Part shown: positions 1 to 64,000 of the stretch, piece by piece
Numbering within the stretch: the stretch's first letter is position 1
Layout of the letters: each line of letters starts with the position of its first letter
Assembly: GCA_034670405.1 (NCBI GenBank)
Contig: JAXDDX010000119.1
Coordinates: 1,121,501 to 1,185,500 of the forward strand
Direction of reading: 5' to 3'
Length of the DNA: 64,000 bases
Origin: Hoplostethus atlanticus
Taxonomy: Eukaryota > Chordata > Actinopteri > Trachichthyiformes > Trachichthyidae
Notes under the pieces: model-generated
What the model saw: the letters and a program-made list of their open reading frames with translations, nothing else
The model's database searches: none
What the model was told of the DNA's origin: nothing
Made by a program: the position numbers and the translations under genes

Positions 1-1404
1 AAGTGGGGAATTAAACCACACTTTGATCTCAGAGATTAAGATCTCGCAGACGGCACTGAGTCAACCGGTGTGGACATGCGTTCATACGTCTTTCTACGCT
101 AATTACAGCGATGCAGCGTTTCCCTCCTGGTCTTCACTGGGAGCTGCAGTGACGCCGCTGCCGAAGACGACAAAAGTAATAACACGCTTCCTCCCACTGC
201 TGCATTTTAATGCATGCCACAGCAGCTTGTATGAGTAACTGAGGTTGCAATATTATTTCATGACTCCATTTTTTATCAACAGATGAGACATATGCTGCAG
301 GCAAGCCCTGAGGAGGACAGGAGACTCCACAGCTGTTGCTGTTAAAGTATGCAAATTGGTCAAATATGGTTCCATCTAAATATAACGCACCATTAAAATT
401 TTACCATTGCATTAAACAGGAGTATAATGCAGTCGCTGCTCTACTGAGTCACCCAAAAGATGACTTAACCAACGTGGGAGTGGGACAGCTGAGGAGGCAA
501 TTCAAGATGCAGAGAAAGAGAGATACATTGATATAGATGCATGCATTCATCTAACACTGCTGTTACAGTTGGACTTTGTTTAAGTTTGATGGCTTTTGCC
601 AGATCTCACCATATAAAATGTCAGGTTAGCTTGTACCAGGTGTAACAGTTTGATTTCAGTTCAAATGTTCATACAGTATAAGCTCACCTCTAAAAGCCCC
701 ACACACACACACCATGCATGCACACCGGCATGTTTCCAAAGTTTATACCATTGAAATACCACAGGGCTGATTCCACCTGAGTCCCTCTCATCTCCATGTG
801 CAGAGACAAACTCAGAGTGGCAGATGGGTAGAGGGCATCCGGTAAACAGCCACACAGGGTAGCATGACTTTAAAGTGTCTTTCATTGGGCAGCTCCCTAA
901 CAGGGGCTGCCCTCGTGCGCAAGCAGTGGGGTCACATCTACAGTAAAGTAGCCTTTGGCTCACTCAAATAAATACCCCTCCAAACACAGACACAAACACC
1001 AGTAATGTCTGGGCGTCTTGCCAGTCACTGTGTTCAAGGGCTTTGGCTCTATTGATTGTGATACAGACAGCATATTTTTTAATAGCTTTAACAGTACAAG
1101 TTACTAAACACAGGAATTATTATACACTCCACTTTAGTTTAAAATTAAACTAGTTTCTGGTAATAATTCTCACTTTGTTTTTATTGTTTTTTAATGGAAT
1201 CTCTTGTATGTAGTTTTTTCAAAAGCAGCTATACAAAGTGTATTATTGTTATGATTATTGTTATTATGCCATTTGAATGTGATAACATAATAATAAGAAT
1301 TATAAATGTATAATAACAGTATTGTGTGTGACAGATTATAACAAATAATCCAAATGATTTGTCAATCGTCAAGTTCATCCCTTTGATTTGTAATCAGAAT
1401 CTGA

Positions 1405-1406
<2 letters not shown>

Positions 1407-1436
<30 letters not shown>
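1407..1436 (+). repeat. (AC)n microsatellite
   Basis: About 15 AC units. Confidence 0.97.
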
Positions 1437-1438
<2 letters not shown>

Positions 1439-2059
1439 CATTGTGTTGGTGGACCTAGTTGGCAGCATGTACAGAACGCCCAGCATGCTGTCAGAGACAC
1501 GTTACCACAGGCCAGTGAAACACACAGTGGGCCAGGACATCCTGCAGGCTGCTGGCCACAGATAAGCCAACTGGAAAAGATGCAGTAACATGGTCACACA
1601 GTCAGAGAGTGACTCTCTTTTTCTGCAGCACCCAAGAGACACAGCATACACAGCCAGGGAGGAAAATAGGGGTCAGTCCATATGGGGTTTCGAAGGCTAA
1701 TGCAGATACCAAACTGCCACTGCTGCCTGCCCAAGTGTGAAACTCCTGAAGAACCAGATGAGGGAAGACGTTCTCTCGCTGGGCCCTAGGCAGAGCACCA
1801 TACATTGCCTTGGGGTTTTCACATAATGGCAGCTTAACATTTGAGGAGTTGACAGAATGGCCCAGCAAACACTAGGGACGGTGCTTGTTTTACCTTCTTC
1901 TGGCTTGTTTACCATTAACTTTTTATGTGAAACAAGCCAAGTCTGCAAAAGTCTGCATAGTATTCTACGGTTTGGGAGACATAATATTTTGGATGGAAGC
2001 TGCCGATAGCCAGTAGTATGTGTATATAATGTCTTTAAAATTTTCATGCCCAGAAAATC

Positions 2060-2400
2060 CCCAAAATAACAGGTATTCAATGTTCCCCCAAGATTTGTTA
2101 TTCTCGGCAGAGTAGAAAAGCCTTTACAAAGAACAGCATTTAAACTATGGGACTCTAAATCCAGGATAATACTACTACTAGTAGTACTGCTCTGACAACT
2201 TTCACTACTAGTAACAGTAATAACATATTTATGCATACTTGTGTGGAATCTGGTCAAAATGTATTGATCAATTCTACAATAAATAAGTAATCAAACAAAC
2301 CGCATCATATCTATCAGGTGGATAACATGACTGGCCGCTATCCACGTTTTAATAAAAGGCCAATATTGGCCTGGTATTTGGCAAACTGGGATATCTATCT
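2060..2400 (+). repeat. Unclassified dispersed repeat family, copy 1
   Basis: Marker segments: TTCCCCCAAGATT (2082 on), AACAGCATTTAAACTATGGG, an ACTACTACTAGTAGTACT stretch, and GTGGATAACATGACTGG near 2320. It shares these in order with copies at 14020, 25510 and 37800. Confidence 0.7.
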
Positions 2401-2458
2401 AACCATAGTGGAGAGTCACTGATTCTAACATGCTGAAATCTGTGGTGCTGACAGACTG

Positions 2459-2461
<3 letters not shown>

Positions 2462-2495
<34 letters not shown>
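2462..2495 (+). repeat. (GT)n microsatellite
   Basis: About 17 GT units. Confidence 0.97.
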
Positions 2496-2496
<1 letters not shown>

Positions 2497-5400
2497 GTGG
2501 CGCCCCAGTGAGAATGAGACAAGAGGGAAAGCACAGTCAGCACCACGGACAGCGCCCCAAGCAGCCCTGGTAAACTCAGGGCAAGGCGAGCGCCCGCAGG
2601 CTTCTCCGAGGCCAAATGAGTGGTAGAGTAGTATTATCCTGTCCATGCACTTGGTCCCAATTCCCTAATTACCAGCCTCACTGTAAACACCGGTCCCGCA
2701 GGTAGCCAGGTCTCTTGGCCATTTGGGAGCTTGGCAGCGAGTCGACACAGCCCAATCCCATACAGTCAGGAAGGAGGAGGAAAAAAGTGAGTGCTGCCAT
2801 TTAGGATTCACAGCGAGTTGGAAAACGAGCTGCCTAATGTTGATGCCCTTCAACTTTCCTGTTCCTTCTCCCGCTCTCCTTCAGGAAACACACACCCCTG
2901 GTGGGCTTGCACGGACACTATACTTTGAGCCACAGTCTTTCAGGTGGTTCAAGGGACAACTCCAGTGCGCTTAGTGAAAGGCTAGCCTTGAAAGACTGGT
3001 TTCCCTTTACCTTAATAAAATAAATAAATAATTAAAATCATTTTTTGTGTCCGCTCCAAAACCTGCCTCTGTGTCTTATTTGATTCTGCCTCGTATTCCC
3101 ACTGGGCTGCCGCTGCGTGTGTGTGTCCCCACCTTTTATGCAACCATGTCCTGCTCACGCCAGGCTGTCTCAATCACGCTCGGGCAAGAAGGCAGAACTA
3201 AGGCCCTTCTGCTGTCATTTATAATTCAGAGGAGCGCCACATGCCATTTGTCTCTTGCGGAATTACAATTTCATATCTCCTATTTCTGGGGAATTACTGT
3301 TAGTGGCAGAAAAAAAAAGAGGGAGTGTATACATATTCATGGATTCAGGTGCTCGTTTGGAAGCACTTCTTAGGGGATAAAAGAGTGTCGTGTTAGGAAA
3401 TATATCAGAGGGAACTATACTGTTGTGAAAGCAGTGCGAGATCTTTCTCACCCAGGATGCATGCATCCACCAATTATGAGAAAATCAACATCTCTTCTGC
3501 CTTTGCTGCATTTCATCTCGTTTCTCTAGATCTCCTCAACCCGAAACTAATGCATCTATAATGAATAGTAAATCTCTCTCTATATATAAGTACATACTGT
3601 TGTGTATGCACTGGGCTTAGCACGCTGGAAATAGAAAGGAATTTACACGACTGCAACAGATCATCTACAACAGACTTTCATTTCAAGGGCTTGCTGTGGT
3701 TACTTACTCAATGAAATCATCCCCTTACATGTGCTGCCTGCAAATATGAATGAAATTTCAAGGCAAGCCATTTTCCTGGCTTCCAAAAGCAGCATAGACC
3801 TATTGGAAAAGTCCATGTGTGTGATTTTGAGAGAAATGTTTTCATTTCCTGTTGACTTGTACCCGCATTGACAACAAACGTGAACAGGAAAATGATGCAA
3901 GTTTCTCAGACAAAAACACCAGTGAAAACTTTTTGAATGATGGGCTTGCAAAAATCCCCACCCTTCCTATGAAAGTCTATATTCTATATGTCTATATTCT
4001 CTATACAGGATAAACCTTCTGCAAAATAATATTTTAATTTTTTAATTCAAGCATGCATTTGCTTTTTTTATCTCAGGTATAAAGTACAAGGTGAAATGAG
4101 CACTACTCCGTGTAGGCCCACCTAGAAAATAGTAGTTTGCCTTCTAATGACTCTGAGATGTACTACCTTGTTTTTAATGCTTCTGCTGTTGATTTTGTGT
4201 TTCCTTTGTGAAATACTATTATAGCTATAATATTATTTTTCAAGATGTTTCTAGCAACAAAAAACCAACATCACCACGTCAACATGAAGCATGTGGCATG
4301 GCTGCTAGCTTTTTTTTCATTTTCATTGAATGAAACAAAATCTACAATACAATCAATTCAAATATCAAATAAAAATGCAACTAGGTCTGGTGGACCTATT
4401 AGAGCACGGTTTGTTCTGTTCGATTATGAGTTTCAATGTTACTGCAGTGTAAAGAGTGTTTACGAGACAACTGCTACTCTAATAAAGCAGCAGGTGCATG
4501 GTTCTTTAGATGCTAATTGCATAGTGACACAAACACATCTGCATACCCCCAGCCGCCCCACCACGCTCAACACAATACAAAATACATATATAAAAACAGT
4601 GGCACCCTCAGCTAGTACAAGGAACTTCCTTATGGTTAATAGATACCCCTAAGAGTCGCACTGATGACCTGATATATGAGGCAGTCCACCACCAGTCCAC
4701 CACCAGTCCTGCAAAGTCCTCAATGTAAATAAAACGCAAACAGTCAGCGAGATGACAAGGGAGTAAATCCATCATTAATATATCAATGCCTGTGATGAAT
4801 GAAAGGCTTACAGTTTACAAAAGTGGCACACGAAAATCCAATAACACCAAGTGAGCTGCGAGAATGTCAGTGTTTGTGTAAAGTTGTCTCATCTGCTGCT
4901 TAGAGCCGTGTGGCAGCCCGGCTGCGACTCATTGGTCAACCTGTCATCACTGGTTCTGACTCACCGCTTAACCTTTGTGAGCATGAACGCTTTTATTTAG
5001 GACAGCGCTGGCCCCTGGAGGGGAGAGCGATGGATAAATGGATGGAGCTTCAGCTGGCTAGCTGGCAACACACACACACACGTGCTTATGTCTTACCTAC
5101 TGTACTCAGCTGCTCCTTTTAGACAGAGTGGAGGTTAGCTTACAGTCAAACGACTGAGTGTAATGCTCAAAACTATGGAAGAAATGTTTGTTTTGTTTCT
5201 TAATAATGTTAGCTAGCTAGGTAGCTTTTAAAGAAAGCTACATTTGCACTTTGATAAATGGCAGAAAATAGTAACTAACTACATTTTCTTCATAAACCAT
5301 GACATAATGCGTGTTTTCTTTTGAGTCAATCCCTTTATAGGGAAAGGGCTCGTCATGATAGAAAATATTCATGTCCCATCATCTGCAAAATCAAAACCAA

Positions 5401-5639
5401 CCATTCCCTTTTCATGGAGTGATCATAGAAAACAGCTCTGGCACTTAGAGACGATAATACAACTGAGATCAAACAACCATTTTGAGCAATGGATTACAAG
5501 TTCTGCATCACTGTTGATGTTCCAACTGGACAAAGTGTCTGTCCATTAGAGAATTTAGGCCTCTATGTGCTAACGAAAAGGGAGGACGACAAGACCACAT
5601 TAGACAACAGTAGAGTTGTGTTCACTTGGGTGGACTGGA

Positions 5640-5880
5640 CTAAGATGCTGTTGCTTGTTTTTAAGGATTTGGATGGGCTGGCTCCTACTTACATTTCAGT
5701 TGACCTAGGACCCTTAGATCTTCTGATAGAGACCTCTTAGCTGTACCGCGGTCTAGGCTGAAGCGAGGTCAAGCGCTCTCTAGATTGCGGGGACAGCATC
5801 CCATATCAGATCTGCTCCCATCACTGACACTTTAAAAAAAATATATCTGAAAACCCATTTTTATTCTTTAGCCTTTGAGT
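5640..5880 (+). mobile_element. LINE (L2/Rex1-like) ORF2 3'-end remnant
   Basis: The plus strand reads LLLVFKDLDGLAPTYIS, then after a stop and frame changes TRLRRGQALSRLRGQHPIS and KPIFIL. This follows the order of the conserved C-terminal block of L2/Rex1-type reverse transcriptase proteins (KAL.GLAP.YIS, then R.RLK..GDRAF, then the K.HLF.L tail). It is decayed and isolated, only about 240 bp, with no tail or target duplication seen. The subfamily cannot be assigned. Confidence 0.7.
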
Positions 5881-7464
5881 CTGCATGACATGCCTGTGAA
5901 TGCGTTCTCATGTATGTGTGTTGTGCATATGTTTGCTTGTATGCATTATCTGGTCTATCAGGTGTAATTGTCTGCATCTATTCTTGTTTTTGCCAACATA
6001 CTGATGTCAAAAATTTAACGGAAACTATTTTTATTTAAGCAAATGGTTGTGCATTGGGGCCTGAAGTCCCTAGTAAGAGAGGCAGGGGCCAGTGCATTTG
6101 AAGATTAAACGAAGTTGAGCTGCCAATACATTGGAGGAGATATGGCACCACATACGTTTTAGGATGGAAGCCATTGGCAAGGGGTGCTTCTCAGCTCGCC
6201 GACTCTGCACTGTATTGTGAGTAGTGGCAGAGCTCAGACCTCACTGGGTCTCAGGCAGTTTTTCGATTGGGAAAGCAGCCAAAAATGCTCTGAGGGACTG
6301 GCAGCATTGCTGACAGTGTTGGGCTGTGTATGTGTGTGTTCAGCACCAGTTGAAGAAGTTGACCAGACATGCCTCCAGGTCATGGACAGAGCAATTAAGT
6401 TTTGTGTGGTGCCCCATACTGAGACTACTACAATCGTCAATGTATCTGCTTGTGGAACATTATTCTGGCCATGCCCTACTCTCCAAATCCATACGATTTG
6501 CACTGATGAAGACATTAGTGTTCCATATTATGTAGCTAGATGCAAAAGGGTCCATATCTTCAGAAATGGAGTTAATCTAAAACCACTTGTCCTTGAGCCT
6601 GTGAGACAATGAGACGAAGAAAAAGTGTTTGTGGCCTCACTTTAGCCTCCTTCTCCCTCCTCTGCCTTTGTGGTCCAGGGTGTTGGTGGTGGGAGAAAAT
6701 CAGCACAAAGGCTGTCATTTCAGCTCCGACTCCATAATGGGCTGGAAGGGGATTAGATATCCCTGTGCAGCTTTGGCTGTAGCAAGAGGTAGATCTCTAA
6801 TAGGATTACCTGCCCAAGCTGACTATAAAGTAATTTGAGTATCACTTTACGTGGCTGAACGGGGCATATGAGCAGCACAAGTCTGTCTCTGCCAAACTCC
6901 AGTTCTGACTGCTCTCCGCCATGTCAGAAAACTATATTCCTTTCTGGCCAGGACCTACTGTCAGCTGTGAGTGTGGAAGAACACAATATGTTAGCACATG
7001 CTCATTAAAACCGGCTGATCCTGAAGCTGACCGAGGCTTTACACAGGCTAATAATCTCGGGTCGGGGTGGATTATCAAAAGGGTTAGCGTGATTCTTCCA
7101 GCCAGGAATTTCCAATTAGATTGAAAAATGAGTTAACTGGTTTATTGCAACTCCGTTCAATAAACATGACGCGGTTTGATTATTTGGCTGTGTCAATCCT
7201 GGCTGTCTGTTTTACTGTTAGGACATTTGCACAGTGTCAATACTCCGCTGCAAAACATCTGGTGACATATGCCCTTGCTGACAGCTATGAAAGCTGCTAA
7301 TGAGTGACAATTAGGCCAATAGCTAATGATAGCAGGCTGTGTTACGCGCAAAGACAGCAACCGAGGCGATCATTTAGACTGATTAATGGAGCTGCTGTCT
7401 TCCCGCCGCTCGGTACGATGCGTTCAAACTGATTTTATCACATGGTAAGTTATCACAGACAGTC

Positions 7465-7512
7465 CTACGTACGACGCGAGGCCTGCTCCACTCACGTGAG
7501 AGGAGATCTGAT
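7465..7512 (+). repeat. 48-bp duplicated segment, copy 1
   Basis: Matches 8611-8658 at 44 of 48 positions. It carries CACGTG, an E-box-like palindrome, where the other copy has CATGTG. Confidence 0.85.
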
Positions 7513-8610
7513 GGCTTTTACCACATGGCCCTTGTGAGCATACATTATCTGAGCCCACTCATTACTCGCTCGACCAGGGACTGGCAATAATACCGGATTT
7601 TGTGGAGACTCGCTGTCACGTTACTGTGTGTGTGTTTTGTGTATAAGAGAGCGAGACCAAGAAAGATAACGTGTGACAATGTGACAATGTATCTCAAGAG
7701 TCCCAAAATACATCTCCCACGCTTTCCAGGGTACTGAGATGCTGCTCCACGGCCCTCGGGTGTATCAGGGCCCTCTCTCCCCCGTAATATGCTGTCACCT
7801 AGTCACATATTCTAATCGCAACAAACCCTATATATACACCCCTCTCGCTCTGCAAGGTACTCTGTGTTCCCGGGCAGAGGGGAATGACAGAGTAAGAGGG
7901 CATTGCTCGGTGGCGCTCGGCGGTTGTCCTGCTCTAGCGAAACCAGGTATGTGTCAGGGCCAGAAACCTGTCACTAGTGTCAGCGGGCCCACTTTATTGA
8001 CTACTAAGAAGTGCCAGTTACCCACGGGCCTCACAGGATCCTGTTCCCGAGGACCCCTAGCTGGCCAATGACAGACACACCGCAGCCAAACGTGATGGAT
8101 CGCCTGCTGGATGTCCTTAGCAGCTGACCAGGAAAAGACAAATGGCATGTCAGAAAGGAGTATAGACGGGCAATGATAAGTCTTCACAAGTGCTCAGCGA
8201 TGACGTGCACAGCAAATCTACTCGGGGGAATAATACAACAATTCCACGCCAGCATAATTGATTAATTATAAACAAACAGCGAGGCGACAGTAAACACATC
8301 GTCTCCTGCAAATGATGTAGTCCCTGTCTGGGCCAATCAGTAACAAATATCTCACCTTATTTTGACCTGTAATTGCAGCGCCCTCCTCGGGCCAATCAAT
8401 GTAATTTGGAAAACGATATAATGCTGTGGTGAGATGCATCATTCCCCCACGTTTAGTTGCAACACAACCAGCGGTGTTTGAGATATTGCATGCAATGAAC
8501 AGATGAATGAACAAACAAGCAAGCAAATGGACGGAGACCTATAGTCCCTGGGCCCTTTCCATTTTTTACTGTGGGGGACAAAAACAGATTTGCTGTTATC
8601 TAACTACAGT

Positions 8611-8658
8611 CTACATACGACGCAAGGCCTGCTCCACTCATGTGAGAGGAGATTTGAT
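8611..8658 (+). repeat. 48-bp duplicated segment, copy 2
   Basis: All four differences from 7465-7512 are G-to-A or C-to-T, three of them at CpG sites of copy 1. The flanks are unrelated. Confidence 0.85.
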
Positions 8659-11600
8659 TATAAGTCCGTGGCACCAGAGCATCATTGAGGTGGATCAATA
8701 GAGACAGCCGAGTGCAGCGGAGTGACTTCTCCTTCCGAGAGGCCTTGTCATGTCCCGCCGTCGTCAAAGCGACCGACGGGCTCCTACGATGCCCGGACAT
8801 TATGACTCAAAGCCGAAGCAAATGCGTGCGGGTTGGCTGCCGTGCTGAGCGGCGAGGAGTCGTCCCCGGTCCTAGATGGTGACCCGTATCACGGAGGACC
8901 AGGCCAGAGGTCAAGTGTGCTCCTACTCAGAGTAGAGCTGCAAGGCTTGCCACTGCATGACGTGAAACAAGAACTGATTGGAGATGAGCACATCGAAGAC
9001 ACTTTGGCCGTTGCAACCATAATTTCCTGCTCCTGCTGCGGCTATTTTTCAGTGCAGTTGCATTGGAAGATTGCTCACTCCATTTCTCTACAATTCAATT
9101 GTTTGAGGGAGTGTTTCACTTGCTAACAAGTTCCCTGGTTTTCTGATAAGGTAAATTGTGTCATTGTACAACATTATATTGTTTGAATTAGGTTTTGTAT
9201 ATTGTTTGTTGAACTTCTTCTAAGTCGGCTTATTTGTTACCCTAGTGTCTATCAAGTGTACGTTAGCACTAACATTAGTTGTAAAATTGTAGTAATGAGC
9301 TATTATTGGTGATTTTATTTTTCATCTAAATTCTTATTTTCAGGTCACTTTTCAATACAATGTGTCAGCTCTGTTACCTCCGGCTCCGACATTATTCAGC
9401 ACTCATTGTGGCTGGTGGATAAGAAAAGTGAAATAACGCAGAAGTGTGATCAGTGTTCCATTGTTTTTTCGCAGACAGTAGAAAGTAGTTGAAGACATTA
9501 TGTAACAACAATGCCCCAAACAGGTTTCTACACTGTCCTGAAAGAGACAAGAGAAATACCAAAGAATGTGAAAACTCTGGTTACAATATAAGCCATAAAA
9601 ACTTTACCAATTGTCGTCGATTTGCACAACAATATGCATTTTCTACAAAGCAACGCTGAGACAGTGAATGTTCTCGCCCAACTGCCAAGAGACAAGCTTC
9701 AACGGTACCGTCTGTCTGGCACAGCATCTTTTCCACGGTTGGTAAAGCAGGTTAAATAATCAAGGAATCTTGTCTGATACATACTTTTTCTGCCAAAACA
9801 AATTCAGCTTAGTGGCTTAATATAAAGACTAATGCTGATAACAGATCTAAGTGAAAAATACCGCCAGTGACACCATCCCTCCCCTTTCTTGTAATTAACG
9901 CAAAAAACAAAACACAGCAAGACACATTTGTCTTTTGACTTTGAATACCCAATGCAGTTGTCGGCAAGTCATTTCAAAAGAATAATGTTTTTTTCGGAGA
10001 GTGCACTAAGGAAATCATCATGACAATGTTAAAAGAGGGAACCAGACTAAATGGATTTATTTGAGAATACAATGGATTCACCTACTTCAGAGTGTCAGCA
10101 CTGCTTTCCACGGAGGACCCTGAATGTCTCAGCAACTGTAATGGGCTTCCATTGTTACACGGACCTTCAACAACAATTGCACTACTAATCTGCAGGATTG
10201 ATGGTGCAGGGCTAGGAGTAGTAACAAGGCAAAAATCATTTCTCTATTCCAGCGGTTGAAACGGCTGTGTCACATTATTCCCTCCTTTAGTAGCACTTGA
10301 GACGCCGTGGCCAAGCATTCGAGACATTCTCGCGCCGAAACCTGGCTGGACTTGGTTGCATTTAGAAATGTCAGGTAATCTGTCTTTCAGGGATGAAAAG
10401 GCAGCCGTTGGGGATACTCTTGTTTCCTCTAAAGAAATCAATGAAGGAAGGTGGTTTTATTTGATAGAAAGAAGAGAGGGGGGGGAAACAGGTTTAAGGG
10501 ACAAATAGGTTTAGGGAAACGGTGAGAAAAAGGATCAGCTTGGGAGAAAGAACAAGGGAAATAAATGAATGATTAAGCCGCGGAAAATAGATAGACAAGT
10601 AAAACTAGACAAGCTCAAGAGATGGAAAGATTAAAAAAAGGATGAGACAAAATGTGGTATTATATACTAAAAGGCTGCATTATTTCCTACGAATGAATTG
10701 TGGACGGATAAATAAATTCCACAGAAACGATGTGTATAAATATTCTACCTTTATAAGAATGATTCCTGATTCCTGTCATAAACAACGAGACCTGAAGCTC
10801 TTATTGCATATCTACTGTATCACTGGTACCAGAACAGCCCCAAGAGTTTAAATCTCCACAAAAAAGTTTTTTTGCAAAAACAAATTTAAAAAATTCATTC
10901 CGTTTAACTTCTCCTTCAAAGCATCCAGCTGCGCTAACTCGGTTTTCCCTTTTCTTCTCCTCCTCCCACCACACCCGTCTAAATGAACGGGGCAATCGTG
11001 TTGGTGTGCTATCTGTGGCAAGCCGGAGGAGTTATGATTTATTTCCACGGCTCACCCAAACTGACGCACTGACAGCCCGGATTGTTCTGTAGCCATGATA
11101 AATGCCCCATAAACAGACACTCCCAGCCTGTTAAATGTGCTAACTCCAGATCCACACGGGGCCGGAGACAAAGGCTGAATGGGCAATCAGAGAGTAGGCC
11201 GCTGTACTCTTGCCTCTCATTTCCACATTAAAGCTAGCGCTGCGATAGAATCAGACTGATGATCCCAGCCAAAGTAAAACAAATGATCCTTTCATGTTCG
11301 CTCCCTTGAGCTGGGGGGGGGGGGGCGGTTTGACAAAGCCTTTGTAAATAGTGTGTGACGCCGCGCTGTGTTGTGATAATCCTGCGTGGCACAATGTGCA
11401 GAAATCAGGGATTATTCACATTCATAACAGTTAATTATCTGGTCACATAACAATAGATGACAGCTCCCTGCAGACAGGTACCAAGCAGAAGTTAATGAGG
11501 ACAGACACCTTCTCCTAAGATCCCCCGACCAGGGACGAGCGTGCCTGGGACTCGAGGTGTTGCGAGGCTGGGGCTGCCTCATCATTATGTGCGTATCACA

Positions 11601-12488
11601 CGGTTTGAGTATCTTCGTCTCCATCCACCCACCCGGCCAACCTTGCCCACCTGAGTCAGCACTTCATCTCTAAATCACAAGCACTGGCCCAGGAGACAGA
11701 GTAAGCCTCCAGAAATAGGTGTGTGTCACCCGCCCATCTCTCTCTCCCTCGATCTCTTAACTGCCGTGGCCGGGAGATCTTAAGGAGGGCTGACTGACAG
11801 CGCCTGGGCGGCAGGGCTGGAAAACAAGCAGATAAATCAGCCTCTGCTTACCCGATGCTCCTCCCTGCACCCATCGCTCAGCCAAATGGTCAGCTCCTGA
11901 CACCCGTCTAGCAAGACCCCTGATTTAAGCCTATAGCTGCGCTCCGGTGAGTAGATGGTGGGGTGATAGTAGAGGGGTGCAGGCAACTCTGGGCAACACC
12001 CCAGAGTTACCCACATGCAAACAACAGCAAAACCATGTGATGTCCTGGTGGTGAATAAGATGTGCTGGGTTAGGCACTCCAAACCCTAACGCTTAACTAC
12101 TAACTACTACGTTTCTATTTGATATAACAAGTGTCAATCATTTCCCTGTTGCCTTAACCTAAAAGTTTCCATATAGCTGCTATGGTTTCTAACGTTGCTC
12201 CTATGTAACTTTCTCAACTGATAATGGTGTAATAGGTGTAAACGCTAACTGAACACGTACGTAGAAGGTGAAAACTATTGTGTATACATGTTAAAAACAA
12301 ACCCTCCAATAACACAAATACCATCGCAGTTGCTCACAGTGTGAATATTCAATATCAAGCGTTGAGATGAAAGTGTCAACAAGAGCCGTCAAATGACAAT
12401 ACGGGTGTGCATCGACAGCCCGTGGATGACTTTGCCTTAGTCAGAGCTGAGCCTGAGTCAGCAGTAGTGAACGGAGCCTGACAGGGAG

Positions 12489-12489
<1 letters not shown>

Positions 12490-12555
<66 letters not shown>
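12490..12555 (+). repeat. (GT)n microsatellite, the longest in the window
   Basis: An unbroken GT run of about 65 bp followed by a G-rich stretch (GGGCGGGGGCGGGGGG). His-Thr and Cys-Val open frames here are artefacts of the repeat. Confidence 0.98.
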
Positions 12556-12557
<2 letters not shown>

Positions 12558-13789
12558 CGGGGGCGGGGGGCTCCAGGGAGGATCATAGTGGCTGGGTGGG
12601 CTGATGCCATCCTAAGCGGGGCTTTAGGAAAGCTTACCGCCCTATCCCGTCTCCCGCAGGCCCCATCACTGCTCTGCTGATGACTGCAGGAAAGCCAGGA
12701 GTTAATGTATGCCCACAGATGCGACATGCGACCAGCTACAGGTGCAGCCAGAGTAATTCTATTTCATCTCGGTGACTCACATTACTCACCGCCCCCCCCC
12801 GTCCGCCCCATCTCTCTCAGGTCAGTGCTCCTCATCATCCTCACCAGGAGAGGACTGTAGTGTTGGGGGAGTCTGGGCCGTTTGGCAGCGCCATTTGTCA
12901 ACCCCCCCCCCCCCACCTTTCCACCGCCCTCATGGCAATTGGGCACCTGACAAAAGCTTAAAGGCATATTATTCCATGAGGCGTCCCCTGTGTGTGCTGA
13001 GGAGCCGCTGCCTGTGACCACTCCAAATGGCCATCTGTCTGCGCGGGGCAGGAGGGGAGAAGAGCGACGGTGTGAGCCCGTTCAAAAGAACTGTCTTATT
13101 AAATTATCTCTTGGCTTTTTTTTTCTTTTTTACAGCGGGGCCCCCACCCTTCTCTTTCCATCTCTCTCCTAGGCTAAACATTTGTCTTTCCATTCATGGG
13201 TGAATTTTTATTCCATTGAGATGGGTTCCTGGTGGCAGCGCTGATGGCAGCGAGGGGGACGGCGGGGTGTGGGAGCAAAGTCCACATTTGACCGCCCTCT
13301 GTTTTCCATCTCACTGCTTAGTTACAAGCACTCAGCATAGGGTCAAGACTGAGAACGAAAGCCCTTCCACCACTGATACACTAGCCACTTTAATGAATTC
13401 AGTTCATAACAATATATGGCCATTTTATTAAACACTGGGGATGTAATGTGATACGGAAATTTGTTTGTTGTTTGAACGTTAGCGCGTGCAAGGCTTGTTT
13501 TACAATTACGTTATAGTGTTGTAACTGTGGATTGCATTATGTTTAACTACCAGTTGCTTTATTCTTATTTAGAGTCGATTTTCTTTGCTGTATCCCATTA
13601 CTGTTTGCTGCTGCAACAACCCAACTTCCCCCAGTCATTAAAGTTTCATCTCATTTAATCGCATCTTAGAAACATCAATGCAGTCACACTGGTTGTTCTG
13701 TTGGAGGTAAATCTGAGCCAAGAGAGTCTAACACAGACCTCCGACTCTCTACCACAGCACTGTCTGATTGGCCAGGTGACTGTTTATTT

Positions 13790-13960
13790 AGCAACACTCT
13801 ATTAAGTTGACACGGAGACTCCTAACATGAGGTACAGCACTTTGCCTTTAATCATATTGTCAGCTGAGGAGCTGTAATCAATCAGGCTATTTACATAATG
13901 CCAGGCTGCAATAAACAAATGATGCCACCTGTTCTGGCTTTACAGCCGGCGTGGCGACGA
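13790..13960. promoter_or_regulatory. Candidate conserved non-coding block with PBX/HOX-like site
   Basis: ATCAATCA at 13877-13884 is the complement of TGATTGAT, the PBX-HOX composite core. ATAAACAAAT (about 13911-13920) is forkhead-like. Texture-based call only. Confidence 0.3.
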
Positions 13961-14015
13961 GTGGGAACACCCAGCTTCCAGAAAGGAACTGCAACTAGGT
14001 TCTAATGTTCAGGTT

Positions 14016-14370
14016 TCAAGTATTCGGTGTTTCCCCCAGAATTGGATTCGTCAGGGTGGAGAAGCCTCTGAAACAGCATTTAGACCATCATGTGACACTA
14101 AAACTCTATAATAAAAGATAATAAAATTCTTTGAGGTGGGTCAGCAGCTCCTTAAGTCAGGGTGAGGCAGGTTTCACTGCAGGTTTTACAGACTGACACC
14201 CCTGCAGTTGTTGAGGAAAATCCTCTCACACCACACTGGAATTACTTCTCCGGTCAGATCTGAGGTAAACAATATAATAAAAGCATCTTCACTAGCTGTG
14301 GTCAGGCAGGAACCTCCATTATATCAGCAGTGGACGACATGACTGGGCAATATATCAGCCCAATATAATC
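14016..14370 (+). repeat. Unclassified dispersed repeat family, copy 2
   Basis: GTGTTTCCCCCAGAATTGG, CAGGGTGGAGAAGCCTCTG, AAACAGCATTTAGACCATC and GTGGACGACATGACTGGGC occur in order. The middle (CACTAAAACTC, AAAATTCTTTGAGGTGGGT, GACTGACACC) matches copy 4 best. Confidence 0.75.
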
Positions 14371-15249
14371 GCTCTAACTGCGTCACATTTTATTTATTTC
14401 AATCTTATTTATTTAATTTTGTTTTTCTAGACCTTTTTGTCCAGTTTTGTCATGTCCATTTCAGTCACTTTGTTGTCCCATGGTCACAGTGTCAATATTA
14501 GCAGCAACCCAACTATAAAAGTTGTCAAACATCTTTATGGGGCGAGGGAGCTGGAAAAACTATGATTTGACAACAGTTGGGAACGATTCAATTTATTATT
14601 GCTTGTAAACTGTAGTAGGTCATATCAGCATTCCAATTTCCAAACACTTGGGATTGACAAAGGCACAGGAGGCACAGTTTCTCTATTATTGAGATTATTT
14701 CTCATCTCAGTCGTGTTAAATAAATTGCTAATGCTCAACATTTTATCGCCTTTCTTTCACAAATTAACACAGTTTGGTAGATTTGTGAAGCCAGGAAGGA
14801 CATAACAAGTATCCCAATTTAGAGTTTTCCCTCCAACCTTCGTCCCTCTGACCTCCTCTGATTTTGATGTTGAAGGATCCCTGAAGGTTTATGGGAGTGA
14901 AATAAGACTTTTGTCGCAGATAATTAAAGCAGCCAGCCAGTAACCTTCTGAAAAACAATAGGGGAGAAAAGCAGTTTCACACCAAGACTGCTCTGTTGAC
15001 ATTTAAACTGTTTGTGAAACTGTCTAGCTTTTTCTGTAGCCCTATAAAGTTCATGGTTAATGTTGAAATTGTGTACAATTCAGTGGACCTCTTTTTCAGA
15101 ATCTGTAGGAATGTGGTTTCCAGATGAACTGCTGGAGCATAAATTGAAGTTGATGATGCAATGCTCTGAAATAAAATACCACTATCAGCTCAAAAGGATT
15201 CCAACAAAGAAATATGCCGATATCAATCAAAAAGCAATAAACAATCATG

Positions 15250-16165
15250 ATTGAACGTTTGTGAGCCCCTTGTGCAGTTATAGGAATTTAGACTTTTTAT
15301 TAAGCACTCCTTATTTAATCAAAATGAGCCTTTCTTAACTGAAATAAGGGATCTATATTTACCAATTTTGTGTGTTTATTGTGTCTATGTAGTAAAATGA
15401 AAATAGTTTAAGGGAAGCAAAAATAATTGAACCTCCTTTCTAAATTAAATAGATAAGTAGAATCAGGTGGTCAATAACTGGGTATGATGTTAACCAATCA
15501 AAGATCAGATCTTTGGGGAGAGGTTTGTGTGGTGCTACTGTAACTACAGGTGAGAAACCTGGTCAGTTTGTATAGATGTTACCTATACATTCTATCCCTA
15601 CAGTCAAGCATGGTGGGAGTGTCATGGTCTGGGGCTGTTTTTCTTCCTCTGGATGACTCAACATCATTAAGGAAACCATGAACTCTGAGGGAGAATTCAT
15701 AAACAGGACGTCAGGCCATCAGTCTGAGAGCTGAAGCTGAGCTGAAAGTGGCTGTTCAACAAGACCATGATCCTAAATCTATCCTAAATCTAAGAACGGA
15801 TGAGAAAGAAGAAGTTTAGTGTTTTGGATTGGCCAAGTCAAAGCCCTGACCTAAATCTGATGTTGTGTCATGACCTGAAGCGTCTGTTCATATGAGACCT
15901 CGAACCTCACTGAGTTGGTTGAGCTCTGTCAGGAGGAGTGGGAGAAAATCCCTCCAGGAAGATGAAGAGACTGATCAATGGTATAGGAGATGTTTACTTA
16001 CACAGGGATGTCTGAGTTATTGTAAAATAAACATTTATTTGTGCATTCTCTTATTGTGGGATATCTTCATTAAGATTAGAAGTTTTTAAGGTAATTTCTC
16101 TATAGTATATGAAATACTGACCACATCTTGTAGGGTTCACAAAGTTTGACTGTATCTATAAAATC
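15250..16165 (+). mobile_element. Tc1/mariner-like transposon, decayed
   Basis: At 15603-15653 the plus strand reads VKHGGSVMVWGCFSSSG, the hallmark catalytic-core block of Tc1-like transposases. Further on are the remnants AVQQD-type (GCSTRP), FWIGQVKALT (from the usual WP.QSPDLNPIE region) and ELVELCQEEWEKIPP (near the C-terminus). The 3' part is recognisable while the 5' half is missing or unrecognisable. Several stops and frame shifts show it is inactive. The ends near 15252 (ACGTTTGTGAGCCCCTTG) and 16155 (CTTGTAGGGTTCACAAAG) are roughly inverted to each other and probably mark the terminal repeats. A second copy of the same family lies at 19725-20060. Confidence 0.85.
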
Positions 16166-16242
16166 TGTCCATGAAGTCTGAATATGTGACAAAAATACTG
16201 TCTCATCCCAATATCGCGCTCACTTCGCCAGTAGATCGTATT

Positions 16243-16270
16243 GATGTTTTTCTCTCTCTCTCTCTCTCTC
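16243..16270 (+). repeat. (TC)n microsatellite
   Basis: A run of TC units just after the Tc1-like copy. Confidence 0.9.
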
Positions 16271-16479
16271 CAAACGAGCATGAGAGACGGCTTTTTGAAG
16301 AAGTGTGGCTTCTGTGAAATCAAACACAGACAGGTGGACAACAATGTCGAAGATATCCCGTGTTTAAGAAAATAAAAGCTATGCGCCCGGCAGACTCTAG
16401 GAGGAGAAAAGGAATCCCTCTCAAGTGACAAGTGTTTGTGTTTACAGCAAAATGTGTTTACAACTGCTCAACTGCTCAA

Positions 16480-16790
16480 GTTCATCACGCAGACATAAAA
16501 GCAAACCAGTTTGTTTCCTGGCGCAGTCAATGAACTGCAGCCCTCCTCCGAACCTCCAATTGAAATTCAGCACTAATAAAAGGATGTTTCACTAATTTCG
16601 ATAAGGCCTGCATTATTTATTTGTAATTAGGCAGCGGTTATCATCCCATCTGATCCCACATTATTATAGCTCCACCGATGTGCTTCTGCCCAGAGCTAGA
16701 ATCATTTACTAATGGCCCCAGTTTGCTTGCTCCCTTTTCAATAATAATAAACTCGTAAACAAACACAACGCCTGTAAAATGCTTTCTGGA
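16480..16790. promoter_or_regulatory. Candidate conserved non-coding block
   Basis: Unique, non-repetitive, AT-rich intronic sequence with clustered homeodomain-like cores (AATTGAAATT, CACTAATAAAAGG, TGTAATTAGG) and GATAAGG (GATA-like). It has no open frame worth noting. The call rests on texture only; conservation was not tested. Confidence 0.3.
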
Positions 16791-18580
16791 ACTTTCCGTG
16801 TTTTCCATTTATCGGAACCTGCACCATCAAATATTCATAGGTTGCTATGGTAGCAAAGCATGAGGAAGTATCAAGTTTCTCATGCCGGAGAAAGGCGTGA
16901 GGACAGAGATGTCAGAGTCTCCTTGAGTACTGAACCACACAGCGCAAACCTGGGCTGGGGTAAAATGACCTGTGCTGGAAATCAGAAAAAAACGCAATTG
17001 ACTAATATGTAGCAGGCCGACCTTCCTGCTGCTTTTGGACAAGAAGGTGCTACTGATTCAACTTTACCACCGGATCAAAGCGAGATATACTCAGTTAAAA
17101 GGGCTACGTCCCTTGTTAGAAGGAAGGTGATGTGCTGAGCTCTGAGAGCAGAGCTTTTTCAGAGCTGTGATGAAGGTGAGCAGAAGAGAAAAGGTGCACA
17201 ACGCCGTGACAAAGCCGGCCTGCAGTGGTTTTTCTGCCTCGCACCCAAAATTAGAAATTGCCAGACTGAGAACTATATTAGACTGTAGAATATAGGGTGC
17301 ACTTTCCAACACACACACACTGTACCACTCCACCGTCTCAGTCCCTGCCAAAATGAAAAAAAAGGTGCTGTGCATCCAGAATTTAATTTTAAATAACTAT
17401 GGCAGAATGAAGAAAAAATAATCAGCCTTATACATTATGTCACTATAATTAAAGATTGGTGGAAAGGAATTTTTGATGAGCAAGGCATGATCTTCATCTC
17501 TCTAAGAGTGTGAGGCTAACAGAGACGTAAAGGCATTAAAAGCGTCCGGCTGGCCTAATGATTTTAGCTGCAGGGGAAATATTTGTAGTATACCCATCAT
17601 TGAGCCTTAGTTAATTTGCCAAGAATGCCTCATAATCTGCGAGGCTTGCACAGGCCAGGGCAGGAATTACAACGCCGCTTTTATAGAAACAGAAGAAGAA
17701 ACAGAAATATCCATCATCAGTCTTGTTCATCATGTGACTTCCATGGACACTATACTGGAAATCTGTGTGGTGAGATCGCACACATCATGTAGCAGCCCAA
17801 AGGTACGGTACCCCTCATTTTAGTTGCCGGAATAAATTCACCATTAAGTGACAACTAGTGCTGAGACACTACAGTACATCACCCGGCTTCATCCTCGATG
17901 ATGAAAGTTTCTCCGTTGCAGGTGGTGCGTGTCAAACGCCAAGACATGCAGGGAGACCAGTAAATCCAGTGAAGTGTTTACTTTTGATCCTCACATTTCT
18001 GTCTCAATAGGCGCTTACATGTCCACGCTTGATCCACTGTGTCACTTCATCAGATTGCTTTCTCCTCACAAAAGCAGTTGACTAATCAAAACGCCGGCCC
18101 GGCCCCCCGGAGAGGAAGCTGGGGGGGGCTTCAGAATATGAAGACCATCAGTAAATCAAAAGCGATTTCAGAGAATGATCACAGATGGTGCGACTGAAAA
18201 ACGCGCCTACAAATTCCGTGTCCCCAAACGCTTCGCACATTTCCCAGGCTGCCGTCTGCATTTTTCCAAAATAGCGCCGTAGCCCATTATGAATGCAAAT
18301 AGAAAATATGGCTTGAGACTGGTTGAGGGGGTTTATGCGCTAACTGACAGGTATAGTGGTGGCTATGTAACCATCCCGACAACTGTGACTGGCACGCGAA
18401 ATCCAGATGATCAATCCCAGCAGCGCAGTCGGGTACTGGAATATCTTTACCTTGTCTTTCACAGAGTTGTTGCTTTATTCATGGGAAAATGCACCAGAAG
18501 GGCTGATTTCAATAAAAGGATGGAGGGTGAAATAAAATCTGCATCACACACACATGAGTGTGCATGAAAGTCATACTCTT

Positions 18581-18582
<2 letters not shown>

Positions 18583-18617
<35 letters not shown>
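18583..18617 (+). repeat. (AC)n microsatellite 15 bp from TRAPPC9 exon D
   Basis: The CA run, followed by CAGACAGACAGACTC, ends about 15 bp before exon D (18633). It is therefore (GU)n-rich just inside the donor of the following intron in the TRAPPC9 transcript. Confidence 0.97.
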
Positions 18618-18621
<4 letters not shown>

Positions 18622-18632
18622 GACAGACTCAC

Positions 18633-18723
18633 CCCACTGCAGAGGAGCCAGCTGTAGGTGCTCCAGAACCAGCTGGTTGAGGACTCCCTCCACACTGGCA
18701 TCCCCATGGCGCCGCAGGGAAGG
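18633..18723 (-). CDS. trappc9: TRAPPC9 internal exon D, after the AT-AC (U12) acceptor
   Basis: This 91-nt exon encodes [20 protein letters not shown] then [10 protein letters not shown] (30 codons) and ends with one base before a strong U2 donor (TGGG|GTGAGT). It corresponds to the vertebrate segment [28 protein letters not shown], with the variable positions at K/R and at residues 6-8. The trailing G would begin the Asp codon of the expected DVLVDG continuation. Upstream, the intron ends CCTTAACCACTCCCAC with no AG at the border. A branch-site motif and terminal AC fit U12 splicing from exon C. The expected next exon (DVLVDG onwards, about 150 residues to the C-terminus) was not recognised in 1-18632. 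Confidence 0.96.
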
Positions 18724-18741
18724 GTGGGAGTGGTTAAGGAC
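18724..18741 (-). other. trappc9: U12 branch site and terminal AC acceptor
   Basis: Minus-strand sequence GTCCTTAACCACTCCCAC ends the intron. TCCTTAAC (18740-18733) matches eight of nine positions of the U12 branch consensus TTCCTTAAC. The likely branch adenosine (18734) lies 10 nt from the intron end, in the short window U12 introns require. The intron ends in AC (18725-18724), pairing with the AT at its start. Confidence 0.94.
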
Positions 18742-19724
18742 TACAGCATAGAGAAGCTTGGTGCATTAAACTCATGGATTAACCCACATGTGCATACTGG
18801 ACTGTGAACAGCAGAACAAATCATTTCATAAAACAGTGACAAAGTGATACAGAAGTTCAGCACAAATTTCCAAAAGTCACAAAAAATTAGAGAGCATCAG
18901 TTGTGTTAGCCTCGTGACTCTGGAGGGAAAAAGCAGAAGTGGGGGTACTGGCTCTGCAAAAAGAAAGAGAGCCTCCAGGCTTACTGTCAGACAGGAACCC
19001 AGACCTAACCGAGTGTACTGAATGTTACAGCTACCATGGTTACTATGATTATCAGGTCAAACATCACTGGACACTGGATCCGACTGCCTTTTCCTGGAAC
19101 CTTTTCCAACCCCCCTGCCGCCCCCCCCCCATCCCACTTTCCAATTTTGTCTGTTAGAAAGCAGTAAGGTGTCAGCGTCTGTCGACGCAGCAGTAATATG
19201 AACAGCACGCGTGATCATCGAATTGTCCCGACAGTGGCAGCACGCTCACTTCTATAACGGGGTCTTCGCTGTAAGTTTCATCACATTTCCAAGTTTCTTT
19301 TATCTAAATTTAAAAAAAAACTCTTTCTAAATCCCTCAGCATATAATGTAATTTAAATCCTGAAAACCAATATAGCCTTACCTATTCGTAGACTAATCGG
19401 ATGACATTTACTGATCCACTAATGTGGGTAATTATCATTAAGATTATGTAATCATTATTTCCAATCGTATTGGGGAATGAACAACTTATCTCAGTTTTAA
19501 AACCCACCGGCTGAAAGGCTGTCATCACTGAAAACTGCCTCTGAAATGAACCCTGGTCCATCACAGATACTGTAAATGGGCCAATAGTCATATAGTGTGA
19601 TTTGTAGAGAGCAGATATTGATGATTTACTGTTTCTAGATATATCACAGGGATGACTTCAGTAATGTCTGTTTTGAATGAATCAGATTTCCACCCTTGGA
19701 TAGTCTCACTGTTAACGTCATGCT

Positions 19725-20060
19725 TGAAAGGTTGTGAACCCTACAAGGTGTGGTCACAGCCACAGCATCTCAGTTGGATTTACATCACGACTTCCAAACA
19801 TCCAAAACACTAAACTTCTTCTTCTTGAGTAATTCTTTGGTAGATATTCTTCAATGTTTAGGATCATCATCTTGTTGAACAGCTACTTTCAGTGCAGCTT
19901 TAGCTCTCAGGGCTGACGGCCCTGGCGTTCTGTTCGTGATTTCTCTGGTTTCCCTCCGACTTCATGGTCTCAAGTCACTCATCCGACGACAGCTCATAGG
20001 AAACACATCTCTGCAGTCAGTGCCTCGCATCACAGTACGCAGTCTCTTAGCTCCTACTTA
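19725..20060 (-). mobile_element. Tc1/mariner-like transposon fragment, second copy
   Basis: Read on the minus strand this aligns with 15700-15900: GTAGCTGTTCAACAAGATG and AGAAGAAGTTTAGTGTTTTG occur in both, preceded by CATGAA.TC.GAGGGA. The end at 19728-19755 carries GTGAACCCTACAAG, the inverse of the 16130 end of the other copy. It is shorter and internally deleted; the catalytic GGSVMVWG block is not seen. It sits within the U12 intron. Confidence 0.75.
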
Positions 20061-20519
20061 TATTCACAGAACTACTAACACTCAGAGATAAAAGGACAAT
20101 ACTGACTTTGTGAAAGAGAGAGACCACCATGTCTTCACTGTCTGTAGTGTATATATATGTGTGGAGCTCCTGACATTAAACAAACATGGAGGCAAGCAAT
20201 AAGCCACCAGGTTAGTCGTAACAGCATTAGGTGGAGTGGCTTTCTAGCCAGCCACGACAGGCGTATATCACCGGGATGCACGTTAGAAGTCAGACACATA
20301 AAATAATAATTGTTAATAAAACATTGGCAAGCTCAAACCTTCCGCAGGTTACTTTCCACTGATCTGTCATAGATGGCATAACGTGAAAATACGAAGGCTG
20401 ATTACGCGGCTTGGTAAACGCAGTTTCACACCAAATCCAATGCCAATATAAGACATGAAGATTTGAAGATTTGAAGAATTATCAGTTCCTATAAAATCGT
20501 GCAAAGCTAAGTCAGCTTT

Positions 20520-20554
20520 AAATGTAATTTCGGCTTTATTTGACAGTTGGCAGT

Positions 20555-20602
<48 letters not shown>

Positions 20603-20710
20603 GGAGGAGAGAAGAGGAGGATGAAATTAGGTTAAGGTCTGAGGCCAGATTTGAACCTGTCGCTGGTATATGGTATGAGCCTTCGCCAACTGAGCCACCA
20701 GGACGACTCC
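20520..20710 (-). mobile_element. tRNA-derived SINE (fish type)
   Basis: The minus strand reads GTGGCTCAGTTGGCGAAGG (A box, 20686-20697) and then GGTTCAAATCT (B box, 20647-20657). A CT-rich body with an expanded (CT)n tract follows, then CTGTCAAATAAAGCC near 20530. A/B-box spacing and the CT-rich body followed by AATAAAG fit the common teleost tRNA-derived SINEs. Confidence 0.8.
20554..20600 (+). repeat. (AG)n microsatellite
   Basis: (AG)n with one AGAAG interruption. It lies within the CT-rich body of the minus-strand SINE and probably expanded from it. Confidence 0.9.
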
Positions 20711-21040
20711 AAACTTTTTTTTTGCACAATGATGATGTGAAATGTCATTTACAAGGCCCATATGCATCGACTGCATTGTGTTATGTACTCGTTTAGCTGT
20801 CAAGGGGCCATGGGGGGCATGTCGGTGTGACCTCACTGTACTGATCACACGGTAGGCCATGGGTGTTTGAACGCAGCATCAAAACTGGCTGTCACAGAGC
20901 AATTAGCGTAATAATATGTTATGATAAGGACAGCGCTGATCATTAATAGCTGACATTTGGAATAATGGGTGAAATGAGCGGTACCCGGAACACCTAAACC
21001 GGTGTCTATTAACCTTTGAAGGAGATTATGCATGCAGAGA

Positions 21041-21068
21041 GAGGGGGGGGGGGGGGGGGGGTTGGGGG

Positions 21069-21100
<32 letters not shown>
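21041..21100 (+). repeat. Poly-G plus (GA)n tract
   Basis: About 18-20 consecutive G, then TT, then eight G, then (GA)n to 21100. A purine-only block next to a potential G-quadruplex, inside the U12 intron. Confidence 0.95.
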
Positions 21101-21101
<1 letters not shown>

Positions 21102-21769
21102 GAAGATGAGTTTACAAACATGTCTCCTGTCACAGGCACTCAGATTTCCTCATAGGGCTCAGATGGAGGGGAGGACTGATGTAGGCAATGATTTGTAAGT
21201 GATACTGCCTCATCATGGCTCCTACGAGGCATATCATACTGGAGTACTGACTGAGTGCTACAGTCAGTACCACTAAGACCACTATATAGATGCAACTGAG
21301 TGCTACAGTGTACCAGACTATGTACACTGTCTCTGGTATACTCTGTACCAGACTATTGTAAAACTCACCATAGCTCTGATACATCCACTTGTCTTTTACT
21401 CAGTAATAATAACTTTGTCAATGCTGAACAATTCTCTGACTTGCTGTTACACCCCAAAACATCATTGCTATCACTTCATTTTTAAATTAAATTGATTTCT
21501 TGACCACGCAAACATACCCTTTTGATTTAGGAATCAAGTCTCTAACCCCATTAGTTACTGCTGAAAAAAAATGAATGGCGGTGATCACAGATCATCACCA
21601 AAATGTAATCAATTATTCCTTGACTGAGAACCTATCTGTCCACCAAATTTCATACAATTTCATTCATCAGTTTTTGAGATATCCTGCTGACTGACAGAAA
21701 AAACAACTAACAAGAGTTGGGTCCGATGGTAAACTTTGATTAATAGTAACTAATTGGTACTTGCTAGCA

Positions 21770-21950
21770 AGCTAAGTTAACTTATCAACGTAATGTTATG
21801 AAAGCCAATACCAAAGCAGCAAAGTAAGGTTTGCCTGTTCAGAATTTGCAGCTGCACACGACCACTATATAGATGCAATTGGAGCCTCTCGCACCGCACA
21901 CAATCGGTCAGAAAAGAGTGACCCATTAACCAAGATACTCGCAGTGTGAA
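21770..21950 (+). repeat. Dispersed repeat R2, copy 1
   Basis: Shares ATGAAAG.CAATACCAAAGCAG, TTTGCCTGTTCA, GATGCAATTGGAGCCTCTCG-like and GTGTGAAC with 53150-53310, same orientation. It abuts the LINE 3' end at about 21950. Confidence 0.7.
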
Positions 21951-22900
21951 CACATGGTGAGCTGGCAGGTGGTTCCAGAGCCTAGGGGCCCTGATGGAGA
22001 AAGCTAGATCACCCTTTTACCCCTTTCACACCGGAACAACCCTGGTTATTCCCGGGTCAGGTGTTGGTGTGAATGGGTCATCACGGGTTTAAATGCATAT
22101 TAGCCCTGGGTCCACGGTCCATGCTCCCTACCTGGGAATAATCTGGCTCAAATGCAGCTTGGCTGCAGTGTGAAGCCACTTCACAACGAGGACCGTTTCA
22201 ACAATAATGAACAAATAGAACGAATAATAAGAGAATTGGAAAGATTCCAAATCAGAGAGCTTCTGTCCATTTCGTGGGGAAGAAGAAATAAAGCAAATCA
22301 ATTTACCGGGATGGTAAAAGATTCAATTATCTACGGCGATATAACACAGTTAACTTGTTTGGCCCACCGCGGCAGTGACTTATACAGATATCTTGTCCGG
22401 TCTGAATGGTCGATGACCAGCAGTTTGGTGTGAATGGGTCCAACAAGGGAAAGACCTGTGTTCAATAACCCGTGTAAATCCCTTGTGTGTGAAAGTAGTA
22501 TTAGTCTTAACCCTAGATGAGCATCTCAGACTGAATCTCAGGCTTGTTAAGGGTTGAAAGCTCAGAGCATAATTAGGCGTTAGTCCAAAACGTGCCTTAA
22601 AGGTAATCAATACAATTTTAAAATGAATCCTAGATTGCACTATTGTAAAAGTAAAGTAAAACTAGATGGGGGTAACATGCTGTCTCTTCTTAGTTCCTGT
22701 CAGGAGTCTGGCTGAAGCATTTAGGACACTGTAATATAATCTGATATAATCTGCTGGCTAGCACAGCTGTACAGGGCATTGGAGTATTCAAGACATGACA
22801 GCAAGAAAGCATGGATGACAGTTTCCAGGTGATTAAAAGACAAAAAAATCCAAGAGTGTCTCGAGTTGCATCTATGACTTAGTCTGATTTCTTGCATTGT
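21940..22900 (-). mobile_element. LINE (L2/Rex1-like) ORF2 fragment, split by a DNA element
   Basis: On the minus strand the pieces appear in correct order: FLSFN-type HLETVIHAFLLSCLEYSNAL (about 22850-22760), IHFKIVLITFKARFGLTPNY (about 22630-22560), then DLAFSIRAPRLWNHLP (about 22015-21965). These are the usual L2/Rex1-type RT C-terminal blocks (HAFITSRLDYCNALY, IQFKILLLTFKAL.GL.P, GDRAFSVRAPRLWNSLP). The element contains stops and lacks its 5' part. Between the last two blocks lies a foreign 481-bp insertion, described separately. Confidence 0.8.
22020..22500. mobile_element. Non-autonomous PIF/Harbinger-like element inserted in a LINE
   Basis: The element begins CCCCTTTCACACCGG and ends GTGTGTGAAAGTAGTA, imperfect terminal inverted repeats centred on CTTTCACAC. 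It is flanked by TTA at 22017-22019 and 22501-22503. Removing it rejoins the LINE as GATCACCCTTTTAGTCTTA, the expected uninterrupted sequence. A TTA target duplication and CTTTCACAC-type ends fit PIF/Harbinger (ISL2EU-like) elements. Internally GGTGTGAATGGGTC occurs twice near the two ends. A 93-codon frame (22152-22433) inside is not recognised. Confidence 0.7.
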
Positions 22901-24387
22901 GCAGGTGGCTGGTTCTAGGGGCTTGGGACAAAACAAGCTTCACCTCCACACTAGATATTCAAAGATATTACATGAACTCAGCAATCCCCCCCCTCCCGTG
23001 GGGAAGCCATAACACACTCCCTCCTACTTGTATTCTCTTTGCCTCAGTGCCTTTATGGCGCCGTCTTTCTCTGACTGGATTATTTATAGATGAATCATCG
23101 CATCATCAAAAGGGAGAAACACCGTAGACAGCCCTTCAATCATGAATTAAGGTGCTATTTTGCTGAATGCCAAGTGTGTTGAGTGTGTCTGAGAGTGACA
23201 TGCGGTGTAATCAGATCTTCCTTTATTCTTCCATCTTTTTGTTGTTTCCTAATTTGTGAGCAACGTAGACATTAGAAGTGCTTGCTATGAAAAGGGCTAC
23301 TTGACCTGCAAGTTTGTCTGTGGTCTCAAGTCTCTACTTAGGTGTAATTGTGAGTGAGTGATATTTCAAAGAAAGGCAGAGCATCTCAACAAAGGATTTG
23401 TAGATACAAGGGTGTATCGGCTGGAGGCGATGCCGTATAATTTGAGAATAGTCAAGCCGATGCTCATAATAGTTTTATTTACCACGTTCTGAGGAGTCGG
23501 GGCCTCACAGATTTCCATTCCCCTCCTAACATATGCTCTAGAATGAACTCAATACAATGATCAAACAATTTCAGGCTGCGTCGTGCTACAGCATGTGAAG
23601 CACTGTCAGACTTACCACTGGGAACATTTGTAACGTTAATTTTCTTTCCACACTCCTGCCCACACTGCCACACTGCCAAATCGCTTGTAGATAAAACAAA
23701 TGCACATAATGATGGAAGCGTTTATGCATTAATAACATAAAAAAATATGAAGCTAAATAGCTCAGAGACTAGATTAATAATTAATTGCACACCTTCACCA
23801 ACAACTTGACAAGCAATTCTCAACAACAAAGTGTGCATTGGTAATTGCCACTTCATTACATAAGAGCTAGCATAGGGCACACTCTGCTGCTGCTGCTGAC
23901 TGGGAGACTTTTAATTTACATCAGAATTACATCTGTGTATAGCCCCATTCGGACGGGGGTAGTTTCTCTAGGGGAGGTCAGGTAATGTCATTTATTACAG
24001 TACAATCCAGTGAATCTTCCCTTCTACCCAAGTACTAATTCCAGCCACAAACACCTCAGTGAACTTACAGATGCATTGATAGTTTCATTCACTTCCAGAT
24101 AGACATCTCTATTGTGATGAATTGACATACTGATGAATTGACAAAAAGCACGCCATAATCTAAATTACACATGACCTGAGTCGCATGTACACGCGGGTAC
24201 GTCCGACAATTGCGCTGCTCCGTCTGCAAATTTGAAAGCAGTCTGGATCAATGAGTAGCCATGCAAATATTTTATTACCCACATTGCCCTGTAAAACCTA
24301 GCCACCGAGGTTCCAACCCAAATGACTTCAGCTACTCTCCTAGTCTTAAGAACAACAACGAACAATTGCATACATATGGACGTCATT

Positions 24388-24545
24388 GTGGCTCGGTTGG
24401 CTAAGACACATAACATGTGACATCCTGGATTCGAATCTGACCTAAGACCTTTGTCACATGTCTTGCCCCACTCTTTCTCCCGTTCTTCCACTTGGTCACT
24501 CTCTATTGTTCCTGTTGGCTAAAAGCAAAAATAACAAAATAAATC
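24388..24545 (+). mobile_element. tRNA-derived SINE (fish type), second copy
   Basis: GTGGCTCGGTTGGCTAAGA opens the element (A box) and GGATTCGAATC (24427-24437) is the B box. The body continues CATGTCTTGCCCCACTCTTT and ends in CTAAAAGCAAAAATAAC. Same family plan as the 20520-20710 copy but opposite orientation, moderately decayed. Confidence 0.8.
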
Positions 24546-24812
24546 TTACAAAATCCATTTTGAGCCCCAGAGGGACACAAACACTAACCCAGCATGCACC
24601 TATGTTAACTTGTGTTGCTTTATAGCAAGCTTGTATGTAAATGGAAAGATGGAGGTCATCACCCTGTGCATGAGCAGAAGACAGAGGACAGCACACTGAA
24701 AATGATGGGGTCAAAGGTGACCTTGGATGGACAACACAGCCTGTCCACAAACTAGGCGCTACTGGCAAATGATGAACTCATACGCAACTGTGTGGCACAA
24801 TTAACACACGCA

Positions 24813-24815
<3 letters not shown>

Positions 24816-24847
<32 letters not shown>
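24816..24847 (+). repeat. (AC)n microsatellite
   Basis: About 16 AC units within the U12 intron. Confidence 0.97.
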
Positions 24848-24848
<1 letters not shown>

Positions 24849-25155
24849 AACAACGCTTCATAGTGTCAGACCAGCGAGTAATTCGCCATACGCTTTCCCA
24901 TCTGTCACTGCAGTAAAACATGTTTCCTGTTAGCTGGAGGGCCTCCAGATGTGGGATCCAGATGCCCAGTTTCACTGATCTGACTGCTCTCAACAAACAA
25001 CAACACATTATGATGCCACATCCATTACATCTGAGTGACCACTTAAAACTATTGGCATTAACGACCTGTGATCGGTTCAGCAGAGACTAGACACGCTCAA
25101 ATATCAAAACTTTATCATCTCTATCTACTGGTGAGATGCTCAGCTCAGGCTGTGG

Positions 25156-25163
25156 AAGGATAT
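25156..25163 (-). other. trappc9: U12-type AT-AC 5' splice site (ATATCCTT)
   Basis: Read on the minus strand directly after exon C, the intron begins ATATCCTTCC. ATATCCTT is the full eight-base minor-spliceosome donor consensus recognised by U11 and U6atac. No competing GT donor exists between the last conserved codons and the in-frame stop. Confidence 0.95.
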
Positions 25164-25317
25164 GATGCTCCAGCAGATGCCCAGCTTGCTGTTGATCTGG
25201 CAGCCCTGGGCATGCTGTCGCTCCTCCTCCAGCTGCTTGGAGTTGGTGAAGCGAACGGTCTCCTGGTCCGGCTGCGGCAGGCTCTCAAAGTCAAACTTGT
25301 CTACCTGGATCGCCATT
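25164..25317 (-). CDS. trappc9: TRAPPC9 internal exon C, ending at an AT-AC (U12) donor
   Basis: This 154-nt exon is preceded by CTCATTTTTGCAG. It encodes (R)[18 protein letters not shown], then [17 protein letters not shown], then [12 protein letters not shown]. In vertebrate TRAPPC9 the same region reads [23 protein letters not shown] and SKLGICWRI followed by PSLKR. The Met is internal, not a start. After SKLGICWSI there is no GT donor before an in-frame stop (ISFHSLS then TGA). The sequence right after the ATC codon is ATATCCTT, the exact minor-class AT-AC donor consensus, and cutting there leaves phase 0. Exon D then supplies the expected PSLRR. I therefore end the exon at 25164. Intron retention would add seven codons and then a stop. 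Confidence 0.96.
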
Positions 25318-25504
25318 CTGCAAAAATGAGATGGGAGACTCAGTCACAGACACAAGGAGACAAGGAGTACAGCTACACAAAATCCACAAAATATTTTTTT
25401 AATATGTTTTTCTGGTAAAAAACCTTTCATGGTAAGTATAAATATAAGAACCTTTTTGCTTCCAAAGCTACTGGTCAAGGAAGAAATTCAATTAAATCAC
25501 CTTA

Positions 25505-25910
25505 AATTAACTAGAGTTCGACTGATATGAGTTGATATCTGATATTAAATATATTGCCAAAACTAGTATTCAAAAAGTAAAAAGTATTCTGGGTTTCCCC
25601 CATAATTTTATTCTTGCCAGGGTGGAAAAGCTGCTGAAACAGCATTTAGACCATGGGGCACTAAAAATCCTCACTGAAAAACAGGGTAATGACATACTTC
25701 TACCACTACTACTACTAGTACTACTACTAATCTATTCATGCATACTTGTGTAGAATCCAAACAAAATGTCACATTAGAATCAATTCAGGTTAAAGGCTTC
25801 CCATAGATAACTACTGTAATATTGATTAATTATACAATACATATGTAATCAAACCATCTGCATCATATCTATCATATTGGAGGTGGACGGCATTGGTCTA
25901 ATATTAACCA
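25505..25910 (+). repeat. Unclassified dispersed repeat family, copy 3
   Basis: GTTCGACTGATATGAG opens the copy, followed by GGGTTTCCCCCATAATTTT, CAGGGTGGAAAAGCTGCTG, AAACAGCATTTAGACCATG and a CTACTACTACTAGTACTAC stretch as in copy 1. It closes with GTGGACGGCATTGG. The 5' GACTGATAT motif recalls the CGATATATCGG-type repeats common in fish. Confidence 0.75.
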
Positions 25911-28234
25911 CACTGAATGTTGTGGAAAGATAAAACATTGAAAGCTAAATAAGGACGTTAGGATGTTATTTAATTTGTGATTTGTGATAAAAGCGTGATA
26001 AAACAATGTCAACTTATAGATGATTTACCTGGGAAGCAGTTTAAGGCAACAAAGGTGAAAACACTGCTCAACAACAAACACGATGCATTTAAACCTTTCT
26101 ATCTTGTGCCTCCAGAGAACATAGAGGTGAGTAATTGGGTCTGCGTTCCGTGAAAACATGGAAAGATTTATATCCACATCTCAATGAATAAAATGTTGCT
26201 GACTTTTGTACCTAATGTGATCCACGGTGCACGGTCGTGTGTGGTTTGGCAAGTGTCCATTGGACACTGATAAATTATTTATCTAGTTCGAACAAACACC
26301 CTCAGGCACCGAGCTTCCATCCTATGGTGCGGCTGTTTGTACTTTTAGTTTTTTGTTGGGTATTTATTAACAGGAGCCAGAGAGTTCATTGCCTGAGGTT
26401 ACATCAACAGTGTCACATCCAGGATTCAAAGTCTGGGGGTTACCGATGAGACCAGGCACTCGCTAATAAAAAGAACTCCGAACTCCGCCTCCAGCCCAGG
26501 CAACATTCATGCACCCCATTCAAATATGAAAGTATCAATTGGAAGCAGCATTTCATTAACAGCACAAGTCACTGTAGAGTTCAGAGTGAGAATTGTCAGT
26601 GGATGGAGATGGGCGGAGGGGGACGAGAAAGTAAGAGAAACAGGAAATAGCAGGGGCGTGAGTTTGACTGCTTCCAGGGTCCCTTGCGTGAAGCGATGTG
26701 GCGGCAACATCCCGGGCTCCTGTACCTCCACCAATTAGAAGACACCATAGTCGAAGGTCACGCCCAGCATGCACTAGCAACATCCTGCGCTGGGGGGCTG
26801 CAGCCATAGTAAATGGCCTTGTGACCGACTCTGGTGGCCACGCAACAGCTCTCTCCTGTCATGGAAGCCTTTAAGAAGTCTGGGGCCTGGACTGCTGTGG
26901 AGAATGGGGTTTGTGTGATCCCCTCAAACAGATCAGTCACACTGTCACGTGAGCTAAATCCTTGATGAAACCTCTATCCTTCTGCCTTTCAAACTCCCCC
27001 TGTCATTGGCCACGGTACTGTTATAGCTCTGTTTATCTGGTAGATTTAGCTTAATCCACTGCATATTGTCATTGTCGTGTGAAAACCTCGTAACTCTCAA
27101 TTGAAGTAAAAACACGGAAATCACCGAAATTGAAGGATTACACATTCCTCTATGCGTTGAGGAAATGATCCAACCCTTGGGTTTCGCAAAACCAATTGGA
27201 TAAACTGAAAAGCAAGGTGTTTTGTCTTAGTTCCTGAAAAGCTGACATTCTGGAGATAGGTTTTCATCTGACAACAGCAATATATTCTTCTACTTAATTC
27301 GCTAATGACACTGAGGGCTCAATTTTTTCACCAGCACACTGGCAATTTCATGAGGTTGCAATGACAATAACCTTTGCCCGCCGTCATTTTTGTAATTTGG
27401 TGGACAGACTTGCGCTGGGATGGGCAGGGTGGCACAACAGCTGGCGCAGTGCAATTTTGGTGTTCGCCTGTGCCTTCCACCTGTGGAGACCACATCTAAA
27501 GTGGAAGTCTGTGCACAGTGCTATTTTCATGGCTGACTGACTAACTAACTGAATGCAATCTTTTTAATATGTTCAAGGTGAACAAGGTGACAGGGGTTGC
27601 AATATCGCAATATCAATATAAGACATGGAGAAGAAACACTTGAAATTCTGTAGGATACTGATAAACCAGCCTGTCATATATATCTTTTTTTATTATCATC
27701 TTTCCTCTGATCATATTGAAATGGTTTCTTCTTTGTTGGGTCACAACCGACAGGAGATATGGAGCATGTGACGGTGAGACGCAGAGGGAGATATTTATAT
27801 GGTATTGCTTATACAGCCGGTGGATCTCTTATATTGTGTTGTCTGAGAAGGAGTGCTGTGCAGTGTGCTCCTTGTTCGCTGTAGGTGAAGGTACTCTGAT
27901 ATTTAAATAATTCACATATTTCCAACCTCTTCCCAAGTCAGTTTTACATAATCGGCCTGTGGGGGCCTATTTGAGGTGTCATAAACGCGATCGTGTCGAC
28001 TCTGCACCTCCTGGACAAGAGTATCAGATTTTTCTTGGGTGAAGCTTTCATGGTGGCCCCCGGTTGGGACTTGGTGTAGCCATCACGACATTGTCACATT
28101 GCTTTTAAATAGGGGAATGAAATGAGATGAATTGAAGCCAGCCCTCACCACACCAACTGATAATGTAATTCCACTTAATCCAACCTCTTTGACCACATTG
28201 TAATAAATGAGGTCAGGGCTGCAGTAGTTGAATA

Positions 28235-29000
28235 GGACTCCATTTGCTCTGGTCTTGGTCTTGAATAGGACTCCATTTACTCTGGTCTTGGTCTTGAATA
28301 GGACTCCATTTGCTCTGGTCTTGGTCTTGAATAGGACTCCATTTACTCTGGTCTTGGTCTTGAATAGGACTCCATTTACTCTGGTCTTGGTCTTGAATAG
28401 GACTCCATTTGCTCTGGTCTTGGTCTTGAATAGGACTCCATTTACTCTGGTCTTGGTCTTGAATAGGACTCCATTTACTCTGGTCTTGGTCTTGAATAGG
28501 ACTCCATTTGCTCTGGTCTTGGTCTTGAATAGGACTCCATTTACTCTGGTCTTGGTCAGGACTCCATTTACTCTGGTCTTGGTCTTGGTCAGGACTCCAT
28601 TTACTCTGGTCTTGGTTTTGAATAGGACTCCATTTACTCTGGTCTTGGTCTTGAATAGGACTCCATTTGCTCTGGTCTTGGTCTTGAATAGGACTCCATT
28701 TGCTCTGGTCTTGGTCTTGAATAGGACTCCATTTACTCTGGTCTTGGTCAGGACTCCATTTACTCTGGTCTTGGTCTTGGTCAGGACTCCATTTACTCTG
28801 GTCTTGGTTTTGAATAGGACTCCATTTACTCTGGTCTTGGTCTTGAATAGGACTCCATTTGCTCTGGTCTTGGTCAGGACTCCATTTACTCTGGTCTTGG
28901 TCTTGGTCAGGACTCCATTTACTCTGGTCTTGGTTTTGAATAGGACTCCATTTACTCTGGTCTTGGTCTTGACTAGGACTCCATCTGCTCTGGTTTTGGT
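28235..29000. repeat. 33-bp minisatellite, about 23 units, with 27-bp variants
   Basis: The unit is GACTCCATTTACTCTGGTCT followed by TGGTCTTGAATAG (33 bp). Variants swap ACT/GCT, end in GGTCAG instead of GAATAG, or lack six bases (27 bp). Because every unit is a multiple of three and free of stops, both strands stay open for 289 codons: minus reads (SPIQDQDQSKW)n, plus reads (RTPFTLVLVLN)n. From the minus-strand frame I count 20 eleven-residue and 3 nine-residue units. A degenerate tail runs to about 29090. This is a tandem repeat, not a supported gene. Confidence 0.95.
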
Positions 29001-32000
29001 CTTGACTTTGTCTCGACCCCCTTTGGACCTGGTCTTGACTCAAACTCAACTGGACCTGGTCTTGGAATTGACTTGGATTCAACTAAGATGGCCTTGACTA
29101 TAGCCCTGTGTGTGGTACTAAATAGCAGCGGAATTAATTCCTGCAGCAGAAAGTATTGATGGCTGTGTGGGAGACATTGCTTAAATTGCAAGGATACTAA
29201 TTTGTACTAAAGTGCTTGCAACATATATGGCAACATGTGAATAACCACATATAACACTCTCCTTCTCTACTGTATAGTAGGAATAGGCCTAATCCTGAAA
29301 GGTACTGAGTACTTCACAAAGAAGAAGAAATGGCCTGGTCCTCTTACTAGTGTCATGAAGAGCGATGGACTTCACTTCAAGTGTGAAACTGAGAGAGCCA
29401 GACACAATCAGAATCTGTTTCACACAGGGAGAACAGGGAAAGAAAGGTCTACGTTGCAGTCCACTTTATCCTGCCCTGAGTACTCCCTACTAAGAGAAAT
29501 GACACAATGTGACTTTGAGGTGGGCAGCTAACTGCAAATTACCTAGACATCCATCTCCACAGGAGGGCAACTTGTGAGAGGCTTCTACAAAAAGCAGAGC
29601 GAAAGGAGTGTCACTCCCCGTGCAGTTCATAAAAGGCTACCTTGATCGCTGCTTTGATGGGAACCACATTTACCAACACAAATGATTTCTCAGTGAACAT
29701 ATTCAAGAGGTGCAGCCCCATGTTGTGCAGTTATTTCTATTCCATTTGATAGGCAAGACACAGTGGATCCATGTATCGATTGGTGTGTGTTCATCTTCGA
29801 GTGCAGAGGCCGCGGTGGCTCCCTGAAGAGTCATTTTCTGATGCGCTCAGAGAAGGATGGAGTGTACACTGTCAGACAGGCCGGCAGAAATTACATAAAA
29901 ATCATTTCTAGGTAATCTGCTGTTTTACCTGTCTTCTATATTGTGAGTAATTAACAGGCAAGGCAAGAAATCTCTTAATGTGACTGTACAGAGTTGGAGT
30001 CCAGAGACACACATCAAAGAAAGTTGGAGGGAAAAAAGGCAATGCAATTATCATTTCGCAGCCTTCCACAACAAAGCAAAACACAAATGAAATAACAATT
30101 AAGACCTAAGAACAAAGACAAAGAGAAAGCTTCTGCTCTTGCTGCACCACACCACACATCCGCCTTTGAAGATTAGTGCCACTAGGCTTAAGTCACTGAC
30201 TGAAGTCCCATCTTCAAATGGATGCTGCTTTTCATCTTCAAAAGCGCACATTACACATTGAGCCTAAAAATACTTTGTTTCCACAATGCAAATGGCCCCT
30301 GAATGGGAAGACACTGTTGGCAAGGCTTGGGACGGGTTGTCTTTGGACAGGTAATTACATAAGACAAGGGTTTTGAAACCAATATGACCACATCCAAACT
30401 GGTTCTTCAATTGTGAATGGAATGCCTTCCAAGAGACAACAGCATTTAGTGGAGCGGAAGGAGTCTTTTACGTTTACTGGATTCACTGTAATAATGAATT
30501 CAAGTAAAGGAGGCTGTATGTTGAATTTCCTCATTAATAAAATGTTATATGATGCATTCTGATGCTTGCAAGAATTTCATTTGGTGGGATTTGAGAGCTC
30601 GCTGGCTTCATTTTCAGCTAACTCGTATAATGCTTTCTGACAGACATCAAAATCAGCTGGGAAGGGAAATCATAACATCTGCCAATAGAAAGCAGGCAAC
30701 AGAGACTAGGCTAGAATGGTATCTCTACAGTGCCGATATTATTACTATTATGGTCTTTCATTTGACGATGATATATTGTGCAAGCAAAGATTTTTTCATT
30801 GGAGTTGAACAAACAATTTAACAATTACTCTATCTACACGCAAGGTAAATAAAGAGGATGCAATGATACAGTGATGCGAGAACTGCTGACGTAATCCATA
30901 CAGCAATAGTTTTAGCTGCAATAAAAACCTCATACTCCCCTACAAAAAAAAGAGCTTTTCTCTATAGTAGGGAAGGGTTAACAGTGCCCAAGCTTTACCA
31001 TCACCACTACCACTGTCTTCTCCCATTGATTTGATTGTGGCGTTTTGCAGGGATGGGGGCCATATCAGGAGACTAATCTAGCCTATTACTAGGCTTTTAA
31101 TAACTGACTGTGAGCTGAGCTGGGGCCACCGTGGAGCATCTCCAGGTTTAATCCCCAGCCCATTTCACCTCCCCGCCTCCCTCCTGCGCTCCCTCCTGAT
31201 AACAGCCTGCTTGGCTTCTGTGTCCCTGGCTAAGGAGAGCAGGAAGGGGAGATGGGAGATGGGAGGGATGGATGGATGGATGGAGCAATTTCAGCCTAAT
31301 CTAGGTCTGTCCGATGGGAGAGCTGGGAATTCAATTCCTTCAATTCAGTTAGGATTCAAGTAACAAGTAATTAACAAATTCAACAAAGAAGTAGGCTAGA
31401 CCTACAAGCAAGAGATCGACAAGCATGCGTGTTCGTGTCCATGCATACAGATGGAGAGTTATATTAGCATAATGTAAACCTCCCTGAGAGAAACGAACCT
31501 AGAAAGACACTGCGTGGTTACACTTTCCAGCAATGTTTTTTGTTCAAGTTGTTGTGTCAGTTCAGTCATCCTCGATCCTAATTGAACAGCATATTGAGAA
31601 ATAGCAACAGAGTTCCAACTAAATGAAAACAACTACAAAACACTGGCCAGTTAAGCTCTACCTTGTGCAGAGAACGATATTTTGTATTTCTATGTTGCAA
31701 TAGAGGTGACTTTGAAATCTCGAATTCAGTCATTTTACATTTTCTTTCTTACAAAAATAATCTAAAAGCAAACATTAAATATCTTTTGTCTCATGTGTGA
31801 CCAAAAAAGCCTTTACAATGGATTTTGACACTGTTGCTAATTACTACTAGCAATGCAGTCAGCTGCAGTACTGAAGCCTGTTTAATGACAGTAATAATAT
31901 CACCCTGGGATGAACTGGTCACGGTGAAATGACCCCTCCCCAATTAAATGCTGTGTTGCCTCAGACCAAAAGTACATGATAACCACATCAGAGTGTATGG

Positions 32001-32318
32001 AGTCCCTTTCATCCGAACACTGAAATGGCGTGGATCATCTTGATTGTGCAGCCCATGACCACGGACAGCGAAATCAAAGCCCGTTAAACTCATCGGGGCA
32101 CACAATCGCACAAACGCGGCAGCTATTATACAAATATTAAAATGCTTTAGCCACATCTATAGTTCCAATTTTCAACACCCTCCGCAGAAAATTGTCATGG
32201 GAGTGAGAGGAAGAGGAAATCATTGGCAATAGCGTTTTATCAAGTCTTCTTGCTTCTCCTTTAACAGCCAGTGATTGTGTTATTTCACATGGGAGAAGCT
32301 GAGAGGGAAGAACATACT

Positions 32319-32352
32319 GTGTGTGTGTGTGTGGGTTTGTGTGTGTGTGTGC
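32319..32352 (+). repeat. Imperfect (GT)n microsatellite
   Basis: A GT run interrupted by GGGTTT and followed by GCTTGTGCGCGC. Confidence 0.9.
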
Positions 32353-35300
32353 TTGTGCGCGCTTGTTTTCACACAAAGAGCTATTTTTAGCTCATGTGCC
32401 AGAGCTTATGGGCAGAGATCCATAGAGGCCTGTGCAGAGGCAGGCGAGAGCAACAGTCTATTTTTAGACTGCGGCTGACTCCGTGTAACCCTCTGTTACC
32501 AGCGGCTGCAGACACAGCAGCAGCGCTCCATCAATACTCGTCTCGCTCAATGTGATGAGCTGCAGTAAAAACAAATCTCAGCAGCCAATTACCGTGTGGG
32601 TATAGGTCTTCAAGAATTTTCCTGTGCAGAAAATCTGCTAATGCACCGGTTGTCGTCTGAATCGGGGCTTTGCGGATCATTACGATTGTTCATACAGCAA
32701 GTTATTTCAGGAGCCTGAAGCTTTGCATGCTTTATTACTGATTTGTTTAGTGAGCTGGATAATCCAATCACAGCACAGGCATTATCTGATCTGGGTGAAC
32801 TTTAAGAATGAAGTCAATGAAGTTACAGTAGATCAGAAGAAGAAATGATTTTATGCTGAGCACTATAAAGATACTATATGAATATATGGTGTCTGTGCAC
32901 AGATCAATAACACTAACAAAAACAATAATGACTTAATTCAGTGTCAAATGACTTCTTGAGGTTATATCAAGGGAGCTCCTCCTCTGATATGATGTTATTT
33001 CAGATGTGATGCAGGCAACGCGTCTATAAATACCTAAGAAGACATGTAAGTTAAACAAGAGGTGTCTCTAGTGATGTGTCCCTGGTGTATGAGTCACACC
33101 TCCAGACATGCATACTTCAACAGGATGCACGCTTCAGGATGTATCACATTCAAGCAATGTTCTAGCACCAAAACTCACCTATCACCAGATAGCAAATTGG
33201 GCAGAAAAGCCCCCTGAGAAACACAATTTTCAGTCCCACTACTAAATATGTCCCTGGATAAGTTTTTTTTTCCTCAGGAAAAAGTGAGAAAAACACATTT
33301 AGCAAAACTCAAGACGTAGAGAGATTGTGATGGCGGTGTGAAGCTGAATCTCAGAGAGTGGACAAGCAGCTGCAGCTGCACATCTCAGCAGCCAGCTCTC
33401 ATTCCTTGCCAGAAAACACCATTCCTACGCCTCTCCTCAGCGGACACACTGCTATGTTTTCATTAGACCTGATATTGTTCATTTCTAAATGGACGGCAAA
33501 TGGAATGAGAGAAAATGCCACTGCGTTCACATGTATTAGTCCTGGGGTCCAGCCAAAAATGGAAATGGTAATGTTGAGGCTAGGGTGGGACTACTGGAAC
33601 GATGGGATTACTAACTGCAGATACATTATGTGCTCTGCCACCTTTAAAGATAGCGTGGGAAGGGGGAAAGGTGGTCACCATGGAAACAAGCTTTGTTTGA
33701 AAAGCTCACGTAATGAGGCGTCTCTGCCCTTGTGTGCACCAATCTGACAGAGCCAAAAGGCATGGCTCCACGACGATGACGGTGGACGCCAGCGGAGACT
33801 ATTCTGTGTGTGTATGTGTGTGTGTTGGGGTGTGGTATTAAGGTCATTGGATGACCTTAATAAGAAAGAGCATGCAGGCAATTAGATGTTCATAACAATG
33901 AAACTTGGGTATGAGGAACACTGAGCTTTCAGAGATAATGTCAAGCCAGACTGCTTCCACCACACTGGGTGTTCAGCTGGATGAGAATAAAAAACCACTT
34001 CACATCACTTTGCTGCCACTGCTCAATAGGAGCTGTATGTCTGAATGGGTGGGCATTCAAAAGTGCCGATGCTTTCTTTATATAAAACATGAGCAGCGTA
34101 GCAGGGCCACTTGAGCAGAGAGAGCTGAAAGGACATGCGATGCAGAGTCTCCATGAAATGCGTGAAAGGCATTGTGGAATGAATAGTCCAAAGAAAACCT
34201 GCCAGGAGATATTAAGGCTGGGCTGAAAGAGATCCCGACACAAGGAGGTGAACAAGGCCGTTCACGCAGTGGTTGTATTTACACAGCTGACAGCTAAAGA
34301 GGAGAGCCTCAGGGACGCGGCTCTCCAAGTCTGACAATCAGACACTGTTCAAACACTTCAGACGTTATTCAGTAGAATAACCCGCCAAAGAACGGGGGTT
34401 GACTTGCAATCGAAGCCGTGTGCTTACGTCGCTTGAGATCTATTTTACGTAAATAACCCTGAATGCCAGACATCTGGAGCAACGTTTCTTCTCTTCAACT
34501 CGTATTGAAAACGAAAAGCAGTCCCAGGTGTCCCATAATTCGCTCAGCCTCATTATACATTGCTTATTTGATCATTTTAGATTCGTGGACCAGAAAGGTT
34601 AGGGCTGTCTGACAATACAAAGGATCTCAAATGAAAGAACATGAAGTGCAGTGAAAGTGCAGAGAACAGTGCTGTTTCTGCAGAGCTCCGTGAGCCTCAC
34701 TGATCTTCTATGGACAAGGTGAAGAAAAAAAAAAAAGACTTTGTCAACCCTTTGCGCTAAGGAATTATTGTACTACGAATGAGTCATTTTGCTAAACATT
34801 CAGTTAATGTGCATGGCAAAACATACAGATACGTGAAGGCACAATTTTCCAGTGCTGCTTTCCAAACTGATAGGCTTCCTTGGGAAACCGGAACGTTTTT
34901 CTTTTGCTTTAAACGTACAACGTTTTGATGTTTTTGGAAAAAAGACACAAAACAACTGATCCACCCACAAAATAAAAACAGCTACAACATCCTCTCTGCA
35001 CTGCTAAGAGCCACTGTGGAGGAAAAAAAAGAAAATAAAAGCCCGGGCATCATTGCAGAGTGTGACAGTGGTGTCTGGGAGCCTTCTAGGGCTCCCGAAC
35101 ATCAGAGGGGCCATTCTCATTCTGATGTGCTGCGCTTTTTTTCTTTCTCCAGTAATGAACACCAACAAGGGGGTAAAGACCTTGTAAAAGACATGTCTTT
35201 GAATGATATGAGAAGATGAAAGCAGCTCTCTGTTGCTCTCCCGTACTCCCTCTCTCCATGTGTCGCCCTCACAGGGAAATGAGTCCACATACACACACAA

Positions 35301-36071
35301 TTAAAGCCTAACTTACAAACATAGCCATAGCCGGTTCTACAGTAACAGTATTGAGTGAAATGCATGTTATCACCTGTCCATACCTAAAACTTGGCTATAA
35401 GTTATGCTACATTTCTCTCCTTGTACACAGATTTTTTTCCCCCTTTCTTTTCTGTTTGTGTAGCTGAAAAAAAAAAAAGCTCCATGGTGCCAATTAAAAA
35501 TGTTTTGTCATCGGAGGCGAGCACGGCTGATTGACAGTCATTTGTGCAGTCCTCAGATTAAAGCCTTAGCTTCACGAGTCCTGGCTGAAGACTTGCACCT
35601 GACACCTCATTCATCATAGAGTGCGAGGAAAATATTAAACAAAAAGGGCCATCTGACGCTGAGAGAGGATGAGTTGGAGAGACAAGCGCAATATGGTTCA
35701 GCAGACGGAGAGCTGCATGTGCATGGCCTCGTTCCTCTCTGTATGCAAAATCCCACTCTTGCTCTGAATAATCGGTGTGTGTGCGTTTGAGTGCGTGTCA
35801 AAGGAAATGATCAGCAAGTGGCCCGAGTCTTGAGCTGAGTGACAATGATGCTGCATCGGCACTATTCCGCGCCGTGTAGGAGCATCTGTAGAAATATGTC
35901 GTCCAAGGAATCAATACGCTGGAAATCTCAGCTAATCTGCTGATAATCGATTTATGTGCATGTCAGGCCTCGGGACAAATCTCTACAGGATGGGAGCGCT
36001 TATCGACTGAGAGGCAAAACGGGGAATGAAATGTCAGTCAATGTGGGGAAAAGAGATGTAACCCCCATAAC

Positions 36072-36314
36072 ACAGTTCTGGCCAAGATTACTGGCACTAC
36101 AAAATCTTCTGAAATAATTGGAAATTGTAGCGTAAAGCCCTTCTTTGTTCAGTGTCTGTCGTATGATACGGGCTGAAACCATTTACAGCCTTGATTGCTG
36201 TAAATCGAATGAATGTGTGAAGACCGAAAGTTGTTTAAATTTCCAATTATTTCAGAAGATGTTGTACATTATCGGCAGACAATGCAAGGGTGCCAATAAT
36301 CTGGCCAGAACTGT
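36072..36314. mobile_element. Tc1-like inverted-repeat element with transposase N-terminal scrap
   Basis: Two long inverted arms, 36072-36130 and 36237-36314, share ACAGTTCTGGCC, then AGATTA.TGGCAC, then ATCTTCTGAAATAATTGG; the right arm carries about 20 extra bases in the middle. Between them the minus strand reads SARIIRQTLNKEGLYATI, resembling the Tc1 helix-turn-helix segment (R.VRR.LNK.GL). It looks like a deletion derivative of a Tc1-family transposon retaining both ends. Confidence 0.75.
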
Positions 36315-37789
36315 ATGTGTATCTGCAATTGTTGATGTACTGGACTAAGAAACAGCAGCGTCTCTCCCAGGTCTATTCTATTTTATTGTATCAATTTACA
36401 CAGAAACTGGGGTTTTTGAGAAAAAGAGATTATATTATTATTACAATTATTGCAGTCTTCTACATTTTGACCACAACTACAGTTTCCATGTTTAACATCT
36501 AGTCTGTACGCCAGTACTACTGAGAGAGGGGTGAAGTGAATATAACACTATATAACACTGGCAGATGGCCTGACTTGAAAAAAGAATGTGTTTTTCTCAA
36601 CATATTCTTTTTTCAGCTCCGTCAAGTCAGAATGAAAGAATGACAACGGAAAATAAAATACAACTTTCTATCTGAGAATTGTGCTTTTCACTGGCCGACC
36701 CGTATTCAATATTTGGTTTGATTTAATCTTTATCCGATAAAAGAGCAAAACAAATCGGGATGAAACCGCAACACCCGGGAAGGCACAGGGTGTTGCGTTT
36801 CCAAATGAATTCTTATTCATATCTTGGAATAGCAGGGTGCAAATTACATAGTAGTGTTTACCTTTTTTCAATGTATTGAAGCTAAAGCAGAATTCACTGA
36901 GCTATATGCTTCCAATGCGACTGTGATACCAGCTGTAGAAAATCAAAAGGCTGACCTGGCTGTGCAGTGGTTTGTGTACAGTTTTGTAATTAAACCTTTC
37001 TAAGCGCCAAGGAAATATCTGATCCAGCCTTCAAAAAAAACCCAACTTAATCTGTTGTATTTCCCATATCTTACTATCAGAGTAAGAGCTGTGTGTGGTG
37101 AAAAAGTCTTTCTTTTCTTTATCTTTCTCAAAATGTATATTTCTTGCATAAAAGTCATGCATCATCCAGGTCATGTCCTACAGCAGCCATGTATCTTCAA
37201 ATGTGCCTTTTTTTAGCTTTTTGGTTGTTGCATCCATGACATCTGACACCGTTTCCTCCCGTGTAAATCATGGCATTACCCTAGGACCACACTAAGCCAA
37301 ATAAAGTAAAATGCCACACAAAATGAAAAGGCATCCATGGTGAAATCAGACACACAACCTTTTGGAGAGTCAAGTTTTTTTTTCCTTTTTCTGGACAATA
37401 AAGAAATGTGAAGTTTGTTGTTCGTAACACCTCCCTCTGCACCGGAGAGATTATTTGGAATGTGGCGAGTGTTGTGCCGTTTCGTTTTGTCTGAAAAGAT
37501 CCTCATCCACCCCCTTATTCCTCCCATATAATAACATTCCTCTCCTGTGGAGGGAGGCCTATGAGTCACCGACAGCGTGAGTGCAGCGTGAGTGCAAAGG
37601 ATGCACTGGAGAGACAGCGCTGACAGGAATCATAATTTGCTACTTTCCAGAAGAACAACAAGCTGAACGAAGAGAGAGGCCGGGGGGATACGGGGGGGTG
37701 TGGGGGGACACAGTAGGACTCAACCAATATGAGTTTGAGTGTGATACAGATACCAATATTTTGGACTGAAGCTTTCTATAGTCTATTTT

Positions 37790-38000
37790 GTGCAGATGTT
37801 CTAATATGGTCAAATATGACCATTTTCATGCCGAAATATTTCACAGAATTGGCAGGGTGGAAAATCCCTGAAACAGCATTTATACCATCATGTGTCACTA
37901 AAACTCCACTGAAACCCAAAATAATGAAATTCTTTTAGGTGGGTTAGATTTCACTGAAGGTGTTACTGACTGACACCAATATATTAGTCTCACTATATAA
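37790..38000 (+). repeat. Unclassified dispersed repeat family, copy 4
   Basis: GGCAGGGTGGAAAATCCCTG, AAACAGCATTTATACCATC, CACTAAAACTCCACTG and AATTCTTTTAGGTGGGTTAG occur in the order seen in copy 2. Truncated relative to copies 1-3. Confidence 0.7.
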
Positions 38001-38415
38001 TATTCTGCCGGGCACACATGATCCGGTGTAAACAAAGTCCTGTCGTGTCTCCATTGACACATAATGAGTCTTGTGATGTTGCCACTTCAAAGCTGGAATG
38101 TGATTTCCTCCCTGTAAGAGGTCATTAGTAGCCTCGTCACGACATCCGTGATTTCCCACAATGTGCCCTTGATCAAGCAAATCTTGGGGTCACTATCATG
38201 ACTTTGGAGCCCCAAAGTAAACAGTTTCCTACTTGTTGTTATTTATTTTTATTGTCATTTGTTTTCTGTTGTCCCGTTCAGTTGTATCGGTGTGGATCAT
38301 CTTATTTTGTCATGTTTTTTCCCCTTCTTTCTGTTTTATTACTTCAGTACATATAAGGTATAACACCGTAAACACTACATCTACCTGTATGTAAACTGAG
38401 AAGCTTTCCGCTCAC

Positions 38416-38526
38416 CTCTGGCACTCGCTGGCATGCAGCACCAGGTCCTGGTTGTTCTTGGCGCTGACGGTGAGCTCGTGCTCCGTGGAGTTGAAGATGT
38501 CCAACAGTAGATGACACTGGCGGGTG
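38416..38526 (-). CDS. trappc9: TRAPPC9 internal exon B
   Basis: This 111-nt exon has acceptor CTCTCCACAG and donor AG|GTGAGC. Together with the split codons on both sides it encodes [20 protein letters not shown] followed by [18 protein letters not shown]. The [16 protein letters not shown] and ECQR segments match vertebrate TRAPPC9, while the middle ([10 protein letters not shown]) is the more variable stretch between them. The final AG joins the first A of the next exon to make the Arg of [11 protein letters not shown]. It lies 6.7 kb downstream of exon A and 13.1 kb upstream of exon C. Nothing about it is unusual; both splice sites are ordinary U2-type. Confidence 0.96.
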
Positions 38527-38799
38527 CTGTGGAGAGACAGAGCCGCGACGTTACTCAAACTCGTTGTTCACTCAGAACCACACATATGAGTATACACGGT
38601 AACAGCTCATACTGAAGCACGGCCCTGCTCCCAACTCATGAAATGACATTTCAGACGTCAAGAATAATTATATGCTATAGGCAAGTACATAACAAAGAGC
38701 CTATAATCAATTGTGGCCTATTAGATGGCTTACACAAAACATGCACAAGGTTTTGTGCAAGTGGATGTGTGTCTACACAATAAAAAGACATAGCCATAG

Positions 38800-39030
38800 A
38801 CACACACAACTGCCATTGCTGTACCTCTATCCTTATGAGGACTATAAATGCCTCACCTGAACGCTCACCCTAATTCTAAGCTTAACCCCAAACCCAAAAC
38901 TAACCCTGTGAAGAAGGGAGGACCAGGCCAAAATGACCTCACTTCTAAAAATGAAAGTGACGGTCTGACGGTCTAAAACTCAAGCTGGTTCTCACAACAA
39001 GAGAAGCACAACTCACACGCGCACACACCA
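38800..39030. repeat. Common fish dispersed repeat (GAGGACC type)
   Basis: GCTGTACCTCTATCCTTATG, then a run of CTAAGCTTAACCCCAAACCC / AACTAACCCT, then GAGGACCAGGCCAAAATGAC and GGTTCTCACAA, ending in CACACGCGCACACAC. This is the plan of a dispersed repeat abundant in teleost genomes, with AACCCTAA-rich middle and GAGGACC.GCCAAAATG hallmark. Confidence 0.7.
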
Positions 39031-39959
39031 AATGCACGAGATCAAGAGAAGACACGGTGTGAAGCACTCATCAGTCCTTGTCATAACATCAAAAGGTGGC
39101 GGTGCTTTCATCAGGCCCACAGGCCTGGCCGCAGCAGGCCATCTCCACATCATCCTGGGACTGCTTTTCTCATGCAGATCCTAAGAGGGCCAATTTGTGA
39201 TTTAGATCAAGCTAGGAGAAATGCTGCTGCATTTTCAAAAGGTTAATTTTACCCGCAAGTAGCTGTTTTTCCTCCCAGTGATGATAGATGAAAGGAATGG
39301 ACACCTCGAAACAGAAACGGCAAAAAAAAAAAAAAAAACAGTAAGCAGACCGTCCAGTGCAGCCAGTGTGATGTTACATGAACACCATTTCCCGTGGGTG
39401 TAGAAGGTTTATCTGAACGCTATATAGCTAGCAAACTCTAAACGTGAACCTAAAACCAGCACTGAAAGATCAAATTTGTCAATTACAGGTAATATACATA
39501 CACACTTGCTCCGCTCTTTGCAATTTCTTGATTAAATACAGGTCATTTCCAGTTTCAAAATTCATTTCTTGAATTACATCTTCGGCGTAGCTGTGGTCAG
39601 TCTGTGCAACAGTTTGAGAGTACTTTTTTTTTTTATTAAACCCAATAAATCAAAACATGACAAAGGCATTAGCAAAGTGATAGTGGCTCAACAGGCGGCA
39701 ACATACTCCACTGGCACACTTAATGTCTGTCTATTAATTTTCTATCGACATTAGTTCAAACTGAAACCCATGATACATTTTTATAGCTGCAGAGCCTTTT
39801 GGTTCTTGGCTTTCAATCCCACCGCCGCCCTCAACCAACTCCCTCAAAGTGAATAAAGCATGTAGATAGAGAGTGCTGCAACATAATGGCAAGCTGTGCA
39901 GTAATCACGTAGCAGGAACAGATGTAAAAGATCAACCTATCCTCCGTGATGGCATTAGG

Positions 39960-40300
39960 TAAATTAAATGCAGCGCGTCAGTCCACCTTTGCTCCGGGTC
40001 ACGCGGTTTTCAAAGAGGAGACGGCGTTAGCTCTCTCCCATCAAGCTCGCTCCTTCCCTCTTAAATCTCGGGGTTAATGGAGGCTTAAGTTGATCTCGCC
40101 CAAGTCCCTAATAAACTGCCGTGGCAATTAAAGGAGCATATTTTTAAAGGCTTACCCATGTTTCTTTAATTGTCTCTTTGTCTTGGTTGGGAGACATGAT
40201 TAACGGGCTGAGTGGGGCGAGGTACTGATTTATAGGCCGGGGCCGTTTAGCTGAGGTGATTAATCAGGCCACCCAACGGCAAGAGCGGTGGTAGGGAACA
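39960..40300. promoter_or_regulatory. Candidate conserved non-coding block
   Basis: Unique sequence with several TAAT/ATTA cores (GGCAATTAAAGG, TTTAATTGTC, ATGATTAACGG, GTGATTAATCAGG) interspersed with GC-rich segments, in intron A-B. No repeat or frame explains it. Texture-based call only. Confidence 0.3.
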
Positions 40301-42559
40301 CAGGCCCATTGCTCACGCGCTAAACACCTATGATAAACTGAAAGGAGAGGAGCCGGGGATATAGGCGGAGACATCGTGCGTTCACGCCTTTTCGATACAA
40401 TGGAGGGTTAAAAGACGCCGGTGCTAGCATGAGCCGACAGTGGTGGACAACTTCATTTGGGGGGACTGCTGCCTGTAGACTCACGCGCCGAAGATGATGC
40501 TTTTGTATCAGAGGGAACGGTATCATAACACGGAGTCATTTTGATAAGCATTCAGCTGAGCTACTGCACGGGGCACCGACATCTAAGCTAAATAAATTAT
40601 TCAAAACCGCCAACAGGGTTTCAAACTATTTGTCTCCATTACGGTCTGTGAATTTTAAACTTCCCGTCAAAGAGCGGGGTGAGGCAAAGTCATACTCGGT
40701 GTTTCAAAGTGAAACCTAAAACTGACACGCTAATTTGCCCATGGTGTTCATTCATCATCATCATTCAATCATTCATCAATGGAATATCAGTATATCTGTG
40801 TTGTGTACATTTGATGAACCTGCAAAATTAGTTTGTGTGATGCTTGTGTATGAACATGTGTGGCCCAGGAAGAGTGTGTGTGTGTGTGTGTAGGTGGTGG
40901 GGATTACTTCCATGTTCCCGCCACTGTGTGCACCTATGTGTGCGATAGGAGGAGGATTATCTCCCTTCGTGAATAAGCGAAAATTAATTGTAAAGGAGAC
41001 ATTCATAAGCTAGGACGGCTGTTACAAGGAGACCTTTTCTATGTACCATTAGAGGTAAAGCTGGCAGTGTGTAGGAAAAACAAGGCAGCGAGATAAGAAA
41101 TGCCACCTCCTACTTCTGAGGAGAACACCGGCGAATGAGCTTTTACCATTATTGATTGGAGGAGGACACCATGGTGCGGTAGAATAACTCTCCAAGCGTG
41201 GTACCGCACATTTTTGTGCCAAGACCTCCAAAATAAGGGCGAAAAACCCATTAAGAGACATCAGCACGATACAGATGACCACAAAAGCTGTGAAGTCTGG
41301 TTATTGGTTTCTTCTGACCGAAATAACAACCAAATCAAGGCACGATACTGTGTAATGTTGACACCAATTGGGCTTTAATGGGGACTGGGGGACGCTGTTA
41401 TTGTGGTGGTGGTAAAAGCGGCACGCACCATGGAGAAGGCAAGAAGGCAAAGAAGATCAATGGAACGAGCCAGTCAATCCGGCAGATCTACGATCAATAA
41501 GTGCTGATTTTGCAGCCCCACTCTGGCACAAAAACCTGGCACATTCTCCACACACGAAATTCAACGGCCTTAATTAGCCTGCCTGGATTTAGAGTACTGC
41601 CAATGATGATGCTATTTTTAGACGCGCGAGCCAGAAGGGGACAGTTCACTGCTTTTATGTCTGCATTTAAAAGATGCAGCTACTGGTAGTATAGTAACAA
41701 GTGAAAACTAGCTTAGTGCTCGTACATCCTTGCTAGCCAACAAAGAAACCCAACCATCAGTACGCAAAACTTAAATCAAACCTTCTAATTTAAAATGACA
41801 TGACCTTCTAGCAGAAACCAGGGAACTTCGAATGAATCGTCCACCAGCTAGCCAAGTGCTTCCAAAAACAATATGAATTGCGGAGAAATCGCAATCTTCC
41901 GATGCAACTGCACTGAACTACCGCAAGCATCAAACATGTGCTGTTCAACAAGCACTTAATCTAGTCTCTTGGCCACATGTAGATGCATGCCCCTCCGGCA
42001 AGCATGACAACTATAAAAAGGCTATATGCATTTCTGCAGCAGGGGGAGGCTTCTCTACTATAGGAGTTGTACATAGTTAGAATAATTCACATTGCATTGC
42101 CTCAAAACACAAAAGCAGCAAATCAGTACAAACGCGCTGGCAGACCAGTTCATTTCTCCCAACAGAGAAATGCAATTTTCCAGGCTAACACCACGCTGAG
42201 TGAATGTGATTCTATAATGTACGGATGACTGAGTATTTCACGCATATCATGGCCCTCTGTCAGTTTCTCTAAGAGATCTGTCACTTTATATAGGGTCTAA
42301 CCCCCGGAGTGGGTGCTCTGAGGGTCAAAAGAAGCTGACTGCCGGTCCCTGGAATCCCATCACATAAAAATGTCAAAGGGGACACAGATAATAGGGGGAA
42401 ATATAGCTTCCTCACAAAGGCAATTCAGCTGGGATTTACCTTATACTGTGTGAAACGGTATTGAACTGTCACCTCATATGCAGTAGGTACGTTTCCATGT
42501 ATTTGAACAAGAGAGCCTGAATGGCAACTTCAGATGCTGAATCCCAAGTGCAAAGTAAA

Positions 42560-42925
42560 ATAAGTGTGTGAGTGAGTGCGTGTGAGAGCGAGGGAGAGGG
42601 AGAGTATGAGAGAGAGGTAGACTTAAAGAGAGAGCAAGGTAGAGAGACAGGGCGAGACAGAGAGAGGGAAAGAAAGCGGTAGAGAGGGAAACGAAGAGGG
42701 AGGTAGAGAGAGTGAAAGAGAGGCAGAGGTTAAGCGAGAGAAAGAGTGAAGGGACATAAAGGGAGAGAGGGGAAAGAGGGAGGGAGAGAGAAATAGATAA
42801 AGGGAGAGAGAGGGAGAGAGAGAGTGACAGAGTGAGAAAGAAAGAGAGAGAGTGGCAGGCGTAGGAGAAAGAGCGAGAGAAAGGGAAAGACAGGTAGAGA
42901 TAAATAAAGAGGTATAGAGAGTTAG
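42560..42925 (+). repeat. Imperfect purine (GA-rich) tract, about 370 bp
   Basis: The plus strand is almost all G and A (GAGAG, GAAAG, GGGAG mixtures with scattered T/C), without one simple unit. On the TRAPPC9 sense strand it is a long CU-rich stretch within intron A-B. The long Ser/Leu/Pro frames on the minus strand are products of this composition. Confidence 0.9.
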
Positions 42926-43959
42926 CATCACAGTGAGACATCTACATTTCCTGTCTATTTCTGTGAGCGGCTGGTTTCTTTTGATTAATCTCTATTACGC
43001 ACAGCAGGGATGCACGTCTGAGGAGCTCAGAGTAATGAACGAAGTGAGCAACACAACCCAGCCACATCATACACTGCTGAGAGAGAGAGAGAGACACCAA
43101 CAAGGGTCAAGTACAAATCTAGTTTAGTGCTAATTCCAAGCTCGCCATGTGTTTTGTCTGTGAAGCTGACCAATATAACAGCTTCAAGTATCAAACCCAA
43201 GTGTGTCAATTGTACACTGACAATTTCCAATAAATTCCCTCTAGGCAACAAACACATCAACACATGATCTCTCTCTCTCTCTCACACACAGACACACACA
43301 CAAAGACACAGCTCCCCTTGAACGTCTCTTCAGTTATTTCAAGGCTACCCACAGAACAGCAATGTGCCGTATTGTAATAAGTTTGAAGTTCCTGGAGAAT
43401 GTGACCCTGGCCTCTCTACCGCCAACAAGGCTGAAAAGTGCAGGTAAGCTAGCCAATGTAGTCAACGTAGTGAAACTGAGCTAATACCAGTACCGTCAGA
43501 GCATACGTGGTTTATTAAAGGTGCTATGTGCAGCATTTTAACGTCAGTAAATCAGATCTGCAGCCTCTACCAGAACCTACATGGCATTTGACATGTGTGC
43601 CACGGGAATTCTGCTGTATTGTTTTATGGCACAAAGGGAGATTGCTTTATGGCACCAAAGAGGAAGAGGGATATGTCCTTCCAGCGCAAACAGAGCTCAA
43701 GCTTTCAGAGTTCCTGACAATGGCAGATGGTGGAAGGAGGAAAGGCTGAATCTCTCTCCAACATGTTTGTCCTCTTCAGCAAAGCCAAAGAGAAAAACCG
43801 CAGCTCCAGGAAAGGAGAGGGGGGGGGGGGGAGAGACAAGCAGCAACATCTTTTTCACAACAGGAATCAGCAGGGTTTACAGGAAAGATTTTGAGAAACA
43901 CTAGCAACAACATCACCGGCATGAGACAGAGGCAGACGATCGTCTCGGCCACCGCTCAC

Positions 43960-44315
43960 AGTGTGGTGTGGCAGTACCGCCGCTCGGGGCAGGAAGGCAC
44001 TCCAGAGGGTCGTGGAAGCGGCGCAGGAGATCATTGGTGTTGAGCTACCGGCCATCAGTGACCTCTACCCCCACACACACCCCCACTCATCCTACTGGAC
44101 ACCCCAGTCACTTACTACTACTCTGGTGGTATTGGTACTATAGTCTAGTACTGCTGGTACTTTCCTGTAGCACTGTAAGACTTTAAACACTGGATTTGAC
44201 ATTATGTACATATTCTGTATCTATTCTTTATATCTCCTTTTTTTTATCAGGAGTAAGACCTCCAATGTGCTTGTACATGTCGCAAATGTAAAATAAAACT
44301 CTTGAACTTGAACTC
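43960..44315 (+). mobile_element. LINE 3' end (family unresolved)
   Basis: The plus strand reads RKALQRVVEAAQEIIGVELP then AISDLY at about 43990-44065. This is the typical last conserved block of ORF2 in several fish non-LTR retrotransposons (RKALQRVV.TA..I.G..LP.I.DLY). A 3' UTR follows and the element ends near 44315 with AATAAAACTCTTGAACTTGA, a short TTGAAC-type tail that marks the true 3' end. It is 5'-truncated, as expected of target-primed insertion. Confidence 0.75.
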
Positions 44316-45198
44316 ATTTGTTAATGGTAATTATACTTAAGTATCACATTTTGACAAGGTCAAGAGGTTTAAAAATACTACACAAAAAAACCGTTCGCGA
44401 TCGAGAAGTTTTCTGCACAAGCTGTAGAATGTCATGCTGATCTTCAGAAGCATTGTTAAGCAGGGTGACTTTTCAAGACCTTGTTAAATGCTAGTTAGAA
44501 AAGCACATAAGAGTAACAGGGCTGATTTCTCACTAGAAAAACAGCACCCAAAGAAACCACAGTAAAACCGAAGTCAACACTTAAAGGCTGTATTTAACAG
44601 CATTCAAGGACTCACGATGAAGGGGAGGAAGGACTGCGGGTGTGCGGTGAATTGAGGTGAGGTTAAGAGTGGAAAGAGGAGGAGGATTGCGGTGATGGGA
44701 TGATGGTGGCGATACAGCAGCCCGAGCGACAGATCTATCAGCGACAAGCCAAGATGGATGGCTTAAACTGCAGATATTATTACAGCTAATGATTCACCTC
44801 AAGTGGCCATTACTGGGCTACGATCTGTCTCCTCCGCTTGGGGTTTTTCCACCAGAGTTGGGGAGCTGACAAGTGGCGTGAAGCGAGACACATGGAGTGT
44901 GTGTGTGCGTGCGAGAATGTGAGATTATGAGAAAAGTATAACATCCATTCACCTCTCTACCCTGTCAGTGCAAATACCATCTCTAATTCTGGTTTTGATA
45001 GCGATAATGTCAGAGGGATATGGTGAGGTCTGCTCACCAAAGAAGAAGAAGAATACATTAAGACGGCAGTTGCTACTGTATGTGAGGTTTTACAACCTGG
45101 GGAGGGATTTAACAAGCTGCACGGAACCGACATCCCTACGGCTTGCGTTGCCGGGTCTCGTCAAACTGCAGAAAACGCAGCCTCATTCGGTGCGTTAC

Positions 45199-45341
45199 CT
45201 GGTTGCGGGGAGGGTGCTGACCCGGGTGAAGAACACAGAGGGCTCCACGTCAACATGGACTCCCAGGGACAGCTCCCTGTAGTAGCCCTCCACCTTTCCC
45301 GCTCCGCCGGAGTACTTGAAGTTCAGCACGGCTTCCAAAGT
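45199..45341 (-). CDS. trappc9: TRAPPC9 internal exon A (most upstream in window)
   Basis: This 143-nt exon follows a pyrimidine-rich acceptor (CCTTTCGCAG) and ends before a GT donor (AG|GTAACG). It starts in phase 0 and encodes 47 codons plus two bases: [13 protein letters not shown] at the start, then [20 protein letters not shown] (45265 to 45206 region), and VSTLPAT at the end. The [20 protein letters not shown] block is nearly identical to the vertebrate TRAPPC9 segment I remember. This lies in the beta-rich C-terminal half of the protein (Trs120-type, Ig-like folds), which contributes to TRAPPII assembly. The last two bases (AG) combine with the C that opens the next exon to give Ser, restoring ATSTRQC. 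No frameshift or stop is seen. Confidence 0.96.
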
Positions 45342-47861
45342 CTGCGAAAGGAACAAGGGGGGAGGGATATCAATTCAGATCAACCAGATTTCACGATACA
45401 CTACGTTTACTATTGATTCAATAAACAAACCGAAAAGGGAAAAAAAATCCACAACAAAGGAATCTACGTATGGAAGAGTGAGCGAGTGACAGCCAGCACG
45501 CTGTCTTCTGCCATCTCATCAGCAAAACTGGGCTGTTTTTTTGAGATCGATGTGCAGTCATTAGGGTAAAATAATGAACGCACCACAGCACAGCTATTGT
45601 GCTGCATAATGAATGAAATGAAGTGTAATGGCGAGAAAAGGGGTGAGACGGTCGGCGGCTCCAAACAGATGATCCAGTATTGCCATGGCTTCTCCATAAC
45701 AATATGAGGAGGAGAGGGCGATGGGGGGGGGGGTGGGGTAGCTGGCCATGTTTCACAATACAGAGTGCCACACAGTCAGTTACTTGGTGGAGGAGGGGCG
45801 CGGGACAAGCAGCCAAGTGGGCGAAGGATGGCAACGGGGATATTAAAAGTGACAGTTAATGGGGAGGGAGCAGGAGCTGACTCAGGCAACGGGCTGGAGC
45901 GGGGCGAAAGGGAGCGTCCGAGGTGCTGCTTCTCCTCCCATACAACGTATATCATCTCCCCGCATATTGCTGATGGAGGCACTTGCTGCGCCTTTCCGGG
46001 ACAAATTTCGCCAATTCCTTGATTATTTTCACTCTCCGGCCCCCTTTCTGGGGGAGGAGAGCCAAAGTGGAATGATTCAGAGCCTGCTGGCTAGATGTCT
46101 GGCCTATTACAACCTAATGACAGTACCATAGCCCAGTGAGGAGGAGAGAGGAGATGATTATCGCTATTGCAGACCTGGCAGCTTCATTTAAAACGTTCAC
46201 TTATATCAAACTGGATATATTTCACAGTTTTGGTACAAATTATTGATGTACATATCTTCCATTATGTTTTTCTTTGTCAGTATGTTCTACTGCTACTACA
46301 GTATTTCTGCACACCCTCATAATGCTGTAGTTCATTTTTTCCTACTTTCATTCACATTCTGGTATTGAAATTGTCGGTGGTGTTAGGTTTACGAATGCCA
46401 TTTTCACTGTTGCTCTTATTTGCTTTGCCTGGAAGGGAAGCAGTGGAACAGGAGGAAGAGCAGTAGCCCTAACAAGGCAGCAGGAGACGGACTCACATTG
46501 CTCTGGTGACCAAATGAAAGGTACGCCAGGTCTGAATCTGATTTGAATTGACTGACTGGACGGCTCAGATTCCTTGTGCAGAGAGGCACTGTGGTTGCAG
46601 GCGATGTCCGCACTGTTTCCTCTGCAGTAGGATTTGATTGTTGATTCTTTGATTGTTTTATTTGGTGTTTTTTTTTCCCCCTCCTGATAGTTTAATATGG
46701 TGGACATTTCTCACATACCCCACAGGACTTGCTGTAGGATATGCTGTGCCCTAGTAAGACTATTATGTACAATTATTTGCTGCTGTGGTGCAAAATATTT
46801 GCTAATATCATGACATACAATCATAAATAAACCCATATACGTTGAATCTACAGGTAACCAACACAAAGGCGACAACTGAGATATATGTGGGAGGAGGAGG
46901 CAGAACCTTAGTATTGATACAAATCAAAATGTTTAGAGCTTTGAGAAATGATCGTATTAACACATGTATGCTGCTAATACACAGTGGGAATTGTTTTGGT
47001 CTTTAAACAACTAATACCAGATACTGACTAAATGAATATGGTCCTCTATGCGTTATTGTCACTACTGCTTTTACTTTGAAACAGGACTTCCATTGAAAAA
47101 TATTTTTAATCATTAATTAAATTATTTTTTAAATGATGTAATATTGTTTGAGAAATATCATTTCACTAATATTTTAACTTAATATCATTTGACTAAAATA
47201 ATATATGTAGTTTTTGATAAATGATGAAATAAATTAGTTCTTGGTAGTGGACTCTGACTCTTGGACTGTATTTTAATAGCACTCACAGTAATGGAATTAT
47301 AACCTATATACCCAAATTAACTTGTTTGAACACTATTCTGGCATTACTGTGTGTACTTCCCCACTGAGAGTATCTATTGCAACTGGTGGTTCGAGAATGC
47401 ACCACAACCAAACACTTCTGACAATATTTTTCTTGATGGCGAAGACAATAGTCGTGAAATGTTTTTTCAAATATGTAAACTTGTTTGTTTTTTGAACAAT
47501 CCTCGCTGGCACTGCAGTCCCCGTGTTAAATTCAGCTGTGGGGTTTAGCGACGCTGTGTTGTACTAATGGCCCAAAACGAGGTCCTCTTGAGGTATACAG
47601 ATCGTCTCGGAGAAACTGGCAAGCGGCGATGGCGCTCCCTGGTCCCCTTCCAGACTCGGGCCGACCCCAGAGTCCCTCCCTCTGTTCAATCCTCTCACTG
47701 TCCTCGGCTCCCACAGGACTCTATTTCAATCACACTGTGCTAAAAATAGGCCCCGCTGTAATGAGGAGAGCGTGATAGGAATAGGGCAGCGGCAACACAG
47801 AGCCTAAGGATACCCGACAACTCTGCACATACAACGGGCTCGCAGAAGCACTGGATTACGA

Positions 47862-47862
<1 letters not shown>

Positions 47863-47898
<36 letters not shown>
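47863..47898 (+). repeat. (CA)n microsatellite
   Basis: About 18 CA units followed by an A-rich stretch. Confidence 0.97.
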
Positions 47899-47901
<3 letters not shown>

Positions 47902-49545
47902 TAAGAAAAAAAAATAAGAAAACCCTCTTATAACACGGTCAGAATGATAATGGGCAATGTCCTTCCTTGTTCAGGTCCAGAGCCCCGAGATAACAATGCA
48001 GCACTGCGTGAAAATATTGTTGCCATTTCAACTCCATTTTTAGCCTTGAGCTACTAAATATGTCTCTATCTGCTTTACTTTAACCAGGAACACGCTTGTC
48101 GCACAGAGATTAGGGTAATGATAGAAGAGAAAAAGAGTTTTTAAAAATATAAACAGGTAAATGTTGCTGATCGTCTATTTTGGCACTCATGCTACTATTT
48201 TAAAATCATACAGGCAAGTGTGTGATTTTACTGCAAATATCCCTTTATCAAAATGTATCCTCTCTCATTGTATCCACAACCTGGTCCTAATAATTTTCAA
48301 TGAAATAGCTCTAAAAGCTCCCTTGGGCCAGTGTCTTCACTGTCCTTTGTTCTAGCTTTGGAGAGGACTTATTCAGTCTGAGATGAACCACCCAAAATCA
48401 CTGGCATGACATATGGATGGCGGAGTCAGTATTCGTGCAGATTTTCCCTTTAATGCCTTTACCACTCCTCGCTCTTCTGCTGTGTCACAACAAAACCCCC
48501 CGAAGACTATCCATCACATCCGTGCATACGAACGCAGCCTTTGCCAGACGACGGCAGCGGATTCTGAAGAGACATATATTCTCACGCGTGCACCTCACGA
48601 GCGAACAAAAAGTGAGAAGGGGGAAGGGCTGATGGCTTTGTGAATGTCCTGGCACAGAGATAAAGATCCTGACACACCTTGCCAAGGAGATTATGGCAAC
48701 CCTAATTCTTGACAGGAAAAACCAAGATAAAGTCCATCACGGTGACAGCCAGGCAGGGAGAAAGGGCTCTCAAAATCGGTTTGGATGGTTTACGTGGCTC
48801 GCCCTTTGTCGCCGGTGAGACGGGTAAAGCCTAAGCTGTCAATGAGATGGAAAAGAGTTGAAGATGTTTATACTTTATGAACAAATAATCCAATGCCTTT
48901 TGGCGACAACACATATTTCCAAGTCTTTAGTTTTTGCCACTTGAGAGACTGGGATACCCCGGTAAACCTAAGAGCATTTCGTGACACTATTCTAAGCACT
49001 AATACAATACTTCTGCTTGGCACCAGCCCTCCAAATCACTGCTTCCATGTGTTGAGACTAATGAAACAGCTGCCCTGGATATCACCCATTTCCCCTCATG
49101 CATTGTAAAACCTGCTGTCTGCGGCATCGATGTTGGCGCACTTGGCCTATTCCTAGTCAGGGTTGATCACACATGTCCACGAAACCAGCAGCAGTGCGTG
49201 TGTGTGTGTGTGTGAGGGGGAGGGGGAGGCATGGAACGCAATGTCAGTGGTGCCAGTGTTAGTGTAGGTTCTTGCAGTGATGGTGGTTTACTGAGTGGGA
49301 TGTCCACACTGGGGAAGAGGTGGGATACCCACTCTTACTCATTGGAGATCCAGTACATGTGGTTAGAAAGCCTGCTAGCCTCCCAATCTCAGCTAGATAG
49401 AGGGAATATACTGCATATCTACCATCTGACACTAGGTAAAGTGGTAAAGGATGACTACCTCCAAATGGCAGCAAGAGGTAACATACTGCAATACCCAGCA
49501 ATGTAACGTCAGTAAACTGCACAAAGCACGCTCATGCTTGCGAAC

Positions 49546-49684
49546 TCGTATGGGTTTTTTACTTGTTTTGTACTTGTTTACTGTTATAGAGTTCGCCGAC
49601 TTGCGTAGGGGAAGTCAATGGAGCAGGACAGAACCCTTTGGAAGTAAAAAAACCCATACGATGAAAGACTCCCAAAGGGTCCTG
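49546..49684. repeat. Interleaved double inverted repeat (A-B-A'-B')
   Basis: Arm A 49546-49564 (TCGTATGGGTTTTTTACTT) is complementary to A' 49642-49661 with one extra T/A. Arm B 49629-49644 (CAGAACCCTTTGGAAG) is complementary to B' 49669-49684 at 14 of 16 positions. The order A-B-A'-B' is that of an H-type pseudoknot. A' and B overlap by three bases, so both stems cannot form in full at once. Confidence 0.8.
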
Positions 49685-51899
49685 CATCACGGCTAATAAC
49701 ACAAGACTCCTACTTAATGGAGTTTTAACTAGTGACTGGCAGGTTTATGATTGCAAAAGATCCAATAAATGCTCCAATAAAGCATGAAATGACTATGCTA
49801 GCAAGATGTTGTGTGGCAAACTACCAATTTACTTTTCTGCGCTTCTGTTCTCTCTCTCTTCTCCCTCTCTCTGATCATTTGCAGCACGATAGTGGGACCC
49901 AAGGCTAGACGATGGGCTGACAGTAGGTTACCTGTGGTGGATGGAGAGGCTACCGAGCGCTGAGGTTGGAGTCTTTATTGTACTTAGATAATGGTAATAA
50001 CTGCAAACGACGTGGAATTTCACCACACAATTTTCACAATCTCGTCAAAAGCCACAGCAGAAGACATTGGTGGGAAGTGTCATTACCTTCCTGCAGAAGA
50101 CCAAATTGGAAAGGGCATAAAGCACCCATTGAAGAGAGACACAACACCCATTTCTCTGTCTGTTTCAAACCACTTATTTTCCCGGGAAAAAAAGTAAAAA
50201 TATCAAATTCTGGTGAATAACACACTCGCGTCACACCTTCTCTCTCTCTCCTATCTATCCATGGATCCTGGAGGTTTGCTTTCGAAAAGAGGTGGGACAG
50301 GTGGTTGAGAGGCGAGTAGAGAGAGGGTCACACTGTAATTTGATGATGCAGAAATGACAGTCTGTGTGCCTAATTGTCCTTAAAATGAGCCTTGACCCCT
50401 GTGTGTGCTGCATCTGCCTGGTGCCGGGGAAGTAAGCCATCAGACACGAAACCCATTTAGTCACCTGGTGGCCCTGGCTTCTCCAGACCCGGATGAAACT
50501 GAGAGATGACTCAAGGGCATTCAGACGCGGCATGTCCATTTGGAGCAGTGCTGGCAGTACCTCTCAAACGTATGGCTGGCTGTCAGTCACTCAGCCAATC
50601 AATAAAGCGGCCCAGGGTTCCACCTTGCCTTCATGGCCAACTAGGAGGATAGATGCTGAGGAGTCAAACAGACAATATACTGGAGATGGCTTTAGAAACG
50701 GCGGTGATACCCGGGCTCCGGCTAGGAAGCGGAATACAAATCACGTTTCCAGCAGGAATAAGTTGTCTGCTGTCTCCTCAGATAATGGGGGGAAAAGAGC
50801 AGTAGAGCAGAATTTATTTTTGTGTTGAGTTCATGCGTTGTGCTGGCCTCTGAAAAGGGACAGACTTGACACAGTATGCTCTCAAGAATGTGAGCAAATG
50901 AGGTCAGCGCAGGCTCCTCACATGTGACCCATCAATCTGAGTTCAACCATGTGTCCTTCTGTGTCCATCTGCATTTTCGAGGCCCTTTCCTGCTATTTGT
51001 GGACTGGTGACAGCTTGACATCATCACGTTTCTGCTGTGCTTGTTAGCAATTGATGATTCATGGGAGGAGAGGGGTTGGGGGGGGGGATCGCTGACAAGA
51101 ATGAAAAGTTTTCCATCAAACTGTTCCACAGTGTAATGGCTGTGCAATAATGTAGTGTAATAATCCTCAAATGATGGTGGAGTGAGGGTGTCTTGAACAA
51201 GTCCCTGTTGATTTGACAGTTGATGGGCGTTACAGCATCTGAAACAGCTCAGCAACAACTTGGCTTGCACGCAGACCAAAATAGCTGATGCCACTGACAG
51301 AGGAGAGGAGGATGTTTGAGGGAAGGGGCCCAGCGGAGCACAGGACTGTGCAGAGTATAATCACGCCACCCGTCCTCTCCATCATAAACCACCCCAAACC
51401 CCAAACCCTTATCAGGCACAGGCCCAAGCAGGTCCCATTTAATGATGGTCATGACATTTCTGCCCACGGCGTTTATAATGTCACGCTCTGCACCCCCTCA
51501 CAGTTTGGGCTTGCCTCTGATGTGGCAATTAGAATAGGAGACCTTTAAAAGGAGTAGGTACAACCTGCCCAAACTATGAGGGATCTGCAATGAAGGGGGT
51601 TATGGGGTGTCAAGCCCAAGTTATTATAGCAGCTAGAGGGTAATACAAATATTGACTCAATATATGAAGTGCATTTGCCTTACTGCAAACAGTCAAAATC
51701 ACAGCAGCAGCTGTAGCTAGCGAGCATCAGATACTACTTATGTCACCTCTTTCCAAACACAACCCCAAAATGCAACTAATACTAGTTCACCCCAATGATG
51801 ATTATTTGGACAACATGCTGGTACTGTAAAAATGGAAATATAGTTTAAATTAATTTTTGATATTTTGGTTAGATCGTAGTGAGATTGTGGATTAATGGG

Positions 51900-52110
51900 G
51901 AAGGTAAAATGTGGGAGTGTTTCATTTCTTTTACAGTTTTTGATACAGAGCGATTGACTTCACAACTGACTATAAGTTGCAGTGAAGTAGATTCTTCACA
52001 TATTGAGGGACGTATTGTGAAAAGCAGAGCTCTGAGTTTTCATTTTTAGATTGTATTGATTGGCATGGGACTGGACCTGACTGCAAGGTTTGCAAGGGAA
52101 GGCAGTTTTG
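51900..52110 (+). repeat. Dispersed repeat R3, copy 1
   Basis: Shares GACTATAAGTTGCAGTGA, a TTTTTAGATT.TATTGAT block and GGGACTGGACCT with 60920-61170, in the same order and orientation. Strongly diverged. Confidence 0.6.
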
Positions 52111-53099
52111 GCAACTTTCACGGCGTTCAACGCAAGGATCTACAGGCCCGTATGCTTTCTAAAGAAAACTGACATTTTCAATTAAAGCAGGACAGAATGC
52201 ATTAAAAGATAGAAGCAGTCCCCATCCTCCCATTTCAAGCAGCCAATCACACTTTAGTGTTTGGCAAGCTGGGGAGAAGAAGAAGAAGGAAAGAAAAAAA
52301 AGAGTGGGTGGAAAGTAGGAGGAAGTGAATCTGGCAGGATCAAGGTGGTGATCTGTCACTCAGTTAATGAAAGACCACCACAAAGAGTCTGACAGAGGGA
52401 TTAATCCATGTACCACGAACAGGACTCGAATGGTGGGCTTCCTGTCACAAATCCTGTGACCAAAGCAAACCACAATGTTTACTGCAGAATTTAATTTCCA
52501 ACATAAACACAAAGCCGTCCAACAAATTGGTACTAGTGTTCTCACAGGCCGATGTCTGTGTGTGCATTCATTCAGACTGAAAAGATTAATATATTTCTGT
52601 TTGATATCACTGTGTTGACTCTGGAGTAGAAACAACGTTGTACTGCATACCAGGCCTCAGAGGTTTGTCAAATGGACCTATGGAAGAATTAACTGAATCC
52701 AATCTTTTGCAACCAGAGGTGACTTTTAGGGAGCTTCCAAGCAGCCCAAACATCTGGTGCATTCACACAGCGAGCAACACAATCAACAAGTCACCGGATG
52801 TCCATTCAGAGCCCAGTAACCAGGGAACCATGGCCGATTTGTGGACAGTCGACAAGCTTGTCGGGCGAAAGAATTTGGCCACAGTTGAACTGGAAGCAGA
52901 TTTGCGTGCTTCCTTGTTTCCCTACTGATGTGATTTTGTAGTAGTGCAAAATGGACGAGAGGTTCATTGCAGCCATTCAACGCTTCACCGCTCTCGACAA
53001 CTTTTACTTGAATAATCTGCTCAAAACACGGCGCTTGGAGAACGGCTGCATCCATCGCTGGGGTTTGGCGTCAACGGGAAGTTCTTTTCTGTTTTCTAT

Positions 53100-53310
53100 T
53101 TTGGATTAATGTTAGCAAAAGTAGCTGGCGAGAGCTAATTAGGTAACTCGTTAAAATAAAGTAACATTATGAAAGGCAATACCAAAGCAGGAGAAAACAC
53201 GTGATTTGCCTGTTCAAACCACTACACAGATGCAATGGGAGCCTCTCGCAATCAGTCCGAGTAGAGTGACTCATCAACCAAGATGCTTGCTGTGTGAACG
53301 CCATGTTCCT
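53100..53310 (+). repeat. Dispersed repeat R2, copy 2
   Basis: AAGGCAATACCAAAGCAGG, GATTTGCCTGTTCA, ACAGATGCAATGGGAGCCTC and ACCAAGATGCTTGCTGTGTG align collinearly with 21790-21940. Type unknown; no terminal repeats recognised. Confidence 0.7.
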
Positions 53311-55050
53311 CCCGTGACTGGTCGTTTTGGCTGTGAGGCCCAAACGTGCCGGTCGCAACATTTGACATGCCCCTCGTTTGATGCTTCTGTGGGCACTGAA
53401 GGCGGGAGATTTGTAGTGTCAACTCCAAGGCACTAGCATTTACACTTTGCCACTGCGAAGTGGGCAATATACTTTATTGTCATACAAATTCTCTAACCTG
53501 GTAGACAGTCTGCTTGTAAAACTTTACAAAGTAGTCAACTTGACGAGCTGCCAATGGTTGCTAATTAATGAAAATAAAATACGACTGCAAATTAGAAATT
53601 TACCAAAAACTAGCATCAGAACTTGGACATTTTTGGGCAAATAGAGTGAATTTACAGCGTCTCCGGGACACTCTTCTCTATCCAAGTTATCCTGCACCAT
53701 ATCCCACTTCCTCCTTTGCCACATCATTTTGTCATTGTGTTATCAGTCATCTCTTTCTCTCCACTAACTTCTCCCCCTTCCTCAGAAGTCGTGTATGTTC
53801 TCTTGGCCTCTGCAACGTTACAAATCTCAGCCATCTGGCCCATCAGCCACCCAGCCAAAAACCACCCCTGCCTCTTCATACACATTTTGTCCATTTCCCC
53901 ATTGTCAGACTCGGATCTGACAACATTGAAAAATGTAGTTACTGTTAGTAATGTCAGAAGAAATGTCATTGCCTTAGTTATTATTTGCTGGGAGCAGTGA
54001 TTTGTTACACTACTCGCTATGTTACTTTTCTGTTACAACCCCCAAAATTGGCAGTTGCAGCCTCTCTAATAAGTCAATCCTTTCAGCGGTGTGTCTCTGT
54101 GTGAATGATCAGGGTAACCAAACAGCATGTCCAATGTTGTTGCCATTGAAAGGGGTGATAACAAAAGTGAGGAGTAATGTTAGTAGTGAAATTGAAATAA
54201 AATTTGTTTGACTCACTGGGTAAAGTAACAACATTACTTTTAGAATGCAGAATATTACTGAATAACTTCCTTATGGACTCTTGCCGTCATTGTCTCATAG
54301 GTCGTCTGTTGTCACTTTCTGGCCAATTTCCAATGCCAGCACCTGTAATCAAATGATGACTCTAACCCAAACATCTCTAAAGGCCTTGTGCGTAATTTAG
54401 ACGTTTGCATGGGTGTGAAATTTAAGCCCGAACCCGCCTCTAAATGCCGACTTTTAGGCCCCACCCGAACCGGCCTGCCAGGTCTTCCCAAATCTGAACC
54501 AGACATGTGCACCAAATGCTGCAGCATAATTCTATTTTGTCCCTCTCCGTCTCCTTTCTACCTCAAGTGGCTTAGTTTACATAGGCTACACACACACACA
54601 TACACACTGAGGGAGAGAGAACAGAGAGCATGTGCAACAGACAGGGAATGAAATATAATGATAATTTATATGATATATAATAATAACAAATCTGGCCAAT
54701 TACAATATTATCATCAAAAAATACACATATCAGTACATCAGATGATCATTAGAATGAGGGAGCCCAAGCCATGCCTGAGTCAGAGCCATAAAAAGACTCA
54801 ACCTGAAATCCTTTGTGGGGCCCAGTGGGGCCCGGGCCACATTCAGTAATCTGAACCTTCAAAACGTGTCCTAATCATTTTCTGACATTGCATCTTGAAT
54901 AGGAATTGAAAACCATGTAGCGCTGGCTGGTTTCTCAAGCAGGGTCATCATAACCCTCCATACAACATAGACTTGGCACAACCTCACCCTGTAATACAAT
55001 CTCAGCTACGTACCAATGTGCAACCTCTGCGTACGCATCACACTCACACT

Positions 55051-55081
55051 GGGGGGGGGGGGGGGGGGGGGGTGGGGGGGG
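55051..55081 (+). repeat. Poly-G run (G22 T G8)
   Basis: Thirty-one bases with a single T. A potential G-quadruplex on the plus strand, C-tract in the TRAPPC9 transcript. Confidence 0.95.
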
Positions 55082-55841
55082 TTCAAAGGGCTTTTGATCA
55101 TTAGCTCAATGATTATTTGACCAGGTGTTTACTTTCTAGCCCGTTTTCTGTTTTAGTACAAAAACAACACCCATTGGAATTTCAAGACACCTGCTTGACT
55201 TTGTCAATTTAATAAAATTGTATTTAATTTCAAAACATGGAAAGCTTATTCATTATTTCTGCTGGTTTGCCTCAACCCAGCAACTAAAACTACATTTTTC
55301 TAGAACACCTATGATACTGAAAAACTGCACTAAAACTGGATATAAATACTTCAATTCTCACAATAAAATAACCTATTCATCAAAAGTAACTTGATTTTGA
55401 GTATTGACTAATTCACTTACATGGAGTGTAATCTGATTATATGGGGGGGGACCACGGCGCTAGATCCTGTCAAGTGAGAGAGTGGCAACTGTCCCTCTAG
55501 ATGAGGAGGACTGAACCGCCCACCCACACAGACACATGCAGCTTTCTTTATTCATATGTGACCAGAGGTAAACAGGGGGCCCATGGGTGCTCTTTTATGT
55601 AACCCCGTGGGCCTGGGCAGGTGTCACACCATTTATCACCCGAGACAACAGCAGGAGGAGGCCTTGCAGCACCCCCCGGCCTCTACTACTGTTCTTTCAA
55701 AAGCAGCCAGTCAACCGTGAGGACGTGGAGCCAACTTCAAAGATGGGGGAAGCAGAGCTGAAAGCCAGCGGCTCCACGGGCTGAGAAATCATATTAAATA
55801 AATAATGATAGATTGTATGGCAAGACATACATTCATAGCAG

Positions 55842-55870
55842 ACACACACACACACACACACACACACACA
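55842..55870 (+). repeat. (CA)n microsatellite
   Basis: About 14 CA units. Confidence 0.97.
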
Positions 55871-56299
55871 ACCCCAAAACACTGCCGTGCATTGCAGGTG
55901 TATGGGATAGTGAAGCAGGGCTAGTAAGTAAACACCCAAATCCAGGGGCAGCTATGTATGGGCAGCGTTGAAGTGAAGCCAATCAATGTTTGGTTCAGTC
56001 TCTTAGCATGGAGGCATGTGGAGCCACGCTTGGCCTGGCTTAATGGATTACACACATGGATTCAAGTCCAGTAAGCATGATGAAATGCTCTATTCTCTAC
56101 CTATTTCACCCGCTGGGCTCACGCAAACATGCATACACCAGCAAATCCAGACACACACACAGGCACAGAAACCAACGTGGCCCTCTTGAGATTGGGACTG
56201 TTAATATTACACTATAGCGAAACAATGGCTCAATAATAATTACTCTGCCATTGAATTTCTTGTATTCTGGTATACCGCTGTATTTTAGCGGTCTCTCTA

Positions 56300-56301
<2 letters not shown>

Positions 56302-56331
<30 letters not shown>
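56302..56331 (+). repeat. (CA)n microsatellite
   Basis: About 14 CA units. Confidence 0.97.
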
Positions 56332-56332
<1 letters not shown>

Positions 56333-58570
56333 ACTGAAGATAGGCAGCAGTGCTGCCAGGCATGCTGGTGCAGAGGACAGAGGTCGGTGTGTCAAAGACG
56401 CAGACGTATGTTGTCAACAAGCGCTCAAATACAGTCACACACATGTACATGTCACACATAATCTCACCTTCAGTATAGTCTTGCTGATTCATACCATATC
56501 ATCATATAGCAAACCACCAAGGAGGACAATTTTCATAGTAGATATATCATTTAATTGGGAGTATTGGTATTAAATGGTAAAATAGACTTAAATCAGACAA
56601 AAACTATTCTAAAATCAAGCCAGAAGTATTACTGCTTATATATATTTTGTGAGCTGACTCACGGGGAGGGGGGGGAGGTTGGTCAAGGACAGAGCATAAC
56701 CTCTTGGAGAACAAAGATGCCACAGCAGCAATTTTGTCCTGAATCTCTATCTGCAGGGGAGCATGATGCACATTTTGTTTCTGCGATACGGAAATCTAGT
56801 TTGTTTTGGTTTTCCCATGAAACGCTTCAAGAATCTCAAGCGCTGTGTAACTTAGGAGCTGGCGGCCAGGGCATCATTCACACCTTCACGGGATGCATCG
56901 TTTTGGCTCTGCCTATCTGACACCAATACAAGGAGTTTGTGATTACGCTAACTGCTCAGTTAGTTGCTTCTGAAGCACACACACACACTTACTAAACACA
57001 CAAGATTTCACTCACAGGAAGTTGAAGCTCACTTGACAACATAACACATCCTGCATACACCTGTTTGTTTTGACAGCCCCTAATAAGGAAACACCTTGGC
57101 AGCTATTTTGACTTCACTTCACTTTCACACGATGACTTTTCATCCTCCCCATACCAGAGCACCTCGATTCCTTGGAAAGCTCAGCCTCACCGTGCAACTC
57201 TTTCAGGTATGGTGACTTTCTTTTCCAACTTTCTCACATTTTAACATTTTGAAAGTATGACACATTACACAAAACCATTCAAATGGCACAGTTCATATTC
57301 TAGCACTCATCGGCGTATGGACAGGCCCTCTAAAGAAATTTCACTGAATTATAAAGCGCGGCAAGGCAAACAAGAGCGGCCCAACTCGCTCTCGCTCTCT
57401 TAATCTGCCTGTCTCGCCGAAGCTCATAAAAAGCTAGCCGGGAGCCCGGAGAAAGTCTGCATTTTACATGAACAGTGATTAGGAAGGAGAATACAAAGCT
57501 CCGTCAGGCCCGGGGTTAGGCTCTTAATGGTCCAGATCATTTCTGGCCAGCAGTAACAGATAGGAGGGCCTGCGGGGCCTAGCGCTGACGGAGCAGCGGC
57601 GAGTCATCAAGGACGTGATGAATGGCCGCTTCCTCTCCTTCTGTCTCTTGAATTAGCAGATCCGGGAAGCAGCAGCTCAGCGCTCAGTGCGAGGGGGACT
57701 CGCGGGGCCACTGCCAGGATGAAGTGGGCCCCCTCTCCACCTCCACGACAGGCTTCATGTGAATGCAGACAGCTTTCACTCTCACACAGAGGCCTGCGTG
57801 TGCGCCTGTGTGTTTGTGCACCGAACCAAAAAAAAAAAAAAAGAACTGCTACAAAGCCCAGAGCCGGCTCTCTTGCTCCCCACTGCGTTGCTGCCTGGCG
57901 GGCTGGCTGCTTTGCTGCTCTCAGAGGAAATCAAGTGCACCCATTCACAATTTGCTCAGGTTTTAGCTCATGAGTTATGTATACCTGGCAGCCGACGTGT
58001 GCGAGGAATATTCATCGCAATGCAAATAATCAAAAGGAACATATAAGACACACTGTAAAACCTCCTATTCGGATTTGCGGGAGTTTCGCTGAGGGCAAAC
58101 GTAATGGCGTGAAATATGCACTCTATTATCATGAGTGCAATGACAACCTGTTGAAAAACAATAAAGCACATAATTACACTCAGACTTATCAAACTGAGAC
58201 TTGGGGCATGGCTGCATCTCGGCAGAAGAGTGAGAGGGAAGGGGGATGGAAGCAGACGCAGCATCCACAGAGACAGCAGAGCGAGCAGAGCGTCTCTTCT
58301 GATGTCTGATATGTGATTCACACACACAGCAGGCAAAAACACAACCATCCACGAAGCCCGGTGGATTTCCATACCATAATCAGCGCTGCTTCGAAATGAC
58401 ACCCACCCCCCCCCCACCCCCCCCATCCCAGACCCCATCCATCTTCCCGTTTCTCCTCCTCACTCATGTTCCCTCCCTTCATCTCTCGCTGAGACACGAG
58501 GGATGTGCTTCTATGTTGCTGCAGCATAGCCTGAAGAAAACAGGCTACCGTATACTGATAAGATTGAAAA

Positions 58571-58590
58571 GGGGGGGGGGGGGGGGGGGG
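58571..58590 (+). repeat. Poly-G run (G20)
   Basis: Twenty consecutive G. About 160 bp upstream (58401-58430) is an opposite-sense C-rich run broken by single A bases. Confidence 0.97.
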
Positions 58591-59154
58591 CACGCCCAAA
58601 GCCCGAGGCTTCTCAATACAGCTGAGTGTTGTAGTCAATCAGCTAAAGTTTCCCCTACAGGGTGCAGCAGCAATCCACAATCAGTGAGGACTGCGTATGG
58701 CTGGCAGCCATTAAAGGGAGAAGAGTGTGTGTGTGTATAAATATGTCTGTACAACAGTCTACAAATTGGATTATTTATAATCAATGTGAACAGCAAAAAA
58801 AACGTTATGGAACGTTCAAATCAGATTTTTTTCAGCGTTGTCGTGGTTAACTGTCAAGTTCATAGACACAACCGTTATAGTTCTTTCTTGCCTGCATCTT
58901 CCGATCATGACGTCGGCGCCGATTTGACTTTTAAATAATGCCTGAAATCTTTGAGCACCTTCCATGTTAGCTAGCTTGAGCAAAGTAGCGCACGCACACT
59001 GACGGATTCTATGTTTTTTGTTTTAAATGTCTTACAGTCTTACAAACAGTCTTACAGTTCACATTTGTATCGGATATAGGTTTTAAAATAGATATGAACA
59101 GTCACCAAAATGACCCACAATCCTGAATCGAGCTGCAGTATGAACAGCCATAGA

Positions 59155-59176
59155 CACACACACACACACACACATA
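59155..59176 (+). repeat. (CA)n microsatellite
   Basis: About 10 CA units. Confidence 0.95.
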
Positions 59177-60919
59177 GATGAATAGCTACAAGCAACACAA
59201 AGCCCCCCAACCCAAGAGGATGGATGGGATGTTTAGTCCATTTGTTCCCATGATGAGTTAGTGGAGACAGTTTTGTTAAATAAGGCCAACTCTTTCACTG
59301 CCAAGTGCCCTGGGAGCTGCTTGTTGAAATAACCCAAGGGAAGAGATCCAACACAGGCTAGAAGAAACTCTCTGATGGAAAAGTCCAGACTGTACTCTGC
59401 TGACCCCGATGAGATTTTGCATGTTCCATGAGTTGTTGTTTTTTTTTTGTCTTTAACCAATGTCTGGGGGGCATGCACGGTGGCACGGTGGAAAAATGCT
59501 AATGTAAATATTTCAATAGGGCATTTTCATCAAGAGGGCATCACGAGGCATCAGTCCATTCATACGGGTTATCAGATTGTTCCTGAGAAAAGAAATTGGA
59601 AAAATTGCCAGTAGACTGTAATATATGACTGGAAATTGGAAATTGTATGATTGGAAAATAACACCAGAGAGTCTGTGAAACATGCACATAAAAATCAATG
59701 TTGCTTAAAACTGACAAACATCTGAGTGGAGCGCTGAAAAAAACAACGGTGAGTTCAGCCTCCAGGGACTGATTCTGCCCATCATGAGAACATGCAACTG
59801 GTCAAAAGCGGTTTGGGTACACTCTAATCCTAACCACCGATTGATTGAAGAAAATATTTTTTTTCCTCTCTTAAGAATAAACACCAATAAAAGACTATTG
59901 ACTTGTTTACAGCCAAAGTGTGGTTTGGTATCAACAGCCAGCCTAACAAGCGACACCCACGATGCAGAAATCTCAGGAGGGACAATAAAGACGGTTTTGA
60001 TCTATATTTTCATCCAATACCATTTGGTCTAAGGTGGAGAGGTAATTGGTGGTTGGCGTCCACTCCTCTCAGTGGCACAAGTAACACAATATCACCAGTG
60101 TCGGTAAAATGATCATGAAATGGCTGCTTCAATCAGAAAAAATAAATAAAAGACTGCAAGCATCCATGAACGGGGCCGGCCTGCAGAAGAAAAGAGTTAG
60201 GGGAAATAAGTAAAAAGACAAATAAGAACAACAGCGGTTGAATAAAAGACAACTTGAAATATCCACAGTCATATTTGGACTATCACAGCCAGCATTGGTG
60301 CATGAGATTGTTTCTCGTGTCATGTTTCCTCAGCGTCACCCTGGATTCAATCTCGCTGGGTTTGGTGCCAACAGCAAGTCATGAATTCACTGAGCCAGCT
60401 GAGAGGTGGGTGGACTAGTGGCTGTTTCACACTATGACCAAGACCGAATGGTTTCAGAAGTGTGCAAATGCAGTCCACCACCTGCAAATGCAGCTACAAC
60501 TATGATTTCCTTATAGGACCGAATTCAAAATACTCTCAAAAATGGAATTCTGTTGATTGCCATTATTTATATGGACAATATATACATGTTTTTTGTTGAG
60601 TTTTCTTTACAAGAGTGAACACACTATAAGCAAAAGGCTGATGTTTAAGGATTTCCTTAAGTATAATTGCTTGCATGAGGGCAGCATTCACAATGATGTT
60701 AAAAATACATTTTTTCGAGTTGGAATTCTGAAATTGGGCATACTTCAGCTACAGAGACTGGAACATTTTGTAATTTTATTCTCATGGATATTCAATATTT
60801 ATTAAGCAAGAACTTATTGTGACAGGACCATTTGCAGTCAATCATTTTCAAGCACTATGAGCTAAAAAAAAATGGATCGTTGGTGAGGGTTAGAAAATGC
60901 TGTATAACAAGTTTGGTGT

Positions 60920-61170
60920 CATTTGAACGTAGAAGTGGGAGGAGTTAACAGCTTTTGATATAAATGGAGTGATTGATTTCATTATTGACTACAAGTTGCA
61001 GTGACGTGAAAGACTTTTTAGATTAGTTTTTAGATTTTAAAAACTTTTAGTTTTTAGATTAAATTGATCGCTGTAGTGCCACCATGAGTACTACTGACAC
61101 CATACTATAGTGGGTGTCATTTGGACTGGGACTGGACCTCCGTGCATTTTCAAGCATGAGAAGGCAGAAG
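60920..61170 (+). repeat. Dispersed repeat R3, copy 2
   Basis: GACTACAAGTTGCAGTGACG, TTTTTAGATTAAATTGATC and GGGACTGGGACTGGACCTCC align with 51960-52085. Internal TTTTTAGATT motifs are repeated about four times (61012-61065). Confidence 0.6.
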
Positions 61171-64000
61171 AAGAAGAAAACAGACAATACAAGAGAACCA
61201 GCAGCAGAGCTGGCCGGCCCCTTACTAAGTTGTCAGCAACATCAAAGCAGCTCCCGAAACTCTATCACTTGAAACTGTTAGGTTTGGGTAATCCACTAGT
61301 ATCTCAGTATGAAAGAAAGTATGAAATATAAAAGAGGCATCTCCCCTTGACATCATGCTGCAGACTGACAGGCTTTTTCTTTGAGTGGGCTCATGGGTCT
61401 AAGCAGGTTCTTAGCAGGATTTGGAAGACCAGCACAAATCCAACATTGAAGGTTGACTAGGAGAGGTGCAAACAAATACTAACCTGCTGTTACCAGATAT
61501 GGGATTACATCACTGACTTCCAGCTATAGCATTGCCAGCTTAAGTCTCTCTCGCTCCCCGAGAAGCACTGGGAAACGGTCCAGTCTGGAGAACTTAAAGG
61601 AAGGTGAGCATAGGAGTGTCAATGCTTCTGTTTGGAAATACCAAGTCTGCTTGGGTACCTGTGTTTTCCTACGTCTGGGTATCAGGGTCTGTTTGGTTCT
61701 GAGAGTAGACAGGCTAGCAATCCGCCAGTTAGCTACCGAATTGTGTTAATTTCCAAAACCTTAGGCAATTGACGCAACTGTCAAAAACTGGGAAAAAAAC
61801 ATTTTCAACCACATTTCAGGCAAGAACAAGCTGCCGCCGCGATTCAAGCAGGCTTCGCCGGGGGAAGTCCAGTTGCCACCCGTCCCATTTAATATGAAAT
61901 GGTTCCTCAGTGAAGAGCAAGATGTTGTGGTCCTTAATGAGTCAACATTGAACACAGTTTGTTCTGAATTTCCCTACTTGAGTGATGAAATGGAGAATAA
62001 CACAATTATGAACAATAATGAATCCAGTCTCATTATAAAACTTGACTCCAGAACAACTTCGATAGGAAAAACTAGAGTCTGCAAGCAGCTCTCTCTCCTC
62101 CTCGGCGGGCTCGCTCACTCCGTGTGTCATTGGCTGTTGCTATGTTACCGAGTGGTGAGCCGAAGGGGTGGCGGGAGTCGGACTGAGACTTAAAAATGGC
62201 CTCTTCCTCAAGCCCTCCTGTCAAATGCTAGAGATTGTAAAAAAACAAGTATTGCTGCGAATGCGAAGCTGAATATCTGTGGCTTGACAGTGTGGGGAGT
62301 GTGTGGGAATGGAGGAATATGTGACATTCAGCAACATGCTTCAGGAAACGGCCGTGGTCAAAATGCAAGAGTCCGGCAGCAGTTTCGCAATTTCTGTCAC
62401 CACAAGCATCAGCTGGAGCCGATATGGTAATGGTTATTTCATGTTATGAAATCAGACCGTTCTTGTTAGTGGAGTCAGACTTTTGGACCCCACTGTATAT
62501 GTGTTTACCTGTTGCCTCAGGGTGCCCACAGGCCAGGCGGAGCTGGAGGTTGTGGATGGTGTGCAAGCTGGGAACTGTGGAGCTTGGCTCTGAAAAATTA
62601 TTTATTTATATTATTAATTATTTTGGGTTGTTTTGTTTATCAGTCACTTCTGCTTATAATGGAATGTAAAGGCAGATTTAGATCCATTTTCCCTATATCC
62701 ACGTTATATGGGGTAAGGTTGGCTAACGTAAATGCAGGCGAAAAGTGATGCAGTGAAAGTAGTTACGATGTTTATTAACAAAAGACTTTTTTAGTGCTCA
62801 CATAGTCAGACATACTGACGTTCAAGTTAAAATGACAACAATTAAACAGTGTGGGTTAAGTTACCTGAGCGTGAAGGTGCCAAAAATGAAGCTCCCCTCT
62901 ACTTGCAGTGACAATTTGTGGCCTGGAGATGTCGCTGATAACCGCTGTATTCACTCTGGAACTCGGTTGACAGTTTAGTCCCAATGACATGAATGGATGC
63001 AATGAAATATTGATTTTTGCAGGAATTTCTCAACCAAAGCTGCCGACAAATTGCCTATAAAGCACTACAGGAAACCCTGGTTTCTCTACTGAATTTAGCT
63101 TCATTTGTAGCAATTTTCACAAGCCACTTATTTCCCCCTCTTTTTAAAGTACAATATATTAAAATAAAGCTCCATTGTTATTTTAATCAAATGCCTATTT
63201 GCCAATATAAAGCACTTGAAACTTTAAATCTGGGGATGTTGTAATTGCAATTAGTTTTCTATTATGACTAGTTTATAGTACCGTTAAACATGCTCAAATT
63301 GTGTGTATTGAAAGCAAGACCAAAGGAAGGGACATGCCCATTTGTCATCCATGAAGAGATTTGGCTAAATCTTAATCCGGTTGAAGTGTCACCAAAACTG
63401 TGCATTTCAAAGCTGTTTTTCAAAACATCCTCCTCCCAGGGGAGCATACGCCAGGACTCCCGCTAGAAGGTTACGTATTCCTCATGTTCATTTGATCAAG
63501 GTGCCAACCGTAGGGCAAAGAGTGAGTTGCTGTCACGGGGAGGCACTGGAGAGGCTCGGGCCAACAGTGACTGGTGGCGTATCAGTTATTGCACAGCCAT
63601 GCCCACAGAGATTTAGAGTCTATGCTGCAACTGAAAGGACCGTGCAGAGTTTTGGCGTGAATCCACAGTTGGCATTGAAGAATAGCAAACGTCGTGTGTT
63701 AGTCAGCATCAAAGTTTAACGAATCAATGTTCACGCACTCATAGACAGCTGCGTCTTAGAAGCAGTCCGCCACACAACCGACGGGATTAAGTGGCAAAAG
63801 AGAAAGATACCAGCTGGACCGAGATGGCAAATCACTAACAAGCAAATCCCTTCAAATGGCTAAACTGGCTCGGCCGCTTGTTCTCCCTTCTGACAAATGT
63901 GGCACACAACATGAACATTGACAATAAAGCGGTTATGTATTATCTGGCATGTATCTAGTATGTAGTGGTGTTATTCTGGGTTTCAATGGAGAGGTTTAGT

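Follow-up and report, generated by a model that had tools for sequence, protein, structure and literature searches.

A 6440-nt intron with AT-AC termini interrupts the TRAPPC9 (NIBP) gene in phase 0 on the minus strand of the 64-kb stretch of Hoplostethus atlanticus DNA analysed here (the window). Judging from its splice motifs and their placement, it is almost certainly a conserved minor-class (U12-type) intron, and human intron 20 is its most likely counterpart. It lies between two of the four coding exons detected in the window, which we call A to D in the order of the gene.

45199..45341, minus strand: coding exon A of TRAPPC9, 143 nt long and equivalent to human exon 18; AG acceptor and GTAACG donor; set by tblastn and borders; its 5' border agrees with the human acceptor variant c.2557-2A>C
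38416..38526, minus strand: coding exon B of TRAPPC9, 111 nt long and equivalent to human exon 19; AG acceptor and GTGAGC donor, followed by a phase 2 intron; set by tblastn and borders; p.Arg937Ter in exon 19
25164..25317, minus strand: coding exon C of TRAPPC9, 154 nt long and equivalent to human exon 20; set by tblastn with the human query protein and border setting; p.Arg974Ter assigned to exon 20
25156..25163, minus strand: U12-type 5' splice site ATATCCTT, identical to the consensus
18724..25163, minus strand: AT-AC intron, 6440 nt, phase 0
18733..18740, minus strand: U12-type branch-site motif TCCTTAAC, identical to the consensus
18724..18725, minus strand: AC 3' splice site, directly 5' of exon D
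18633..18723, minus strand: coding exon D of TRAPPC9, 91 nt long and equivalent to human exon 21; encodes PSLRR...PLQW, with one base left over; GTGAGT donor; set by tblastn and borders; human donor variant c.3055+1G>A

Gene identity and exon structure

A human TRAPPC9 protein sequence served as the tblastn query. It located the four exons on the minus strand, and the following matches within the window had E values of 0.85 or worse. The exon borders were fixed before published variants were looked up. Joined together, exons A–D encode 166 residues without a stop codon, and 129 of these (78%) are identical to the human query protein in an ungapped alignment. The query itself was compared with Table 2 of PMC13299287 and agrees with it at 29 of 29 residues. 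These comparisons bear out the assignment to TRAPPC9 made in the preliminary description. The gene name rests on the comparison with the query protein, because curated families and structures gave no support. A Pfam search found no family in a joined piece of 81 residues and, in the joined 166 residues, two weak and unrelated matches under the cut-off but no TRAPPC9 family; NCBIfam gave no family for the joined piece. Searches of the PDB with the joined pieces did not return TRAPPC9; one gave no match, and the only hit of another, at E 0.99, was unrelated. In keeping with a vertebrate gene, no relatives turned up among prokaryote genome contigs (113 pattern matches, none confirmed), viral contigs (6 pattern matches, none confirmed) or plasmids (no match).

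The variant table in PMC13299287 places the human splice variants c.2557-2A>C and c.3055+1G>A at exons 18 and 21, and p.Arg937Ter and p.Arg974Ter in exons 19 and 20, respectively. Human exons 18–21 therefore extend from c.2557 to c.3055, a length of 499 nt. With the AT-AC junction, exons A–D have the same total length (143 + 111 + 154 + 91 = 499 nt); as in the human gene, the stretch opens at residue 853 and closes one base after W1018. The positions of p.Arg937Ter and p.Arg974Ter are consistent with exons B and C. PMC8683625 also assigns c.3103C>T (p.Arg1035Ter) of a longer TRAPPC9 isoform to exon 19; by arithmetic, a 98-residue offset makes this the same residue as p.Arg937Ter. The 499-nt match means that the AT-AC join neither drops nor adds a base, and a hidden exon or a moved border would break the agreement unless it were compensated elsewhere. 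As p.Arg974 lies in exon 20 and c.3055 ends exon 21, the human 20/21 border falls between them, and the phase 0 position of the present intron is most likely that of human intron 20. From the exon lengths in the window, the exact human border would be c.2964/c.2965, which is not among the entries of the PMC13299287 table.

Splice signals at the two ends of the intron

Exon C ends with the codons TGG AGC ATC, the final base being 25164, and the encoded segment SKLGICWSI finishes at a codon boundary. The first base of ATATCCTT is 25163, so that the motif directly abuts the exon on the minus strand. Read-through past exon C yields ISFHSLS and then an in-frame TGA, and the GT dinucleotide is absent from 25200 to 25130 on the minus strand, a span that includes this TGA. 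The earlier claims that no GT donor lies between the SKLGICW codons and the stop, and that ATATCCTT exactly follows the ATC codon, were thus upheld.

The consensus of U12-type introns is RTATCCTT at the 5' splice site and TCCTTRAC at the branch site. The donor ATATCCTT at 25163 matches the former and TCCTTAAC the latter, both with no mismatch. At the 3' end, the order on the minus strand is TCCTTAAC (18740–18733), CACTCCC, AC (18725–18724), and exon D, which opens with CCT TCC CTG CGG CGC, encoding PSLRR, from 18723. The preliminary description had placed AC directly before PSLRR and the intron ends 6.4 kb apart, and both agree with the measured coordinates; however, the gap that it gave between TCCTTAAC and AC (10 nt) is actually 7 nt. 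Immediately 5' of the branch motif, a G takes the place of the T of the nine-base consensus, and a motif search found TTCCTTAAC nowhere in the window. U12-type introns are expected to lack a distinct polypyrimidine tract ahead of the acceptor. Here, the 20 positions from −22 to −3 contain 14 pyrimidines, and the corresponding counts for the three remaining acceptors are 18, 14, and 15; these counts do not separate the AT-AC acceptor from the others, and one U2-type neighbour is equally rich. The second branch adenosine stands 10 nt before the final base of the intron. According to PMC3584512, introns of this class are defined by the 5' splice site together with the branch site, and the optimal branch distance is 11–13 nt; the distance of 10–11 nt here is at or slightly under this optimum.

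The borders, the phase, and the continuity of the reading frame can be read directly from the DNA. The earlier statement that donor, branch motif, acceptor, phase, and protein continuity all agree is sustained, and the exon sum equals that of human exons 18–21 in the published variant positions. From the motifs and published knowledge of the class, ATATCCTT would be expected to base-pair with U11 snRNA and TCCTTAAC with U12 snRNA; the minor (U11/U12, U4atac/U6atac) spliceosome would then excise AT...AC, joining CWSI to PSLRR in phase 0.

A second in-frame AC is present 6 nt upstream, at 18730–18731 on the minus strand, and an intron ending at 18730 would add Ser-His to the protein. Species-specific use of this alternative AC, giving a minor intron with two protein isoforms, is very improbable, because the intron would end only 4 nt past the second branch adenosine (18734).

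Intron class and alternative explanations

The donor and branch motifs are ordinary by themselves, and it is their exact placement at both exon edges that is unusual. Counting both strands of the 64 kb, ATATCCTT occurs once (2.08 expected), RTATCCTT three times (4.14 expected), TCCTTRAC four times (4.94 expected), and TCCTTRAC-N6-16-AC once (2.49 expected). The joint chance of a perfect donor and a perfect branch motif is approximately 1e-7 under a first-order Markov model with 30 donor and 11 branch positions allowed. Among 20,000 random draws on the minus strand, RTATCCTT was matched exactly in one, and TCCTTRAC, at a suitable distance, in 13. Within the gene, the other three donors examined (GTAACG, GTGAGC, and GTGAGT) have 4, 5, and 5 mismatches to RTATCCTT, and the other three acceptors examined end in AG, and the best fits to TCCTTRAC there have 3, 3, and 2 mismatches.

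The placement probability of approximately 1e-7 argues against the view that the AT-AC motifs arose by chance and that the major spliceosome uses a nearby GT-AG or GC-AG pair, which we regard as highly unlikely. GC dinucleotides do occur close to the end of exon C, for example at 25180 and 25168, and an AG lying 17 nt ahead of exon D would set the intron end at 18741. However, a GT-AG intron is opposed by the GT-free span described above, and the use of AG at 18741 with the exon C end would add 17 nt, by which the frame and the 499-nt match to the published human coordinates would be lost. The GC donors close to exon C and this AG were both discarded. Excision of an AT-AC intron by the major spliceosome, as in sodium-channel genes, is less probable still. 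PMC2831892 states that AT-AC termini are insufficient to set the intron class, and that G occupies +5 in the U2-type AT-AC introns of sodium-channel genes; the donor +5 base here is C, and a full U12 donor match and a U12 branch motif are both present. Equally remote is a decayed copy of TRAPPC9 in which the intron would never be spliced. Just four exons were detected in the window, and human TRAPPC9 has 23 exons according to PMC8683625; therefore, the remainder must be elsewhere or undetected. Against a pseudogene, each of the four detected exons has an open frame and usable borders, their phases match, and joined together they show 78% identity to the human query without a stop. A U12-type intron of TRAPPC9 remains the preferred reading.

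Comparison with known introns and other features of the window

PMC2831892, drawing on U12DB, reports a U12-type intron in Trappc9/Nibp that is CT-AC in mouse and rat, with orthologous introns that are AT-AC or GT-AG in other vertebrates. A minor-class intron of TRAPPC9 is already in print for vertebrates, and our call is correct and ordinary; the present intron is most likely the same known minor intron in one more species. The two have the host gene and the intron class in common, whereas the first base is A here and C in rodents. As the section concerned gives no intron number, their positional identity is a probable one. The AT-AC of this fish would fit a scheme in which the rodent CT-AC form arose later, from a minor intron of older origin. 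With the AT-AC subtype of U12-type introns in general, it shares the ATATCCTT donor, the TCCTTAAC branch motif, the AC acceptor, and a short branch distance; it differs in that this distance is at the short edge, in the G before the branch motif, and in its phase. Phase 0 is under-represented among U12 introns according to PMC7367187, and in this respect the evidence counts against the class. The portions of PMC8683625 and PMC10321293 on TRAPPC9 variants and zebrafish mutants do not mention this intron.

A gene finder limited to GT-AG introns would be expected to split or truncate TRAPPC9 past exon C. Retention of the intron would append seven codons and a stop.

Within the AT-AC intron there are 16 pairs of inverted repeats, chiefly facing long C and G runs. 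A C run and a G run at 19105–19141 and 21036–21072, approximately 1.9 kb apart, could pair in the transcript; they are probably simple-sequence repeats. Rfam gave nothing in the window at the gathering score, and two sub-threshold matches in 15000–27000, mir-297 at 18540–18618 and sR2 at 17123–17189, were taken as chance. No tRNA was found in the window by ARAGORN. A stop-to-stop frame of 163 residues with a hydrophobic stretch (57968–58459, minus strand) has only sub-threshold Pfam matches and is probably due to chance. The intron preceding exon C contains a 33-bp minisatellite at 28228–29005, with 24.1 copies and 91% matches. Because 33 is divisible by three, the repeat keeps long frames open on both strands, with three open reading frames within 28083–29097, and these could mislead an ORF finder.
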